This document shows positions 1 to 64,000 of a stretch of 64,000 bases of DNA, piece by piece. Numbering within the stretch: the first letter of the stretch is position 1; the number at the start of each line of letters is the position of its first letter. Both the position numbers and the translations under genes were made by a program. The stretch comes from Cyanobium sp. AMD-g (lineage in GTDB: Bacteria; Cyanobacteriota; Cyanobacteriia; PCC-6307; Cyanobiaceae): positions 620,001-684,000 of the forward strand of contig NZ_JAGQCW010000001.1 in the NCBI RefSeq assembly GCF_024346395.1. Reading direction: 5' to 3'. The notes beneath the pieces were generated by a model. It searched no databases, was not told the DNA's origin, and saw nothing but the letters and a program-made list of their open reading frames with translations.

Positions 1-54
1 TCCAACGCCGCTGGCAGCAGGCTGATCAGAATCAGAAACAAAAACGATCTTCAC
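1..54 (-). CDS. Start of a probable glycosyltransferase (cut by window edge)
   Basis: Eighteen codons are open on the minus strand from a GTG at 54-52 to the window edge. They read VKIVFVSDSDQPAASGVG, which looks like the first beta-strand and glycine-rich loop of a GT4-type glycosyltransferase. It continues the minus-strand series of glycosyltransferases that follows. No convincing Shine-Dalgarno sequence is visible and only the extreme N-terminus is in view, so the family is an inference. Confidence 0.4.
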   Translation of the reverse strand, partial: MKIVFVSDSDQPAASGVG

Positions 55-144
55 TGGATAGGCGGAAGTTGAATCGCTCTCAAAGAAGCCAGTCTGCTCC
101 GAAGCAGAGGGGAGAAATAGGGGCCATAGGCAACGTGGTGAGGA

Positions 145-1260
145 TCACTTATTAACTGCAGGGAGCATGGACTGATAGGTGTCTGCGTAAAAGTCAGGAG
201 TAACAAGCTCTTGACGAAGGCTTGCATGGGCGGCTCGTGCCAAAGCCATGTAGGACTGATCATCCATGGCAGCCGCCTGTTGAAGTAATGCACGTAGCTC
301 AAAAACATCACCAGGCTGGCAACATAGGGAATACTGCCCTGCTGCCTCAGGTACGCCCCCATCTAGTGTAATCAGGCAAGGAATTCCGAGGTGACGGGCC
401 TCTAGTGCCACCAGACCAAAGTCCTCGGATGTATTAGGGGGTATCACAACAAAACGGCTCCTGCGAATGAATTCAGCCTTATCCACTTCACTCACAAACC
501 CAGGCGTATTCACCAGGTGAGACAGACCCAACTCCCGTAAGCGAGCAACGATTCGCGAACGCAATGGGCCATCGCCAAGCAGCTTCAAAGGCCAACGCTC
601 ACGGTTAAAGTCAGCAAGAGCATAGGCCTCAATTAGAGTGTCTAGTCCCTTGTTCTCAATCCAGCGAGCAATGAAAACGAAACCAGTCCTCTCTTCTACC
701 GGCAAAGGCTTGAGAGATGAGAGTTGACAAACAGGGAACACCACATGGCTATTCGGCCAAGGAATCCTGGCACATTCCCAGCTGCGGCGAACGAAATCAG
801 ATATGTAGAAACGGCGGGTAGCAAGATGCAAGCAAAGCTTCCACAGCTTTGCATGCAGACCTCGACTGTGCTTCGTATGATTAATGATATTGGTTAACAA
901 TGGCTTTCTAGCAAAGCAGGCCATCGCTGTGACATCTGGACAGGGATTCTGGAGATGCACAAGGTCAGCACGACAGACCGCTCGCCACAATGCAATACTG
1001 GCACGATTGCAGAATGAGATGGTGAGCCTTGATTCAGCAACTTTCCTATTCAAATCGTCACTTAAGAAGAAGAGACGAGTCTTCTTGAAGACAATTTCAA
1101 TACTAAACCCAGGAAGGGCAGCAACTCCCGCAGCCACCGTCATGACGAAACTCTCAAGCCCACCATACTGACCCATGCAAGGGCTTATCAAAACAATATG
1201 GTGAGATTGAGACCTAGACATGAAGGCATCCATTAGAAGACCGAAAACAACGATCCTCAT
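145..1260 (-). CDS. Glycosyltransferase family 4 protein
   Basis: The product is 371 aa, the normal size for a GT-B fold GT4 enzyme that moves a sugar from a nucleotide-sugar donor to a growing surface glycan in the cytoplasm. Near residues 35-40 it has a glycine-rich acceptor loop (GQYGGLESF). In the C-terminal donor domain it has the retaining-enzyme E-x7-E motif (EDFGLVALE) followed by GIPCLITLDGGVPE. The start is uncertain: MRIVV at the listed start and a Met at residue 14 (MSRSQSHHIVL) are both possible. It is first of a tight minus-strand set of glycosyltransferases with AT-richer codon use than the right half of the window. The sugar specificity cannot be read. Confidence 0.85.
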   Translation of the reverse strand: MRIVVFGLLMDAFMSRSQSHHIVLISPCMGQYGGLESFVMTVAAGVAALPGFSIEIVFKKTRLFFLSDDLNRKVAESRLTISFCNRASIALWRAVCRADLVHLQNPCPDVTAMACFARKPLLTNIINHTKHSRGLHAKLWKLCLHLATRRFYISDFVRRSWECARIPWPNSHVVFPVCQLSSLKPLPVEERTGFVFIARWIENKGLDTLIEAYALADFNRERWPLKLLGDGPLRSRIVARLRELGLSHLVNTPGFVSEVDKAEFIRRSRFVVIPPNTSEDFGLVALEARHLGIPCLITLDGGVPEAAGQYSLCCQPGDVFELRALLQQAAAMDDQSYMALARAAHASLRQELVTPDFYADTYQSMLPAVNK

Positions 1261-1302
1261 CTATCGAGAAGTGTTGTCGTCACAGCAAGTCATTAGCGGT
1301 GG

Positions 1303-2244
1303 TCATACTCTCTTATAAAAGCGGGCGATCAAAGACGCAACAGAGAGAGCAACTAGCTTCGTCTTGATCTTAAGGCTGGGGTAGACCTGTATTGGCCCAG
1401 TTGCCTGCACCCAGTAGGCCTTGTCGACTTGCCGAGGAGGCCTGCCATCGAAGGCTTCGCGGAGATAATGTCTTTTCCAAGGCTTTGACGATCCAAGCGC
1501 ATGGGGTAGACCAAGCCAACCAGCGGAGAAACCCATCAGATCAGGCCCAAATGTGCTCAGGTGATGGGGCCATGCCATCGCCGCGATGTTCAATGCATCC
1601 TGATCAGGTGCATGCATGGCATTCCAGCGCCCACCCCTCCGCCATGCCTCAATCTCACCTTCAGCATCAAGGGGATTTGCGCTAGCCCCAAATTCCTGAA
1701 TGAACTGGAGCCAAAGAACAAGAAACGCACGATCACGTCTCTGGATACCAAGTAACCCACCGTTGAAGTAGATATCCAAACTGTGTTGACAGGACTTGCC
1801 AACCTGCTCAATCATCACCTTCCACTCCTGTCGTACGGGGTGCCCAGCAGGAAGAGACCAGTTAACATCTCCAGCAACCACTGGCCCGTACTCCGTCGCC
1901 GCTTCAATCCAATGCCAAGGAGCACAAACCACAATATCAGGATCCAGATAAACGATTGAGGTGCAATCAGGATAGGCTTCCAGCACCTGCTGCATGAACC
2001 GTGGCTTGTAGTTGGTAAAATGCCACGCCGTATCCACACAGAACCACTCCCATCTTGCGGAGCAGATCGGAGCAGTAGTACTGCGAAACGCATCGATGAC
2101 GGATCTCTCTATGGTGGGTACTGAGTCAAGGGAGCGACAACCAGCGACAAACGTACCGTTGAACCCATTGGCCACCAGACTATTGAACAGAACACAGGCA
2201 CCCTGGAAATAGTTTCCCTCGGCCAGAGTTACGACAATCTTCAC
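1303..2244 (-). CDS. GT-A type glycosyltransferase (GT8-like)
   Basis: The product is 313 aa and soluble. It begins MKIVVTLAEGNYFQGACVLF, the pattern of GT-A enzymes that bind a nucleotide sugar at the N-terminus. A clear metal-binding D-x-D lies in IVYLDPDIVV near residue 100, followed by FNGGLLGI and APDQDALNI blocks that resemble those of GT8-like and related 'nucleotide-diphospho-sugar transferase' proteins. It lies 42 nt from the neighbouring GT4 gene and is probably co-transcribed with it. It should add one sugar in surface glycan synthesis; donor and acceptor are unknown. Confidence 0.75.
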   Translation of the reverse strand: MKIVVTLAEGNYFQGACVLFNSLVANGFNGTFVAGCRSLDSVPTIERSVIDAFRSTTAPICSARWEWFCVDTAWHFTNYKPRFMQQVLEAYPDCTSIVYLDPDIVVCAPWHWIEAATEYGPVVAGDVNWSLPAGHPVRQEWKVMIEQVGKSCQHSLDIYFNGGLLGIQRRDRAFLVLWLQFIQEFGASANPLDAEGEIEAWRRGGRWNAMHAPDQDALNIAAMAWPHHLSTFGPDLMGFSAGWLGLPHALGSSKPWKRHYLREAFDGRPPRQVDKAYWVQATGPIQVYPSLKIKTKLVALSVASLIARFYKRV

Positions 2245-2281
2245 AGCCTACGCTCCATAGAAGACATTACAAGCAACACGA

Positions 2282-3388
2282 TTAGACAAATGATTCAGCC
2301 GACTCACTCACTCGAAGATATATCTCACGGTGCTGATAAGCGACTAGACTCCAGTCAAGAACATCTTCAGCAAAAGACCTGGATTGAACTGAGACTGATT
2401 GGTGGAAGGCAGAGTCGATTAGGTATCTGGTTACAAGGTCTAGCATTGATGCATCATCGTTATTGGCGACAACTGGGAAGACGGCGCCGCCGCCGTAGTC
2501 ACGAATCCCGCCAACATCAGTCGTCACTACCGGCAACCCACAAGCAAGTGCTTCAACAACAGCCGTATTGGCACCACTGTCATTCATTGGAAGCAGCAAC
2601 AGGAAACTCTTCCGGTACAGTTCGAGCAGCGATTGATCATTGAGACCAGCGTGCCATGTAATGGATGGATGGTGGAGTAGATCTCCGAAGTCACGTTTGT
2701 CACGTCTGTGGAAGGGGACAAGGAAGTCAAATCTGACCTCTGGGTGTGTGGCAGTGATGGCAGGAACAAGTCGTTGCATCATTGCAACGTTCCTGAGGTG
2801 GACACCGTTGTAAAGCAAGCGCTTGGTAGATTCAAAGTGCGATTTCTCACTTGGCGAGAAGAAATCCACATCCACTCCATACGGAATGAACTGGATGGCC
2901 GCCTGAGGCATCGCCTTCACAAAGAAGGGAAGATCCTTGCGATAGAGGACGATGGCATGACGCACCCACTTCAGAGAAGCAATAGCTTCAGGAGTCCACT
3001 GGGATGGAGGCTGATGGAATGTCAGGACAGTTCGAGAATGGAGCTTTGAAGGGAAGGAACTCCAAAAACAGGCATGTCCATCACCGTAGAGGATGTGAAG
3101 CAAAGAGCGGCGCTGGAGAGAAAGCCTAAGAAAAGACTTGAGCCGAGCAAATGCCTGGGCTTGGTTAATGCTCCCATGGCCTAGCAACAGGCTCGTGATC
3201 TTACCAAGGAGCCTTGGGATGTAACCAGTCTGGGGCTCAATGCAGGTCAGAGAAAGTGAATGATGGCCTGCAAGAAACCGCTGAAGTTGTTCATATCCCG
3301 TGTAATGCCCAAACCAGCCAATGCGATCAAGCAAAAGGCCAACAGTCAAATCGATTCTATTAGACATTGATGAATCTTTTTCGCACAA
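2282..3388 (-). CDS. Glycosyltransferase family 4 protein
   Basis: The product is 368 aa with a GT-B layout. The N-terminal half includes HILYGDGHA and LTFHQPPSQW, typical of the acceptor domain. The C-terminal half carries ANTAVVEALACGLPVVTTDVG, the donor-binding helix in which a short E motif is followed by G(L/I)PVV. The reading frame overlaps the upstream gene by 43 nt, but a start at the ATG 3367 (MSNRIDLTVG) would shorten the overlap to 22 nt and is equally credible. Overlap points to translational coupling within one glycosyltransferase operon. The substrate is not deducible. Confidence 0.85.
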   Translation of the reverse strand: MCEKDSSMSNRIDLTVGLLLDRIGWFGHYTGYEQLQRFLAGHHSLSLTCIEPQTGYIPRLLGKITSLLLGHGSINQAQAFARLKSFLRLSLQRRSLLHILYGDGHACFWSSFPSKLHSRTVLTFHQPPSQWTPEAIASLKWVRHAIVLYRKDLPFFVKAMPQAAIQFIPYGVDVDFFSPSEKSHFESTKRLLYNGVHLRNVAMMQRLVPAITATHPEVRFDFLVPFHRRDKRDFGDLLHHPSITWHAGLNDQSLLELYRKSFLLLLPMNDSGANTAVVEALACGLPVVTTDVGGIRDYGGGAVFPVVANNDDASMLDLVTRYLIDSAFHQSVSVQSRSFAEDVLDWSLVAYQHREIYLRVSESAESFV

Positions 3389-4509
3389 TCAAGCCAAGAC
3401 CACTGGACAGCAGACATGTGTACAGTCGGCGGTGGGGAATGAGAATAGGTTTGCAGAAGTGCCGTCAACTCCATTACGTTCGTAAACGTACATTGATCAT
3501 TGCCAGGCAGACAGTGCCGCTCTGCGATCTCTTGGAAAGCGGGGATCTCACTGCGAATGACTGGTTTGCCAAGCGTAATGGCCTCAGCAAATGGAAAGCC
3601 GTAGCCCTCATAGCGACTGGGCAGCACGAAAGCCCGGCATTTTTGGCGCAAGGTTGACATCTCGGCATCAGTTAACCCCTGCAAAATCACGAGCTTGCCG
3701 TCAGCTTCCAATGCGGCGAAATCTGCTGAAAGACCCGCAAGATAGGAACCATAGGCTGTTGAAGGAGCTGATGCCAGCTCTGGACGACCGCAGGTCAGTA
3801 CAACAGGCAGGGTTCGGTTTGCTTCCTTCAGGGAAGTGACTAGGAGGTCATGACCTTTATGGAGGCCGAAGACGCTGGGGTAGAGAAAAAAGCCAGTATC
3901 GTGTAAGCCAAACCTCTGCAGAACTGCTGCATCAGGGAATGACGTTCCACAGTTAACAAATGGGGCGAGGGGAGTTGCCACAGTCTTCTCTAGGGATGTG
4001 CCGTAGCGTTCAATCAACTCAGTACGAATGAACTCCGAGATGCAGAATATGAAGTCAGCGCCGCCGCACCATTGGCGGCACCATGAATCAATTTCTTTAG
4101 GCCTCTCGAAGTTTTCAGGGTAAGAAAGCCAATTAAGATCATAGATCAGAAGTGAATAAGATAAAGTCTCCCGTGGAGGTGAAAGAAGCTGCGGAAAGTT
4201 GACTAGAAGCGGACTTAGAGGAAAGCGCTTTCTCAGAACCGAAAGAAGATATGTCGATAAGTTCTTAAATGGTGATCCTTTGCGTTTTGCAATCTCGTAT
4301 GAAAGTCGCCGTAAAGATGCTTTGGCAGGTGTGAGGTTGTGTAGTGGAACATCAGCTGGTAAGTTTCCGCGAAGGCTGGCCACAACATGTGAACATCCCG
4401 CAACCGAAACCGGCGTGAAGCGGCTGAGCGCAGGTACGAGTTCACGGGTAACACGCCCCACGCCTCCTGATGCTCCGAAGGTATCAAGATAAATCAGGTT
4501 CGTTCCCAT
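3346..4509 (-). CDS. Glycosyltransferase family 4 protein (mannosyltransferase-like)
   Basis: The product is 387 aa. It opens with MGTNLIYLDTFGASGGVGRV, a classic GT4 N-terminus with a glycine-rich loop. Residues around 220 read LYPSVFGLHKGHDLLV, and the donor site is PSRYEGYGFPFAEAITLGKPV, in which the E-x7-E motif is EGYGFPFAE. This arrangement is common in the mannosyltransferases and rhamnosyltransferases of O-antigen clusters, which would fit the gmd gene further along, but that link is inference. It overlaps the genes on both sides (43 nt and 16 nt), so it belongs to the same operon. Confidence 0.88.
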   Translation of the reverse strand: MGTNLIYLDTFGASGGVGRVTRELVPALSRFTPVSVAGCSHVVASLRGNLPADVPLHNLTPAKASLRRLSYEIAKRKGSPFKNLSTYLLSVLRKRFPLSPLLVNFPQLLSPPRETLSYSLLIYDLNWLSYPENFERPKEIDSWCRQWCGGADFIFCISEFIRTELIERYGTSLEKTVATPLAPFVNCGTSFPDAAVLQRFGLHDTGFFLYPSVFGLHKGHDLLVTSLKEANRTLPVVLTCGRPELASAPSTAYGSYLAGLSADFAALEADGKLVILQGLTDAEMSTLRQKCRAFVLPSRYEGYGFPFAEAITLGKPVIRSEIPAFQEIAERHCLPGNDQCTFTNVMELTALLQTYSHSPPPTVHMSAVQWSWLDCAKKIHQCLIESI

Positions 4510-5411
4510 TCTTGGATTTTATCAAGCGCATCCATCCGGCCCAAGGCGCAAGCTGAATCAATCTTTTTGGCTAGGGAGGAGGACACTAGTCGTTTTAAGC
4601 CTCTTTTGGCCAACTGGGCCAATGTGATTGGTTTCTCCAAATAGTCAACTCCATTAAGATAACGAAGAATAACATTACTAAATGACCCAGCCTTAGCTAC
4701 ACGGACAAAAAACTCAGGTTGAAGGCGTGAAGAAGGGATGAGATGATCCAGGATTAGTTCAGGAAAGAGACCATTGCCCATTCGCATGTCATGTGAACAG
4801 AATGCTAAATCTTTATCTTCCCCAGCAAAGAGTTGTGCACCTCTGCGGCCTAAGCCAATACGTCTTGGATCTGATTTTAACTTTTCAATGTATCTCTCAG
4901 CGACTTTCCGTCTGACAGCCATGCCAGCTCCAGAAGGAGAAAAGCGATGATAGTCTTCATCTTGACCCCAGCGTGCTTTGGTCAGTCTTGTATCAAGAAG
5001 GTAATAGAGAAAGGCTTCTACATCAGGATGTGGTGCTGATTCGTAAATTGCATGAACTTGGCCACCAAATGAGCCCAGAAACGGAAAGTGATGCGCTATA
5101 ATCAATACATTCTCTAGATAATCCGGATGAAGCACGTTGTCATCATCTACGAAAACGAGAAGATCACCTCTCGCTTCTCTAATTCCACGCAGCCGTGCCA
5201 ACGTTAGACCCAACTTATCTTCGCGGACATGGCGTCCATGAGGATGCCAGCCTAGATCATAGGTTGAAGACAACACATCATCCGAAGCATTGTCAACCAG
5301 TATTAGCTCCCACTCATTCAGACTTAGAGTCTGATTCCTTAAGGCATCTAGAACACGAAGAAGATAGTCCTTACGTGGATTATATGTAAAGATAATTACG
5401 GATAAAGACAT
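4494..5411 (-). CDS. Glycosyltransferase family 2 protein
   Basis: I place the start at the internal ATG 5411, giving MSLSVIIFTYNPRKDYLL, the standard GT2 opening; the open frame runs 11 codons further up. The product is then 305 aa. The GT-A motifs are VDNASDD in the first half and the metal-binding FVDDDNVLHPDY near residue 90, followed by GAGMAVRR. The enzyme should be an inverting transferase acting at the membrane face during glycan assembly. It overlaps the next gene's start by 16 nt. AT-rich codon use matches its neighbours. Confidence 0.87.
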   Translation of the reverse strand: MSLSVIIFTYNPRKDYLLRVLDALRNQTLSLNEWELILVDNASDDVLSSTYDLGWHPHGRHVREDKLGLTLARLRGIREARGDLLVFVDDDNVLHPDYLENVLIIAHHFPFLGSFGGQVHAIYESAPHPDVEAFLYYLLDTRLTKARWGQDEDYHRFSPSGAGMAVRRKVAERYIEKLKSDPRRIGLGRRGAQLFAGEDKDLAFCSHDMRMGNGLFPELILDHLIPSSRLQPEFFVRVAKAGSFSNVILRYLNGVDYLEKPITLAQLAKRGLKRLVSSSLAKKIDSACALGRMDALDKIQEWERT

Positions 5412-5450
5412 GAGCGATGATCTAGTGTGTAAAGCGAGGATCAATTAGAA

Positions 5451-6467
5451 TCATTGAGTAAATGCCTGCTTCAGGATGCGCATCCTTCGCCTAAAGCGAG
5501 TAAGAATTGGCATAGATCTAATAATAGTTTTGTACAACTCATAGTTAGCCTTGGAAGCAGTATTATCTCCAGCCATCCTGAAGAGTTTCGCCTGATCCAG
5601 CGCAAGCGAAGCCTGAATTGAGCGAGCCAGCTGCTGATCGTAGTCAGCATACTGACAGGCAAAGAGCGTATGTAACTTTTGGATGTCACGGATGTTATTG
5701 CCACTCTGCATCAACCGTGAAGAGTGATTGGATTCGAATATTCGATAACTAGTCAAGACCTTGTTAGTAACAACACCACCGCCTATTGAAACAGCTCGTG
5801 CCCACATTTCACAATCTGCGGTATGAATCAGTTCAGTGAGAAATCCGCCGTGGATACTCCAGAAATCACGCTTTATAACAACACCGCAGAACTGAAGTTG
5901 AGTTGAATAATAAAATGCATTTGGCGAGCGAGTACTTTCCTCCAATGTCGGAAGGCGGCTTGAAACGTTCAGGACTATCCCGTCTTGATTCACTTCATAA
6001 TAGCGAGAGGCATAGAGGGTGCAGTCAGGATAGTCAATAGTGAGATTGCTGATCTCATCATAAAAGCCCGGCAGGACATAATCATCTCCGTGCAGTATAT
6101 GCACAAGATGGCCCGTACTTCGGGTTATGCACGTATTAAAGTTTTTGACAGGTCCTGCATTATGCGACTTTCGAAAAAACTTGACACGGCCCTTGCCTAC
6201 CTCTCGGACTACTGCTTCAGGGTCATCAATGGTAGAACAATCATCAACGACCTCTATCTGCATTTGATCAGTGCCTGGGTCCTGTTCAAGTACACTTTCC
6301 AAGGTTTTACGAAGATATGTAGCGCAGTTGTAGGTAGGAACCATTACCGACCACTTAGGGCGCTTGATATCTGGAGTCACGGACTGGATCAAAGGAGGAA
6401 TCAACCCCTGCTTGGAGAGCTGGGGGAGAATTAATGCTCGGGATGTCATGGTGGTCATTCCTGCCAT
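5451..6467 (-). CDS. Glycosyltransferase family 2 protein
   Basis: The product is 338 aa. The catalytic region begins about residue 38 with WSVMVPTYNCATYLRKTLES, then VVDDCSTIDD and LHGDDYVLPGFY, the aspartate pair that binds the metal and nucleotide sugar. The roughly 37 residues in front of the domain make the true start uncertain; several Met codons lie within the first 7 residues. It is the promoter-proximal member of the minus-strand glycosyltransferase series. Beyond it lie only gene debris and an insertion-sequence remnant, so this may be the present operon edge. Confidence 0.87.
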   Translation of the reverse strand: MAGMTTMTSRALILPQLSKQGLIPPLIQSVTPDIKRPKWSVMVPTYNCATYLRKTLESVLEQDPGTDQMQIEVVDDCSTIDDPEAVVREVGKGRVKFFRKSHNAGPVKNFNTCITRSTGHLVHILHGDDYVLPGFYDEISNLTIDYPDCTLYASRYYEVNQDGIVLNVSSRLPTLEESTRSPNAFYYSTQLQFCGVVIKRDFWSIHGGFLTELIHTADCEMWARAVSIGGGVVTNKVLTSYRIFESNHSSRLMQSGNNIRDIQKLHTLFACQYADYDQQLARSIQASLALDQAKLFRMAGDNTASKANYELYKTIIRSMPILTRFRRRMRILKQAFTQ

Positions 6468-6478
6468 AGTTAAAGAGG

Positions 6479-6812
6479 TCAGGGAAACTTTTCGAGATTG
6501 GTATAGTTAACATTGAGCCCGGCCATCTCGGGACGGTATTTGAAGGGAAGCTCCACAATTTCGGCTCCGAGCAAAGAGAAGCGGCATGGATACTGTCCTC
6601 ATATATTCAAATTCTAGAGCGTCCTCGTACGTAAGATTGATGTGCTCGTAAAACGGGATAATCTCGACACTGGCTGCATCTATGTGTAGCCAGATGACGG
6701 ATAGCCATATGCAGAGTGAGCCAGTATAAATCAAGATGGAAATAGCTTCATCGAGTTGACGATGAAGCCTGTTAAGGCGCGCGGCGACGATTAGGTAGGC
6801 GGGTCCTCTCAA
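6479..6812 (-). pseudogene. Decayed gene remnant next to the glycosyltransferase operon
   Basis: Between the last glycosyltransferase and the IS21 remnant the minus strand holds protein-like sequence broken across frames. One frame (6598 to the stop at 6479) reads CRFSLLGAEIVELPFKYRPE and ends NLEKFP-stop. A second frame just upstream reads HIDAASVEIIPFYEHINLTY. Both look like real protein, but no single frame joins them. I do not recognise the family. It is probably the C-terminal remains of another polysaccharide gene destroyed when the IS element arrived. Confidence 0.4.
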
Positions 6813-6872
6813 CTACATAGGCGGGTCTCGGGACGCGACAAAAGGTCTCCGATTCCGGTCAGGAGCCCTGCG

Positions 6873-7608
6873 ATGCCTGCCCCTCTGTCGTTGCGGATCA
6901 AGGAGCGGTGCATGGCCAAACTCTCAAGCGGACTCAGCCAGCAGATCGCCGCTGATGTGGTGGGGATCTCCCTCCGCAGTGCCCAGCGAATCGATCAGGG
7001 CGATCACCAACCCTGCGAAAATCAGGGCCGCCACTGGCGCACCCGTGCCGTCCCGCTCGCCGACGTCCTGGAGGAGATCAGACCCGGCCAGGAGTGGTAT
7101 CGGCGCAAGCGCACCTTACAACGGCAGGTGAGCAGTGGCGGGCGTGCACGGCCCGGCCCAGGCCGTGCTGTTCCTGCAGGAGCACCGAGCCGGGGTTCTG
7201 GGCCTCTCCGATTTCACGCTGCTCAAGGGCGCGCCGATCACGATCGGTGGGGAGGTGCTGAAGCACCGGATGGTCCACTTCCGTTTGACCTTTTCGGGTT
7301 GGTGCCAAGTGGTGGCGATCCATGGCGGGAGAGCTTTGTGGCTCTCTCCGAGGCATTGCAAAACGCCGTGTTCGCCTTCGGTGGTGTGCCGGCGGAGCGC
7401 CGCACCAACAGCCTCTGCGCCTGCTACCTCGACCACGGGCTCTATACCCATCTCGGCGTGGTGGCCACCCGTAACAACCGCAGATTGGCCAATGAGAACG
7501 GCGCCAACCGCTGCGCTGAAGCCTTGGGCTACGAGGGCCCCATCGCCACTGGAAGCGGCGGCTGGAGCAGCAGCTGATCAAGCGCGGCAGCCGCGACTTT
7601 TCCAGTGA
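6873..7608 (+). pseudogene. istA-type transposase, frameshifted and deleted
   Basis: The first 90 or so codons give an IstA N-terminus with a helix-turn-helix (LSQQIAADVVGISLRSAQRI). The frame then shifts: integrase-core sequence continues in the +1 frame (LGLSDFTLLKGAPITIGGEV, FRLTFSGWCQ), returns to the first frame (FVALSEALQNAVFAFGGVPA, TRNNRRLANENG), and a third frame contributes KRGSRDFSSE. These are the expected IS21 transposase blocks in order, but at least three frameshifts and a lost C-terminus leave it non-functional. Confidence 0.8.
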
Positions 7609-7614
7609 AGTGGA

Positions 7615-7938
7615 GTGCCGGCAGCAGTTGCCCATGTCACAGCCGGCCTGAACACCAGGGCGAGCGTGCAGCAGAAGCTGGTGATCGATGACATCGGCTA
7701 CGTGCTCGAGGACGAGACCTCCGTGCTGTTTGAGCTGGTCATACACCGCTACGAGCGGAAATCCCTGCTGGTGACAAGCAACCAGAAATTCGCGATGTTG
7801 GAGAACGTGTTCTCCAACATCGCCATGGCGGTTGCGGCGGTGGACCGGCTGGTGGACGACAGCACCATCGTTCAATTCAGTGGCGAGAGCTACCGCCGCA
7901 AACGGGCTCGGCGTTCAGCTCCACCCCAGGCCGGTTGA
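7615..7938 (+). pseudogene. istB-type ATPase helper, C-terminal half only
   Basis: The readable part begins LVIDDIGYV (the Walker B region of the IstB AAA+ ATPase) and continues through IHRYERKSLLVTSNQKF, AVAAVDRLVDDSTIVQF and GESYRRKRA, the normal IstB C-terminus. The N-terminal half with Walker A is missing, so the internal deletion of this element removed the end of istA and the start of istB. The ATG at 7615 is fortuitous. IstB normally loads the IstA transposase on DNA; this fragment cannot. Confidence 0.8.
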
Positions 7939-7985
7939 TAGCCAGTGATTTGGCGTCCTGGCCGTGCGTCAATTCCCCGCCTACG

Positions 7986-8276
7986 GCAGCTAGCTGACAA
8001 CGCAGCCAGGCCCTACCATGGCAGGGCCTAGGCAGTGCAACCCGACTACGGAATTTCGAAAGGCGCCTACGTAGTATACATCAGGCACATATGTTAAATG
8101 GCTTCGCGGTGAAAGAAGATTACTGACTCTCCTCACTGAGTAAGAACGAATTCTAGAAAGAGCCAGCTTTGAACGACGTGCCAGTTGTTTCAGCATTGCA
8201 TGGATAGTGATCAGATAGCGCAAATTCTCCCTTCTGGGATGAAGGGAAGATCTTGGCTGAATGGCCGAGGCTGAGA
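7986..8276 (-). other. Spacer with a possible truncated ORF
   Basis: No intact gene. On the minus strand an ATG at 8196 opens MLKQLARRSKLALSR and stays open to 7990, next to the IS remnant. It could be the severed N-terminus of a gene interrupted by the IS, but I recognise no family and it may be chance. The sequence is AT-richer than the ABC transporter gene beside it. Confidence 0.3.
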
Positions 8277-10202
8277 TCAGGTCAACACATGCCCTGAATC
8301 GATCTCCTGATGCATCCACATGCTCCGGTAAGCCCCTCCTGCTGCAAGCAGGCTGTTGTGGGTGCCGCGCTCAATCACCCGGCCTGCCTCCAGCACCAGG
8401 ATCTGATCAGCCCGCACGATCGTGCTCAGCCGATGGGCGATCACCAGCACCGTGTGGTTGCGCTCAAACCGCTCAATGGCCTCCTGCACCAGCCGCTCGC
8501 TCTGGGTATCGAGGGCACTGGTGGCCTCATCGAGGATCAGCAGCTCTGGATCACGCAGGATCGCTCTCGCCAGCGACAACCGCTGGCGCTGGCCCCCGCT
8601 CAGCCGGTAGCCCCGCTCCCCCACCAAGGTGTCATAACCGTGGGGCAGACTTTGGATAAAGTCGGCCGCCTGGGCAGCGCTGCAGGCAGCTTCGATTTGG
8701 GCCCTGCTCACACCTGGCGTGCCAAAGGCGACGTTTTCGGCAATGCTGTCGTTAAACAGGAAAGTGTCCTGGCTCACCACTCCCAGCCGATGCTGCCAGC
8801 TGGCCAACTCCAGTTGCTTGAGCGGCGAACCATCAATCAGGATCTGCCCCCTCGTGGGGTCATAAAGCCCGGTGATCAGATCGGCGATAGAACTCTTGCC
8901 AGCACCACTCTGCCCGACAAGAGCCAGCATCTGCCCCTTAGGCAGCGTGAAGGAAACGTTTCGCAAGGCCGGAGGCAGATCCGGTGAATACTGCAGGCTG
9001 ACGTCATCGAATTGGATCGCTTGATGAAGCACGACAAACGGCGTTCCGCGGATGCTACGAAATTGCTTCGTCTCTGGCGAAAGGATGTCGTTCAGCCTCT
9101 GAATCCGACCTTTGTTATCGGCCAGTGAATTCAGATTGATTGCCAAAATACTGATTCTTCCGTTGAGCTTCTGAAGGGCCAGTACAAACGTGGCCAGGCT
9201 GGGAAGTACATCGGTGCCACTGCCGCCCAAAAGCAACAGGCTCAGCGCCGCGATCAAAGCAATCGCCAAAATTGGCAAAAAGCTTGAAAATGGTCCCACA
9301 ACAGCCATTCGCCTTGCTTGGCCACGCAACTGCCTTTCCAGTTCCCCCATGCCTGCCCGCAGACGACTGTCGGCGGCGTCGAGTTGGCCGGTGCTATGCA
9401 GCAGGCGCAGACCCTGAAGATCTTCCGTGATGCGTCTGCTGATCGCTACCTGGGACTGGGTCACACCCATGGATCCAGCACGGATACGAGGCAGCAGGCG
9501 CTTTTGCACCAGTGTGATCAGCCCGCCCATGATCAGCACCGCCAGCAACAGCCAGGGGGAGATGCTCAGGAGCACCCCCAGATAGGTGGCACACAACAAC
9601 AGACCCACCAGCATCATGCTGGTTTCCTCAATCTGGACGCGTATCGCCTCGGGCCCCTGGGCGGCGTAGTCGGTGAGGTCACCAACCTTATAGTTGCTGG
9701 CGCAAGGAAAGCTCAGGCTCAACACCTGGCTGTGAATGCGGACCGTAACCAGCGCCCGGCAGCGAGCGGAAAAGTAGTCCACGCTAACCTGGTTGATGTA
9801 GCGACTGAGGCTCTGCATCGCCTGAAGCAGCACTGCCAGCGCCAGAAGGCCGAGAAACAGTGGCGTGGAAGGCAGCTGATTCAGCCATGCACCCACGGCC
9901 GGCATCCAGCCCAGCAAAGGGGCGCTGCCCCAGTTAAACGGCGTACCCGCCGGGGCCGAGAGCACCTCCACCGCCAGGAACACAACTCCCAAGGTGGCTC
10001 CCTCGCTGAAGGCACCCACAACATTGGTACCCAGATTGAGTGCGATCAGCCGCCACTGCTGGCGCGCCGTCTGGCGGATCAACTGGGCTGCGGGTTCCTG
10101 GCTGAGGAAAGGTTGCAGCAGCCATCCCAGCAAGAATGGTTTTGTAGGCGTAGAGGAAGTCAATCGTGATGGAGTTGGAGGAGGCGCTGAAGGTGGGGCC
10201 AT
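8277..10202 (-). CDS. ABC exporter, fused membrane and ATPase domains
   Basis: The product is 641 aa. Hydrophobic segments between roughly residues 50 and 340 form the six-helix exporter domain. The ATPase follows with Walker A GQSGAGKS (about 430-437), signature LSGGQ (about 534) and Walker B LLILDEATSALD (about 555), then an H-loop in IAHRLST. This is the MsbA/PglK half-transporter design, working as a homodimer. In a polysaccharide island it most likely flips a lipid-linked glycan or lipid, which is inference. It ends 338 nt from the IS21 remnant and is GC-richer than the glycosyltransferases, suggesting a different origin from them. Confidence 0.9.
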   Translation of the reverse strand: MAPPSAPPPTPSRLTSSTPTKPFLLGWLLQPFLSQEPAAQLIRQTARQQWRLIALNLGTNVVGAFSEGATLGVVFLAVEVLSAPAGTPFNWGSAPLLGWMPAVGAWLNQLPSTPLFLGLLALAVLLQAMQSLSRYINQVSVDYFSARCRALVTVRIHSQVLSLSFPCASNYKVGDLTDYAAQGPEAIRVQIEETSMMLVGLLLCATYLGVLLSISPWLLLAVLIMGGLITLVQKRLLPRIRAGSMGVTQSQVAISRRITEDLQGLRLLHSTGQLDAADSRLRAGMGELERQLRGQARRMAVVGPFSSFLPILAIALIAALSLLLLGGSGTDVLPSLATFVLALQKLNGRISILAINLNSLADNKGRIQRLNDILSPETKQFRSIRGTPFVVLHQAIQFDDVSLQYSPDLPPALRNVSFTLPKGQMLALVGQSGAGKSSIADLITGLYDPTRGQILIDGSPLKQLELASWQHRLGVVSQDTFLFNDSIAENVAFGTPGVSRAQIEAACSAAQAADFIQSLPHGYDTLVGERGYRLSGGQRQRLSLARAILRDPELLILDEATSALDTQSERLVQEAIERFERNHTVLVIAHRLSTIVRADQILVLEAGRVIERGTHNSLLAAGGAYRSMWMHQEIDSGHVLT

Positions 10203-10238
10203 GCGGGGGCTACTGAATCAACTCAGGCTTAAAAAGAG

Positions 10239-10790
10239 ATTATCGTTGTACATCTTCACGACAACCTCTCGAATTGGCCGACTGGTGGCCCACCCGAGCT
10301 CCTGATAGATCCCCGAGGGTTGATGGCAGAATAATTGAGACCAGCTGGGCGATTCAGGGCCTCGACGGACTCCAGATGATCGGCAAGATCCAGATCAGCC
10401 ACCGCAAAGGCTTCGTGGGCAAACTGCTTCAAGGATATGGTTGTACCGAAAGCGATCAGATAATCATTTGATCTTTCAGTCTGAAGCATCAACACCATCG
10501 TTATGACGTAATCCGATGCCCAGCTCCAGACACGCCAGATGTGGAGGTTGCCCAGCTCAATCGTGCTGGCCTAGCCGGCCTTGATCGCCCGCACGCCTTC
10601 GATGATCTTCTGGGTCACAAACCGTTTCGGGCGCAGCGGTGATTCGTGGTTGGCCAGGATGCCCGTGCAGGCATGCATGCCGTAGGCCTCCCGATAGGTG
10701 GCCACCTGCCAGAACGCCGCCGCCTTGGCCACCGCATAGGGGGCGAGTAAGACGCATCTCCTTCGCTGGGTAGATTCGCCAGACGGCAAA
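10239..10790 (-). pseudogene. gmd remnant, C-terminal part
   Basis: The minus strand repeats the last two thirds of the intact gmd at 12171-13127, including [39 protein letters not shown] and DYLIAFGTTISLKQFAHEAF. It is broken by at least one in-frame amber (the Leu codon of GLAS has become TAG near 10572) and by frame changes towards the 3' end. The first third of the gene is absent. The middle 180 nt is almost identical to the intact gene, whereas the 3' end has drifted considerably. See also the N-terminal remnant at 14.2-14.3 kb. Confidence 0.85.
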
Positions 10791-10860
10791 AGATCACCCT
10801 GAACACATTATCGTGAGAAATGGGCGGATCAACGCCTAGGCCGCTCCGATAAAGAAAGGA

Positions 10861-11007
10861 CTGTTTGTCGCTCACGGTGATGTCGCGCCAGGCCAGGATC
10901 GCAAACTGCTCCCGATAGCGCCAAAGATCTTTCCAGTACTGCTTCTCAATTCAGTTGGGCTCGAGCACCAGCCATTGCTTGGCCGGGTCGCGGGAGGTGG
11001 CAGGCAT
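10861..11007 (-). pseudogene. ABC-2 polysaccharide export permease, N-terminal remnant
   Basis: The minus strand from the ATG at 11007 reads MPATSRDPAKQWLVLEPN, then a TGA stop, then IEKQYWKDLWRYREQFAILA and WRDITVSDKQ. This is the amphipathic N-terminus of the Wzm/TagG-type permeases that export O-antigen or capsule. Similarity stops after about 49 codons, just where the first membrane helix should start. The ATG overlaps the TGA of the upstream acyltransferase (TGATG), so the permease was once translationally coupled to it. The cognate ATPase is not in the window. Confidence 0.7.
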
Positions 11008-12170
11008 CAGGGCGTCGTTGATGGTTTGGTCTTGACGTCAAACGTGCTGCCCAGCTGCCTCGCCAGTTGGTGGGTGGGCAATTCAACCCAACAATAAAAG
11101 CACCACGCCATCGGAATCACCAGCAGCGTAGCCATGGTGGGAACAAGGAAACTCTCCGGCTTGGAGCCAAAACTATGTACCCAGGCCGTACCAGCCAGCT
11201 TGAAGAGTGGAAAATGAAGAAGGTAGAAGGAATAGGAGACCGTGCCAATCAACACCATGGGAGGGACCCACCAGTGCCGCACTTCGAAAAAGCGAGTACC
11301 AGGGCCAATCACCCATAACAGCAGTAGAAAGGAAACCACCGCCCAGCCATAGTGTAAGAAGAACACATCCACACCAGCAAAACCAGCCACCATCGTGCAA
11401 GTAGCCGTTCCCGCCATCACAAACCAATACCAGCCCGACCATGTCGGCAAATGCCTCCTGGCATAGGCTTCAGCCAGCCAGGCTCCAGAGCCCCAGATCA
11501 CTGCATATTTAAAGATCGTGATGGTTGCCTGACCATAACCAAGTTCAAACATGATCACACCCATCGCCGCCATCAAGAGTGTGAAGGCGGAGGCTCCCGA
11601 TGCTCCTCGACTGCGAAAAATCCAAAGCAGGATGGGGTAAAGGATATAAGCCTCAACTTCCACCGGAATCGTCCATAAGGATGGATTGATGGCAATCTGC
11701 CTGCCTCCATAGATCCAGTTCTGAACCATCACGGAACTGGCAGCATACACATTCAATTCACCTGATTGATCGCCTCCGGCACTGAAGAATATTAGAGCAG
11801 CAAGTAGACAGAGAAGCAAGGTGACCAGGTAAGCGGGATAAATCCGCATGAATCTCCTGACCGCGTAAGCTCCCCAGTTGATGGGGAGATTCTTGCTGGC
11901 ATTGGGCAAGTGAATGCAAAAGCCGCTGAGAACAAAAAAAAGCATCACAACACCCCCCATCTGTGAAACAGGTAGGGAAAGATAGCTCAGTAATCGGTCA
12001 AATAATGAATAGGAAGATGGGTTTGCCTGTATCGCCTTGAATCCGACCCAAAGATCGACACGTGAGTGAAACCACGCCACTCCAAGAGCAGCCATCCCAC
12101 GCAGGACATCAAGACCAATGAGCTTGGGAGCGCTGCCAAGTGGCTGAACAGTAGCAAGCCTTTCCACCAA
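11007..12170 (-). CDS. Acyltransferase family 3 membrane protein
   Basis: The product is 387 aa and strongly hydrophobic, with about ten membrane segments. It starts with the family hallmark IGLDVLRGMAALGVAWFHSR, in which R and H are the conserved catalytic-site residues, and has LFFVLSGFCIHLP with the SGF motif near residue 85. These proteins O-acylate sugars of lipopolysaccharides, capsules or peptidoglycan using cytoplasmic acyl donors. It directly abuts gmd (stop and start adjacent at 12170/12171), so the two are probably one operon; O-acetylation of the glycan is the likely role. Confidence 0.88.
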   Translation of the reverse strand: MVERLATVQPLGSAPKLIGLDVLRGMAALGVAWFHSRVDLWVGFKAIQANPSSYSLFDRLLSYLSLPVSQMGGVVMLFFVLSGFCIHLPNASKNLPINWGAYAVRRFMRIYPAYLVTLLLCLLAALIFFSAGGDQSGELNVYAASSVMVQNWIYGGRQIAINPSLWTIPVEVEAYILYPILLWIFRSRGASGASAFTLLMAAMGVIMFELGYGQATITIFKYAVIWGSGAWLAEAYARRHLPTWSGWYWFVMAGTATCTMVAGFAGVDVFFLHYGWAVVSFLLLLWVIGPGTRFFEVRHWWVPPMVLIGTVSYSFYLLHFPLFKLAGTAWVHSFGSKPESFLVPTMATLLVIPMAWCFYCWVELPTHQLARQLGSTFDVKTKPSTTP

Positions 12171-13127
12171 TTAAAATACCTCATCTCGATACATCTTCCC
12201 CACAATCTCCCGCACCGTACGCTTGGATTGCCAGCCCAGATCAGCCGCAATGTGCTGGGGCTTCATGGCCGAATATTCCAGATCTGCCGGGCGTTTCAGC
12301 GCCTCCACCGACACCAGGTGCTCCGCCAGATCCAGATCCGCCGCTGCAAAGGCCTCCTGGGCAAATTGCCGCAGGGAGGTGGTGGTGCCAGAGGCGATCA
12401 GGTAGTCGCTCGGCGAATCAGCCTGCAGCATCAACGCCATCGCCTGCACATAATCAGGCGCCCAGCCCCAGTCGCGCCAGATGTCGAGGTTGCCCAGCTC
12501 AATCGTGCTGGCCAAGCCGGCCTTGATTGCCCGCACGCCTTCGATGATCTTCTGTGTCACAAACCGCTTCGGGCGCAGCGGTGATTCGTGGTTGGCCAGG
12601 ATGCCCGTACAGGCATGCATGCCGTAGGCCTCTCGATAAGTGGCCACCTGCCAGAACGCCGCTGCTTTGGCTACCGCATAGGGGCTGCGTGGCCGCAGCG
12701 GAGTGTCTTCCGTAGCGGGCTGATCACCCGTCTGGCCGAAGCACTCCGAACTGCCGGCACTGAAAAAGCGGATGCCGCCGCCCAGGTAGCGGATCACCTC
12801 CAGCAGGTTGAGCGTGGCCTCAGCGATCGACTCCATGCACTCCACCGGCTGATCAAACGACAGCCCCACGCTGGTTTGCCCCGCCAGGTTGTAGATCTCC
12901 TGAGGCTGGGCGCTGCTCACCACCTTCAGCACACTGCGGAAGTCGTTGGGTGCCAGCGAGAGCAGCTGAACATCAGCAGCCACGCCGAGCCGCTCCAGAC
13001 GGGATAGATCGGCCATCTGGGCGTCACGGCTGGTGCCCACCACCCGGTAGCCCGAGCTGAGAAGGTGATGGGCCAAATATGCGCCGTCTTGCCCGGTCAC
13101 ACCGGCGATCAGGGCGGTTTTGGCCAT
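12171..13127 (-). CDS. gmd: GDP-mannose 4,6-dehydratase
   Basis: The product is 318 aa, an extended short-chain dehydrogenase. It has the NADP-binding GVTGQDGAYLAHHLL at the N-terminus, a substrate block SAGSSECFGQ near residue 123, and the catalytic Y-x3-K in SPYAVAKAA near 150. [16 protein letters not shown] and DIWRDWGWAPDYVQAM are diagnostic GMD blocks. The enzyme makes GDP-4-keto-6-deoxymannose, precursor of fucose, rhamnose or perosamine sugars; no follow-on reductase or aminotransferase is in view. It is GC-richer than the glycosyltransferases and shares nearly identical sequence with a broken copy 2 kb away. Confidence 0.92.
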   Translation of the reverse strand: MAKTALIAGVTGQDGAYLAHHLLSSGYRVVGTSRDAQMADLSRLERLGVAADVQLLSLAPNDFRSVLKVVSSAQPQEIYNLAGQTSVGLSFDQPVECMESIAEATLNLLEVIRYLGGGIRFFSAGSSECFGQTGDQPATEDTPLRPRSPYAVAKAAAFWQVATYREAYGMHACTGILANHESPLRPKRFVTQKIIEGVRAIKAGLASTIELGNLDIWRDWGWAPDYVQAMALMLQADSPSDYLIASGTTTSLRQFAQEAFAAADLDLAEHLVSVEALKRPADLEYSAMKPQHIAADLGWQSKRTVREIVGKMYRDEVF

Positions 13128-13304
13128 ATCAGCCCAAGCCCCCTTGAGTCTGCTCCGCCGTCAGTGAGTTGACCGCGCCTCTCAAGACACGAAGCACTAC
13201 ATAACTTTCTTTGGTCGCATCCATATCAATGAGAATTATGGCGGAAACTATCTGATTTGGAAAGACAAGCCAGGTTCGGAATAAACCTCCCAGCAATGCA
13301 AAAC

Positions 13305-14111
13305 TTAATCTTTTGGGATGGCTGTCCACTCGACCAACTCACCAGACGTAGACCCTTGCGGGAAAGATGAATATCCCATTGACTGCAAGAACTCTTGAGC
13401 CGCGTTAAGCGGAATCCCAAGTTGCCGCAATCGCGGTTTGTTTTGTTCAAAACAGACCTCTTTCACAACCTTTGCTTTGAAAAGTTTCTCGGAACCCATC
13501 AGCGCCCAAGCATCAGCCCCTTCAATATCGACCTTAAGAAGCGATATAGGCTTAGACGAGGAAACAACTTGATCAATTCGAACGACTTCGACGTCCACTC
13601 CTTCGCCTCCATTTCCAAATCCAAATCCAAATCCGCCCTAGCCAGTTTGCTCTACCGGCCCAAGACTAAACTTCATTGTACCGGATTCCTGGCCTGCGGC
13701 AACAGGGAAAACCTCTATTCTAGACTCCAAACCATTCTGCCTGATATTCCTATTCAAAATCGGGATATTTCTCGGGGAGGCTTCAAAGGCAACGCATCTG
13801 TTCTCCTTATTCAATGCAGCCCAGAGCAAAGAAAAGTATCCAAGGTTTGCGCCCACATCAACAAGAATGCCACCTCGTTGCGCCAGACGAGCAACGCGCT
13901 GTGTCAATCTAGACTCGTATACTCCAGTAAATGCAATAATGTCCGAGATAAGATCGCCAGGGACCAAGTCCATGAACACATCTGGAGCGTAACAAAGAGG
14001 GGCTGACTGGTACAGACTCTGATATCGATCGTGTTTGCCCAAGTAAAGCCTATAAAATGCGGAGAGCCTCAACGACTCTGGAACCAGTCTCAGCAACAAC
14101 GGTCTTTTCAT
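13305..14111 (-). pseudogene. FkbM-family methyltransferase interrupted by one amber codon
   Basis: Codons 1-157 (from 14111) include the SAM-binding GGILVDVGANLGYFSLLWAA and CVAFEASPRNIPILNRNI. A TAG stop follows at 13640-13638. The same frame continues without any shift through a glycine-phenylalanine repeat (GGFGFGFGNGGEG) into VDVEVVRIDQV, ISLLKVDIEGADAWALMG and the family C-terminus, ending at 13305. With the stop read through the protein would be 268 aa, normal for FkbM. The family methylates sugar hydroxyls. Either the gene is freshly inactivated, the amber is read through, or a GTG restart at 13598 gives a separate C-terminal piece. Confidence 0.85.
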
Positions 14112-14199
14112 GGTAGAAGCACAGCAAAGTCATGCAAATTGACTTGTTCTTTAGAAGAATGTGGGTGGAATCTTCCTGAATCATTGGACGGGAAAAGCG

Positions 14200-14327
14200 A
14201 ATTTTGGCCGTAGCGATTCTTGGCCGCTCCAGCCGCGATAGATCCGGCAGCCCAAGCCGAGCTAGTGGTGGGCCAAGTAGGCACCGTCCTAGCCGGTGAC
14301 TCAGGCGATCAGGGCTGTCTTTGTCAT
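14200..14327 (-). pseudogene. gmd remnant, N-terminal part
   Basis: From the ATG at 14327 the minus strand reads MTKTALIA-stop-VTG-stop-DGAYLAHH-stop-L, which is the intact Gmd N-terminus (MAKTALIAGVTGQDGAYLAH) with three in-frame stops. Similarity to the intact gene continues weakly to about 14200 (the R-L-E-R region). It complements the C-terminal remnant at 10.2-10.8 kb: together they are the two ends of one older gmd lying on either side of the intact gene, in the same orientation. Confidence 0.8.
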
Positions 14328-14351
14328 CAGGGTTCTTTGTTGCTGTCGGCA

Positions 14352-14787
14352 TCGCAGTGTTGGAGCAACTTCGAGTTCATCGCTAAATCCACCTCGTCCG
14401 AAACAGCTATCACCGCCATAACCGCAAGGTCATTGAGACGCCATACAACCAGCTAAGGCAACCAAGCCCACACATGCTGTAAGTGAACATACCAAAGGTA
14501 TTGGAGCTGGTCCGGACGCGAGCGGGGCTCCAGCGTCTCAGGATGCACAGATTTAAGCAGCCTTTTCCTTGTTGTGGGCTCCCGGATGTGCCGATGTCAG
14601 CACAAGGCCCCGCGCAAGGCTCGCCACCACCAGTCCATCGAATGGCTCTGGTATCAACTCAGACATCATCGGAGAACCGTGGCGGAATTCACCAAACCTT
14701 CCCCTGTTGTTCTTCAGCTCCGGCGGCAGCACCTGGATTGGGGCCGGTCGTACACAGGGATACGCCCAGCTTGATGAGCGAGGCTGG
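14352..14787. other. Gene-free spacer
   Basis: About 435 nt between the gmd remnant and the toxin-like gene. Open frames here are short and read like chance sequence in all six frames. I found no RNA gene, repeat or clear promoter. It marks the shift from the AT-richer polysaccharide island to GC-rich sequence. Confidence 0.5.
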
Positions 14788-15183
14788 TCAGCCGCTGAAG
14801 GGATCGATCAGCCCGATCGTGGTGTCACGGAAGTGGCGCCCGTTGCCCGTCGCCAGGCCGGCGCCATGGGCCAGGGCGATACCGGCGATCAACGTGTCGC
14901 GCAGATCCACAGGGCGGCCCAGGGCCTTGCGCCGGGCCGCCAACTGGGCAGCCTTCTGGGCCGCTACCCCATCGAGCGGGGCGACGCGCTCCTGGATCAG
15001 CTGTTCCATGAGCTGGTTGAGGCCCTGCTCCAAGGCCTGGCGGCGCTTGCCATCCGGGTGAATCGCTGTCCCGTAGCGGAGTTCAAACAGCACCACACTG
15101 GGCAGCCATACCTGCCGCACGTCCTGATCATCCAGCCATCGCAGCATCACGGCCGACACGACGTTGGTGTTAAGCAGGATCAC
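14788..15183 (-). CDS. PIN-domain (FitB/VapC-like) toxin with altered active site
   Basis: The product is 131 aa, normal for a PIN ribonuclease toxin. Family blocks are present: MILLNTNVVSA, LPSVVLFELRYGTA, RRKALGRPVDLRDTLIAGIA, HGAGLATGNGRHF and LIDPFSG. The family normally has Asp in MILLDTN and Asp in NVRDF; here these are Asn (residue 5) and His. The Glu of FELRYG and the Asp of RDTLIA remain. PIN enzymes need their acidic residues to bind the metal that cuts RNA, so the toxin is probably weak or dead. It overlaps the antitoxin stop by 4 nt (ATGA), the usual layout. Confidence 0.82.
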   Translation of the reverse strand: MILLNTNVVSAVMLRWLDDQDVRQVWLPSVVLFELRYGTAIHPDGKRRQALEQGLNQLMEQLIQERVAPLDGVAAQKAAQLAARRKALGRPVDLRDTLIAGIALAHGAGLATGNGRHFRDTTIGLIDPFSG

Positions 15184-15386
15184 GGCTCAAAAAGCCCTGG
15201 GGCCGGGGCCTCGCCGCGCCATTCAGTGATCGGCTCCTCGAGCTCTGCCTCCGCAAACAGCGCGGCCATGCGATGACCCAGGCCCTGCGGGTGTTCGGCA
15301 GAGGCCTGCTCACTGGCCAGGGCCTGACGCTGGATCAGCCTGGCCTCCTCCTCCTCCATGCTGCGGCCATGGCGCTGGGCTTCCAC
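15180..15386 (-). CDS. FitA/VapB-like antitoxin, N-terminus apparently lost
   Basis: From a GTG at 15386 the frame gives 68 aa with AQRHGRSMEEEEARLIQRQA, the second helix of a ribbon-helix-helix antitoxin of the FitA type, followed by an acidic toxin-binding tail (AELEEPITEWRGE). The usual first strand (about 15-20 residues, the DNA-contacting ribbon) is not readable upstream in any frame; the in-frame upstream codons give no similar sequence. The start is therefore uncertain and autoregulation may be lost. It is coupled to the toxin by a 4-nt overlap. Confidence 0.7.
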   Translation of the reverse strand: MEAQRHGRSMEEEEARLIQRQALASEQASAEHPQGLGHRMAALFAEAELEEPITEWRGEAPAPGLFEP

Positions 15387-15523
15387 TATCGCAAGGGCCG
15401 GAATCCAACCGCTTTGGTGGGCACTGGCGGTCCTGCGGCGGTGCCGATTTCAGAACAGCCGTACGCCCGCCTTACGCCACGGCCGGCAGGATCAACCCAC
15501 CGAAGCCCAATCTCCAGCGTTCG

Positions 15524-16699
15524 ATGGCACAGAGCCTGCCAACGCACGCCTTGCTGTCGCTCCAGAGCGTCCTGCGGCAGGTGATGGCGTGCGAGGGAGG
15601 CAGGGCCGCCGATCCGGTGATCGTGGCTGATCCGGCGGCCTTTGAAGCTGCCGTGGAGAGGCATCGCCTGGCGGTCGTGCTGGCGCCCTACGCGGAACGG
15701 CTGGGGTTACCGCCAGACACCACAGCCATTCTGGCGAGGCAGGCCCGCCAAACCCAGATGGCGGCGATGCCCCTGATCGCCCTGGCTCGCGAGGCCATGG
15801 CAGCCCTGGCCTCGGCAGGGGTTCCAGTGCTGCTGTTCAAGGGCCCAGCGCTGGCCGTTCAGACCACCGGCCAGGACACCAACCGCGGCAGCGGTGATCT
15901 CGATCTGTTCGTGGCGTCTGGGGATCTTGCTGAGGCCCGCACGGCCCTGGAGTCCATCGGTTTCCGGCAGCCCCCCGGACTGTTTCCCCGAGAGCTGGAA
16001 TCGTTCTGGGGGCGCTACGCCCGCTGGGCGTCCTATGAACTGAGCCTGCTTCGCGGCAGCGAGCTCATTGAGCTGCACTGGAGTCTGGCCCCCTGCCGTG
16101 CCCCGCTGCCCGGCTTCCCATCAGCCTGGCAGGAACGCCAGTGGATCAACCTCGGCGGCCAAGCCTTTCCCACCCTCAGCCGGCGCCATGCCTTCCTGCA
16201 TGCCTGCGCCCATGCCGCCAAGGATCAGTGGATGAGCCTGCGCAGCCTGGTGGACATCGATCGGCTGGCACGACTGCAACCGCTGGACGAGCAGGCGCGC
16301 CTGCGGCGTCTGGCCTGCGTCAGGCTCAGCTGCGCTGCCGCCCACCAAGCCACCGGGAGCCCCTATCTCCTGGCCTACACCGACCGGAACCGGCGGGACT
16401 GCCAATGGGCCTTGAACCGCGCCCAATGGGCCCAAATGCGGAGTGAGCTCCTGGAAGCCGATGGCCCCTGGCGGCCGTGGCATTGGACCGGCACCATTCA
16501 CCGCCTGGCCCGGCTCAGTCCATCACCGCTGGACTGGCTGCGGACGCTGGCGTTTTTCAGCCTTCCGCCAAGGGCGTTCAGCAATCCGGAAACCGACCAG
16601 GACCTTGGGCTGGCAGGGATGGTTCGCGCCCGCTGCGGGCACCTGCGGGAGCGACTGCGGGAAACCAGGCGCCATCCATTGAATCGCCATCAACTCTGA
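15524..16699 (+). CDS. Nucleotidyltransferase-family protein of lasso-peptide loci (PF14907 type)
   Basis: The product is 391 aa. The nucleotidyltransferase-like region spans roughly residues 85-160 with VPVLLFKGPALA and the acidic motif GSGDLDLFV, then IELHWSL and RHAFLHACAHAAKDQWMSLR further on. This is the layout of the 'putative nucleotidyltransferase' family that recurs in lasso and related RiPP clusters. Its role in those clusters is not settled; modification of the peptide by transfer of a nucleotide or similar group has been proposed. GC-rich. It ends 10 nt inside the convergent RRE gene. I assign it to the locus from position and family. Confidence 0.78.
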   Translation: MAQSLPTHALLSLQSVLRQVMACEGGRAADPVIVADPAAFEAAVERHRLAVVLAPYAERLGLPPDTTAILARQARQTQMAAMPLIALAREAMAALASAGVPVLLFKGPALAVQTTGQDTNRGSGDLDLFVASGDLAEARTALESIGFRQPPGLFPRELESFWGRYARWASYELSLLRGSELIELHWSLAPCRAPLPGFPSAWQERQWINLGGQAFPTLSRRHAFLHACAHAAKDQWMSLRSLVDIDRLARLQPLDEQARLRRLACVRLSCAAAHQATGSPYLLAYTDRNRRDCQWALNRAQWAQMRSELLEADGPWRPWHWTGTIHRLARLSPSPLDWLRTLAFFSLPPRAFSNPETDQDLGLAGMVRARCGHLRERLRETRRHPLNRHQL

Positions 16700-17043
16700 A
16701 CGTTGGAGACCCCAACCAACCCCTGGGCCAGCAAGTCGTGGCCGAGCTTGAGCAGATCCCGCTCCAGCTGAGCCGCCTCCACCGCGTACTCCTGCAGCAT
16801 CTGATCCCTGATTTCGGCCAGGGATTGCCCAGCCAGCATCAACTCCCACATCCGCGCCCCCACCGGATCGAGGCCGTAGTAGGTGCCCGTGGCCAGATGC
16901 AGGATTACCGTTTCATCACCCACCCGGCGGTCCATGACATCGGAGGGCACCGTGAAGCGATCGGAGAGCTGCAGGGGCAGGCTGGCGGCAGAGGCCTCAT
17001 GCATGGGATGGGAGGACATGGGGGCCTGAGAAATGTCCTGCAT
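16690..17043 (-). CDS. PqqD-like RRE protein (lasso-peptide B1)
   Basis: The product is up to 117 aa; starts at 17043, 17019 or 17004 are all possible. The PqqD fold is clear: SDRFTVPSDVMDRRVGDETV, then ILHLATGTYYGLDPVGARMW and a helical end ERDLLKLGHDLLAQGLV. Such domains are RiPP recognition elements that bind the leader of the precursor and hand it to the B2 protease. It is transcribed away from the B2 gene with only 20 nt between the two start codons, and is convergent with the nucleotidyltransferase. This split orientation is unusual, since B1 and B2 are normally adjacent and collinear. Confidence 0.88.
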   Translation of the reverse strand: MQDISQAPMSSHPMHEASAASLPLQLSDRFTVPSDVMDRRVGDETVILHLATGTYYGLDPVGARMWELMLAGQSLAEIRDQMLQEYAVEAAQLERDLLKLGHDLLAQGLVGVSNVQS

Positions 17044-17063
17044 CCGTCGTAAAATAGGAGGTT

Positions 17064-17516
17064 ATGAACAGTTGGCGACACAAGGCAGACCGCTTCCAGC
17101 AACTTGATGGACCTTCGCGCCGTCTGGTACTGGGCAGCGCTGTGCTGCTACCGCTCTTCTGGGCACGTGTGAAGCTGCTGGGCCGCTGCAGCCTTGGCCA
17201 GCACCACGCTGACGGTGCCATGAGGCTTCAAGGCGACGCTGCTTCGCTTGATGCTGCCGCCCACATGGGACGGCTCGTGAACAGCGTCGCCCACTTCGTG
17301 CTTCCAGCCGACAACTGCCTCACCCGTTCGCTCTATCTGCAGTGGCTGCTGCGGCGGCGCGGCATTCTCGGCGATCTGCTCCTCGGGGTGCAGCTCGAGA
17401 ACGGCCAGCTCCGTGCTCACGCTTGGGTGGAAGTGGCCGGCTATCCGGTCAATGACGCTCAGGATGTGGCCGAACGCTTTCTGCCGTTCGAGCGATCCCT
17501 TTCCGCACAGCCATGA
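17064..17516 (+). CDS. Lasso-peptide leader peptidase (B2, transglutaminase-like)
   Basis: The product is 150 aa. The catalytic Cys is in ADNCLTRSLYLQWLLRRRG, the His in LRAHAWVEVAGYPVND, and the Asp closes that motif, giving the Cys-His-Asp triad of PF13471-type enzymes. It cuts the leader from the precursor two residues after the conserved Thr, working with the RRE protein and the cyclase. The ATG follows AGGAGG at 17056-17061, an unusually short spacing of 2 nt. The last 4 nt overlap the cyclase start (ATGA), so the two are translationally coupled. GC-rich. Confidence 0.92.
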   Translation: MNSWRHKADRFQQLDGPSRRLVLGSAVLLPLFWARVKLLGRCSLGQHHADGAMRLQGDAASLDAAAHMGRLVNSVAHFVLPADNCLTRSLYLQWLLRRRGILGDLLLGVQLENGQLRAHAWVEVAGYPVNDAQDVAERFLPFERSLSAQP

Positions 17517-19447
17517 GCGGTGTCTTCGGGCTGTTCAACCAGGACGGCAAGCCCGTCGAGCGCAGCGAGATGGGCGCCATGGCGTCGCTGCTCGAGCGGC
17601 GCGGGCCCGATCGCACGGCGTTCTGGAGCGAAGGACCCGTGGGCCTGGGGCTCACCCTGCTCACCACCACGCCGGAGCTTGCCTTTGAGCCCCAGCCCGT
17701 GCGCCACGGCGCCAGCGGCTGCGTGATCGTGGCCGACGTGCGCCTCGACAACCGCGCGGAACTGCTGGCCGCCTTGGATCTCGCCGATCGCGGCCAGATC
17801 CTTGGCGATGCCGGCCTGATCCTGGAGGCCTACCTCGCCTGGGGCGAAGCCTGCCTGGATCACTTCCTGGGCGATTTCGCCTTCATGCTCTGGGATCCCC
17901 GCCACCAGAAGCTCTTCGGTGCCCGTGATCACTTCGGCCTGCGGCCCTTCTACTACCACCACACCCCTGGAAGATTCTTCGCCTTCGCCTCCGAACCCAA
18001 GGCGATCCTGGTGCTGCCGCAGACGCCCTATCGCATCAACGAGGCCCGGATCGCAGATTTTCTGGTCAACCAGCTGGAAGGCATCGACAAGACCTGCACC
18101 TTCTTCGAGGAGGTGTTCCGCCTCCCTCCAGCCCACTGCGTGAGTGTGACTCCAGAGAGGATGGCCATCCGCCGCTACTGGACCCTGGAGCCGGGCGAGG
18201 AATTGCGGCTGCCGTCGGATGGGGCCTACGCCGAGGCCTTCCTGGAGGTGTTCACCAAGGCGGTGGGCTGCCGCCTGCGCAGCCATGGCCCCGTGGGCTC
18301 GATGCTCAGCGGCGGCATGGACTCAGGCTCGGTGGTGGCTGTGGCCAAGGAGATCCTGGCCGAGCAGGGCCGCGGCCCGCTGCAAACTTTTTCCGCCGTG
18401 GGGCCCGACCCCGAAACCTGCGTCGAAACGCGCGCGATTCACGCGGCGCTCACGATGAGCGGGCTGGATCCCACACTGATCTGCTACGAGCACCTGGAGG
18501 AGCTGATGCCGGAGCTGGGTGAGCTGTCTTGGAATCTGGATGAGCCGTTTGACAACCACATGACTTTGGTGCGGGCGATGTATCTGGCGGCGCACCGCAA
18601 GGGCCTGAAGGTGCTGCTGGATGGGGTGGGCGGTGATGTGGTGTTGAGCGAGGGTAGTTACATTGCACGCCTGATTCGTCGCGGGCGCTGGAGGACTGCT
18701 TATCGCGAGGCGGTAGGGCAGGAAAGGTTCTGGGGCCAAGCCTATCCTGCGTGGCATGAGCTTTACAAGGGAGCGAAGGCTGCGTATTCCCCTCCTTCAA
18801 TTCGAAGTGTACACCGGAAACTTTTCAATAGCAGCCGCCAAAGCAAACACTTATTCCAAAATATCAGAGAATCATCAATTAGTCAGAATTTCGCAAAGCG
18901 AGCCCACTTAGAAGAACGCCTGATCTCATTGGAGAAACTTGAAAGTGCAGATATTAGATTGTCGTATTCAAAAGAACGAGCTCAAAGCATTGACCATCCA
19001 TATCTTACCGTCGGAAGAGAGCGCTATGATCGCACAGCTTCACCACTTGGCGTGGAGCCCAGGGATCCATTTCTTGATAGGCGACTAGTTATTTTCTGTC
19101 TGTCATTACCAGGGAATCAAAAGGTGTATAGAGGCTGGCCCAAAATTCTTCTCCGACGCTCCATGCTGGGCACACTACCTAATCAAGTTTGCTGGCGCAA
19201 AGGCAAGCAACACCTTGGCTGGTCTTTTACGCAGAAACTGTTCACGCCCATAGCGGAAGGAGACGACTTCGCCATGAGACATCAATCCAATCCACTTCAC
19301 CACTATGTGAACCCTCCTTTGGATATTGACAGCTCTCCTCACTGCGGAGAAATCCCAACGAAACCCAGCAATATCTCAACCGCCTTCGCCCACAAGCACC
19401 TGGCCGCTTGGCTAAGAAATCACGACGCGCGACCAAGGGGGGCTTGA
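17513..19447 (+). CDS. Lasso-peptide cyclase (asparagine-synthetase-like, C protein)
   Basis: The product is 644 aa. The N-terminal half is a class II glutamine-amidotransferase-like domain (GVFGLFNQDG; LLERRGPDRT; FMLWDPRHQKLFGARDHFGL), but the nucleophile Cys after Met1 is Ser, so no glutaminase activity is expected. The C-terminal ATP-binding domain has the PP-loop LSGGMDSGSV at about 264-273 and LLDGVGGDVVLSEG at about 365. The enzyme adenylates the Asp or Glu side chain of the core and closes the macrolactam. From about 18780 on (last 220 residues) base composition turns abruptly AT-rich, while the first 420 residues are GC-rich. The stop codon lies inside the promoter of the precursor gene. 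Confidence 0.93.
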   Translation: MSGVFGLFNQDGKPVERSEMGAMASLLERRGPDRTAFWSEGPVGLGLTLLTTTPELAFEPQPVRHGASGCVIVADVRLDNRAELLAALDLADRGQILGDAGLILEAYLAWGEACLDHFLGDFAFMLWDPRHQKLFGARDHFGLRPFYYHHTPGRFFAFASEPKAILVLPQTPYRINEARIADFLVNQLEGIDKTCTFFEEVFRLPPAHCVSVTPERMAIRRYWTLEPGEELRLPSDGAYAEAFLEVFTKAVGCRLRSHGPVGSMLSGGMDSGSVVAVAKEILAEQGRGPLQTFSAVGPDPETCVETRAIHAALTMSGLDPTLICYEHLEELMPELGELSWNLDEPFDNHMTLVRAMYLAAHRKGLKVLLDGVGGDVVLSEGSYIARLIRRGRWRTAYREAVGQERFWGQAYPAWHELYKGAKAAYSPPSIRSVHRKLFNSSRQSKHLFQNIRESSISQNFAKRAHLEERLISLEKLESADIRLSYSKERAQSIDHPYLTVGRERYDRTASPLGVEPRDPFLDRRLVIFCLSLPGNQKVYRGWPKILLRRSMLGTLPNQVCWRKGKQHLGWSFTQKLFTPIAEGDDFAMRHQSNPLHHYVNPPLDIDSSPHCGEIPTKPSNISTAFAHKHLAAWLRNHDARPRGA

Positions 19448-19471
19448 CTTTTTCCTAGTGCATGCTAAGAT
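19444..19471 (+). promoter_or_regulatory. Sigma-70 type promoter for the lasso precursor
   Basis: A TTGACT box at 19444-19449 and TAAGAT at 19466-19471 are 16 bp apart, close to the consensus. The -35 box overlaps the cyclase stop codon. A transcript would begin near 19478, giving a short leader before the ATG at 19494. This explains how the small precursor could be made in excess over its enzymes. Confidence 0.6.
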
Positions 19472-19493
19472 TCGTTTCTATGTTCTTAGCAAA

Positions 19494-19676
19494 ATGAATC
19501 CCGCCAACAAGCACCAAGATCTTGCTCAGCCAATTAAATACGTTAGCCCTACACTAACTTGTTTTGGGACTGTCTCGGAATTAACCGCAGCGGGCTCTAG
19601 AGGTGCCACTGAAGCGAATAATGGGGGCCAATGCCAAGGGAGCGGAACAACCGTTGTAACTAGAGCTCGGTGCTGA
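19494..19676 (+). CDS. Lasso-peptide precursor
   Basis: I choose the ATG at 19494 (60 aa) because the promoter excludes the in-frame GTG at 19458. The leader holds the exact lasso motif Y-x2-P-x-L-x3-G-x5-T, seen as YVSPTLTCFGTVSELT. The B2 site lies two residues after that Thr, so the core should start Ala-Gly-Ser-Arg-Gly-Ala-Thr-Glu. Glu8 is in position to close an eight-residue ring with Ala1. The 28-residue core carries two cysteines in the tail (core positions 15 and 28, the last residue) and two arginines near the end (RARC). AT-rich, directly after the cyclase. No matching peptide was recalled. Confidence 0.88.
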   Translation: MNPANKHQDLAQPIKYVSPTLTCFGTVSELTAAGSRGATEANNGGQCQGSGTTVVTRARC

Positions 19677-20052
19677 CCACAGCAGTTTTGGCGTGATTCT
19701 CTTTGAGAATATTACCCCCAATTGTGAGTCATCTCAGAAACTGACTGAAAGACCGCATTTCCTCTTTTCTACTTGTAGGTGACGCGAAAGTATTATAAAT
19801 AGCAACTCTGGCTATTCAATGGACATTCCTAGACTAGAATAATTTCGCTTTACTTACTGCGTCTTGTGCAGCTATCCTAGATCGTCTATAGCCTGTTTGT
19901 CGATGCTATATCAGTCTACCGGTTTTCTTCCTTTGGTTTCCATGCATTTATCCCCAGCGGTAATCTTGCAAATCATCGCACACCGCGACTCTAAGCCATT
20001 CCAAAGATCGCTTGCATATGTTTTCCATCCGTAGATTCGATCGGCATCTGCC
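19677..20052 (+). other. AT-rich spacer between precursor and kinase genes
   Basis: About 375 nt, clearly AT-rich. I looked for a second precursor with a Y-x2-P-x-L motif and saw none. Frames on both strands are short and not protein-like. The start of the next gene has no strong ribosome site, so the spacer may hold its promoter. Nothing firmer can be assigned. Confidence 0.45.
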
Positions 20053-20910
20053 ATGTCATTCGTAGCCGCATGCCCTCGTAAACAGGACCGTATCCCAACG
20101 ACAGCCTTCAATGAGTGGAGATTGCCTGATGACACCCTTTGGTCAGAATTCTTTTATACGAACAGCGGCTTCTTAATACGTTTTCCGGGCCTCGTAGATT
20201 TCGAGGTTACTCGGAAAGGGGAATCTGTAACTGCTCATCCGGTTGCTGGAGTGGGCAAAACAACCGTTGAACACTTGTACCAAAATCAAGTGCTTCCTCT
20301 GATGTTGAGCACCCAAGGGTTTCTCGTATTCCACGCCAGCTCAGTTGCTGTTGGGAAAAGTTCTGTTGCATTCGTGGCAGAATCAGGGCGAGGGAAGTCC
20401 ACTCTTGCAGGGAGTTTTGCGATCAATGGTCATTCATTTCTCACCGACGATGGCCTGATCCTGGATCCGAACGCGAGCGGCTACAATGTGAGGCCCAGCC
20501 ATCCATCCATCCGCCTCTGGGACGATTCGTCTGAGGCGCTGATTCACCCCGGTGCCGCCACCTCGCCGGCCATCTCCTATTCGTCCAAGTCGCGATTTCT
20601 GGCCGGGGATCAAGTGCGCTTCTGCTCTGAGCCCCAACCCCTCCAGTGCGTGTTTTTCCTCGGCGAGGGGGCGGTCTCTGAGATCACGATCGAACCCATG
20701 CCACCAGCCCAGGCCCTGATCGAATGGGTCAAGCACTCCTTCCTGCTCGACATCGAAGATCAGCCACGTCTGGCCTCCCACTTCGACGACGTCGCCCGCC
20801 TGGCCGCCCAGCCGTTTCACTACCGCCTTGATTACCCCAGGCACTACGGCCTTCTGCCCCAGTTGCAGGCCGCCATCGTGAGCCATCTGGCCAGCCTCAC
20901 CGGCGTCTGA
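20053..20910 (+). CDS. HPr-kinase-like protein, putative lasso-peptide kinase
   Basis: The product is 285 aa. It has a P-loop AESGRGKSTLAGSF near residues 114-127, preceded by FLVFHASSVAVG, and FLTDDGLIL near 139, the layout of the HprK C-terminal catalytic domain as found in lasso loci. In paeninodin biosynthesis such an enzyme phosphorylates the C-terminal Ser of the precursor. Here the predicted core ends in Cys, so the target residue is open (Thr20, Thr21, Thr24 or Ser18 are the hydroxyl residues in the tail). The first 135 codons are AT-rich; after about 20450 composition becomes GC-rich. It overlaps the convergent ABC gene by 14 nt. Confidence 0.85.
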   Translation: MSFVAACPRKQDRIPTTAFNEWRLPDDTLWSEFFYTNSGFLIRFPGLVDFEVTRKGESVTAHPVAGVGKTTVEHLYQNQVLPLMLSTQGFLVFHASSVAVGKSSVAFVAESGRGKSTLAGSFAINGHSFLTDDGLILDPNASGYNVRPSHPSIRLWDDSSEALIHPGAATSPAISYSSKSRFLAGDQVRFCSEPQPLQCVFFLGEGAVSEITIEPMPPAQALIEWVKHSFLLDIEDQPRLASHFDDVARLAAQPFHYRLDYPRHYGLLPQLQAAIVSHLASLTGV

Positions 20911-22540
20911 ACGGCGCCGGCCGTATCACCACCGCCGCCTGCGCCACCAGCTCCGGGTCGTGGCTGGCCACCAGCACCAGCCGCTCGCGGCTGCGCTCCA
21001 GCACCAGCTGTCGCACCGTGGCCGCCGCCTGCGCATCCAGAAACGCCGTCGGTTCATCCAGCAGCTCCACCGGCTGATCCAGCAGCCAGGCCCGCAGCAG
21101 CCCCAGCCGGTGGATCTCACCGCCAGAGAAACAATCCACCGCCAGGTTCAGCGGTTCGTGCAGCCCCTCGGGCCGCCCCAGCAGCGCCTCCAGTCCCAGC
21201 CGCTCCAGCCAGGGCACCAGCAACGCCTCGCGCACCGCCCGTTCCGGCACCCGGCCCAGCAGCAGGTTGTCGGCCAGGCTGCCTTCAAACAACACCGCCC
21301 CCTGGGGCGCATAGGCCACCAGCGTCCTCCAGGCGGCGGCACCGACGCTGCCCGTCAGCGCCACAGGCGCGCTGGAGCCCTCCACCTGCAGCTGCCATTG
21401 GCTGCCCTCCTCGGCCAGCAATCCCGCCACCCGATCCAGCAGCGTGCTCTTGCCGCTGCCCGATGGCCCCACCAGCACCACCAAAGCGCCGCGCCGCAGG
21501 TCCACTTCCGGCTGGCCCGGGCCCTGCCAGCGCACCGCCTCCAGCTGCTCTTCGCGCGCCAGCGGCCGGGTGGCGGCGGCCGCCAGCACCGGCGGCCCCA
21601 GGCGCTCTCGCAGCTCCCGCAGCGCCTGATAGCCCGGCAGGGCCCACAGGCAGGCGCGCCGGCTGCTGATCACACCCCCCAGGGCGCCGGCCGCCCGGTA
21701 GGCCAGCAGCAGCACCGTGGCCACCGCCGCCGGCTCCAGCCCCGTGCCGCCCAGCCCCAGCCACAGCGCCACCACCAGCACCACCAGCCAGTCGCGCAGG
21801 GCGCCGAACACCGCCTGGCGCCGCAGCGAGCGGCGGGCATTACGGCGATAGTCCCGCGCCGCAGCGCCGAATCGCTCCAGCAGCCACGGCTCGGCCGCCG
21901 CCGCCCGCACCGCCTTGAGGCCATGCAGCCCATCGCCCACGATGCTCTGCAGCGCCGCATTCAGGCGCGTCTGCAGCTCGCCCAGCTGCCAGGCGCCGGA
22001 GCGTTGCGCCAGCCCCGCCAGCGCCGCCGCCACCAGCCCCAGCAGCAACGGCGCCGCCTGGCCCCGGCCGGCCAGCACCACGCCTGTGGCGTAGATCAGC
22101 AGGCTGATCAGGCTCTGCAGCAGCTGCAGGCCCCGGTCCAGCGCATAGACGCTGGTGTCGATGTCGTCCATCAGCAGGCCCAGCAGCTCGCCCCGGCCCA
22201 CCTGCTCCAGGCGCAGGCTCGAGGCATACAGCACCCGGCGGAGCAGGTCGCTGCGCAGCCGGTCGGTGAGGGCACTGTTCAGCCACTCCTGGAGCACGGC
22301 GATGCCCACCTGCAGCAGTCCGCGCAGCGCCATCAGCGCCACCAGCAGCCCCAGCAGCTGGCGCAGATCCAGCGGCAGCGTCGGCAGCGGCAACCCGGCC
22401 GCACCGCCCGCCCCCAGCAGCACCCCCACCGCCAGGCCCAGGCCGGCCACCTCCACCCCACTCGCCAGCAGAGCCAGCCCCGCCAGCAGCAGGGTGTGCC
22501 CCCATCCCGCCTCGCGGGCCAGGGCGATCCAGAGCCTCAC
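20897..22540 (-). CDS. ABC exporter, candidate lasso-peptide exporter (D protein)
   Basis: I start it at the GTG 22540, which overlaps the upstream HepT-like stop (GTGA); the product is 547 aa. A Leu/Ala-rich membrane domain covers about residues 1-310. The ATPase has Walker A GPSGSGKSTLL, a shortened signature FSGGE and Walker B VELLDEPTAFLDAQ, then the H-loop ASHDPEL. Very GC-rich. It lies convergent to the kinase gene at the locus edge, and lasso loci normally encode an ABC exporter for release and immunity, so export of the peptide is the best guess. It is, however, co-directional and coupled with the MNT-HepT pair. Confidence 0.82.
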   Translation of the reverse strand: MRLWIALAREAGWGHTLLLAGLALLASGVEVAGLGLAVGVLLGAGGAAGLPLPTLPLDLRQLLGLLVALMALRGLLQVGIAVLQEWLNSALTDRLRSDLLRRVLYASSLRLEQVGRGELLGLLMDDIDTSVYALDRGLQLLQSLISLLIYATGVVLAGRGQAAPLLLGLVAAALAGLAQRSGAWQLGELQTRLNAALQSIVGDGLHGLKAVRAAAAEPWLLERFGAAARDYRRNARRSLRRQAVFGALRDWLVVLVVALWLGLGGTGLEPAAVATVLLLAYRAAGALGGVISSRRACLWALPGYQALRELRERLGPPVLAAAATRPLAREEQLEAVRWQGPGQPEVDLRRGALVVLVGPSGSGKSTLLDRVAGLLAEEGSQWQLQVEGSSAPVALTGSVGAAAWRTLVAYAPQGAVLFEGSLADNLLLGRVPERAVREALLVPWLERLGLEALLGRPEGLHEPLNLAVDCFSGGEIHRLGLLRAWLLDQPVELLDEPTAFLDAQAAATVRQLVLERSRERLVLVASHDPELVAQAAVVIRPAPFRRR

Positions 22541-22833
22541 TCGGCCATCAGTTCGTCCAGCCACGCCTGGAAACGGCCCAGATCCGCCTCGATCCCCGGC
22601 CACATGGCGATGGCCCGCTGGAGCAACTGCCGCACCCGATCCGCCTCCAGTTCGTAGGCGTAGAGGTGGCGCAGGGCAGCCGAGTCGAACGTTTCACTGC
22701 TGGCGCTGCCTGCTTGCATGCGGCCTTCGAGGCGCTCCAGGCTGCCAACCAGCTCTGAAAGCTTGTCGCGCTCGATGCGCAGATCGAGCTGCAGATCGCT
22801 CAGTTGCCGCTGCCAGGGATCAAGGGAGGCCAT
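22537..22833 (-). CDS. HepT-like protein, copy 1, internally deleted
   Basis: The product is 98 aa from the ATG at 22833 that overlaps the MNT stop (TGATG), as in copy 2. HepT RNases are normally about 140-150 aa with an R-x4-6-H-x-Y active site. Here the N-terminal helix (LDLRIERDKLSELVGSLERL) joins straight to the C-terminal part LRHLYAYELEADRV, so the middle of the protein is missing and the Arg now sits next to the His. It may still fold as a partner of MNT, but RNase activity is doubtful. It leads directly into the ABC exporter gene. Confidence 0.7.
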   Translation of the reverse strand: MASLDPWQRQLSDLQLDLRIERDKLSELVGSLERLEGRMQAGSASSETFDSAALRHLYAYELEADRVRQLLQRAIAMWPGIEADLGRFQAWLDELMAE

Positions 22834-23204
22834 CAAATTGCGATGGCCCGCTCCCGGATGCGCTGCTGCCAGTGGGGCGGCAGGCTCTCCAGGCGTACCA
22901 GATCGATCGGGATCGCCGGATCCGGGCGGGCGGCCGCCAGGCTGTCGAGCTCGGCCGTGGCGGTGAGCAACGACTCCGGCGGCAGACCAGCCACGGCCAG
23001 GTCGATGTCCGAGCTGCTGTGGGTGCGGCCCTCGGCCACCGAGCCGAACAGCCAGATGCCCTCAAGGCCAGGCCAGCCCTTGCGAAGCAGCGCCGCGGCC
23101 TCAGGGGCCAGGCGGCGGGCCGCCCGCTCCCGCGCCTCGAGCGAGGCGATCGCCTCCTGCCGGCGCTGCTGCCAGAACAGGCGTTGGGAGGGGCTCACCA
23201 CCAT
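22833..23204 (-). CDS. MNT-type minimal nucleotidyltransferase antitoxin, copy 1
   Basis: The product is 123 aa with the family motif G-S-x10-D-x-D in full (GSVAEGRTHSSSDIDLAV) at about residues 52-69. MntA-type enzymes neutralise HepT by adding AMP to it. The protein is nearly identical to copy 2 (30990-31361): only about a dozen residues differ. It overlaps the HepT-like gene by TGATG. Coding sequence upstream of it is the IS481 remnant in the other strand, so a promoter must lie in or beyond that. Confidence 0.85.
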   Translation of the reverse strand: MVVSPSQRLFWQQRRQEAIASLEARERAARRLAPEAAALLRKGWPGLEGIWLFGSVAEGRTHSSSDIDLAVAGLPPESLLTATAELDSLAAARPDPAIPIDLVRLESLPPHWQQRIRERAIAI

Positions 23205-23232
23205 GGGCTGAGCCTAACTGTGTAGTCCCACA

Positions 23233-23540
23233 TCGCCAGGGCCCTATCTGCGCCCCTTGCCACCGTTGGCCGGCTCATGAAGGGCCTGGGTCTGGGACGA
23301 CTCAAGAACGTCGCGATCGACGACGCCACCCGCCTGGCCTACGACGAGGTGCTCGCAGACGAGCAGAAGGCCACGACCATTGGGTTCCTCGCCCGTGCAG
23401 TCCGATGGTTCTCTGAGCAGGGGATCACCTGCCGGCGGATTTTCTCGGACAATGGCTCCGCCTACCGCTCCGGCGACTGGCGAAAAGCCTGTCAAGCACT
23501 GGGTCTGAAACCCATCCGAACCAAGCCCTGCCGTTGCACC
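23233..23540 (+). pseudogene. IS481-family transposase remnant with internal deletion
   Basis: The frame reads LSAPLATVGRLMKGLGLGRL, the end of the IS481 helix-turn-helix region, and then jumps to KNVAIDDATRLAYDEVLADE, TTIGFLARAVRWFSEQGI, RRIFSDNGSAYRSGDWRKAC and LKPIRTKPCR of the DDE integrase core. The stretch between the two domains and the whole C-terminus are absent. The DNG block carries a catalytic Asp, but the enzyme is incomplete. It sits between MNT and coq4 in repeat copy 1. Confidence 0.8.
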
Positions 23541-23549
23541 GTGGGGGGT

Positions 23550-24322
23550 CAGGCAGCGAGCGCAGCCACCAGGGCGGGATTGGCCTGCCAGCTGCAGGTC
23601 CTCTCCGTCACGGCCTCAATGCCCAGCTCAGCCCGCAGCTCCTCCAGGTTCTGCTCCATCCGCTCCTCCCAGATCACCGGGAACAGCGGCCGGGCATCGG
23701 CGCCGATGTGCAGACCCTTGCTGATCATGCCGAAGGCCTAACCGGCGGTGCGGGCCTGCTCGGCCGGGGTTTCCAGTTGATCGATCGGCGTGTCGTTGCA
23801 GAACCAGTTGAGCAGCAGCGCCATCAGATCGGTGAAGGCCAGGCCCGGGTGGGCGAACTGGGCCACGCTCAGGCTGATGACACCGAGTTCACCGAAATTG
23901 TCGAGGCTGAAGCCACTGACGATGTGGTGGATGTCGTGGGTGGCATAGACCCGGTAGTTGATGTAATCGGCGTCGCTTTCGAGGTTGGCGTAGAACTCGG
24001 GTTTGGGGAAGAAGTTGATGTCGTACCCCATCGTCTCCAGCACCGTGGCGTAGGTGTGCCCCAAGGTTGCCTTCGGCAGGGCCTTGAGGGCGGCGGCGTC
24101 ATAGGGGCCGCTCAGCCGCCGCTGCTCGATCAGGGCCGCCGCCTCCGGGTTCCGCCCCAGCAGCGCCCGGCACACCTGCATCGGCCGGGACTGGCGCAGC
24201 CAATGCGAGAGCAGGAAGAAGTTGTTGGCCGAAGCGCCCACTCCAGCGGCCAGATCGGCGAGTTCGAGAAAGGCGTGAATGTTCTCAGGAGTGGCGATCC
24301 AATCGAGGTAGCGGAAACCCAT
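23550..24322 (-). pseudogene. coq4-family gene, copy 1, with premature amber codon
   Basis: Homologous to the intact copy at 31392-32165. From the ATG at 24322 the frame encodes MGFRYLDWIATPENIHAF and the zinc motif HDIHHIVSGFSLDNFGE (H-D-x2-H-x11-E), but stops at 23738 after EQARTAG. In copy 2 the next codon is TAC (Tyr); here it is TAG. The remaining 62 codons are still present and open to the equivalent stop at 23550. A 195-residue product with the metal site could still be made, lacking the last quarter. Coq4 proteins bind zinc and act in quinone-ring modification or complex assembly. Confidence 0.83.
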
Positions 24323-24641
24323 AGGTGGCCCAGGTCGTGGGGCAGGCGGATCGTGTCGCCCTCGCCGATCGTGAGTAGCTGCCAAAATTTCGGTGCCGGC
24401 CAACGCCGCCGGGGGTGCCGCTGTCGATACTGCAGCCAGCAACAGAGCGGCCAGCGGAGCAGCAGCGGCTGCGGTTTCCGATCCTTCCAGGGCTGCAGCC
24501 ACAACAGCAACAAGATTCCGCGGCTTTTCCGACCTGTACGAGGTAACAAAATAAGCCTCCGACAGAGAAGGGGGTATGTTGTTACACAGAGCAAAGCGAG
24601 AAAGCTTGGAATGGCTGATGAAACATGTGGACCCGAGCAGA
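24323..24641 (-). other. Spacer with a possible orphan signal peptide
   Basis: The coq4 copy 1 frame stays open upstream to an ATG at 24502. Those 60 codons read like an export signal (an Ala/Leu stretch PLAALLLAAVSTAAPPAALA), unrelated to Coq4, and absent from copy 2. It may be the broken start of another secreted protein fused by deletion to the coq4 block. The remaining 140 nt are AT-richer and contain no gene. Confidence 0.35.
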
Positions 24642-25334
24642 TCAAGCCAATGATTTTTTACGTTGACGAAGCTTACGAGAGAACCGGGCGACTGCGATCA
24701 CTCCCAAAATCGGCAACGGTCCAGGGACGGACAATGGGGTGGAGGTGGAGGCGATATTGGGTCCGTAGAAGCTGACGGGTTGGTTCGTGACGGTTGGAAG
24801 GGACAAACTACCTGCCCCCACATAAGTACCGCCAAAGTATGAGATCCACGGGGCAAACGAACTGCTTCCTGTCAAGGCTCCCTGAAACGCATCAGGACTA
24901 AATGGCACACTATACTGAGCTCCCAAAGCATAAGTTACACCAGGAAGAAGTGTCAACGAAGTGATCCCTACATATCGGAACTGACCTAAAAGAGTGCCGA
25001 GTGTTCCTCCGGGCACGGTTGCCGTGGCCAGTAGTGAACCGCCTGCGGACCTATTCCATAAGCCTACTTGAGTAGGAAAGGCCAAGCCATTAGCATTAGA
25101 ATCGTAGACACCCAACTGATTAATGGTACGAGGAGCATTGACACGAAAGTCCCAGCCAACCGTCCCTTGGAAACCTGGGTTGGCACAATTATTCAGGCAA
25201 GGCGTAAACGAAATCAAGCCTGGATCCACGACACCAATGGCCTTGGCAGGTGCTGCGCTCAAGGCAGAGGAGAGGGCCGCAATAGAAAGAAAGGATATGA
25301 CTTTGCTGGCAACAGACACGACAACCGCAAACAT
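24642..25334 (-). CDS. Exported protein with VPGPLP C-terminal sorting tail (DUF4082-like)
   Basis: The product is 230 aa. A signal peptide covers about residues 1-33 (ISFLSIAALSSALSAAPAKA). The middle resembles DUF4082-type beta domains: GTVGWDFRV, INQLGVYDSNANGLA, VGLWNRSAGGSLLATATV, LLPGVTYALGAQYS. The C-terminus is SVPGPLPILGVIAVARFSRK followed by a basic end, i.e. motif, one membrane helix and positive cluster. This tripartite tail is the cyanobacterial counterpart of PEP-CTERM and is a predicted substrate of the cyanoexosortase 3 kb away. AT-richer than the core genes. Confidence 0.8.
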   Translation of the reverse strand: MFAVVVSVASKVISFLSIAALSSALSAAPAKAIGVVDPGLISFTPCLNNCANPGFQGTVGWDFRVNAPRTINQLGVYDSNANGLAFPTQVGLWNRSAGGSLLATATVPGGTLGTLLGQFRYVGITSLTLLPGVTYALGAQYSVPFSPDAFQGALTGSSSFAPWISYFGGTYVGAGSLSLPTVTNQPVSFYGPNIASTSTPLSVPGPLPILGVIAVARFSRKLRQRKKSLA

Positions 25335-25418
25335 TAGGGGCTTAATTTTAGGTGGTTTTTCGAACGAATCTGTATCCCGCGCTACATCGCTTGTGCCCGT
25401 TAGTGCCTTTTGTCCCTG

Positions 25419-25772
25419 CTATTGGGGGGGCAGGGTCTGCGGGTCCAACTGCGGCTCCTTCTGGAGCAACGGCACCAGCACCCTGTCCCAGACATCAGCG
25501 AGCGGGTCGGACCGGGTGCGCCAGTGGCAGCCGTGATGGTCTCGGGGTTGGTGATCGTCTCGCTTGATCCGCTGGGCACTGCGCACGGAGATCCCCACCG
25601 CATCAGCGGCGATCTGCTGGCTGAGTCCGCCTGAGTGTTTGGCCATGCACCGCTCCTTGATCTGCAACGCCAGAGGGGCGGGCATCGCGGGGCTCCAGAC
25701 CGGAATCGGAGTTCTGTTGTCGCGTCCTGAGACCAGCCTATGTGGCTTCCTGGGCCCGCCTACCTAATCGAC
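25419..25772 (-). mobile_element. IS21-family remnant, copy B (left end and istA start)
   Basis: This is the terminal 350 nt of the element seen at 6788-7985. Reading on the minus strand, the end sequence (CGATTAGGTAGGCGGG near 25772) is followed by istA codons 1-88 from 25685 (LSQQIAADAVGISVRSAQRI; HWRTRSDPLADVWDRVLVPL), then a stop at 25419. Everything beyond about codon 85 is lost. In this copy the 5' part is intact and lacks the frameshift of copy A, so the two decayed independently. Confidence 0.78.
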
Positions 25773-25860
25773 GCGTTGAAAACAACAAAGAAATTTTGGA
25801 ATTGTATCAATCCATACATCCATAGGTCCATGCATCAATGTCTTCATTGCATAAGATACA

Positions 25861-26670
25861 ATGCTGACTATGATTTCCACAATGCTTTTGTCAAGCTTAA
25901 GATTCTTGAAGTTCTTTAAGGCGTGTAATGCTTCAGCTATCCGAAGCGTCTTTCCAGTTCTGCTGGCAGGATTCTCGATTGCCTCAATTCAGTCACCCGC
26001 CAAAGCTCTTTTGATCAATGGATCTTTTGAAGCTCCATATGTTACGAATGAGCCCCTTTCCTCCTTTTGGAGAGGATCGCAAGCCATCACGGGATGGGAA
26101 GTTGTTGGCCCTGGAGAAGTTTCCATCATTGGCAGCCCGTTCGTCTTTCAAGGCATCACTTTTTTGCCTCCTCCAAATGAACGCCGCGATCAAATTGAAC
26201 TCCAATGGCTTGACCTGACCGGAGTCAATGATAACTGCCCACCATCAACATGTGGTGTTAGACAGAGAATTGCCACCACTCCTGGCCAGCTCTACAATCT
26301 GCAGTTCTATGTTGGATCTGCCCTTGGTGATGGGTACGCCGCCTCCACGTTCATTTCCACTGTTGATTTGAGCATTAACGGCGGACCTAGTCAGAGCTTC
26401 ACTAACCCAGCATCGTCCTATGAAGCATCTGCGTTCCCTACGGATGTTAATTGGAAGCTTTTCGCCACTACATTTGCCGCGACAAGTGATACAACAAGTC
26501 TGACATTTTTCAACGGCAATACCACGTACTCTGCGATTAGTGCTCTGGATAACATTTCCATTTCTGAAGCATCCCCAACCTCCGTACCCGGTCCTCTGCC
26601 CTTGCTATGGGTTTCTTCTGCCTTTCTCTGGAGTCGCCGCCTCAAGAAGAGGATAAAAGCGAAGCGTTGA
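25861..26670 (+). CDS. Exported protein with VPGPLP sorting tail (DUF642/choice-of-anchor type)
   Basis: The product is 269 aa. The signal peptide ends about residue 50 (FPVLLAGFSIASIQSPAKAL); the first 20 residues before it suggest the true start could be one of the downstream Met codons. The mature region is a carbohydrate-binding-like beta-sandwich of DUF642 type: LLINGSFEAP, ITGWEVVGPGEVSII, QIELQWLDLTG, IATTPGQLYNLQFYVGS, and ISALDNISISEA. It ends SVPGPLPLLWVSSAFLWSRR plus a basic tail, the same sorting signature as the protein at 24642-25334. It is probably anchored or released at the cell surface after exosortase processing. Confidence 0.85.
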   Translation: MLTMISTMLLSSLRFLKFFKACNASAIRSVFPVLLAGFSIASIQSPAKALLINGSFEAPYVTNEPLSSFWRGSQAITGWEVVGPGEVSIIGSPFVFQGITFLPPPNERRDQIELQWLDLTGVNDNCPPSTCGVRQRIATTPGQLYNLQFYVGSALGDGYAASTFISTVDLSINGGPSQSFTNPASSYEASAFPTDVNWKLFATTFAATSDTTSLTFFNGNTTYSAISALDNISISEASPTSVPGPLPLLWVSSAFLWSRRLKKRIKAKR

Positions 26671-26724
26671 GGCTGGCTCTTTCAATCACAGCCTAGTCAT
26701 TTCAGGCCATACATAGAGCCTGAA
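26668..26724 (+). terminator. Stem-loops after the DUF642-type gene
   Basis: Just past the stop there is TTCAGGC (26701-26707), a 10-nt loop and GCCTGAA (26718-26724), a perfect 7-bp stem. A weaker AGGCT/AGCCT pair precedes it. There is no T-run, so this is only a candidate transcription end. Confidence 0.35.
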
Positions 26725-27349
26725 AGCCTAGCGACCACCATTGGGATAGAAGTACCAGATGACGCTGATAGCAAAACCGGCTGTTTTGTGGCAGGAGTGC
26801 ATTCAGCTCAGATTGGAGTTGGTTCTGGGCATCCACCAAGGCTTCGATTGTTTTGCCAGTCCCACGATCTCATGGCTCCCTGACACAACCAATGACATCA
26901 GACGAATGCGGTTGCAAGGATTCTCAGACTTGAGACGGGCACTTAGTACCTTGACTGGAGCCAGCCAAAGGTTGGGAACATCAACCATCCCGGCCGCAGA
27001 AACCTATCGCGGCTTGACCATCAACAAACCTGACCCCCGTGTCTGTCCGATGGCGCCCTTGGGTGGCGCCATCGGCAACAGTCTTGATCAGGGGCCGGCG
27101 CCTCACCGCTTGCCAACTGATCAAACCGATGTGGAATACACCAGGGTCACGGAATCGATGAGGCTGAATCCGCAGTAAACAGTATCTTGGCGCTTGGCTA
27201 AACAACCCGAGCGGACAATTTCTCTAATAGGTCCCGCAGCGCCAAGGATAGATTGGAATCGTTCTATCAAGCATCATATTGATGCTCTTGATTTCCAGTC
27301 CACAGACGTTTAAAGTCTGCGACGTCATTATAAAGCTGCTCCTTGAAGC
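26725..27349. other. Gene-poor spacer, unrecognised sequence
   Basis: About 620 nt. The plus strand has an open frame at 26759-27178 (139 codons) and the minus strand has frames at 26981-27205 and 26803-26988. None has a ribosome site or a family I recognise, and the composition of the plus-strand product looks like chance. The two adjoining minus frames look slightly more protein-like and might be debris of a mobile gene. No call is made. Confidence 0.35.
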
Positions 27350-28012
27350 TCAGAGCGGCCATTGGACTTGGGCAGTGAGGTCTTTCAGAAATTGCTTAGA
27401 TTCGGCGGAACCATTGAGCAAAAAAGCGTTGTTGGTGGAAACAAGTAAACAAGAATAGGAAGGTTTAGGGGAAGAAGGAAGGCGCCCTTTGATCAATGTT
27501 CTCAAGAAATCTTGTTGCCTTCTACCACTGATGTCCCGGAGTTTATTAACACTGAAAGCGATAGCCCCACTTTTCGTTAGGCATGTCTGGGAACTGATTA
27601 CTCCTTGAATGCGGCCAATGGCGATTTGCTGGGGTTTCGCTTGTAATGAGAGCAGTTTTGCATCACGCAGATACAACTCAGGCATGCTTCTGGTCAACTT
27701 GGCTGGATCAAGAGAATCCCAGGAGGCTAATGGTGTGAGCAGCAGCCATCCACTCGCTTTGGCAAAGCGCTGGCTAGATCCGGTTGCGTCATTACGCTGC
27801 AGCATGGTGGGCCTCTGAGGCGCAGTGGCGATGGAGTGTTCAGCTGATCGCCATGCTAAGGGCATGCTTTGAGGATTTGGTGGGGCAGGGAGTGGTGGTT
27901 GCTGCGGAAAACCAACCTGTTGAACGATGGCTAATCCAGCAGCGCCACACAACACAGCAAGCCACCGACGTTGTTGATCACGGTTAAGCTGTGTTGTTGA
28001 AGTTCTGCTCAT
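27350..28012 (-). CDS. Cyanoexosortase A system-associated protein
   Basis: The product is 220 aa. After a basic N-terminus it has one membrane helix (WLAVLCGAAGLAIVQQVGF) and a proline-rich linker, then an extracytoplasmic domain ending SYSCLLVSTN and FLKDLTAQVQWPL. This anchor-plus-soluble-domain architecture directly after the exosortase matches the family known to accompany cyanoexosortase A. Its exact function is unknown; a role in substrate handling is likely. It overlaps the exosortase stop by 4 nt (ATGA), so the two are translationally coupled. Confidence 0.75.
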   Translation of the reverse strand: MSRTSTTQLNRDQQRRWLAVLCGAAGLAIVQQVGFPQQPPLPAPPNPQSMPLAWRSAEHSIATAPQRPTMLQRNDATGSSQRFAKASGWLLLTPLASWDSLDPAKLTRSMPELYLRDAKLLSLQAKPQQIAIGRIQGVISSQTCLTKSGAIAFSVNKLRDISGRRQQDFLRTLIKGRLPSSPKPSYSCLLVSTNNAFLLNGSAESKQFLKDLTAQVQWPL

Positions 28013-28914
28013 GCGGCAAGTTCCCGATCGAGCAGTGTCAAGTAAATCCAGCCCGCCAGAAAGGCAGCTACTAGGGAAAACAGCAGCCCTCCGGTGCCAT
28101 GAAAGAAGTCAAAAGCTGGAATTCCACTTTTGTTTGGCCAGGTAGTTAAGTAGGCCAACAGGGTAATTCGGAGGACATTAATTAAAACTGCAGTGAGGAT
28201 GGCTCCAATTAGTGCCTTAAGAAGATTGGATCGATTATCCAGCGGGAAAACAAAATGAAAGATCACTATCATACTCATCGAAAAGACCAGCTGCTCAACT
28301 CCATTGCAAGGGGTTTCTACAGTCACGCCGCCCGAGCTGAGTAATATCTGTTTGCCGCTTAGGCTGCTCTGGAATCCGAGACCATAAAGAAATACCCAAG
28401 TGAGTAGGGCAGTGAGCCGGTTTAAGATAGGTGACGTTAGAATTTCGATTGCTCCGCTTAGTGGGAGCAGGAGGGAGATAAGCAGAGGTTTTTTAAACAG
28501 TTGCCAGTTCCCTGCAGGGCGGCTTAGCAAAGCCAATGCAACCAAGATTACTGGGAAAATTAGATATTTGATATAGCCATCCTGCTCATTAATGAGCCAG
28601 GGTGAAAGGCTCAATAGAAAAGCCAGAACAAGAGATCCGAAAATAAAACTGGCCGGGCTGGGTTTCGGCCATAGGTTGTGTAATTGATCTTCTAATGTGA
28701 TGAAAACACCCAGCCAAAGGAGAAGATTGAAAATCTGCAAGTCTAGAGTTTGATGAGTAAACCATAGAATGCTGGAATTCCAGCAAAAAAGGATGGCAGC
28801 AAGAACGAGGTAAAGAGATCTGCGGTTGCTGATATGCCGCAGAAATTTGTTTGCCCTCGTGATGGCAAATACTAAGCTAGTTTGAATTTGGAGCTTAGAG
28901 TTTGTAGATGCCAT
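28009..28914 (-). CDS. Cyanoexosortase A
   Basis: The product is 301 aa with about eight membrane helices. The exosortase catalytic triad is complete and ordered: Cys in GGVTVETPCNGVEQLV (near 200), Arg in LINVLRITLLAY (near 245), and His in FDFFHGTGGLLFSL (near 270). Exosortases are membrane cysteine transpeptidases that cut the PEP-CTERM-like tail of exported proteins at the periplasmic face. Candidate substrates with VPGPLP/VPAPLP tails lie at 24.6, 25.9 and 32.3 kb. It overlaps the HpsJ-like gene by 20 nt and the associated gene by 4 nt, forming a three-gene minus-strand operon. Confidence 0.9.
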   Translation of the reverse strand: MASTNSKLQIQTSLVFAITRANKFLRHISNRRSLYLVLAAILFCWNSSILWFTHQTLDLQIFNLLLWLGVFITLEDQLHNLWPKPSPASFIFGSLVLAFLLSLSPWLINEQDGYIKYLIFPVILVALALLSRPAGNWQLFKKPLLISLLLPLSGAIEILTSPILNRLTALLTWVFLYGLGFQSSLSGKQILLSSGGVTVETPCNGVEQLVFSMSMIVIFHFVFPLDNRSNLLKALIGAILTAVLINVLRITLLAYLTTWPNKSGIPAFDFFHGTGGLLFSLVAAFLAGWIYLTLLDRELAA

Positions 28915-29653
28915 AAAAGCCCCAGGCGTAGGTTATGGCCATCAGGCAGACACGCAAAGCGTTGCGTGCCAAATTCCATCGAGCTCCCGCAACCTGTTGT
29001 TCGATACTGAGGCGCAGTTGCTTATTTTTTTTCTTAAGATCTTCAAATAGCTCCTTTCGTTTGGCTGCGGTGTCGAGCTCAGTTGTGAAAAGAGAGGGAG
29101 CCAAGTTGGCCTGAAACTTCTTCCATTCTGCATCAATCACTTGGTCAGGAGCGCCTTGTATTCTTTGCTCGACTTCCTGGACTTGCTTGTCAGATCCGCT
29201 GATGACGGAGCTACTTTCTGCAGTAATCCTTTCTGTTGCCGCCAGGACTAGTAGCGCTTGCCATGTTGCCATCAGGACCAAACTGATTGCGCCCACTATG
29301 GCTAAACGCTTAATATTGAACTCAGTCTTGATTTGGTTAGCTATTGCTATGTCCTCGGAATTGCCTGATCTTTCCAGCTCTTCTGTGGTATAGAGCAGGA
29401 TTTGAGGATTGGCCCCTGATTCCGTGAGGGCTTGCAGGTCTAGCCAAGCTGAATAGCGCAGTAAGCACATCCCCACCAGAGCAAGAGAGGCCGAATTCAC
29501 AATGCTGTTGGAGAGGCCAAAGCCCCAGTCGGGCGACCTGAGATTCAAAGGGAATATATTGCTTGCAACGGCAAGTATAAATACTCCAATTAGCACTCGG
29601 CCGCAACGGCGTATGAGTTTGACATTGCCAAAGGAGTTGGACGATTGAGTCAT
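28895..29653 (-). CDS. HpsJ-like membrane protein, cyanoexosortase-associated
   Basis: The product is 252 aa with two N-terminal helices (VLIGVFILAVASNIFPL; SIVNSASLALVGMCLL), a third near residue 120 (LAIVGAISLVLMATWQALLV), a long charged helical region (VQEVEQRIQGAPDQ through ELFEDLKKKNKQLRLSIEQQ), and a last helix. This is the form of HpsJ-type proteins, named from hormogonium polysaccharide loci and also found next to cyanoexosortase A. It is the first gene of the operon, so the promoter should lie upstream of 29653. Function is unknown beyond the association. Confidence 0.75.
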   Translation of the reverse strand: MTQSSNSFGNVKLIRRCGRVLIGVFILAVASNIFPLNLRSPDWGFGLSNSIVNSASLALVGMCLLRYSAWLDLQALTESGANPQILLYTTEELERSGNSEDIAIANQIKTEFNIKRLAIVGAISLVLMATWQALLVLAATERITAESSSVISGSDKQVQEVEQRIQGAPDQVIDAEWKKFQANLAPSLFTTELDTAAKRKELFEDLKKKNKQLRLSIEQQVAGARWNLARNALRVCLMAITYAWGFYGIYKL

Positions 29654-30128
29654 CAGGGTTTGAATGAGGAAGTAATCTTATGGGTTTGCATGACCATACT
29701 GATTACTCTTTGTAATTGCTTATTGACCATGTTTTATATAATTCATATTTCTCCAGCTGTCAATAGCCTTTCAGGTTCTGCTCTGTTTTTGCTCTCGCTT
29801 GGCCGCTGGTGGTCACCAGCCGCTGATAATAGGCACTCTCCCAGCCGATTGAGCGTATGCGCTGCACCTAGGAGCTTGTCGCGCATAGATCAGCACCTGA
29901 GCTCTCCACAGTCGCCTGCTGATCTGCTCTGAACTCAGTGGCTGCAATGATTTTGGGCAGGGGAGTGGGGCATGGTCAAGCCCAAGTCCTTCCACCCCTG
30001 GAACCCCGAGCAGACGCTGATCTTCCCGCCCTTGTCAGGCGACAGCGAAAACTGAGCGGATGACCAAAAGCGGATGTCACTTGACAACGTTCGATTGAGC
30101 CTGTCGACGGAGGGCCAGCCTGGCTGAG
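29654..30128. other. Spacer upstream of the exosortase operon
   Basis: About 475 nt between the exosortase operon and the truncated vapC. It should contain the promoter of the exosortase operon on the minus strand, though I cannot point to one. It also holds the transposase scrap listed separately. No other gene was seen. Confidence 0.45.
29972..30055 (+). pseudogene. Transposase N-terminal scrap (IS1182/IS5-like opening)
   Basis: An ATG at 29972 opens 27 codons beginning MVKPKSFHPWNPEQTLIFPP, then stops. The F-x-P-W-N-P-x-Q-x3-x-P-P pattern is the typical first line of transposases of the IS1182-like group (FRPWNPDQ...PPS). Nothing after it continues the protein. It is further evidence that mobile DNA has passed through this region. 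Confidence 0.5.
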
Positions 30129-30365
30129 TCAGGCGGGATGGAGGACCACGCTGTAGCGCGACCAGTTGGCGTCTGACGACACAGCCATCAGGCCTTCAAG
30201 GCGGGCCTGGGCAATCAGCAGGCGGTCGAAGGGATCCGCGTGGATGGCGGGAAGGCAGCCGGTTTCGATCACATGGGCGTCGCTGATCGGCAGCAAGGTG
30301 GCCCCGGCACTGAGGCTCTGATCGCGAAAGCGCGATGGATCCAGCGGCAGCTTGCCAAGACTCAT
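30129..30365 (-). pseudogene. VapC-family toxin, N-terminal half missing
   Basis: The frame encodes 78 aa and starts MSLGKLPLDPSRFRDQ, a point normally found about 50 residues into a PIN toxin. The rest is a good VapC C-terminus: LLPISDAHVIETGCLPAIHA, DPFDRLLIAQARLEGLMAVS, SDANWSRYSV. The first catalytic Asp and the W-E block are lost, so it should be inactive. The ATG overlaps the antitoxin stop (TGATG), exactly as an intact toxin would, so the deletion kept the coupling. Confidence 0.8.
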
Positions 30366-30613
30366 CAGTGGCCGATCAGCCGCTGCACCTCGGCATCAGC
30401 CTCAGGGCTGAAGGCCCCATCGATGCTGGGCCGATCCAGGTGTGCCAGAACTCCGGCAAGAACTCCCAGGTGCTTCAGCCCACGGCTCTGAGCGCAGGGC
30501 ACCAGCCGCACCTGGGGATCTCCATGGCTGGCGATGACCACGTCCTCTCCAGCCAATGCCGCCTTGACCAGTTTCGAGAGCTGGCTTTTCGCTTCGAGCC
30601 TGTTGACCTGCAT
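30365..30613 (-). CDS. Phd/YefM-type antitoxin
   Basis: From the ATG at 30613 the product is 82 aa: MQVNRLEAKSQLSKLVKAAL, then GEDVVIASHGDPQVRLVP, the DNA-binding fold of Phd/YefM antitoxins, followed by a toxin-binding tail (FSPEADAEVQRLIGH). The longer open frame upstream has no similarity. The antitoxin looks intact although its toxin is beheaded, which is the safe order of decay for a toxin-antitoxin pair. Confidence 0.82.
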   Translation of the reverse strand: MQVNRLEAKSQLSKLVKAALAGEDVVIASHGDPQVRLVPCAQSRGLKHLGVLAGVLAHLDRPSIDGAFSPEADAEVQRLIGH

Positions 30614-30669
30614 GACAACCCGGCAACGCCTTGGCCAAGCTAGCCAAGGGCAGAGGCGGTGCCACCCGT

Positions 30670-30990
30670 TCACCCCTTGCCCAGCTCCATCAGCCACGCC
30701 TGGAAGCGCTCCAGATCCGCCAGTCCCGCCCGCACCGGCGGGCTGAGCACCGCCGGCCGCGACGCGGTGGCGATCGCCGTGCGAACCAGCAAGCACCGCT
30801 CCACGCCAGTGGAGAAGCTCTGGAGGCGCAGGGCGGCCGCGTCGAAGGTTTCACTGGTAGTGGTGCCGCCTTGCATCCGGCTTTCAAGCCGCTCGAGGCT
30901 GCCAACCAGCTCCGAAAGCTTGTCCCGCTCGATGCGCAGATCGAGCTGCAGATCGCTCAGTTGCCGCTGCAAGGGATCGAGGGAGGCCAT
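30670..30990 (-). CDS. HepT-like protein, copy 2, active-site region deleted
   Basis: The product is 106 aa. Residues 1-50 match copy 1 almost exactly. It then continues LRLQSFSTGVERCLLVRTAI and SRPAVLSPPVRAGL, the middle part of HepT that copy 1 lacks, and joins to LERFQAWLMELGKG at the end. The C-terminal R-x4-6-H-x-Y segment that copy 1 keeps in part is absent here, and the usual H and Y of the HSFYTG block read Q and S. Both copies are therefore shortened, but by different deletions. It overlaps the MNT stop by TGATG. Confidence 0.7.
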   Translation of the reverse strand: MASLDPLQRQLSDLQLDLRIERDKLSELVGSLERLESRMQGGTTTSETFDAAALRLQSFSTGVERCLLVRTAIATASRPAVLSPPVRAGLADLERFQAWLMELGKG

Positions 30991-31361
30991 CAGAGTGCGA
31001 TGGCCCGCTCCCGGATGCGCTGCTGCCAGTGGGGCGGCAGGCTCTCCAGGCGCACCAGATCGATCGGTATGGCCGGATCCTGGCGGCAGGCCGCCAGGCT
31101 GTCGAGCTCGGCCGTGGCGGTGAGCAACGCCTCCGCCGGCAGACCGGCCACGGCCAGGTCGATGTCCGAGACGCTGTGGGTGCGGCCCTCGGCCACCGAG
31201 CCGAACAGCCAGATGGCCTCAAGGCCAGGCCAGCTCGCGCGCAAAAGAGCCGCGGCCTCAGGGGCCAGTCGGAGGGCCGCCTGCTCCCGGGCCTGGGCCA
31301 AGGCGATCGCCTCCTGCCAGCGCTGCTGCCAGAACAGGCGTTGGGAAGGGCTCACCACCAT
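30990..31361 (-). CDS. MNT-type minimal nucleotidyltransferase antitoxin, copy 2
   Basis: The product is 123 aa with GSVAEGRTHSVSDIDLAVAG, fulfilling the G-S-x10-D-x-D motif of MntA-like AMP-transferases. It differs from copy 1 at about a dozen positions scattered along the protein. The motif is intact in both copies even though both partner HepT genes are damaged. It lies 30 nt from the end of the coq4 gene upstream, so it could be co-transcribed with it. Confidence 0.85.
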   Translation of the reverse strand: MVVSPSQRLFWQQRWQEAIALAQAREQAALRLAPEAAALLRASWPGLEAIWLFGSVAEGRTHSVSDIDLAVAGLPAEALLTATAELDSLAACRQDPAIPIDLVRLESLPPHWQQRIRERAIAL

Positions 31362-32165
31362 GGGTTGCTAATCAAGCCCTGCCGTTGCGCCTCATGCAGC
31401 CAGAGCCGCCACCAGCGCGGGATTGGCCTGCCAGCTGCAGGTCCCCTCCGTCACGGCCTCGATGCCCAGCTCGGCCCGCAGTTCCTCCAGGTTCTGCTCC
31501 ATCCGCTCCTCCCAGATCACCGGGAACAGCGGCCGGGCCTCGGCGCCGATGTGCAGACCCTTGCTGATCATGCCGAAGGCGTAACCGGCGGTGCGGGCCT
31601 GCTCGGCCGGGGTTTCCAGCTCATCGATCGGCGTGTCGTTGCGGAACCAGTTGAGCAGCAGCGCCATCAGATCGGTGAAGGCCAGGCCCGGATGGGCGAA
31701 CTGGGCCACGCTCAGGCTGATGACACCGAGTTCGCCGAAATTGTCGAGGCTGAAGCCACTGACGATGTGGTGGATGTCGTGGGTGGCATAGACGCGGTAG
31801 TTGATGTAATCGGCGTCGCTTTCGAGGTTGGCGTAGAACTCGGGTTTGGGGAAGAAGTTGATGTCGTACCCCATCGCCTCCAGCACCGTGGCGTAGGTGT
31901 GGCCCAGGGTGCCCTTCGGCAGGGCCTTGAGGGCGGCGGCGTCATAGGGGCCGCTCAGCCGCCGCTGCTCGATCAGGGCCACCGCCTCCGGGTTCCGCCC
32001 CAGCAGCGCCCGGCACACCTGCATCGGCTTCGACTGGCGCAGCCGGTGGGAGAGCAGGAAGACGTTGTTGGCCGACGCTCCGGCTCCGGCGGCCAGATCG
32101 GCGAGTTCCAGGAACGCGTGGATGTTGTCCTCGGTGGCGATCCGATCGAGGTAGCGGAAACCCAT
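30991..32165 (-). repeat. Long direct repeat, copy 2 (MNT-Coq4 block)
   Basis: Second copy of the block at 22837-24322, same strand. The junction between the MNT and coq4 genes is only 30 nt here, with a 15-nt match (AAGCCCTGCCGTTGC) to the IS481 transposase fragment of copy 1. Homologous recombination between the copies would delete the exosortase genes and two of their substrates. Confidence 0.85.
31392..32165 (-). CDS. Coq4-family zinc protein
   Basis: The product is 257 aa from the ATG at 32165 (MGFRYLDRIATEDNIHAF). The family motif H-D-x2-H-x11-E is complete in HDIHHIVSGFSLDNFGE, about two thirds in from the start. Preceding it are PYDAAALKALPKGTLGHTYA and GYDINFFPKPEF. In eukaryotes and some bacteria Coq4 serves coenzyme Q synthesis (C1 decarboxylation/hydroxylation and complex assembly). 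Cyanobacteria make plastoquinone, so the role here is unclear. This is the intact copy; the other copy has an amber codon at codon 196. Confidence 0.88.
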   Translation of the reverse strand: MGFRYLDRIATEDNIHAFLELADLAAGAGASANNVFLLSHRLRQSKPMQVCRALLGRNPEAVALIEQRRLSGPYDAAALKALPKGTLGHTYATVLEAMGYDINFFPKPEFYANLESDADYINYRVYATHDIHHIVSGFSLDNFGELGVISLSVAQFAHPGLAFTDLMALLLNWFRNDTPIDELETPAEQARTAGYAFGMISKGLHIGAEARPLFPVIWEERMEQNLEELRAELGIEAVTEGTCSWQANPALVAALAA

Positions 32166-32263
32166 GGCGGCGGTGCGGGGCGGGGGGTGCACCCACGGAC
32201 GCTAGACACGCCGCCCGGGCCGGCCCGCACAGGCGCCATGGAGACGCGGTGGAACGGGGCCCA

Positions 32264-34042
32264 TCAGGAACTCAGCCGAATCCGTCTGCGGATCCGGCGG
32301 GCGACGGCAAAGGCGCTTCCCACCCCAAGCACGGGAAGGGGGGCCGGCACCGGCGAGACCGGTCCCTGGGGCTCACCAGCGACATAGACCCCCGCCCAGC
32401 TGAGGCTGTCCTCATCGGTTTCACCTTCGAGCGCCATGCTGGCCGCGAACGCGATCCGGCCGTTGCGGAAACCATCCCGCTCGAGTCCCACGGCCACGAT
32501 CGGGATGCCTGCGGCCTGCGGATCGATGAGTCCGCCATCCATCCCGGTTTCAACGATGGTGCGGATGTCCGGGGTTTCGTCGGTGTCCGCGGCATAGAGA
32601 CCGGACATCACCTCCTTGAAGACGTCGTCCAGGCCATCCACTGTCCCCAGATCGACGCCCTTGAAGGCGAGGCTGTCCTCATCGAGGGCCAGGAAAGCGG
32701 AGGAGCGCCAGCGGGCCAGCTCCTGATCGCCTTCCTCATCGCCCCCTTCCCCGACCCCAGGCGGGCGACCGGAGAAGTTCCAGGACAGGAAGGATGTGAA
32801 CTGCTCACCGGTGCTGGCGATCAGCCTCGTGAGCTGGGAGGCGATATCGGTGACGAAGATGCCCTGATGGCGCGGAATCTCGAACTGGAAGTTGCCGTTG
32901 CCCACTCCACCGGTTTCGGGTTTCGCGGATTGCTCCTGGCAGTACTGAAGCCTCGCCTCGTTCCCGGAGGCCGCACAGGAGACCTGCTGGATGATGGTCT
33001 CGGAGCCCCAGGCGCCCCAGTAGGCCACGGAACGGCCATTGAAGGAGAGGACTTCACCGATGTTGGTGAGCCCGCCGGCATCCGTCAGATCGGTGAGGCC
33101 GCCGATGCTGGCCAGAGACGTGAGGGCCGTGGGATCTCCAAGTAGCGACGACAGATAGATGCCACCGACCGAGGGTACCTCTTCGTTGTCCACACCGAGA
33201 AACACCGCCTTGTTCAGCGCCGCGCTCGGTGGCGCGGTGGATCCGAAGTTGCGGTTCTGGGAATCACCGGGAATCGGCGTGGTGCTGTCGGCAATCAACC
33301 GGACAGGGGCCACACCGCCCTCGGCAACCAGATCGCGGAAGTACACCCCGGTTCTGCCCACGCCCTGGGCATCGGTCCAGTTGCCCTTGAAGACGACCGT
33401 GTTGTCGGTCACCGAAGGGGCACCGGGAAACTGATCGAACTTCAGGCCCGTCGGTCCGGTGGAGGACGGCACGCTGAAGTAGTTGAACGTGGCCAGTGCT
33501 CCGAGTTGACTGGCTCCGGTGATCAGGCTGCCCTGTGGGTTGCTGTAGATCCCCGACGTTCCCAGCGCGCCATCGGGCGACTGCCAGACAGGGCTGGACT
33601 GACCACGGAAGGCGACGGTGGTCGAAGCGTTCAGATCGATGCGCGGGAATGAGGGGAACTCGATGAAGGTCGCCCCCGTGTTGTTCGGAGCCGGCACGGG
33701 ACCTCCTCGCAACGCGATCGCAAAGATCGGACGGGGCAGGGCGCCATTGAGGAGATCACGGGTGAAGATGCCCGTGGCCGGCTGCCCACCACTGCCACCC
33801 CGCCCCCGGGCCCTGAAGACCACAAGCCCGGAGCCATTGATGGACGGCGGGTTGTAGGCGTTGAAGAGACTGGAGGTGCCCGGAATCAGATCGGCATTGT
33901 TGACCACCGTCTCGAACCGGAACGGAGCCGCCTCGGCGGACGACGCCGCCGAGAGGATCACCAGGGTGCTGCCGAGAAGACAGGCCGTGCGCGATCGACC
34001 TCCCCCGAGGCGGATGGATGTGGATGCGAGGGATCGCCGCAT
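32264..34042 (-). CDS. Large exported protein with VPAPLP sorting tail
   Basis: The product is 592 aa. The signal peptide ends about residue 38 (CLLGSTLVILSAASSAEAAP). The body has repeated beta-rich units of similar wording: FNAYNPPSINGSGLVVFRAR, LNASTTVAFRGQSS, VTDNTVVFKGNWTDAQGVGR, LALDEDSLAFKGVDLG, NGRIAFAASMALEG. These suggest a propeller-like or repeat fold of the type seen in other anchored cyanobacterial exoproteins. The tail is SPVPAPLPVLGVGSAFAVAR with a strongly basic end, making it the third candidate substrate of the cyanoexosortase. GC-rich, unlike the other two. Function unknown. Confidence 0.8.
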   Translation of the reverse strand: MRRSLASTSIRLGGGRSRTACLLGSTLVILSAASSAEAAPFRFETVVNNADLIPGTSSLFNAYNPPSINGSGLVVFRARGRGGSGGQPATGIFTRDLLNGALPRPIFAIALRGGPVPAPNNTGATFIEFPSFPRIDLNASTTVAFRGQSSPVWQSPDGALGTSGIYSNPQGSLITGASQLGALATFNYFSVPSSTGPTGLKFDQFPGAPSVTDNTVVFKGNWTDAQGVGRTGVYFRDLVAEGGVAPVRLIADSTTPIPGDSQNRNFGSTAPPSAALNKAVFLGVDNEEVPSVGGIYLSSLLGDPTALTSLASIGGLTDLTDAGGLTNIGEVLSFNGRSVAYWGAWGSETIIQQVSCAASGNEARLQYCQEQSAKPETGGVGNGNFQFEIPRHQGIFVTDIASQLTRLIASTGEQFTSFLSWNFSGRPPGVGEGGDEEGDQELARWRSSAFLALDEDSLAFKGVDLGTVDGLDDVFKEVMSGLYAADTDETPDIRTIVETGMDGGLIDPQAAGIPIVAVGLERDGFRNGRIAFAASMALEGETDEDSLSWAGVYVAGEPQGPVSPVPAPLPVLGVGSAFAVARRIRRRIRLSS

Positions 34043-34134
34043 GGGAAGGCCAAGCCAACACTCAGCGGATCTTCACAGAGGCGGATGCGCGTTCACGCGG
34101 CTGCTGCAGATGCGCCGCAGAAGTGGATGGCGAT

Positions 34135-34434
34135 TCAACAATTCGTCGTCTTCAGCAACGCATCAATGCGGCGGGCCAGCTCCAGATCCAGGTTCGACAG
34201 TCCGCCGGTGTCGTGGGTGGTGAGGTTGATCGTCACCCGGTTCCAGACGTTGCACCACTCCGGATGGTGGCCCAGCGTCTCGGCCGCCAGGGCCACCCGG
34301 GCCATGAAGCCGAAGGCGGCCGAAAAATCAGCGAAGCGCAGCTCGCGGTGCAGCTTGCCCTCCCGCAGGGTCCATTGCGGCAGTTCCTTGGACAGGGAGG
34401 CGATCTGGGCGGGGGTCAGGGGTTGGGCGGCCAT
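34135..34434 (-). CDS. Pterin-4a-carbinolamine dehydratase
   Basis: The product is 99 aa, the usual length. It has the dehydratase signature [14 protein letters not shown] followed by [16 protein letters not shown], providing the conserved His-His-Pro, Trp and Asp. The enzyme removes water from 4a-hydroxytetrahydropterin to recycle the cofactor; in cyanobacteria it may also serve other pterins. It lies 19 nt from the YjbQ gene on the same strand, and both lie downstream of the desaturase. Confidence 0.93.
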
Positions 34435-34453
34435 GGGGGAAGAAAGCAGGAGG

Positions 34454-34906
34454 TCATTCGCCGAGCAGATGCAGGCTGAGGCGGCGCCGGTGGGGTCGGG
34501 CCCGGTGCTCCCACAGGTACACCGCCTGCCAGGTGCCGAGTACGAGCCGGCCCGATTGGAACGGCAGCACCAGGCTGGTGCAGGTGAGCGCGGTGCGGAT
34601 GTGGGCGGGCATGTCGTCGGGGCCTTCGTCGTCGTGCACCCAGGCGCGCCGCTCGCCCTGGCCGCTGATCGGCCGCACCCCCTCAGGGGGCACCAGGGCC
34701 CGCAGAAAGGCGGCCAGATCCACCAGCACCCTGGGGTCGGCGTTTTCGTTGATCGTCAGCGAGCACGACGTGTGCTGGCTGGCGATGGTGGCGCTGCCCA
34801 GCTGCAGCCCGCTGGCGGCGATCAGGCCATTGACGGCCGCGGTGATGTCATCGAAACCCTCGCCCTTGGTGGTGATCTCCAGCTGGCGGAGGGTCTGGCG
34901 CAACAT
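34454..34906 (-). CDS. YjbQ-family protein (UPF0047)
   Basis: The product is 150 aa. Family marks are [20 protein letters not shown] near residue 45 and [19 protein letters not shown] at the end, with conserved His and Glu residues arranged around an anion site. E. coli YjbQ has weak thiamine-phosphate synthase activity, so the annotation 'secondary thiamine-phosphate synthase' is common, though the main role is not settled. It lies between the desaturase and the pterin dehydratase in a minus-strand run with short gaps. Confidence 0.9.
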
Positions 34907-34924
34907 CGGGCCCTCTGGCGATGA

Positions 34925-36109
34925 TCAGCCGGTGACGGCCACCTGGAGGCCGGATCGCTGCTCCTCGATCGTGGTCAGGCGGCAGGCCTGGGGATCCCAG
35001 AGGATGTAGCTGAAGCAGCCGGGGATGTCGGCCAGCGACAGCCGCCGAACGCCGCTCAGCAGGTGGGCGTTGCGCCCATGGCAGGCCCGCAGCCGGTAGT
35101 TGGGGATCTTCGAGGAGAGGTGGTGGATGGCATGGCAGCCGATGTCGGCCGAGAACCAGTTGAAGATCGGCGGCAGCTCCAGATCACTGGTGCCCTCCAG
35201 CACCCCGGTCATCTCGCTCCAGCCGGCGGTGGCATGGGCGTAGGAGCCGGGGAAGTTGTGCTGCACAAAGAAGATGCAGATGAAGATCGCCGCCGCACAG
35301 GCCATCACCGGGGTGTAGAGCGACCAGAACACACCGGCACCGAGCCAGTGGGCCATCAGCCACCAGGAGCCGATCACGGCGATGTTGTTGGCCACCAGAT
35401 GGCGGAATTCCCCGTTGGTGTACCAGTGCTTGGAGCGGTAGCTGGACAGGATCCGGCCCAGGCCCATCGGCTCCGGGCTGCGCAGGCAGGCCATCAGGTG
35501 GGGGAAGAAGCCCGCCACGCCCAGCAGCAGGGCCACCCGGGGCTTGATCACCAGGTAGAAGAAGCCACCGGGGAACAGCATCGCCGGGTGGCGCAGCACG
35601 CCATAGAACCTCTGCTGGCCGGGGCTGAGCGCCGCAAAGGCGCTGGCGGTGACCAGGGCCGAGGGTCCCTGGTACTTCTCCCAGTCACCGTTGTGGCGGT
35701 GGTGGTAGGCATGGCCCCGCGACCAGGGGTACTGGGGAATGGCGCTGAGCACCCCAAGCAGGAAGCCGAACACCTGGTTGGCCCGCCGGCTGCGGAACAG
35801 GGAGTCGTGGCCGCAGTCATGCATCAGCGAAAAGACGCGCGCCAGCAGCAGCACCATCACCACCATCGTGGGGATCAGCAGCAGCGGAGCGTGCTTGAGG
35901 CTCCAGTCGGCGAGCCACCACAGGGCCGCGTAGGGGATCACGGTGTTGGCGATCTGCCAGCCGCCGCGCAGATTCGAGCTGTCCATGAAGGACTTCAGCT
36001 CGAAATCGCCCCGTTTCGGCTGTCGAACCACGGCGGGTTCTGACAGGGTGGCTGGCGAGGTTCCCTGCGGCAATGCAAACCTTTGTTGATGTCGAACGAT
36101 CCTAGGCAC
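34925..36109 (-). CDS. Membrane fatty-acid desaturase
   Basis: The product is 394 aa; the true start may be one of several Met codons within the first 42 residues. The three histidine boxes are clear: HDCGH (near 98), HAYHHRH (near 133) and HAIHH (near 330), with membrane pairs between. This is the acyl-lipid desaturase family that inserts double bonds using ferredoxin. The box pattern with H-D-C-G-H resembles the omega-6/omega-3 (DesA/DesB-like) branch rather than the acyl-CoA type, but regiospecificity cannot be fixed by reading. It is divergent from the carotenoid oxidoreductase gene with 73 nt between. Confidence 0.88.
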   Translation of the reverse strand: MPRIVRHQQRFALPQGTSPATLSEPAVVRQPKRGDFELKSFMDSSNLRGGWQIANTVIPYAALWWLADWSLKHAPLLLIPTMVVMVLLLARVFSLMHDCGHDSLFRSRRANQVFGFLLGVLSAIPQYPWSRGHAYHHRHNGDWEKYQGPSALVTASAFAALSPGQQRFYGVLRHPAMLFPGGFFYLVIKPRVALLLGVAGFFPHLMACLRSPEPMGLGRILSSYRSKHWYTNGEFRHLVANNIAVIGSWWLMAHWLGAGVFWSLYTPVMACAAAIFICIFFVQHNFPGSYAHATAGWSEMTGVLEGTSDLELPPIFNWFSADIGCHAIHHLSSKIPNYRLRACHGRNAHLLSGVRRLSLADIPGCFSYILWDPQACRLTTIEEQRSGLQVAVTG

Positions 36110-36182
36110 CGATCCAGTGCGGCGACAGCCGTGCTGGCGAAGGGAATCTCAATAGGATCTGTCACGGACTTGTGCGCCCAAG

Positions 36183-37724
36183 GTGAACGACCTGATCGTC
36201 GTGGGCAGTGGCCTGGGCGGCCTTTGTGCCGGCGCCATCGCCGCCCGCCACGGGCTGGATGTGGTGGTGCTCGAGGCCCACACCACCCCGGGCGGCGCCG
36301 CCCATGGCTTTCGCCGCGGCCCCTTTCAGTTCGAGTCCGGTCCTTCGCTGTGGAGTGGCCTGGGCCGCTGGCCCAGCACCAATCCCCTGGCCCAGGTGCT
36401 GCGGGCGGTGGGAGAAACCCTGCCCGTGGCCACCTACCGCGACTGGGGCCTGCTGCTGCCCGAGGGATCGCTGCGGGTGGGGGTGGGGCAGGGGCCGTTC
36501 CTGGCCCTGCTGCGCGAGTTGCGCGGGCCGTCGGTGGCCGAGCAATGGGACCGTTTCCTCACGGCCCTCCAACCCAGCTGCGACGCGGCCCGCTCCCTGC
36601 CCCTGCTGGCCCTGCGGCCCGGGGCGGGGCTGGCCACCACCCTCGGCGGCGGCAACGCCCTGCGCCTGCTGGGCCAGGCGGGGCGGCTGGCCAGCCTCGG
36701 GGGCGCCTTCGGGCCGATCGCCCGCCGTCACCTCAGCGATCCCTTCCTGCTGCACTGGGTCGAGCTGCTCTGCTTCCTGATCTCGGGCCTGCCCATGGAC
36801 CAGACCAGCGCCGCCGCCATGGCGACCCTGTTCGGTGAATGGTTCGAGCCCGAGGCCTGCCTCGACTACCCCATCGGCGGCAGCGGGGCGGTGGCGGCGG
36901 CCCTGGTGCGCGGCATGGAGCGCCACGGCGGCCGGCTGCGCACCGCAGCGCCGGTGGCCGAAATCCTGGTGGAACGGGGGCGGGCCGTCGGCGTCCGGCT
37001 GGAGAACGGCGAACGCCTCGAGGCGCAGCGGGGGGTGATCGCCAACACCAGCCCCTGGGATCTGCTCTCCCTGCTGCCTGATGGGGCAGTGCCCTCCCGC
37101 TGGCGGCGGCGCCAGGCGGCCACCCCGGCCTGCGCCAGCTTCCTGCACTGGCACCTGGCCCTGCGCGGCGACGACCTCGACCACCTGCCGGTCCACCACG
37201 TCTGGGTGGGCGACTGGCAACGGGGCATCGGCGCCGAACGCAACATGGTGGTGCTGTCGATGCCCTCCCGGCTCGACCCGGCCTGCGCCCCGCCCGGCCA
37301 CCAGGTGCTGCACGGCTACACGCCGGCCAACGAACCCTGGGAGCTGTGGCAGGGGCTGGAGCGGGGCAGCGCCGCCTATGAAACGTTGAAGCGCGAACGC
37401 TGCGCCGTCTTCGGACAGGTGCTCTCCCAGGTGCTGCCCGACTGGCGGGAGCGGGTGGTGGTGGAACTGCAGGGCACCCCCCTCACCCACCGCCATTACC
37501 TGCGCACGCACCAGGGCAGTTACGGCCCGGCCTGGCCGGCCAGCGGCGGCCCCTTCCCCGGCGGCACCACCCCGATCGAAGGCCTGGTGCTCTGCGGCGC
37601 CGGTGTGTTCCCGGGCATCGGCGTGCCGCCGGTGGCGGTGAGCGGCGCCATGGCGGCCCACCGCTTCGTCAGCGCCCGCCAGCAACGGCAGCTGCTGGAG
37701 GAGATCGGCCTGATGGACCTCTAG
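36183..37724 (+). CDS. FAD-dependent carotenoid oxidoreductase (CrtI/CrtH-like)
   Basis: The product is 513 aa with a GTG start. The dinucleotide-binding motif is at the very start: IVVGSGLGGLCAGAIAARHG then VVVLEAH. The next block, TPGGAAHGFRRGPFQFESGP, is typical of carotene desaturases and isomerases. Near the C-terminus LVLCGAGVFPGIGVPPVAVS closes the FAD site. In cyanobacteria CrtH isomerises prolycopene to all-trans lycopene; this member may be CrtH or a paralogue. GC-rich, no operon partner downstream on the same strand. Confidence 0.85.
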   Translation: MNDLIVVGSGLGGLCAGAIAARHGLDVVVLEAHTTPGGAAHGFRRGPFQFESGPSLWSGLGRWPSTNPLAQVLRAVGETLPVATYRDWGLLLPEGSLRVGVGQGPFLALLRELRGPSVAEQWDRFLTALQPSCDAARSLPLLALRPGAGLATTLGGGNALRLLGQAGRLASLGGAFGPIARRHLSDPFLLHWVELLCFLISGLPMDQTSAAAMATLFGEWFEPEACLDYPIGGSGAVAAALVRGMERHGGRLRTAAPVAEILVERGRAVGVRLENGERLEAQRGVIANTSPWDLLSLLPDGAVPSRWRRRQAATPACASFLHWHLALRGDDLDHLPVHHVWVGDWQRGIGAERNMVVLSMPSRLDPACAPPGHQVLHGYTPANEPWELWQGLERGSAAYETLKRERCAVFGQVLSQVLPDWRERVVVELQGTPLTHRHYLRTHQGSYGPAWPASGGPFPGGTTPIEGLVLCGAGVFPGIGVPPVAVSGAMAAHRFVSARQQRQLLEEIGLMDL

Positions 37725-37734
37725 GCGCTCCCGC

Positions 37735-38184
37735 TCAGAAGCGCCGCAACGCCTGGTTGCCCAGCTGCACCTCGCGCAGCAGCAGCAGCACCGCCGTCAT
37801 CAGCGAGCCCATCGCCAGCACGAACAGCAGCGCCACCAGGGGGGTCAGGTCGATCGTGGCCAGGGTGCTCAGGAACAGCACCATCACCACCGTGGCCACC
37901 AGCAGGAAGCTGGTGGTGGCCGAAGCGAAGGCCGCCGAGGCCAGCGTCATGCGGCGGCGGTGCAGCTGCAGTTCCCCCTGCAGTTCCCGCGAGCGGGCCA
38001 CGCTGGCGGCCGGATCCCCCGCCTTGAGCACCCGGGCCCGGTCGATGATGCGCGACAGGCGGGTGGTGATCACCCCCAGCAGGCCACTGATGCCCGCCAG
38101 CAGGAACACCGGCGTCACCGCCAGTCGGATCGTCTCCGCCAGTCCTGACGCGCCCTGGGGCACCACCAGCAGGATCAGTGGCAA
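37735..38184 (-). CDS. DUF2721 membrane protein
   Basis: The product is 149 aa with three hydrophobic segments: VFLLAGISGLLGVITT near the start, FASATTSFLLVATVVMVLFL and LVALLFVLAMGSLMTAVLLL. Between the first two is a basic region (TRLSRIIDRARVLKAG) that is the hallmark of this small conserved family. Function unknown. It converges on the carotenoid gene, 10 nt apart, and diverges from the OsmC gene. The frame is open further upstream but without similarity. Confidence 0.75.
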   Translation of the reverse strand: MPLILLVVPQGASGLAETIRLAVTPVFLLAGISGLLGVITTRLSRIIDRARVLKAGDPAASVARSRELQGELQLHRRRMTLASAAFASATTSFLLVATVVMVLFLSTLATIDLTPLVALLFVLAMGSLMTAVLLLLREVQLGNQALRRF

Positions 38185-38261
38185 GGATCCGTGGCAGGGG
38201 GAACGAATTTAGGCCGGCGGCCCCTGCCAGCCTGCTGCAGCTTCTGCCCGCCTCGCCCGCC

Positions 38262-38678
38262 ATGACCACGATCACCTGCCGCTACGAAGGAGCCCTGCGC
38301 TGCGCGGCGGAGCACGCCGCCTCAGGATCGCGGCTGATCACCGATGCCCCCGTCGACAACCAGGGCAAGGGCGAAGCCTTCTCCCCCACCGACCTGGTGG
38401 GCACGGCCCTGGCCACCTGTCTGCTGACCGTGATGGGCATCGTGGCCGAACGCCAGGGCATTGCCCTGGAGGGCGCCGCTGTGCGGCTGGAGAAGGGCAT
38501 GAGCAGCAGCGGCGAGCGCCGCATCGCCCTGCTGGAGGCCTGGATTGACCTGCCGGCCGGCCTCGGGGCCGAGCAGCGTGAGCTGCTGATCCGCACCGGC
38601 GAGAGCTGCCCGGTGAAGGTCAGCCTGGAAGGTTGCGTGCCGATGCGGCTGCACTGGAGCCCGGCGGCGGCGGACTGA
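38262..38678 (+). CDS. OsmC-family peroxidase-like protein
   Basis: The product is 138 aa from the ATG at 38262 (MTTITCRYEGALRC). The two catalytic cysteines are in ALATCLLTVMGIVA and GESCPVKVSLEG, the redox pair of OsmC/Ohr proteins that reduce organic or lipid hydroperoxides using thiols. SPTDLVGTALATC is the family helix. The 3' end overlaps the convergent hypothetical gene by 59 nt, which is long but both frames look real. Confidence 0.9.
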   Translation: MTTITCRYEGALRCAAEHAASGSRLITDAPVDNQGKGEAFSPTDLVGTALATCLLTVMGIVAERQGIALEGAAVRLEKGMSSSGERRIALLEAWIDLPAGLGAEQRELLIRTGESCPVKVSLEGCVPMRLHWSPAAAD

Positions 38679-39297
38679 GGGTGACGCCCACCTCCAGCTG
38701 CTCCAGCGGGGCCTCAGGATCCACCGGCACCAGCAGCACCATGGTGCTGGCGGCGGGCCGGGTGCCGGGCTGCTCCTGCAGGATCTCCAGGGCCACCATC
38801 GTCTTGCGCCACTGCAGGATCTTGCCCTCGAGCAGGGCCACGAAGTCGTCAGGGCTCCAGCGGGCCCCCTCCCCCCGGCAGGGGTAGCGCTCCAGCACGT
38901 CGAGGATCTCCATCTCCCGCAACGGCGCCGCGTCGGCCGGATCCCACACCAGCAGATAGTTGCCGTCGAGGGCGTTGGCCTCCAGCAGGCTCGCCTCACT
39001 GGCCAGCAGGGTGTCGAGGGCCATCTCGTCGTCGTCCCGCTCGATCGCGGTGAGCAGGGCCTCCAGCACCAGCTGGGTGTCGTCGTCGAGCTGGTCGCAA
39101 TGGACCGTGAGCAGGCCCGTCACCGCCAGTTCGATCTCGCCGAGCGGCAGCACCATCGTCAGGGCCCGCAAAATCGCGCTGAGCACGTCGCCGGCTTCGC
39201 CGTTGCTGGGCTGGTCGTCCAGCACCAGATCGGGATCGGCCATGAAGCGTTCGATGGCCGCAAGCACCAGGTCCTGCTCCGGGGAAGGGGGATGCAT
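38620..39297 (-). CDS. Conserved cyanobacterial hypothetical protein, acidic
   Basis: From the ATG at 39297 the product is 225 aa: MHPPSPEQDLVLAAIERFMA. It is acidic and mainly helical (LDDDTQLVLEALLTAIERDD, LLASEASLLEANALDGNYLL), then a more mixed C-terminal region with VALLEGKILQWRKTMVALEI. I do not recognise a domain. No signal peptide or membrane helix. The last 59 nt overlap the OsmC gene tail to tail. It may be a protein of the cyanobacterial core with unknown function. Confidence 0.6.
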   Translation of the reverse strand: MHPPSPEQDLVLAAIERFMADPDLVLDDQPSNGEAGDVLSAILRALTMVLPLGEIELAVTGLLTVHCDQLDDDTQLVLEALLTAIERDDDEMALDTLLASEASLLEANALDGNYLLVWDPADAAPLREMEILDVLERYPCRGEGARWSPDDFVALLEGKILQWRKTMVALEILQEQPGTRPAASTMVLLVPVDPEAPLEQLEVGVTLSPPPPGSSAAASARNLPG

Positions 39298-39395
39298 CGA
39301 TCCGGCCGCAGACGTCACGTAGCACCACCATGGCGCCGCCAGCAGCGGGCCGGTACGGGCGTTGTGCGATTCAGAGCGGGGGGTGGGGTCCCCCG

Positions 39396-39791
39396 TCACC
39401 AGAGCAAGCGGCAGGGAAAGGTGGCCAAGGCGGGGTCGAGGCTCACCAGTTGCAAACCCTCCAGCTCCGCCTGGGCCGCCAGCAACCGATCGAACGGATC
39501 GCGATGGGCCTGGGGGTAAGCGCCAGCGCGAACGCCGTGATGCAACTGCACGGCGAGGGGCTGGAAGCCCTGCTGCAGCAGCAGGGAAGGCAGATCCAGG
39601 AGCAGTCCTTCAGCGCCGGGAAGTTTGCCCAGCCTGGCCCTGGTGGCGATCTCCCAGCCGGAGGCGGCGCTCACGAAGATGGCCGCCGCCGGATCGCCAA
39701 TGGCCTTCTGGGCGATCCCGGAGAGCTTCTCCGGTTCCACCAACCACCAGAGCAGGGCATGGGTATCCAGCAGGAGGGACGCCGCCATCAA
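39396..39791 (-). CDS. VapC-family PIN toxin
   Basis: The product is 131 aa and complete. The four acidic positions are visible: LLLDTHALLWWL (first Asp), SAASGWEIATRARLGKLP (Glu), HRDPFDRLLAAQAELEGL (Asp), and VSLDPALATF (last Asp). The protein should be a metal-dependent RNase held in check by the antitoxin upstream. It overlaps the antitoxin stop by 4 nt (ATGA). Of the three PIN toxins in the window this is the only one with all the expected residues. Confidence 0.9.
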   Translation of the reverse strand: MMAASLLLDTHALLWWLVEPEKLSGIAQKAIGDPAAAIFVSAASGWEIATRARLGKLPGAEGLLLDLPSLLLQQGFQPLAVQLHHGVRAGAYPQAHRDPFDRLLAAQAELEGLQLVSLDPALATFPCRLLW

Positions 39792-40039
39792 CGGGGCAGC
39801 GCCGCCTCAAGGGCATCGAGCTCCTCGGGGGGCAGGGGTGCCAGGAGCACGTCCGTGGCCGGAAGCTGCAGTCGCCCACGCAGCACCCCGGGCTGGCGGC
39901 GAGGCTGATCCGGATCCAGCGGCACCAGCCGCGCCCAGGGCTTGCCATCCTTCGCCACCAGGATGGTTTCGCCGGCATGGGCGGCGTCGATCAGCCGCGA
40001 GAACTGGGTCTTGGCCTCATGAACGTTGACGGTTCGCAT
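39788..40039 (-). CDS. Phd/YefM-type antitoxin
   Basis: From the ATG at 40039 (MRTVNVHEAKTQFSRLIDAA) the product is 83 aa. GETILVAKDGKPWARLVPLD is the typical second half of the DNA-binding fold. A proline-rich linker and the helix LPPEELDALEAALPR follow and should wrap the toxin. It is the first gene of the pair and should autoregulate with VapC; the region upstream of 40039 would hold the operator. Confidence 0.9.
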   Translation of the reverse strand: MRTVNVHEAKTQFSRLIDAAHAGETILVAKDGKPWARLVPLDPDQPRRQPGVLRGRLQLPATDVLLAPLPPEELDALEAALPR

Positions 40040-40119
40040 GGCGGACGCTGCCGATCGCGGCTCGGGCACGGATTGAGATTAGTCCGGATGTGGGCCCAGC
40101 TCAACGAGCCGGTGCCGCC

Positions 40120-41676
40120 ATGCTGGCCCCACCGGCTCGACCCAATTCCATGCCCGCAGCGGCGCCAGCCCTCGACCAGCTTCAGCAGCACCTGCACACC
40201 ACCCGCCTGCTGGGCTCGATCAGCAGCACCCTCTATTACGACCAGAACACGGTGATGCCCGCCGCCGGCGCCGCCTGGCGCGGCGAGCAGCTGGCCCTGC
40301 TGGCGGCCCAGCTGCACGAGCGCCAGAGCAGTGCGGCCTACGCCGACCTGGTCGCCGCCGCCGAAGCCGAGCTCACGGCCGATGCCCCCCCGCAGCGGCG
40401 CCGCAACCTGCAGCTGCTGCGCCTGGAACTCGACCGCCAGAGCTGCCTTGATCCGGCGCTGGTCACCGCCCTGGCCCGGGCCCAGTCCCATGGCAATGCG
40501 ATCTGGCAGCAGGCCAGGGCCGCCAGCGACTTCGCCGCCTTCGCCCCCGCCCTGCGGCAGCTGATCGCCCTGCGCCGCGAGCAGGCCGGCCAGCTGGCGG
40601 CGGCCGAACCGGTGGCCCGCAGCCCCTGGGAAATCCTGGCCCAGCCGTTCGAGCCCGACATCAGCAAGGCGCGGCTGGCGGAGCTGTTCGCGCCGCTGGC
40701 GGCCCAGCTGCCCGGCCTGCTGGAGCAGGTGGCGGCCGCGCCTGCGCCCGGCCAGGCGCAGGACTTCGACCTGCCCGAAGCCCTGCAGGAGAGCCTCTGC
40801 AGCGAGCTGCTCGATGGCTGGGGTTACGACGGCCGCCGCTGCCAGCGCTCCCGCTCCGCCCACCCCTTCTCCTGCACCGTCGGCCCCGAGGACTTCCGCA
40901 TCACCACCCGCGTCGTGCGCGGCCAGCCGCTCTCGGCCTTCCTGGCCACCGCCCATGAATGGGGTCACTCCCTTTATGAGCAGGGTCTGCCCCGCAGCGA
41001 CGACCATTTCTTCCCCTGGCCCCTGGGGGAGGCCACCTCGATGGGGGTGCACGAGTCCCAGTCGCTGTTCTGGGAGTGCCGGGTGGCCCGCAGCCGTGCC
41101 TTCGCCGAGCGCTGGCATCCCCGCTTCCGCCAGGGCCTGGGGTCCGATCCCTGGGGCGGTGTTCAGGGGTTCTGGCGGTCCTTCAATCCGCTGCGGCCGG
41201 GCCTGATCCGGGTGGAAGCCGACGAACTCAGCTACAGCCTGCACATCGTGCTGCGCTTTGAGCTGGAGCTGGCGCTGCTGGAGCAGGAGCTGCCGGTGGA
41301 GGAACTCCCCGAGCAGTGGAACCGGCGCTTCAAGGACCTGCTGGGCCTGGTGCCGCCCAGCGATGCCCAAGGCTGCCTGCAGGACATCCACTGGGCCGAG
41401 GGCCTGTTCGGCTATTTCCCCTCCTATGCCCTGGGCCATCTGATCAGCGCCCAGATCTCCGAGGCCCTGGAGCAGCAGATCGGCCCGATCGAGGCGCTGG
41501 TGGCGGCGGGCCAGGAGTCGGCGCTGCAGGAGTGGCTGGCCCGGAGCGTCTGGCCCCTGGGCCGCTCGGTCAACGCCGAGCAGCTGGTGGAGCAGGTCAC
41601 GGGCCGGCCCCTGAGCTCGGAGGCTTTCCTCACCTACCTGGGCGCCAAGGTGGGCCAGCTGGGCGAGGGGGCCTGA
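40120..41676 (+). CDS. M32-family metallocarboxypeptidase (Taq type)
   Basis: The product is about 518 aa; starts at 40090, 40120 and 40150 are possible. The zinc site is ATAHEWGHSLYEQGL (H-E-x-G-H) near residue 290, followed by GVHESQSLFWE, which supplies the third ligand and is diagnostic for M32. The C-terminal segment (SYSLHIVLRFELELALLEQE) is the family's helical pair. The enzyme removes C-terminal residues from peptides in the cytoplasm. Its gene is followed closely by ppa on the same strand (54 nt). Confidence 0.93.
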   Translation: MLAPPARPNSMPAAAPALDQLQQHLHTTRLLGSISSTLYYDQNTVMPAAGAAWRGEQLALLAAQLHERQSSAAYADLVAAAEAELTADAPPQRRRNLQLLRLELDRQSCLDPALVTALARAQSHGNAIWQQARAASDFAAFAPALRQLIALRREQAGQLAAAEPVARSPWEILAQPFEPDISKARLAELFAPLAAQLPGLLEQVAAAPAPGQAQDFDLPEALQESLCSELLDGWGYDGRRCQRSRSAHPFSCTVGPEDFRITTRVVRGQPLSAFLATAHEWGHSLYEQGLPRSDDHFFPWPLGEATSMGVHESQSLFWECRVARSRAFAERWHPRFRQGLGSDPWGGVQGFWRSFNPLRPGLIRVEADELSYSLHIVLRFELELALLEQELPVEELPEQWNRRFKDLLGLVPPSDAQGCLQDIHWAEGLFGYFPSYALGHLISAQISEALEQQIGPIEALVAAGQESALQEWLARSVWPLGRSVNAEQLVEQVTGRPLSSEAFLTYLGAKVGQLGEGA

Positions 41677-41730
41677 GGCGGCCCAGCCGGGGCCCGCTGC
41701 CTAAGATGCCGCCGCCGAAAAGCCCCCACC

Positions 41731-42318
41731 ATGGCGAACATCGACCACGCCCCCAGCCGCACCATGCTGAACCTGCTGCATGTGCTGCCGGCCTTCGCCG
41801 ATGAGGCCGAGCTGCGCCTCAACGCCATCGTGGAGCTCAACTCGAACACGATCAACAAATACGAGCTGATCACCGAAACCGGCCACCTGAAGCTGGATCG
41901 GGTCGGCTATTCCTCCCTGGCCTACCCCTTCGCCTACGGCTGCATTCCCCGCACCTGGGACGAGGACGGTGATCCCCTCGACATCGAGATCGTCGGCGTC
42001 ACCGAACCCCTGGTGCCCGGCAGCCTGGTGGAGGCCCGCATCATCGGCATCATGTGCTTCGACGATGGCGGCGAGGTGGACGACAAGGTGATCGCCGTGC
42101 TCGCTGACGACAAGCGCATGGATCACATCACCAGCTACACCCAGCTGGGCGAGCACTGGCTGAAGGAAACCCAGTACTACTGGGAGCACTACAAGGACCT
42201 CAAGAAGCCCGGTACCTGCAAGGTCAATGGCTTCCATGACAACGGCGAAGCCGTGCGGATCATCAAGGAATGCGAAGATCGTTACATGACCGTCATCGAC
42301 TCCCGTCTGGTCGACTGA
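41731..42318 (+). CDS. ppa: Inorganic pyrophosphatase
   Basis: The product is 195 aa, family I type. The signature DEDGDPLDIEIVG near residue 80 holds the three Asp residues that bind magnesium, and NKYELI and FAYGCIPRTW are further family blocks. The C-terminal part (YYWEHYKDLKKPGTCKVNGF) is characteristic. It drives biosynthesis by hydrolysing pyrophosphate in the cytoplasm. A candidate terminator follows the stop. Confidence 0.96.
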   Translation: MANIDHAPSRTMLNLLHVLPAFADEAELRLNAIVELNSNTINKYELITETGHLKLDRVGYSSLAYPFAYGCIPRTWDEDGDPLDIEIVGVTEPLVPGSLVEARIIGIMCFDDGGEVDDKVIAVLADDKRMDHITSYTQLGEHWLKETQYYWEHYKDLKKPGTCKVNGFHDNGEAVRIIKECEDRYMTVIDSRLVD

Positions 42319-42328
42319 CAACCCCTAT

Positions 42329-42346
42329 CACCGCCCCCCGGCGGTG
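42329..42346 (+). terminator. Hairpin after ppa
   Basis: CACCGCC, a CCCC loop and GGCGGTG form a perfect 7-bp GC-rich stem 10 nt after the ppa stop. There is no T-run after it, which is common in GC-rich cyanobacteria. The L,D-transpeptidase gene begins 20 nt further on, so it could also be an attenuating hairpin. Confidence 0.4.
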
Positions 42347-42366
42347 TCACTGATTCCGCCCTATCC

Positions 42367-42966
42367 ATGTCGCGTTCCCTCGTCCTTGCCCTGCTCCTGA
42401 CGACCGGCGGGAGCGCCGCGATGGCTTCAGGAGCCCCGGCCGTCGCGCCAGCCGCAGCCCCGGCCATGGCACCAGCCATCGCCCCGGCCGTTCTGGCGCC
42501 GGCCGTTCTGGCACCTGCCGCCGCACCGGCAACCCCGGCTCCGGCCAAGGCCGCCGTCACCAGCACCAAGGAAATCGTGCTGGAACTGGGCAAGCGCACC
42601 ATCTCCCTGCGCGACAACGGCAAGGTGCTCGGCAGCTGGCCGGTGGCCATCGGTGATTCCGCCACCCCCACCCCCAAGGGACGCTTTGCGGTGGAGGTCA
42701 AGGTGGTCAATCCCCAGTACCAGAGCACCGCGAGCGGCAAGATCAACCCCACCAAGGGCCCCAATGGCCCCCTGGGCGACCGCTGGATCGGCTTCAAGCG
42801 CAGCGGCCTCAACCAGTACGGCATCCATGGCACCCCGAGCGCCTGGGCCTGGACCGTCACCTCCCGCTCCGCCGTCACCAACGGCTGTGTCCGGATGCTC
42901 ACCCCCCATGTGCGGGCCCTGTTCGACCAGGTGGAGGTGGGAACGCCGGTGGTGGTGAAACCCTGA
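42367..42966 (+). CDS. L,D-transpeptidase (YkuD type), exported
   Basis: The product is 199 aa. A signal peptide covers about residues 1-22 (LVLALLLTTGGSAAMASG). A low-complexity Ala-Pro linker follows (about 22-62). The catalytic domain has TPTPKGRFAVEV, YGIHGTPSAW and SRSAVTNGCVRM, giving the His and Cys of the H-x-n-S-x-G-C-[VI]-R-M site (here N for the residue before Gly). It should form 3-3 crosslinks or attach proteins to peptidoglycan. It reads in the same direction as ppa. Confidence 0.92.
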   Translation: MSRSLVLALLLTTGGSAAMASGAPAVAPAAAPAMAPAIAPAVLAPAVLAPAAAPATPAPAKAAVTSTKEIVLELGKRTISLRDNGKVLGSWPVAIGDSATPTPKGRFAVEVKVVNPQYQSTASGKINPTKGPNGPLGDRWIGFKRSGLNQYGIHGTPSAWAWTVTSRSAVTNGCVRMLTPHVRALFDQVEVGTPVVVKP

Positions 42967-43109
42967 ACCGGGAAGGGTGATTCGGAAGAAACGGTCAGCG
43001 ACCGAAGAGATTCTGGAGATTGGTCTCGAAGGGTTTGATGTCTGGGTGCAAACACCTAATCTCAAAAAACCGATCCCGAGCGGCACCCTGCCAGGCCGTC
43101 TTAATTTCC

Positions 43110-43280
43110 ATGTTCGACTCCGGCTCCCATCCCACCACCGACCAGCTCAACAGCACGTCGCTGAAATGGGGCAACGACGGCGAGCTCTCCGAACTGGATC
43201 TGCAGCGCATTCTGGGGCTGCTGTCTCAGGCCGATCCCGTCGCCGAGGCCCTGATGGAAGGCCGCTCCGAAGCCGCCTGA
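43110..43280 (+). CDS. Small hypothetical protein
   Basis: From the ATG at 43110 there are 56 codons (MFDSGSHPTTDQLNSTSLKW ... [20 protein letters not shown]). The content is protein-like and helical at the end, but no family is recognised. Its 3' end overlaps the convergent ClC gene by 55 nt. A longer frame from 43020 exists but its first 30 codons read like chance. The 143 nt before the ATG are AT-rich and may carry its promoter. Confidence 0.45.
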   Translation: MFDSGSHPTTDQLNSTSLKWGNDGELSELDLQRILGLLSQADPVAEALMEGRSEAA

Positions 43281-45265
43281 AACCGTCGCGCCTGGGCTCT
43301 GGCCATGCCATCGCGGCTGGCCACGCCCCGCAACCTGCTGACCGACAGACCACCGGCAGGCAACCCATGGGGCAGATGGTCCCCAGCCCCCCCCTCCAGC
43401 TCGAAGACCGGCAGCTGCCGTAGACCATTGGGTCTGAGCTGATCTTCGAGCCGATCGAGGTTCACCCCCATCGGCAACCACACCAGTTCGGTGCGGATGC
43501 AGTCCGCCAGGCACAACGCCTCCTGGCGCTTGATTTCCGACGCCAGGCCCCTCTGCAGGTCGCCGATCGTCACCAGCCCCAGGGCCAGGCCGGCCTGTTC
43601 CACCAGCAGGCAATGGCCATGGCTGTCGATCAGTCTGGCCAGGGCGGCGGAGGCCGTCATGGCGGCCGGCAGCACCAACGGCGCCTCCGGTTCGAAGGCC
43701 TCCTGCACGGCAATCTCCGCCAGCTGGCCGCGGCGTCGCTCTTCCAGCGGATCCGGACCCATCAGACCGGGATCATGGATCCCCTGCCAGCGTTCCACCA
43801 GGGCGGCACTGAGGCCGGCGGCCGCCATCAGCGGCAGCACGATGCGGATGTCGCGGGTGAGCTCGAACAGCAGCAGCAAGGCGGTGAGCGGCGCCCTGGC
43901 GCTGCCGGCCAGCACCGCCGCCATGCCGACCATGGCGTAGGCCGGTGGTTCCGCCACCGGCAGATTCAGGCCGCCGCTGCCCAGGGCCTGGCCGTAGCAA
44001 CTGCCCAGCACGGCCCCCAGGAACAGGGAGGGCGCAAAGCCGCCGCCCACGAATCCGGTGGCGTTGCTGACCGTGGTGGCGACCAGCTTCACCCCGATCA
44101 GGGCCACCAGGGTGAGCAGCGGGATGCCGCCATCGCGGCCCAGCAGCGCTTCGATCGTGTCGTAGCCGACGCCCAGCACCTGGGGGAACACCAGGGCCAT
44201 GGCCCCGAGCGCCGCTCCCCCCAGGGCCGTGGGCATCCCTGGCGGCAGCCGCCGCACCACGGACTGGACCCGCTCGCCCCGGCCGGCCGCCAGCAGCCGG
44301 ATCAGCAGCCACGACATCAGGCTGGCCAGCAGGCCCAGCCCCAGATACAGGGGCAGCTCCAGGGGCGAGCGCACCTCGTAGGCGGGCAGGCGCAGGATCG
44401 GCGTGTCGCCGAGGCACAGCTGCGTGACCAGCGCTGAGGCCACCGCCGCCACCAGCACCGCCCGCAGGCTGGGGCGACCGGGGATGGCGCTGTAGCTGCC
44501 CTCGAAGGCGAAGAACACCCCGGCGATCGGCGCCTTGAAGCCGGCCGCCAGGCCCGCCGCCACCCCGGCCCCCACCAGGGCCTTCTGGGCCTGGGGGGAG
44601 AGGCGGCCCTTGAGCGCCACCCACAGGCCGATGTTGCCGCCACCCTCCACGCTCGGACCCTCCGGCCCGAGCGACGCGCCGCTGCCCAGGCTGAGGGACG
44701 CCGCCACCAGCCGCAGCCAGGGCAGACGCGGCTCGCCGCCCTGGCTGCCATCGGCGATCGCCATCAGGCTCGACAGCCCCGGGCCGATGCTGCCGGCCAC
44801 ATGGCGCAGCAGACCCACCGCCAGACCGCCCAGGGTCGGCACCACCACCACCGGCCAGAGGGCCAGCCAGTCGGGCGTGTGGGGCAGGCTGATGGGCGGG
44901 GGTTCGGGCGGCGGCGGCGGGGCCGCCGCCAGCAGGCCGATGCCATCAAGACCGAGCTGGAGCAGGGCCCGCAGGGGGGTGCCGCTGTCGGGCGCCAGCG
45001 GCGGCAGGTCGATCGACGGCAGGTCGGCGGGGGAGGCGGGCGAGGAGCGCCCGATCACCAGCAGGCCCTCCACGAACGGGCCGAACAGAAAATTGTTGAT
45101 GAAGCCCAGCAGTTCGTGAAAGGCCACCACCGCCAGGCCGGTCAGGGTGCCGACCAGGGCCGCCCAGGCCAGCAGGTTCCATTGGAAGGGCAGGCCGCGC
45201 AGGTCGGCCTCGGGCCCTGGGGCCCGGTGGCCGTTGGCCTCAGCTTCCGGGGCGGACGGTGGCAA
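43226..45265 (-). CDS. ClC-family chloride channel/transporter with CBS region
   Basis: The product is 679 aa. Membrane helices cover about residues 25-500. The ion-path motifs are [16 protein letters not shown] near 195-210 (the G-x-E-G-P gating glutamate is kept, with Pro in place of the usual Arg/Lys) and [15 protein letters not shown] near 410. An unusual long proline-rich loop ([16 protein letters not shown]) sits between the first helices. The C-terminal 150 residues look like a CBS pair ([20 protein letters not shown]) that could sense nucleotides. It overlaps hemC by 26 nt at its 5' end. Confidence 0.9.
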
Positions 45266-46193
45266 AGATCTCCTCCAGGATCTCCCCGGCCCCCTGGGAC
45301 CGCAGGGTTCCCGCCAGCGCCAGGCCGATCGCTTCAGGATCGCTGGCCGGGCCGCGGCAGCTGTCGCGCAGCAGGCGCTGGCCGTCGATACTGGCCACCA
45401 TGCCGGTCAGCACCAGCTCGTCGTTCTCGAAGTGGGTGTTGACGCCGATGGGCACCTGACAGCCCCCCTCCAGACTGCGCAGGAAGGAGCGCTCAGCCAG
45501 GCAGCGACGGGCCGTCGGCAGATGTTCCAGCACGCCGATGGTGTCCAGCACGGCCTGGTCTCCGGCGCGGCATTCGATGCCCAGGGCCCCCTGGCCCACC
45601 GCATGCAGCGAAATCGAGGGATCGATCAGTTCGTGGATGCGCTCGCCCAGGCCCAGCCGGGTGAGGCCGGCGGCCGCCAGGATCAGGCAGTCGTAGACGC
45701 CGGCATCGAGCTTCTCCAGCCGGGTGATCACGTTGCCCCGCACATCCTTGAAGACGAGGTGGGGGTAGTGGTGACGCAGCTGGGCCAGGCGCCGCAGGGA
45801 GCTGGTTCCCACCACGCTGCCCTCGGGCAGGGTGGCCAGGCTGAGCTCCTTGTGCCGTTCATGCACCACCAGGGCATCGGCGGGGTCCTCCCGCTCGGTG
45901 ATGCAGCCCAGGATCAGCCCCTCCGGCAGGTTGGTGGGCAGGTCCTTGAGGCTGTGCACGGCGATGTCGGCCCGGTCGACCAGCATCTGGGCCTCCAGTT
46001 CCTTGGTGAACAGGCCCTTGTCGCCGATCTTGGCCAGGGCCACATCGAGAATCTTGTCCCCCTGGGTGGCCATCGCCTCGATCGCGATCGTCAGCTCGGG
46101 GTGGGCCCGGCTGAGTTCGTCCCGCACCCAGTGGGTCTGGACCATGGCCAGCTGGCTGCGGCGGGAGGCGATGCGCAGGGTGGAGCTGGCCAT
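45240..46193 (-). CDS. hemC: Porphobilinogen deaminase (hydroxymethylbilane synthase)
   Basis: I start at the ATG 46193 ([20 protein letters not shown]), giving 317 aa, normal for Hem[16 protein letters not shown] and [15 protein letters not shown] are the active-site and substrate-binding blocks, and [11 protein letters not shown] holds the Cys that carries the dipyrromethane cofactor. The enzyme joins four porphobilinogens in the tetrapyrrole pathway that feeds chlorophyll, haem, phycobilins and cobalamin. The overlap with the ClC gene downstream is 26 nt. Confidence 0.96.
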
Positions 46194-46300
46194 TGGACGC
46201 TTCGGGCGGCAGCGACGGCTGCCAGGCAACAGCCGCCCAGCCTAGGGACCGGCCCGTCCCTGCTTCCGGCCTGCGGGCGGAACGTGATCAGCTGATGGGA

Positions 46301-46699
46301 TCAGGCGAACAGATCCAGCGGCAGGGGACCCCAGGTGTCTTCGGCCGCAGGATCGGCGGCGTCATGGCCGGTGATCAGGATCCCCTCGCCGAGGCCGTCC
46401 TCGCGGCGCAGATGGAACAGGCCCGTGCGCTGATTGCCCTTCAGGAACACCGGACCGGGAGCGTCACTGGCCTCCCCAGGCCGCAGGGCCGGCCAGCCCA
46501 GGGCCGCCTCGAGCTGCCCCAGGGCCGCCACGGCCGCCGACGACGACGGCGCCATGATGCCGACCGTGAACCAGCCGCAGGCCCCCAACCGGACGCTGAG
46601 CTCGTCGCGCAGCAGGCGGGCCTGGGCTGGATCGAGGCCAGGGGCGGAGCGCAGGCCCCGCAGACCGGCCAGGTCGGTGATCGGGAGGTCGGTCGTCAA
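46301..46699 (-). CDS. DUF1824 family protein
   Basis: The product is 132 aa from a TTG at 46699 that overlaps the PAP2 stop (TTGA). It reads LTTDLPITDLAGLRGLRSAP, then ACGWFTVGIMAPSSSAAVAA, VFLKGNQRTGLFHLRRE and ends ILITGHDAADPAAEDTWGPL. This is a compact protein found almost only in cyanobacteria. Function unknown. Translational coupling to the phosphatase explains the weak start codon. The open frame above 46699 is the shadow of the PAP2 gene. Confidence 0.75.
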   Translation of the reverse strand: MTTDLPITDLAGLRGLRSAPGLDPAQARLLRDELSVRLGACGWFTVGIMAPSSSAAVAALGQLEAALGWPALRPGEASDAPGPVFLKGNQRTGLFHLRREDGLGEGILITGHDAADPAAEDTWGPLPLDLFA

Positions 46700-47361
46700 G
46701 GCGATCGCTGCGAACGGAACGACCCACTCTGGGGCTCGGAGGAGGGGGGATCCCGCCAGAAGCCAAGGCAGACCGTCAGCCAGGCCAGACCGACGGCGGC
46801 GCCCGCCACCAGATCCGTGGGCCAGTGGGCCCGCACGTAGAGGGTGCTCAGCCAGACCAGACCCACCAGCAGGGAGGCGGCGGTCATCAGCACAGGCCGC
46901 AGACGCGGATGGTGGGAGCCCAGGATCACCACCATGGCGAAGTAGAAGGCCACGGCCCCGGCGGCATGGCCACTGGGGAAGCTGTGGCCATCGAGCGGCA
47001 GCAGGCTGCCGGGGGGGCGCTGGCGGCTGAACAGCGGCTTGAACACCAGATCCACCAGGATCAGGATCCCCCCGGTGGCCATCACCAGCAGGCGCAGATC
47101 GGTCCACCATCGGCGCAGCACGAGATAGGCCAGGGCCATCGCCACCAGAACGGCGGTGAAGCCGACACCGGTGGCCCGATACACCTGGGTCAGGACCCCG
47201 CCCACCAGGCCGTGGAAATGGTTGCCCAGCCAGTCCAGGACCGCCGCGTCCAGCATCGCCAGCGGCCGGCCAGGGGCCGCGGCCACAAACAGCCCCACCA
47301 GCACGAACAGGCAGCCAGGCAACAGGATCCTGTCCCGTGGCAGCAGACGGAATCCCATCAC
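46696..47361 (-). CDS. PAP2-family membrane phosphatase
   Basis: The product is 221 aa with six hydrophobic segments. The three phosphatase motifs are present: KPLFSRQRPP, SFPSGHAAGAVAFY, and STLYVRAHWPTDLVAGA. These enzymes dephosphorylate lipids such as undecaprenyl pyrophosphate or phosphatidic acid at the membrane. It is coupled on both sides (4-nt overlaps with the ArnT-like gene and with DUF1824), so a lipid-carrier role with the upstream glycosyltransferase is plausible. Confidence 0.92.
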   Translation of the reverse strand: MMGFRLLPRDRILLPGCLFVLVGLFVAAAPGRPLAMLDAAVLDWLGNHFHGLVGGVLTQVYRATGVGFTAVLVAMALAYLVLRRWWTDLRLLVMATGGILILVDLVFKPLFSRQRPPGSLLPLDGHSFPSGHAAGAVAFYFAMVVILGSHHPRLRPVLMTAASLLVGLVWLSTLYVRAHWPTDLVAGAAVGLAWLTVCLGFWRDPPSSEPQSGSFRSQRSP

Positions 47362-49169
47362 GGCACCAGAGAGCGACGGGGCACCCGCCAGAGCGCCAGC
47401 TCCCCGGAGCGGGACAGGCGCTCGATCCCCTCGGAGGGCAGGGCCAGCCCCTCGAGGTCGCGGCGATCGCCCAGCAGCCGCACCGACCGGCTGGCCGGGT
47501 TGAGCGACAGGGCGTCGGGGCCCTGCAGCGCCAGCTGATTGATGTGGAGGCGATCGGAGACGAAGACGGCCTCGGGCTCCCCGTAGAACAACAGGCTGTA
47601 GCGCTTGGTGCCGACGATCAGCAGCGGCTCATCGGGCTGGGCGGCAGCCTGGGCCGTACGCGCCATCTGGCGCAGGGGCAGCTGACGCTCGCGGTCGAGC
47701 AGGGGGCCGAGGGGCGCGATCACCAGCCCCAGCACCGCCAGGAAACCGGCCAGGCTGGGCAGCCACAGCCAATCGCTCGCCGCCGGCCGCAGGAGCAGCA
47801 CCACCAGGGCCAGGGCCGTGAGCCCCAGACACAGGCTCAGCATCAGGGGCAGGCCGGAACTCGACAGGGCGGCACCGAACGCCGGGTAGGCCGGATCGCT
47901 CGCCACCCACCCCGGCGCCAGGGCCGCCGCCACGGCCATGGCGGCCAGCAGCAGCACCTCGAACACGGTGGCGATGCGCACCCCTGCCCTGCCAGCGCCG
48001 GCCTGGGGCGCCGTGGTGGCCTCCGGCAGGGGGCGCCACAGCAGCGCCACCAGCAGGCTCGCCGCCGGCAGCGACGGCAGGATGTACCCGGGCAGCTTGG
48101 TGGCGGCAGCCGAGAAGAAGGCCACCACCAGCACCAGCCACAGCAGCAGGAACAGGCCCAGTTCGGCGGGGGCGGCCTCTGCGGCTGGGCCGAGCCTCGC
48201 CATCCGCCAGCGTCGGGGCTGCCAGAAGCCCTGGGCAGCGATCGCCAGGGGCAGGAACAGCGACCAGGGCAGCACCAGCAGCACCAGCCAGGGCAGGTAG
48301 AACCAGGGGGGGCCGGGATGGTCGTACAGCACCGTGGTGAAGCGCTGCAGGTTGCTGAACCCCAGGAACCCCCCCAGGAAGTCAGCGCCGTTGACGACGG
48401 CCGCCGCCGTGTACCAGGGGGCACTCACCCCGAGGAACAGGGCCACCATCGCCAGCAGGGGCCGCCAGCGCAGCCAGGATCGCCAGTGGCCGGTGAGCAA
48501 CAGGAACGCCACCACCACCAGGCCAGGCAGCAACAGACCCACCGGGCCCTTGGCCAGCACGGCGATCCCAGCGAACAGCGCCATGGCCACCCGGCCGAGA
48601 CCAGCCCGCCTGGGGTGGCCCAGGTGGCGATGGGCCAGCAGGAAGCCGAACAACGACAGGCTGATGGCGCTGGAGAGGAACATGTCGGTGGTGGAGGTGC
48701 GTCCCCAGCCGATCCAGCCCGGCGTCGTGGCGATCACGCCAGCGGCCACCGCCGCCCGCAGCACCCGGGGCCGGCCGGCTTCGCCCGCCGGCGACCAGGC
48801 CAGCATCAGGCCGAAGCCCGCCAGCACCACCGCACTGGCCGCAAGGGCCACCGGCAGGCGGGCGGCCCACTCACTGACTCCGAACAGGCGGAAGCTGAGG
48901 CCCACCATCCAGTACCCCCAGACGGGGTAATCAAAGAAGCGTTCGCCGTTCCACCAGGGGGTGACCCAGTCGCCCCGCTCCAGCATCTGGTGGCCCACCT
49001 CCACGAACAGGGCCTCGGTCTTGTCCATCAGACCGAGGCTGCCCAGACCCTGGAAGAAGGCCAGCCAGCACAGCAGGATCAGCCAGAGGCCGCTGAGCAC
49101 CCAGATCATCCGCCCGTGGATCCGGGCACGGGCACTCTCCGGAAGGGCCCCTGGGGCAGCAGACACCAT
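47358..49169 (-). CDS. ArnT/PMT-like membrane glycosyltransferase
   Basis: The product is 603 aa with about twelve helices. Near the N-terminus LGSLGLMDKTEALFVEVG and GDWVTPWWNGERFFDYPVWG form the first periplasmic loop with the catalytic acidic residue, as in the ArnT/GT83 and PMT/GT39 families. GWGRTSTTDMFLSSAISLSL is the second family block. These enzymes use a polyprenyl-phosphate sugar to glycosylate lipids or proteins at the outer face. It is followed by the PAP2 gene (4-nt overlap) and preceded by a polyprenyl-phosphate sugar synthase, a sensible set. Confidence 0.87.
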   Translation of the reverse strand: MVSAAPGALPESARARIHGRMIWVLSGLWLILLCWLAFFQGLGSLGLMDKTEALFVEVGHQMLERGDWVTPWWNGERFFDYPVWGYWMVGLSFRLFGVSEWAARLPVALAASAVVLAGFGLMLAWSPAGEAGRPRVLRAAVAAGVIATTPGWIGWGRTSTTDMFLSSAISLSLFGFLLAHRHLGHPRRAGLGRVAMALFAGIAVLAKGPVGLLLPGLVVVAFLLLTGHWRSWLRWRPLLAMVALFLGVSAPWYTAAAVVNGADFLGGFLGFSNLQRFTTVLYDHPGPPWFYLPWLVLLVLPWSLFLPLAIAAQGFWQPRRWRMARLGPAAEAAPAELGLFLLLWLVLVVAFFSAAATKLPGYILPSLPAASLLVALLWRPLPEATTAPQAGAGRAGVRIATVFEVLLLAAMAVAAALAPGWVASDPAYPAFGAALSSSGLPLMLSLCLGLTALALVVLLLRPAASDWLWLPSLAGFLAVLGLVIAPLGPLLDRERQLPLRQMARTAQAAAQPDEPLLIVGTKRYSLLFYGEPEAVFVSDRLHINQLALQGPDALSLNPASRSVRLLGDRRDLEGLALPSEGIERLSRSGELALWRVPRRSLVP

Positions 49170-49245
49170 CCTTGGGGAACGGCAAGGTCAAGGCGAAGTT
49201 AAGGCCGTGAGCCGCCGACGTGGGCAACGGCTGCCAGGACGTTGC

Positions 49246-50355
49246 CTAGGGAGTGTTCCAGACGAAACGGGAGGAGGCGGCGTACTTCCAGACGAAGTCG
49301 ACGGCGATCCCCGCCAGCAGGGCCAGCAGCGGCTGAGGCGAGACCTGGCGGAAGAAGGCGGAGGACACCCCGACGTTGGCCGCCATCCCCAGGGACGTGA
49401 CCAGCAGAAAGCGGATCAGACCGAACACCAGCGCCATGCCGCTGAGCTGCTGGGAACGGAACGTCAGCACATTGTTGATCAGGTAGTTGGAGCAGCCCGC
49501 ACAGACCACCGCGACCACCTGGGCCTGCTCGAAGCCCAGTCCGATCACCTGCTGCATCAACGCAAACACCAACAGGTGGGTGCCGATCCCCGTGGCTCCC
49601 ACCAGGGCGAAACTGACGGCCCGCCGGGGCACCATGCGCAACAGCAGGGTGTGCAGGATCGAGACGCCGAGATCCCAGATCACCGCCACGTTGAGCTTGG
49701 ACTCTCCAGCTCCGCGGGGCTGGAATTGCAGCGGCACCTCCGCCACCACCAGGTGACCGTGGCTGAGGGCCAGCAATTCGTAGAGAAACTTGAAGCCGTT
49801 GACGTCCACCTGCCGAACGAAGGGCAGGCAGCGCTCGGGACGCAGGGCGAAGAAACCGCTCATGTAATCGGTGAGATGGCGGTAGCGGGGCAGGCTGAAA
49901 CGCGCCACCGCATTGGCCCAGGTGGAGTTGCGCTCGCGCTGCTCGCTCAGGCCCATGATGCTGGCCTGGTGGTGGAAGCGGCTGCCGATCATCAGATCGC
50001 CGCCACTGGCGAGCAGGGCGGAAACGGCCTGCGCCACCGCAGCGGGTTCGTGCTGGCCGTCGCTGTCCATGACCACCACGACATCACCGGTGGCATCGAG
50101 AATCCCTTCCTTGATGGCACTGGAAAGGCCGAAGCGTCCGACCCTCCGAATCAGCCGCACACTGTCGTGGTGATGGGCCAGCTGACGGACCTTCTCAGAG
50201 GTGCCGTCGTTGGAATCGTCGTCAACGAACAGCAACTCAAGATCGTATTGATCACCCAACGACAACAGTGCGTTGACCATGGGCTCAACGTTGTCGCATT
50301 CGTTGAAGGTGGGCAGGACCACCGACAAACGCATGAGCTGACCTGCTTCAGTCAT
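49246..50355 (-). CDS. Polyprenyl-phosphate glycosyltransferase fused to GtrA domain
   Basis: The product is 369 aa. Residues 8-235 are a GT2 domain of the dolichol-phosphate mannosyltransferase type: LSVVLPTFNECDNV, FVDDDSNDGT, VVVMDSDGQHEP, FYxL-type end QFQPRGAGESKLN. Residues 245-365 are a four-helix GtrA domain (SFALVGATGIGTHLLVFALM, SNYLINNVLTFRSQQLSG, FVWKYAASSRFVW). It makes the lipid-linked sugar and probably helps flip it. The ArnT-like enzyme encoded next could use that donor. The coding gap to it is 76 nt. Confidence 0.93.
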   Translation of the reverse strand: MTEAGQLMRLSVVLPTFNECDNVEPMVNALLSLGDQYDLELLFVDDDSNDGTSEKVRQLAHHHDSVRLIRRVGRFGLSSAIKEGILDATGDVVVVMDSDGQHEPAAVAQAVSALLASGGDLMIGSRFHHQASIMGLSEQRERNSTWANAVARFSLPRYRHLTDYMSGFFALRPERCLPFVRQVDVNGFKFLYELLALSHGHLVVAEVPLQFQPRGAGESKLNVAVIWDLGVSILHTLLLRMVPRRAVSFALVGATGIGTHLLVFALMQQVIGLGFEQAQVVAVVCAGCSNYLINNVLTFRSQQLSGMALVFGLIRFLLVTSLGMAANVGVSSAFFRQVSPQPLLALLAGIAVDFVWKYAASSRFVWNTP

Positions 50356-50432
50356 CGGGATTGTTGCCCATGGCTTGGAGGAACTTTCTTGTCCTCAGAG
50401 AAGGACAGAAAGTTCCCCTGATCCGTAGGCGA

Positions 50433-51722
<1,290 letters not shown>

Positions 51723-52159
51723 GGAAACGACGCGAAAAGAAAGAAGAGCGGGGCAGAAGGAGGCGGGACAGGACTGGCGGGTGACGACCCGCTCGATCCT
51801 TCAGTGGTTCAGGAGCGTGATGCCGACCTCGGCAGCCCATCCTCCACGGACCCGGCACGAAGCAGGTCGGAAGGGCATGGGGAGCCGCAGAACGTGGGGG
51901 GACGGATGACCCCTGTCACGGAGCCCCTAGGGATGAATCGTGGGTGGATCGCTCCAGGAGCGCGACTGGGTTGGGGGAAAACGGCCAGAGCCGGTGCAGG
52001 GCTGTCACGGGTGGTCTCAGACCGGAGAAATGGGAAGGGAGTAAATCCCTGCATCCTCAGCGGGTCTTCCCTGTGGACGGAACTCTGCGCGGTTCCGACG
52101 GCAGCCTTGCGGGCGGCCCAACCCCGTCATCCTAGGAATGGCATGAGATCTTTGCAAGA
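51723..52159. other. Divergent intergenic region between rpoD and priA
   Basis: About 437 nt that must hold the promoters of both genes. Open frames cross it on both strands but are shadows with no ribosome sites or known families. I could not place a convincing -35/-10 pair. No RNA gene seen. Confidence 0.5.
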
Positions 52160-54463
52160 TTGCCAGCCAACTCCTTACCCCCTTTCCTCAGGACAGCCGC
52201 TCCAGGCTGGCTGGAGGTCTGGCTGGAGGCCGGCCGTGAGGGGCGGATCTTCACTTACGCCAATCCGCAGGCCCTGGCCATCGGCGCGGGGGATCTGGTG
52301 CGGGTCCGCCTCCAGGGACGGCCCCACACCGGGCTGGTGGTGGCGTCGGCAACGGCCTGTCCCGCCGCCATGGAGGGACGCTCGATCCTGCCGGTGGAGG
52401 CGGTGCTGCAGAGCGCCGCGGTCGATCCCCACTGGCAGGCCCTGCTCGAGGAGGTGGCCCGGCAATGCCACACCGGCCTGTTCCGCAGCCTGAAAAGCGC
52501 CCTGCCACCCGGCTGGCTGGGGCAGGCCCGCCGGCCGCCGGCGGGCCAGGGGCGGATCCTCTGGACCGTGCGGCTGAACCCCGGCACGAGCGCGGTGGCC
52601 AGCCACCCCCGGCAGCAGGAGCTGCTGGACCATCTGGCCAGCCACGGGGGGGCGCGGCTGCTGCGGGATCTGGTTCAGGAGGGGGGCTTCGGGCGCTCCC
52701 TGATCGGCACCATGGAGCGCCGCGGGCTGCTCCTGAAGGAGGCCGGCCGTGGCCCTGCGCGGGTGGGCGGCGGTGGGCCTGCGACCACCCCCCTGGAGGT
52801 GCCCCAACCGGCCAGTCCGGCCCAGGCCAAGGCGATGGCGGCGATCGCCGACGCCCCTCCCGGCCAGGCCCTGCTGCTGTGGGGGGTGACCGGATCCGGC
52901 AAGACCGAGGTCTATCTGCAGGCCGCCGCCCGGGAACTGGCGGCGGGGCGCAGTGTGCTGATCCTGGCGCCGGAAATCGGCCTGATCCCCCAGCTGCTGG
53001 ATCGCTGCCGGCGGCGCTTCGGAGTGGCGGTGATCGAGTACCACAGCGGCATGGGCGACGGCGAGCGGGTCGTGGCCTGGCGACGTTGCCTTGAGGCCAC
53101 CCTGCAGCGCGAACCCTGCCTGGCCGTGGGCACCCGTTCCGCCGTCTTCCTGCCGCTGGGCCACCTGGGGCTGATCGTGCTCGATGAAGAGCACGATGCC
53201 TCCTACAAGCAGGAGAGCCCCATGCCCTGCTACCACGCCCGGGAGGTGGCCCGGCTGCGGGCCCGCCTCAGCGGGGCCCGGTTGGTGCTCGGCAGTGCCA
53301 CCCCGTCTCTGGAAACCTGGTGGCGCTGCCAGAGCGGTCCACAGGGCCTGCCCGGCGACACCCTGCTGCTGCCGCTGCCGGAGCGGATCGGCCAGCGCCC
53401 CCTGCCGCCGGTGCGGCTGGTGGACATGCGCCAGGAGCTGGTCGACGGCCACCGCCGCCTGATCAGCCGCCCCCTGATGGCCCGGCTGGAGCGGCTGCAG
53501 GAGGCCGGCGAGCAGGCCGTCGTGCTGGTGCCACGGCGCGGCTACCGCTCCTTCCTGAGCTGCCGCAGCTGCGGCGAGGTGGTGCTCTGCCCCCACTGCG
53601 ACGTGGCCCTGACCGTGCATCGCGGCCCCCGGGCCGGCGGCCAGGGAGGCCGGGAGTGGCTGCGCTGCCACTGGTGCGACCACCGCCAGGAGATGGGCGA
53701 CCGCTGCGGCCACTGCGGCTCCACCGCCTTCAAGCCCTTCGGTGCCGGCACCCAGCGGGTGATGGAGCAGCTCGCCACGGAGCTGGAGGGCCTGCGGCTG
53801 ATCCGCTTCGACCGCGACACCACCCGGGGCCGGGATGGCCACCGCCGCCTGCTGGAACGCTTCGCGGCCGGCGAGGCGGACGTGCTGGTGGGCACCCAGA
53901 TGCTGGCCAAGGGCATGGACCTGCCCGCCGTGACCCTGGCGGCGGTGCTGGCGGCCGACGGCCTGCTGCACCGGCCGGATCTGCGCGCCTCGGAGCAGTG
54001 CCTGCAACTGCTGCTGCAGCTCGCCGGCCGGGCCGGCCGGGGCGAACGTCCCGGGGAGGTGCTGGTGCAGACCTACAGCCCCGACCATCCCGTGATCCGG
54101 CACCTGGTGGACGGCCGCTACGGGGCCTTCCTGGCCGAAGAACTGGAGCTGCGGCGCCAGGGCGGCATGGTGCCCTTCGGTCGGGCCTGCCTGCTGCGAC
54201 TGGCCGGTCCCACCGCCAGCGGCACCGCCACCGCCGCCGCCGCCCTGGCCGAACGGATCCGCCCCGCCGTCGAGAGGGCCGGCTGGGTGCTGATCGGACC
54301 GGCGCCCGCCCCTGTCGCCAGGGTGGCGGGCCGCAGCCGCTGGCAACTGCTGCTGCATGGCGCTGGCATGGCGGCGCTGCCGCTGCCCCACGAAGGCGAC
54401 CTGCGCCAGGCCCTGCCGCCGGGGGTGAGCCTGACGATCGATCCGGACCCGCTGGAGCTCTGA
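52160..54463 (+). CDS. priA: Primosomal replication-restart helicase PriA
   Basis: The product is about 767 aa; the start is given as TTG 52160 and could be slightly downstream. The N-terminal DNA-binding domain includes GWLEVWLEAGREGRIFTYAN. The helicase has Walker A LWGVTGSGKTEVYLQ, the DEEH box VLDEEHDASYKQE and GSATPSLETW. Two zinc sites follow in the PriA order: CRSCGEVVLCPHCD and CHWCDHRQEMGDRCGHC. Motif V-VI are LVGTQMLAKGMD and QLAGRAGRGERPG. It restarts stalled replication forks by loading the replicative helicase. Confidence 0.95.
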   Translation: MPANSLPPFLRTAAPGWLEVWLEAGREGRIFTYANPQALAIGAGDLVRVRLQGRPHTGLVVASATACPAAMEGRSILPVEAVLQSAAVDPHWQALLEEVARQCHTGLFRSLKSALPPGWLGQARRPPAGQGRILWTVRLNPGTSAVASHPRQQELLDHLASHGGARLLRDLVQEGGFGRSLIGTMERRGLLLKEAGRGPARVGGGGPATTPLEVPQPASPAQAKAMAAIADAPPGQALLLWGVTGSGKTEVYLQAAARELAAGRSVLILAPEIGLIPQLLDRCRRRFGVAVIEYHSGMGDGERVVAWRRCLEATLQREPCLAVGTRSAVFLPLGHLGLIVLDEEHDASYKQESPMPCYHAREVARLRARLSGARLVLGSATPSLETWWRCQSGPQGLPGDTLLLPLPERIGQRPLPPVRLVDMRQELVDGHRRLISRPLMARLERLQEAGEQAVVLVPRRGYRSFLSCRSCGEVVLCPHCDVALTVHRGPRAGGQGGREWLRCHWCDHRQEMGDRCGHCGSTAFKPFGAGTQRVMEQLATELEGLRLIRFDRDTTRGRDGHRRLLERFAAGEADVLVGTQMLAKGMDLPAVTLAAVLAADGLLHRPDLRASEQCLQLLLQLAGRAGRGERPGEVLVQTYSPDHPVIRHLVDGRYGAFLAEELELRRQGGMVPFGRACLLRLAGPTASGTATAAAALAERIRPAVERAGWVLIGPAPAPVARVAGRSRWQLLLHGAGMAALPLPHEGDLRQALPPGVSLTIDPDPLEL

Positions 54464-54491
54464 GAAAGGGGTCAGGCCTGCGGCGCTGGTG

Positions 54492-55625
54492 TCAGGCCGG
54501 CAGTTCCGGCAGGCCGAAGCCCAGCCGGCGCCGGGTCGCCTGCAGGGCCAGCACCAGCGGCAGGGCCAGGCCCACCGCCGCCGCCCCCAACCCCAGACCA
54601 CTCCAGCGCCAGCAGCGCAGCTCCAGCACATTGACCTGGCCCGGCTGCAGGGGCCAGACCAGCTGACGGCGCCCCTGGCCATCCCCCGGAGGGGCCGGGA
54701 CCGGGCTGGCGGGGGCCGCCTGCCGCACGGCCGCAGGCCGCACCGGGGCGAGGACCAGCGCCAGATCCAGTCCTGGGATCGCCTCGAGCGGCTGCAGGTC
54801 GAGCTCCAGCAGCAGGTGCTGGCGCACCCCCACCAGCCAGTTGCGCTCCTCCCAGCGCATCACCGGAGCACTCAGGGCGACACCGCTGAGCTGGCCCGCC
54901 AGCTCCAGGCTGCCCGCCAGGGCCGCGAGCGCCTCACGGGCCGGCAACACCGGGGTGGAGAGGAGCTGGTCCGCGCTCCCCCCACGCCCGTGGAAGGGAC
55001 CGGACGCCGCCAGCTGGGGCTCGTGCCCCTCCAGCGCCGCGACGAAGCGCCGCTGCCAGGGGCTCTCCGGGCCACCGTTGCCGCGCAGCTGGTGGCTCAC
55101 CTGCAGCCGCCCGGGTCCCTCGAAGCGCAGCTCGGTGCGCACCTCCATGCAGCCCCCCAGCAGCGAGGCCAGCAGCAGCAGCACCACCGCCACCACCACC
55201 GCGAAGCCCACCGGGGCCCGGGTGGGGCCCACCGGCGGCGGCGGCGGTGGCTCAGGGCGACGACGGGAGCGCCGGCTGACGCCACCGCCGACCCCCTCGA
55301 GCGGCGTGGTGCCGGCCAGATCCGGCAGGGTGAGCGACCAGTTGCTGGGACGGCGCAGCTCCGGGGCCTCGAGCACCATCAGCAGCGCCTTGGCCTGGGC
55401 GCGCAGCGTCGGGTCCTGGCAACGCACCAGACCGCGGCAACAGGCGGCGGCCTGGTCGGTGCGGCCCTGGCCCATCAGGGCGGTGGCCATCAGCAGGCGC
55501 AGCTCGGCGCCGGCGGCCGTGAGCGGCGAACGCTCCTCCTGGAGGGGCTCCAGCAACCGCAGCACCTGGCCGTACTCACCACGATCCAGGGCCCGCCGGG
55601 CCTCGGCCAGCGGATCCTCAGGCAT
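54492..55625 (-). CDS. DUF3153 membrane-anchored protein
   Basis: The product is 377 aa from the ATG 55625, which overlaps the argB stop by 8 nt. The first 100 residues are a helical repeat, TPR-like ([40 protein letters not shown]). A proline-rich linker leads to one helix ([18 protein letters not shown]) with a Cys after it, then a beta-rich domain ([20 protein letters not shown]) and a C-terminal helix. Domain order fits the cyanobacterial DUF3153 group with an added TPR-like front. Function unknown. Confidence 0.7.
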
Positions 55626-56514
55626 GCAGCAGGCCGGGGCTGCCCACCACCATGGTGCCGATGCCGGCATTGGTGAACACCTCCAGCAGCAGGGAATGGG
55701 CCACCCGGCCGTCGATGATGTGGGCCGCCTTGACCCCCTGGGCCAGGGCCCGGATGCAGCACTCGGTTTTGGGTGTCATCCCGCCTTCCACCACCCCGTC
55801 GGTGATCAGCTGGCGGGCCTCGGAAAGGCTGAGCTGGCGGATCAGGCTGGTGGGCGCGTTGCGGTCCCGCAGGATGCCCGGGGTGTCGGTGAGCAGGATC
55901 AACTTCTCCGCCTGCAGGGCCGCGGCCAGCTCCCCGGCCACGGTGTCGGCATTGATGTTGTGGGCCAGGCCATCGGCATTGGGGGCCACGCTGGAGATCA
56001 CCGGGATGTAGCCACTGGCCAGCAGCGGGGAGAGCACCGAGGGGTCCACCCGCGCCACATCCCCCACCACACCGAGGGTGCCATCGCCCATGGTGCGGGC
56101 CTGCACCAGAGCGCCATCACTGCCGGAAAGGCCCACGGCCCGGCCCCCCACCCGGTTGAGGCCGTTGACGATCTGCTTGTTGACCCGGCCCACCAGCACC
56201 ATCTCCACCACGTCCATCGTGTCGGGGCAGGTGACCCTCAGGCCGTCCTGGAAGCGGGGCTCGATCGCCAGTTTCTCCAGCCACTGGTTGATCTCCGGTC
56301 CGCCGCCGTGCACCACCACCGGCTGGACGCCGACGCAGGCCAGCAGGGCCAGGTCGCGGAAGACCGCATCGCGCAGGTCTTCGCGGACCATGGCGGCACC
56401 GCCGTACTTGATGACGATGCGGCGGCCGGCGAAACGCTGGATGTAGGGCAGCGCCTCACTGAGCACAGACACCCGCAGGGTGTCTTCCGAACTGATGTGC
56501 CGATCGGGACTCAA
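55618..56514 (-). CDS. argB: Acetylglutamate kinase
   Basis: The product is 298 aa. The amino-acid kinase fold shows [33 protein letters not shown], and [14 protein letters not shown] with TDTPGILRD. It phosphorylates N-acetylglutamate, the controlled step of arginine synthesis; in cyanobacteria it is activated by the nitrogen signal protein PII. The N-terminal extension (about 15 residues, [15 protein letters not shown]) suits the arginine-inhibited hexameric form. It overlaps the DUF2854 gene upstream by 4 nt and the DUF3153 gene downstream by 8 nt. Confidence 0.96.
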
Positions 56515-57089
56515 GGGACGGGGGCGGCGAGGGACGGGTCGGAGCTGGCGGGTGCCGGCAGCAGGCTCAGCGTCAGTCGGCCGGGACCGGCCTGTTGCAG
56601 GTCAGCGCTCAGGCCAGGACCGAAGAAACGGCCCAGCCGGTCCTGCCGATCCTGCCAGCGCTCGAACGGCACCCCCTGGCACTCGATCGTGAGACGCAGC
56701 CCGTAGCCGCCGCTGGCCTCCAGCTCCTCAACGGCCAGCAGCTGGGGAGGGGAGTCCTCATCCCAGAGCTTGAGGGCTTCGAGGGAACTTTCCAGGTGGG
56801 CCTTCTGGCCGTAGCGCCAGCGGGTGACGTCGGCCAGCAGTTTGCGCAGCGGTTCGTTCTCAGGCAACTGACGCAGATCACGCAGTTGGGCCACGGGGGT
56901 GAGGCGCTCAGCCGGTGGCAGCTCGGAGGACTTCAGGGCCAGCCCCCCCAGCAGGATCGGCACGCCGTAGAACACGCCCGCCAGGCTGATGTTGGGGCTG
57001 TCGGTGACGTAGGCGATCGAACCGATCACGGTGAGCACGGCACCAGCCACGGTCACCAGGCTGCCGGGGGAGAGAAACGCTTGCATCAC
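56511..57089 (-). CDS. DUF2854 membrane protein
   Basis: The product is 192 aa. Two hydrophobic segments at the N-terminus ([38 protein letters not shown]) precede a soluble domain ([40 protein letters not shown]). This matches a protein family conserved in cyanobacteria and plastids. Function unknown. It is the first gene of an argB operon (4-nt overlap). The true start may be the second Met. Confidence 0.8.
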
Positions 57090-57115
57090 GCCATTGTCCA
57101 GCAGCGGGGGGCAGG

Positions 57116-57397
57116 ATGGAGCCCCCCAGGCCGCCCGCCAGCCCCATGGCCAGCCATCCCGACCACCCGAGCGACGTGCCCACCGCCAGCAGCGAGGATT
57201 CCGGCGCTGCCGGCGGCAGCCCCTGGAGCGCGGCAGCGGCCCCTTCGACGGCCGAACTGCTCGCCCAGCTGGGGGAGGACCGGCTCTGGCTGCTGCGCCA
57301 GCTGGACAGTGGCCGCTGGAGCCAATGGCGACTCGATCTGGCGGCCCTGGAAAGGGAACTGGGTCAGTTGATCGACCAGGCCGGCGAACGGCTCTGA
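57116..57397 (+). CDS. Small conserved hypothetical protein
   Basis: The product is up to 93 aa; 57146 (MASHPDHPSD) is an alternative start. The first half is low-complexity Pro/Ala/Ser. The second half is a well-formed helix pair: LAQLGEDRLWLLRQLDSGRW, LAALERELGQLIDQAGERL. It starts 26 nt from the divergent DUF2854 gene and converges on ssb. I recognise no domain, but the helical end looks selected rather than random. Confidence 0.55.
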   Translation: MEPPRPPASPMASHPDHPSDVPTASSEDSGAAGGSPWSAAAAPSTAELLAQLGEDRLWLLRQLDSGRWSQWRLDLAALERELGQLIDQAGERL

Positions 57398-57410
57398 ACC
57401 AGGGTCCGCA

Positions 57411-57932
57411 TCAGAAGGGAATGTCGTCGTCATCGTCGCCCAGGGGCACCAGCGGGGAGGTGTCCCACACGGGTGCCGCCGCCTCGGCCGGGGCAACGCT
57501 GGCGGGGCGCGATGGCGCCGGTGCCGGAGCCCGGCGCGGCGCTGGGGTCGGTGGGCCGGCGGCTGGCCGGGGCGCCGGCTGCGGGGCAGGAGCTGGAGCC
57601 TGGCTCTGGGCCTGGGGGACAGCCGCGCCGGGGCTGAGGGGATGCAGCCGCGCCAGGGTGAACTCGGCCCGCTTCTCCTTGACCCCGTCCTGCCGGGTGA
57701 CGGTGTTCATCCGCAGCCGCCCCTCGAGGACAAGCCGCTGACCCACCTGAACCCTGTTCTGCAGATCCTGGGCGAGGTTTCCCCAGCCCACCACCTTCAG
57801 CTGGCCCGGGGGATCATCGGGCCGCAGACCCTCGATCTGCACGGCCATTTCAGCCACCGGTGTCTGGTTGTCCTGGGTGTAACGCACCTGGGGCGCCTCC
57901 AGGACCTCCACCTCCAGCAAGCAGTGATTCAC
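57411..57932 (-). CDS. ssb: Single-stranded DNA-binding protein
   Basis: The product is 173 aa from the GTG at 57932. The OB-fold spans about residues 1-105 (LLEVEVLEAPQVRYTQDNQT, LKVVGWGNLAQDLQNRVQVG, LVLEGRLRMNTVTRQDGVKE). A Pro/Ala/Gln-rich linker follows, and it ends in GDDDDDIPF, the acidic tip by which SSB binds PriA and other partners. The OB part is shorter and less typical than in the main SSB, so this may be the cyanobacterial second SSB-like protein. It is divergent from cobK with 14 nt between start codons. Confidence 0.8.
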   Translation of the reverse strand: MNHCLLEVEVLEAPQVRYTQDNQTPVAEMAVQIEGLRPDDPPGQLKVVGWGNLAQDLQNRVQVGQRLVLEGRLRMNTVTRQDGVKEKRAEFTLARLHPLSPGAAVPQAQSQAPAPAPQPAPRPAAGPPTPAPRRAPAPAPSRPASVAPAEAAAPVWDTSPLVPLGDDDDDIPF

Positions 57933-57946
57933 GCCGGCACCAACCG

Positions 57947-58768
57947 ATGGGAGGCACCATCCTGAAGCATCCTCCCTGCGGCGGCAGGATCTGGCTGATC
58001 GCCGGCACCGGGGAAGGGCCCCCGCTGGCGCAGCAGCTGCTGGCTGGGGGCTGGCGTCTGAAGGTGTCGCTGGTGAGCCGGGCCGCATCCCTGGCCTATG
58101 GCCCCCACCCCCACCAGGAGCTGGCGGTGGGGGCGATCGGTGCATCGGGGGGGCCGGAGGCGGGGGTCGCCGCCGAACTGGTCGAAGCCCGACGCCGGGG
58201 CGAGCCCTACACCTGGGTGATCGACGCCACCCACCCCTTCGCCACCCGCATCAGCGCCGCCCTCGCCCTCACCTGCACCGCCCAGGGGCAGCCGCTGTTG
58301 CGGCTGAAGCGCCCCGATCTCAGCGGCGCCGGCGCGGTGGTCCTTGGCGATCTGGCCAGCCTGGGCCTCCACTGCCGGCCCGGCGAGCGCTTGCTGCTGG
58401 CCATCGGCGCCCGCCGCCTGGGCGAGGCCGTGGCGGCCGCGCCGCAGGCCCTGCACCACGCCCGCCTGCTGCCCCACGGCGAGGCCCTGGTGCTGGCCCT
58501 GGCCACCGGGATCCCGGCCCAGCGGCTGGCCCCGCTGCGGCCCAGCGGCGACGGCCGCATCGAGCGGGCCCTTTGCCGTCACTGGGCCATCGACGCGGTG
58601 CTCTGCCGCCGCTCCGGCGGCGCCAACGAAGCCCAGTGGCACCGGATCTGCGCCGAACTGGGCCTGCGCCTGCTGCTGCTGGAGCGCCCCCCCGAGCCCG
58701 GCCAGGCCGAAGCCCTGCCGTTGAGGGACCTGCTGCAACGCCTGGGCCAGAGTGGCCCCCATGGCTGA
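57947..58768 (+). CDS. cobK: Precorrin-6A reductase
   Basis: I start at ATG 57947 (MGGTILKHPPCGG); the product is 273 aa. The NADPH site is IWLIAGTGEGPPLAQQLLAG and the substrate block is YTWVIDATHPFATRISAALA. Near the C-terminus, VLCRRSGGANEAQWHRIC is the family end motif. The enzyme reduces precorrin-6A in cobalamin (pseudocobalamin) synthesis. It overlaps cutA by 8 nt on the same strand. Confidence 0.9.
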   Translation: MGGTILKHPPCGGRIWLIAGTGEGPPLAQQLLAGGWRLKVSLVSRAASLAYGPHPHQELAVGAIGASGGPEAGVAAELVEARRRGEPYTWVIDATHPFATRISAALALTCTAQGQPLLRLKRPDLSGAGAVVLGDLASLGLHCRPGERLLLAIGARRLGEAVAAAPQALHHARLLPHGEALVLALATGIPAQRLAPLRPSGDGRIERALCRHWAIDAVLCRRSGGANEAQWHRICAELGLRLLLLERPPEPGQAEALPLRDLLQRLGQSGPHG

Positions 58769-59150
58769 TCCCGCCCCCATCCCCCTGAGCCTGGTGCTCA
58801 CCACCGAGGCCGACAGGGAGCGGGCCGAGGCCCTGGCCCTGGCGCTGTTGCAGCGGGGCCTGGTGGCCTGCGCCAGCCTGCACCCGGTGGTGTCGCACTA
58901 CCGCTGGCAGGGCCGGCTGGAGCGGAGCGAGGAGGTGCAGCTGCTGCTCAAGACGAACCCCGACAACCTGGAGCCGCTGCGCCGCAGCCTGGCGGAACTG
59001 CACAGCTACGACACACCGGAGTGGATCCACTGGCAGGCCAGCAGCGATGGCGCCTATGGCCGTTGGTTGCTGGAGGCGCTGCCGCTCAGCCCAGGTGGCG
59101 GGCCACCAGCTCCGGCAGGGACGCCTGGGGACGCGGACCCAGCTGGGTGA
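58761..59150 (+). CDS. cutA: CutA divalent-cation tolerance protein
   Basis: From ATG 58761 (MADPAPIPLSLVLTTEADRE) the product is 129 aa. CutA blocks are LVACASLHPVVSHYRWQGRL, EEVQLLLKTNPDNLE and ELHSYDTPEWIHWQASSDGA. It forms a stable trimer and has been linked to copper tolerance and other roles. The last 20 or so residues (a Pro/Gly/Ala tail) extend past the usual end and overlap the convergent kinase gene by 65 nt. Confidence 0.9.
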   Translation: MADPAPIPLSLVLTTEADRERAEALALALLQRGLVACASLHPVVSHYRWQGRLERSEEVQLLLKTNPDNLEPLRRSLAELHSYDTPEWIHWQASSDGAYGRWLLEALPLSPGGGPPAPAGTPGDADPAG

Positions 59151-60084
59151 CCACCTGGCCGGCGCAGAGGGAACCGAGCTGACCGCAGCGCTCCAGGCTC
59201 TCCCCCCTGGTGTGGCCGTAGAGGAAGCCGGCGGCATAGAGGTCGCCGGCGCCGGTGGTGTCCACCAATGGGCCGAGCCGGTACGGCTCGATCGCCAGGG
59301 TGGTGTCGCCGCTCAGCAGCAGGGAGCCCCGCTCGCTGCGGGTGAGGGCCGCCAGCTTGCAGCGGCCCCGCACCTGATCGGCGGCCGCTTCGAAGCTGTC
59401 GCTCTCGTAGAGGGAGGTGATCTCCGTCTCGTTGGCGAACAGCACATCGACATGGCCATCAACCAGCTCCTGGAAGCTCTGGCGGTGGCGCTCGACGCAG
59501 AAGGCATCGGAGAGGGACAGGGCCACCTCGCCGCCGCTGGCGCGCATCACCTCGGCGGCCGCGATGAAGGCGCGCTTGGCCTCCTCGCTGTCCCAGAGGT
59601 AGCCCTCCAGATACAGCACCTTGCCCTGGCGCACCATGTCCAGGTCGAGGTCGGCCGGATCGAGGCCCACCGACGCCCCCAGGTAGGTGCACATGGTGCG
59701 CTGGGCATCCGGGGTGACCAGGATCAGGCAGCGGGCGGTGGAGGGTCCGCTGCTGGCCGGTGGCGTTTCGAACCGGGCCCCCACCGCGCGGATGTCGTGG
59801 GCGAAGATCGCCCCGAGCTGGTCGTCCCTGACCCGGCCGATGAACCCTGCCTGGCCGCCCAGCTGGGCGATGCCGGCCAGGGTGTTGGCCGCCGATCCGC
59901 CGGAGGTTTCAAGCCCGGCGCCGACGCTGGCGTAGAGCCGCTCCGCCTGGGATTCATCCACCAGGGCCATGGTGCCCTTGGTGAGGCCGTGGGCCTCGAG
60001 AAAGGCGTCATCGGCCTGGACGAGGACATCGACGATGGCGTTACCGATGCCGACGACGTCGAAGCGCTTGGAGGAACTGATCAA
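59086..60084 (-). CDS. PfkB-family sugar/nucleoside kinase (adenosine-kinase-like)
   Basis: I start at TTG 60084 (LISSSKRFDVVGIGNAIVDV); the product is 332 aa. The two PfkB signatures are present: GGSAANTLAGIAQLGGQAGF near residue 63 and LVDTTGAGDLYAAGFLYGHT near the end with the GAGD anion hole. The N-terminal VVGIGNAIVDVLV and the spacing resemble adenosine kinase or ribokinase-like members of cyanobacteria. Substrate not deducible. It lies 35 nt downstream of purA on the same strand, so a nucleoside substrate is attractive. Confidence 0.88.
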   Translation of the reverse strand: MISSSKRFDVVGIGNAIVDVLVQADDAFLEAHGLTKGTMALVDESQAERLYASVGAGLETSGGSAANTLAGIAQLGGQAGFIGRVRDDQLGAIFAHDIRAVGARFETPPASSGPSTARCLILVTPDAQRTMCTYLGASVGLDPADLDLDMVRQGKVLYLEGYLWDSEEAKRAFIAAAEVMRASGGEVALSLSDAFCVERHRQSFQELVDGHVDVLFANETEITSLYESDSFEAAADQVRGRCKLAALTRSERGSLLLSGDTTLAIEPYRLGPLVDTTGAGDLYAAGFLYGHTRGESLERCGQLGSLCAGQVVTQLGPRPQASLPELVARHLG

Positions 60085-60119
60085 AGGGAAGGACGACAGG
60101 GGGACGGCTGGGACCGGGC

Positions 60120-61439
60120 TCAGACGCTGAGCAGGGCGCGCTTGGGGCCGTGGATCGGATCCTCGACCACGATCGTCTGATCCCGTTGGGCGCCGAGGGA
60201 AACGATGGCGATCGGCACCTCCATCAGCTCGGCCAGGAAGCGCAGATAGGCCATGGCGGTGGGGGGGAGATCCTCCAGGGCACGGCAATCGGCCGTGGAG
60301 CACTGCCAGCCCGGCAGGCTCTTGAACACAGGCCGGCAGCGGGCGAATTCGTCGGAGCTGCTGGGGAAGTGGTCGATGCGGCGGCCATCGAGCTCGTAGG
60401 CCACGCACACCTGGATCTCGTCCAGCTCATCGAGCACATCAAGCTTGGTGATCGCCAGGCAGTCGAGGCCGTTGACCTGGACCGCATAGCGGCCGATCAC
60501 CCCGTCGAACCAGCCGCAACGGCGGCGACGGCCGGTGGTGGTCCCGAACTCCCCGCCGCGATCACAGAGGTGGTCGTTGAGGCTGCCCTCCAATTCCGTC
60601 GGGAAGGGTCCTTCGCCCACCCGGGTGGTGTAGGCCTTGGCCACGCCGATCACCCGGTCGATCAGGGTGGGGCCCACGCCGGCGCCGATGCAGGCTCCGC
60701 CCGACACGGGGTTGGAGGAGGTGACGTAGGGGTAGGTGCCGTGGTCGAGATCCAGCAGGGTGCCCTGGGCGCCCTCGAAGAGGATGTTCTTGCGGGCCCG
60801 GGCCGCCTCGTGAATGGTGCGGGTGCAATCGACCACGTGGGGGGCCAGCCGGCGGCCGTAGGCGGCGTACTCCTCGATCACCGCGTCGGCATCCAGGGCG
60901 GGGATCCCGTAAACCTTCTCGAGCAGGTCGTTCTTCTCGGCGAGGGGGCCAAGCAGGCGGTCGCGCAGGCAGTCCGGATCGAGCAGGTCGATCACCCGGA
61001 TGCCATTGCGCTGGGATTTGTCGGCATAGGTGGGGCCGATGCCCCGGCCGGTCGTGCCGATGCGGCGGTCGCCCCGGCGCTGCTCCATCGCCAGGTCGAG
61101 CAGCCGGTGGTACGGCATCGTGACGTGGGCGGTGGAGGCGAGCTTCAGCCCGGAGACGTCGATCTCCAGCTCCAGCAGGGTGTCGATCTCGCCCAGCATC
61201 ACCTTGGGATCCACCACCGTGCCCGATCCGATCAGGCAGATGGTGTCCGGATAGAGGATCCCGGAGGGGATCAGGTGCAGCTTGAGGACCCGGTCCTCGA
61301 CAACGATGGTGTGCCCGGCGTTGACTCCGCCCTGGTAGCGGACCACGACATCGGCGGAGCGACTCAGCAGATCGGTGATCTTGCCTTTCCCTTCGTCACC
61401 CCATTGCGCACCGATGACGACAACATTGGCCAAGGACAC
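60120..61439 (-). CDS. purA: Adenylosuccinate synthetase
   Basis: The product is 439 aa. It opens with [20 protein letters not shown], the P-loop-like GTP site, then [38 protein letters not shown] and the late [18 protein letters not shown] are unmistakable. The enzyme makes adenylosuccinate from IMP and Asp with GTP, the first step to AMP. Start [10 protein letters not shown] is well placed. Next gene upstream is psb27, 68 nt away. Confidence 0.97.
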
Positions 61440-61507
61440 AGCGGCCCGAAGCCGCTTCTAAGCACAAGGGGAGAGCTTCTCAGATCGGGGTCCCCTTCGT
61501 CAAAGGT

Positions 61508-61921
61508 TCAGGCCCCGCGCACCGCGGACGCTTCAGCTTTCTTGAGCTCCTTTTCCAGCCGGCTGCGCAGCGCCTCCGGCAGGGGGCGGTTGGCGTAACC
61601 GGCGTAGTGGGCCGCCAGGGAATTCACCGCGGTCTGCATGGTGGTGAAGGAGGCCAGGCCGTGGATGTCCTGGCGGGGCCGGTAAAGGGCGGTGTAGCCG
61701 TTGATCAGCTGCCGGGCCTGCAGCTCCGCCTCCTGGTGGCCGGGGTCCTCCTGGGGCAGGGCGATGGTGGTCAGCAGGGTCTGGGCCACGCTGACGGTGT
61801 CATCGACATAGTTGCCGCTGAGGCCGGCGGTGGCCTGGCTGCAACCGCTCAGTCCAAGACAGAGACACAGGCCGAGGGCCAGAAAGGGACGGAGCAGGCT
61901 GCGGCGCAGAAAGGCGACCAA
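61508..61921 (-). CDS. psb27: Photosystem II assembly lipoprotein Psb27
   Basis: The product is about 137 aa, from TTG 61921 in the best reading; no strong ribosome site is visible and a start slightly upstream is possible. A lipoprotein signal is clear: SLLRPFLALGLCLCLGLSGC with the lipidated Cys. The mature part is the four-helix Psb27 bundle (NYVDDTVSVAQTLLTTIALP, LINGYTALYRPRQDIHGLAS, ALRSRLEKELKKAEASAV). It sits on CP43 at the lumen face during assembly and repair of photosystem II. This is direct evidence for a photosynthetic host. Confidence 0.9.
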   Translation of the reverse strand: MVAFLRRSLLRPFLALGLCLCLGLSGCSQATAGLSGNYVDDTVSVAQTLLTTIALPQEDPGHQEAELQARQLINGYTALYRPRQDIHGLASFTTMQTAVNSLAAHYAGYANRPLPEALRSRLEKELKKAEASAVRGA

Positions 61922-61946
61922 GGGAGGAACGGCGTCTGGCGAAATC

Positions 61947-63737
61947 CTACGGGGATGCACCCGGCAGCCCGCGCAGCTGCTCGAGGGCGGCGTCGGCGCC
62001 CAGCTCCCGCTTGCCCGTGTCGCCGCTGCGGTCGACCAGCTCCACCTTGCGCTCCCCGGCGCCACGGCCCACCACCAGCCGCCAGGGGATACCGATCAGG
62101 TCGGCGTCCTTGAACTTGACCCCGGCCCGCTCGGGGCGGTCATCGAGCAGCACGTCGATGCCGGCCTGCAGCAGCTGGCCGTAGAGCTCCTCGGCCAGGG
62201 CCACCTGCACCGGGTCCTGGCTGCTGGCGATCACGATGATCACCGTGTAGGGCGCGATCGCCACGGGCCAGCGGATCCCGTCGGCGTCATGGTGCTGCTC
62301 GACGGCGGCCTGGGCCAGCCGGGAAACGCCGATGCCGTAGCAGCCCATCCAGAGGGGCTCCTCGCTGCCGGCCTCGTTGGTGAAGCGCGCCTCCAGGGCC
62401 TCGGAGTACTTCCGGCCCAGCTGGAAGATGTGACCCACCTCGATGCCCCGGGCCGCCTCCAGCCGCTGGGACGGGTCGTGCAGGCAGCGGTCTCCCGGCT
62501 GGGCCGACCGCAGGTCCACCACCTCAGGGAGCGGGCAGAGCTCACCCCAGCGCGCGCCCACCAGGTGCTCATCGCTGCGGTTGGCCCCACAGACAAAGGC
62601 CTCCAGATCGGCGGCGGAGGGGTCGGCCAGCCGCAGCAGGGGAGCAGCCGCCGCCCGGGGATCCGCCTGGCGCAGCAGGGGTTCCGGCAGATGGGGGCCC
62701 AGGAAGCCGAAGGGGATGGGCGCGTCGAGGTGATCGGCCAGCAACGGCACGATCTCCAGCAGGGCGCCGGCGTCGGCACAGCGGGCCGTCACGGCATTGG
62801 CCAGCTTGACGTCGTTGAGCTGCTGGTCACCGCGCAGGCACACCAGCACCCCCCGCGGGGGCCCCGCCGCGAACCGGGCCAGCAGCAGCAGCACCTTCAG
62901 CGTCTGGGTGGGATCGAAGCCATGGGCGGTGCAGAGCTCTTCGATGCTCTTCTGGGCAGGCGTGGCCAGGGGATGGCAGGCGCTGACCTCCAGGGGGACC
63001 GCCGCGGCCGGCAGGGAGACGGCCCGTTCCTGGTTGGCGGCGTAACGGCCATCGGGACTGGCCAGGATCAGGTCCTCGCCGGCCTCGGCGGTGACCATGA
63101 ACTCCTGACTGGCGGAGCCGCCGATGGCGCCGCTGTCCGCCTCCACCGCCACGGCCCTCAGACCGCAGCGCTCGAAAATCCGCCGGTAGGCGCCGTCCAT
63201 GGCGGCATAGGTGCGCCGCAGGCAGGCCTCGTCGGCGTGGAAGGAGTAAGCGTCCTTCATGATGAATTCGCGCCCCCGCATCAGGCCGAAACGGGGCCGG
63301 ATCTCATCGCGGAACTTGGTCTGGATCTGATACAGGCAGACCGGCAGCTGGCGGTAGGAGCGCAGCAGGTCGGCCGCCAGCTCGGTGACCACCTCCTCAT
63401 GGGTGGGGCCGAGCCCGAGGGAGCGCTCCTGGCGATCGACCAGGTGGAACATGATCCCCTCCCCGGCGGTGTAGCCATCCCAGCGGCCACTGCGGCGCCA
63501 GAGATCGGCGGGCTGCAGCTGGGGCAGCAGGGTTTCGAGGGCGTCGACGGCGGCCATCTCCTCTCGAACGATGGCGGAGACCTTCTGGAGCACCCGCCAG
63601 AGCAGGGGCAGGTAGGCAAAGATTCCCGGCGCCAGGCGCCGCATGTAGCCCGCCCGGAGCAGCAGCTTGTGGGAGGTGATCTCGGCTTCGGCCGGGTCGT
63701 CCCGAAGCGTCACCAGCATCAGGCGGGAGACGCGCAT
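61947..63737 (-). CDS. proS: Prolyl-tRNA synthetase (bacterial type)
   Basis: The product is 596 aa. Class II motif 1 is GYMRRLAPGIFAYLPLLWRV near the start; motif 2 is FRDEIRPRFGLMRGREFIMK; motif 3 is MGCYGIGVSRLAQAAVEQH. The editing (INS) domain lies between motifs 2 and 3 (GGSASQEFMVTAEAGEDLIL and on). The C-terminal anticodon-binding domain includes RAGVKFKDADLIGIPWRLVV. It charges tRNA-Pro. Psb27 follows 25 nt downstream on the same strand. Confidence 0.97.
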   Translation of the reverse strand: MRVSRLMLVTLRDDPAEAEITSHKLLLRAGYMRRLAPGIFAYLPLLWRVLQKVSAIVREEMAAVDALETLLPQLQPADLWRRSGRWDGYTAGEGIMFHLVDRQERSLGLGPTHEEVVTELAADLLRSYRQLPVCLYQIQTKFRDEIRPRFGLMRGREFIMKDAYSFHADEACLRRTYAAMDGAYRRIFERCGLRAVAVEADSGAIGGSASQEFMVTAEAGEDLILASPDGRYAANQERAVSLPAAAVPLEVSACHPLATPAQKSIEELCTAHGFDPTQTLKVLLLLARFAAGPPRGVLVCLRGDQQLNDVKLANAVTARCADAGALLEIVPLLADHLDAPIPFGFLGPHLPEPLLRQADPRAAAAPLLRLADPSAADLEAFVCGANRSDEHLVGARWGELCPLPEVVDLRSAQPGDRCLHDPSQRLEAARGIEVGHIFQLGRKYSEALEARFTNEAGSEEPLWMGCYGIGVSRLAQAAVEQHHDADGIRWPVAIAPYTVIIVIASSQDPVQVALAEELYGQLLQAGIDVLLDDRPERAGVKFKDADLIGIPWRLVVGRGAGERKVELVDRSGDTGKRELGADAALEQLRGLPGASP

Positions 63738-63910
63738 GGGGAAAGTCCGGCTCGGCGCTGGACGCTATCACCGCAGACCCGCCGGGCCTGGCGCTGCGGG
63801 GGTGAAGAGTGAGTCGCCGCAACGGTCTTAGCCCCGAGACAGGGCGAGCCTTGGACGAAAAACTCTGCTAGTGTCAGCCGCTAGTCCAGTGCGTCCAACA
63901 CCAGTCTCAA

Positions 63911-64000
63911 TGCTCGCTCACCCTGCCCAGACCGGCTCGTCCATGGCCGGTCCCACTGCTTCGGTGGCTGTGTCTGCTTCGGTGGCCCGTTCAGAGGCCC
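63911..64000 (+). CDS. Start of an unidentified gene (cut by window edge)
   Basis: An ATG at 63911 opens a frame that stays open for 30 codons to the end of the window (MLAHPAQTGSSMAGPTASVA and on). It is low-complexity Ser/Ala/Val and shows no domain. It is divergent from proS with about 170 nt between, enough for promoters. Only weak support for it being coding. Confidence 0.35.

Follow-up and report, generated by a model that had tools for sequence, protein, structure and literature searches.

A cyanobacterial gene cluster for a predicted class IV-like lasso peptide, with an apparently mosaic cyclase gene

The lasso gene cluster and its precursor

The window analysed here is a 64-kb stretch of the 3.12-Mb genome of Cyanobium sp. 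AMD-g. Profile searches showed that it carries a complete lasso cluster in the order N-B1-B2-C-A-K-D, where A is the precursor gene. N (15524..16699, plus strand) encodes a nucleotidyltransferase-like protein of 391 aa (NTP_transf_5, Pfam PF14907, E 1.5e-35). B1 (16690..17043, minus strand) lies on the opposite strand just 5' of B2 and encodes a PqqD-like leader-binding protein of 117 aa (PF05402, E 2.7e-17), which the lasso_PqqD models match below cut-off. B2 (17064..17516, plus strand) encodes a leader peptidase of 150 aa (Transglut_core3; NF033537 lasso_biosyn_B2, 71.2 bits, cut-off 33) and is overlapped by the cyclase gene C (17513..19447, plus strand), the 644-aa product of which is a lasso macrolactam synthetase (NF033535 lass_lactam_cya, 542 bits, cut-off 525). 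K (20053..20910, plus strand) encodes an HPr-kinase-related peptide kinase of 285 aa (TIGR04352, E 1.1e-9, below cut-off), and D (20897..22603, minus strand), convergent with K, encodes an ABC exporter of 568 aa assigned by profile matches. The nearest relative with the cluster was Synechococcus sp. CCY 0621 (genome G012, locus L003), which belongs to the same genus and whose exporter is 93% identical to that of the window.

No oxidoreductase family was detected among the cluster genes tested by profile search, and no RNA family was found in 18500-21000 at gathering scores. The possibility that the exporter is an unrelated housekeeping gene of the genus was rejected, as homologues (E <= 1e-60) were present in just 12 of 42 genus genomes, in two of which (G014 and G017) they sit beside B2-like genes. 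The spacer between A and K was also considered as the remains of the CCY 0621 methyltransferase genes and this was rejected, with no match at E <= 10; nothing else matched the spacer better than E 2.2.

Several features were observed around the cluster. On the minus strand, a methyltransferase gene (13305-14111) is apparently split into 13638-14111, with the methyltransferase domain, and 13305-13598, with an FkbM domain, and the two ORFs flank a run of CCAAAT repeats near 13,615-13,640. At 14250-14330 lies what looks by eye like a decayed copy of the first part of the GDP-mannose 4,6-dehydratase gene (12171-13127, minus strand), possibly a recombination remnant upstream of the lasso cluster. 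The PIN-domain protein encoded at 14788-15183 (minus strand) is overlapped by a small ORF without family match (15180-15386), a possible toxin-antitoxin pair beside the cluster. An exosortase-like membrane protein is encoded at 28009-28914 (minus strand).

The precursor ORF (19494-19676, plus strand) starts 46 bp after the end of the cyclase gene and encodes 60 aa followed by a stop, with the translation MNPANKHQDLAQPIKYVSPTLTCFGTVSELTA/AGSRGATEANNGGQCQGSGTTVVTRARC (leader/core). Translation, alignment, and motif scan delimited a leader of 32 residues (19494..19589, plus strand) of the form Y(-17)xxPxL...T(-2), with Tyr(-17), Pro(-14), Leu(-12), and Thr(-2) counted from the expected cut. This spacing is the one reported for B1 recognition and leader removal in the accessible text of PMC10368454. 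The strict motif Y..P.[LIVM]...G....[LIVMF]T occurred once in the six frames of the window, at the precursor, whereas 200 first-order Markov surrogates contained it 0.015 times on average, which ruled out a chance ORF. The only NCBIfam models that matched the precursor at E <= 1 were lasso_cyano (15.7 bits, cut-off 33) and lasso_leader_L3 (15.2 bits, cut-off 19), both under cut-off. An alternative in-frame GTG lies upstream at 19458, so that the start codon is ambiguous and the core unaffected. A promoter-like TTGACT-16-TAAGAT with TG (19444..19471, plus strand, consensus 9/12) lies 5' of the precursor gene, a weak signal given three such sites in the window against 1.2 expected. The gene content and motifs are thereby established: the leader has YxxPxL and Thr(-2), the core has an acidic residue within positions 7-9 (Glu8), and the genes for B1, B2, and the cyclase adjoin the precursor. 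We regard it as nearly certain that 19494-19676 encodes a lasso peptide precursor. Its predicted anatomy, that of an ordinary lasso precursor and a known kind of peptide, is well supported.

Core, related precursors, and tail cysteines

The core AGSRGATEANNGGQCQGSGTTVVTRARC (19590..19673, plus strand) has 28 residues, with a predicted Ala1-Glu8 ring, Cys15 and Cys28 in the tail, and Ser3 as a candidate phosphosite. Glu8 is its sole acidic residue, and Cys28 is C-terminal, 20 residues past Glu8. The original prediction had described a Thr followed by one residue, the core, Cys15, and a C-terminal Cys, and the translation agreed with it in every detail, including its claims that the core holds no second Glu or Asp and that both Cys lie in the tail. 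An Ala1-Glu8 macrolactam, which it had also proposed, is the only ring open to this core and is very likely. Comparison with related precursors likewise argues for its cut two residues after the Thr.

In an alignment of five precursors, those of loci L003, L004, L005, and L059 shared with the window the leader Tyr, Pro, Leu, Gly, Leu, and Thr (5/5), and all five cores have Gly2, Ser or Thr at position 3, and a penultimate Arg; this conservation is established. The acceptor Glu is residue 9 of the L005 and L059 cores and residue 8 of the other three. Ser/Thr3 was found in two, and a penultimate Arg in one, of 17 further lasso loci, of which 16 came from the phylum search and one was G849.

The locus on the Antarctobacter heliothermus plasmid pSMS3-2 (L059) has the precursor at 9960-10142 (plus strand), which is absent from the annotation of the record and matched the window precursor with E 4e-8 in a pair comparison. 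Its core SGSQQIQTETTTGSGCSGNPNRNRC has exactly two Cys, both in the tail, and ends RNRC where the window ends RARC. It thus resembles the window in its two tail Cys, RxRC end, SGS start, and kinase and nucleotidyltransferase genes, whereas a nine-residue ring is predicted for it and its cyclase and kinase are 46% and 30% identical to those of the window. The CCY 0621 locus shares the order N-B1-B2-C-A ... K-D, and residues 1-400 of its cyclase are 91% identical to the window, but it has two methyltransferase genes between A and K, and its core SGTGDQRESPGNAPATKLPRA lacks Cys. Its N protein was only 31.5% identical to that of the window (106/336 positions), despite the conserved B1 adjoining. 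One methyltransferase of this locus (L003:9247-10413, plus strand) has matches of the PrmA and PRMT kinds and, at its C-terminus (residues 339-381), a weak resemblance to PqqD; the penultimate Arg of the core might be its methylation target.

At E <= 1e-80, a cyclase of this type was present in 2 of 42 genus genomes, including the source genome, and at E <= 1e-70, in 3 of 400 genomes sampled from the family, one of which (G536) has a cyclase only 36% identical to that of the window. A wider sampling for close relatives added two of 210 genomes, with only distant cyclases (36% and 38%); samples of 219 and 219 genomes gave no further relative, and none was found on viral contigs. Apart from CCY 0621, the closest cyclases in a pattern-based scan of genome contigs came from MAGs labelled Chromatiaceae (71%), Desulfonatronospira (60%), and Pirellulaceae (55%). 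Together with the cyclase on the Antarctobacter plasmid (46%), these matches point to horizontal spread.

In G536 (locus L060), B1, B2, K, and D were 72%, 62%, 61%, and 83% identical to the window, while the cyclase reached 35%, so that this third cluster too diverges most in the cyclase. Behind the lasso cyclase gene of this locus sits a gene (L060:5860-6366, minus strand) in which a lasso-type precursor, YERPQLQVYGSVSSLTQ / GGAGTMNEGQS..., runs into a Peptidase_S74 (chaperone of endosialidase) domain (E 5.4e-8). A search for literature pairing a lasso peptide with peptidase S74 found none.

We then counted the cysteines of related cores. Forty-two loci (38 phylum regions around B2 or cyclase matches and L060, L061, L062, and L070) were scanned with a regular expression, which gave cores with Asp/Glu at positions 7-9 in 18; the 24 loci without such a core were left out, and L060 was dropped since its single Cys lies in the fused domain. 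With the window, L003, L004, L005, and L059, the census comprised 22 loci with one core each. The Cys count was zero in 15 and two in seven, with no singleton, and every Cys lay past residue 9. Under a Poisson distribution of the same mean, the chance of no singleton in 22 is about 1e-4, the loci being not fully independent; L072 and L083 have sister cyclases, and with one of them omitted the chance is 3e-4. A further core (L015), outside the census, has two Cys and no acid at positions 7-9. An even Cys count fits what a disulfide requires, without showing one.

The original prediction had put forward a disulfide between the two tail Cys. This proposal is now better grounded, by the distant two-Cys RxRC core and by a Cys count that is zero or two and never one in 22 loci, but the bridge is still a prediction. 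With no aromatic and few bulky residues in the core, the lock would be the Cys15-Cys28 disulfide. A class IV-like bridge, with one Cys pair and both members outside the predicted ring, is fairly probable. The prediction had cited this class as known from LP2006, which is not its sole example; according to the extracts of a review (PMC9266682), pandonodin and the felipeptins belong to it as well.

Divergence of the centre of the locus

An AT-rich, diverged block extends from 18740 to 20457, with edges approximate to about 50-100 bp, and covers cyclase residues from about 410 to 644, the precursor, the spacer, and the first 135 or so kinase codons. Compared with CCY 0621, the cyclase was 91% identical over residues 1-400 (365/400) and 54% identical over residues 401-580 (97/180). 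Seven cyclases were compared in pairs: the distance ratio of the two parts was 6.8 between the window and CCY 0621 and lay within 1.2-2.1 in the remaining 20 pairs. In blocks of 30 codons, the DNA identity was 0.78-0.98 up to 18,682, dropped to 0.63 in the block that starts at 18,683, and was 0.40-0.64 thereafter, and the third-position GC of the window followed the same course (0.70-0.97, 0.63, and 0.30-0.59), while that of CCY 0621 stayed at 0.70-0.90 to about 19,310. On the other side, identical bases in the kinase gene numbered 21-30 per 45-base block as far as 20,412, rose to 34-35 over the two blocks that follow, and reached 40-43 from 20,503 onward, and the third-position GC of the window kinase stepped from 0.47 to 0.80 at 20,458. 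The region 20,233-22,549 was 90.7% identical to CCY 0621 overall.

In the tree of the cyclase N-half, the window and CCY 0621 grouped with full support, and a grouping of L003 with L004 was rejected (p 1.4e-4). The C-half tree did not contain the window and CCY 0621 group, a pair that the AU test does not reject (p 0.242; 0.176 in another tree). The cyclase C-half, precursor, and kinase N-half look as if they had been exchanged as one block, because the block is AT-rich and far more diverged from CCY 0621 than both flanks, and the simplest reading of the sequences would be an exchange of the locus centre by recombination in the conserved flanks. Rapid divergence of the centre would also have to explain the GC step. 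Counter to an exchange, the kinase identity recovers across about 90 bp and not at a single base. CCY 0621 has its own AT-rich stretch, over its precursor and first methyltransferase, so low GC alone is no mark of recent arrival, and CCY 0621 rather than the window may be the altered partner. No donor of the C-half was found among the cyclases compared, and three direct repeat pairs were found, none at the block edges. In the cyclase model (mean pLDDT 57.3), residues 371-644 scored under 50, so that the breakpoint is not placeable on the structure.

These patterns suggest, with somewhat more doubt than confidence, that the locus is built for exchange, with a fixed chassis flanking a replaceable specificity block. 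On the cyclase side, the chassis would comprise B1, B2, and the ATP-binding half of that enzyme; on the far side, it would comprise the exporter and the C-terminal, catalytic half of the kinase. The specificity block would comprise the cyclase C-half, the precursor, tailoring genes, and the kinase N-half. Homologous recombination in the chassis would then replace the peptide and, with it, the halves of the enzymes that recognise it.

The kinase, maturation, and alternative readings

The kinase has the conserved His, Gly, Lys, Ser, and Asp residues of the BsfK type, with His94, Gly112, Gly114, Lys115, Ser116, Asp132, and Asp133 invariant in the nine kinases aligned. Its predicted structure (pLDDT 84.4) matched PEP carboxykinase and HPr kinase folds with modest TM-scores, and a sequence search against the PDB gave no match at E <= 1. 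In the window and CCY 0621, Ala replaces the first Gly of the P-loop; in BsfK, a G163A exchange, judged by eye to be equivalent, greatly lowered solubility (PMC10368454). Since the kinase gene lies 376 bp downstream of the precursor and its product could add a phosphate (+80 Da), the mass forecast in the original prediction, the core mass minus 18 for the ring and minus 2 for the disulfide, is incomplete. The calculated monoisotopic masses are 2708.247 for the linear core, 2690.236 with the ring closed, 2688.220 with the disulfide as well, and 2768.187 when one phosphate is added to that form.

BsfK is a lasso kinase whose substrate lacks a C-terminal Ser, and the same text reports that it phosphorylates Ser3 (PMC10368454). 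The BsfA/BsfK system of Bradymonas sediminis resembles the window in its HPr-kinase-like kinase encoded with B1, B2, and C, the lack of a C-terminal Ser, the Ser at core position 3, and the predicted eight-residue ring, and it differs in its leader Ile(-2), where the window has Thr(-2), and in a Gly1-Asp8 rather than Ala1-Glu8 ring; the mature Bsf peptide was likewise not detected (PMC10368454). Ser3 was named as the phosphosite by this analogy, and phosphorylation there is possible, though not the favoured expectation. In support, the window has Ser3 and no C-terminal Ser, and Ser/Thr3 occurs in all five cores of the group against two of the 17 others. Counter to Ser3, L060 has Ala3 though its kinase is 61% identical, and kinase-like genes were found in 16 of the 17 other loci (L070-L107), only two with Ser/Thr3.

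We infer the following maturation scheme. The PqqD-like B1 would bind the leader, the kinase probably phosphorylates a Ser or Thr of the precursor ahead of cutting, with Ser3 in the ring as the leading candidate, and B2 would cleave between Ala(-1) and Ala1. The cyclase would join Ala1 to the Glu8 side chain around the threaded tail, and the Cys15-Cys28 disulfide may form after export with no dedicated enzyme, aided by Arg25 and Arg27. As a whole, a lasso peptide with an Ala1-Glu8 ring, a tail disulfide, and a kinase acting on a precursor Ser/Thr is the best explanation and a likely one.

Three other readings were weighed against it. An Ala1-Glu8 lasso peptide without the tail disulfide, in which the Cys stay reduced, bind metal, or pair intermolecularly, would fit the lack of an oxidoreductase family among the tested cluster genes, the spacing of 13 residues between Cys15 and Cys28, and the Cys-free cores of L003, L004, and L005, three relatives whose existence implies that a disulfide is dispensable for this cyclase type. 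We consider it unlikely, as it sits poorly with a Cys count of zero or two in 22/22 loci and with the recurrence of the two-Cys RxRC end on the plasmid; moreover, class IV clusters have no shared extra gene, and an enzyme-free bridge is conceivable according to the extracts of the review (PMC9266682). In those extracts and the accessible text of PMC13352647, LP2006, pandonodin, and the felipeptins resemble the window in one Cys pair outside the ring and in having no common extra bridge gene, but their clusters hold A-D genes, with a putative oxidoreductase in the felipeptin case, whereas the window, from a cyanobacterium, adds a kinase and a nucleotidyltransferase, and its disulfide is predicted only.

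Phosphorylation of the C-terminal residue in the manner of paeninodin, with Cys28 replacing Ser, is suggested by the kinase gene, as in the paeninodin cluster, and by the kinase and nucleotidyltransferase genes, as in that of pseudomycoidin (PMC9266682, extracts); a C-terminal Cys also resembles Ser in shape. The phosphosite of both peptides is a C-terminal Ser, whereas the window ends in Cys and its four relatives in C, A, P, and P, although such a kinase is encoded at each of the five loci. A kinase acting on a C-terminal Ser was accordingly rejected, with that residue in none of five aligned precursors, and the version with Cys28 is highly improbable. The candidate precursors beside Paenibacillus/Peribacillus kinases (L007-L011) do end in Ser, in 5/5 loci. 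Only three of the 17 other cores end in Ser and one in Thr; with few Ser ends despite kinases in 16 of these loci, the C-terminal-Ser rule fails for most. Finally, the cluster could have recombined recently or be decaying and make nothing, its chimaeric cyclase and kinase mismatching the precursor. The identity and GC steps inside the cyclase and kinase genes and the occurrence of the cyclase type in just two of 42 genus genomes would agree with this, but every frame is open, the cyclase scores above its curated cut-off, and the kinase catalytic residues and precursor motif are intact, which makes it rather improbable.

Among the matches listed in our literature search, from which subscription literature was mostly outside scope, neither this cluster nor an exchange of cassettes within a lasso cyclase gene was reported. 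A product that matches the prediction would be a class IV-like lasso peptide of a Synechococcus-like cyanobacterium, with a kinase in the cluster, and the zero-or-two Cys count suggests that cyanobacterial clusters may commonly encode lasso peptides with a bridged tail. The mosaic matters more than the peptide itself. If the exchange reading is true, the lasso cyclase is a natural two-part chimaera with the C-half setting core specificity; a functional chimaera of this enzyme, joined within the synthetase domain, may already exist in nature, the precursor having moved along with the C-terminal half. The mosaic thus bears on which cyclase half reads the core, a practical question for lasso engineering.
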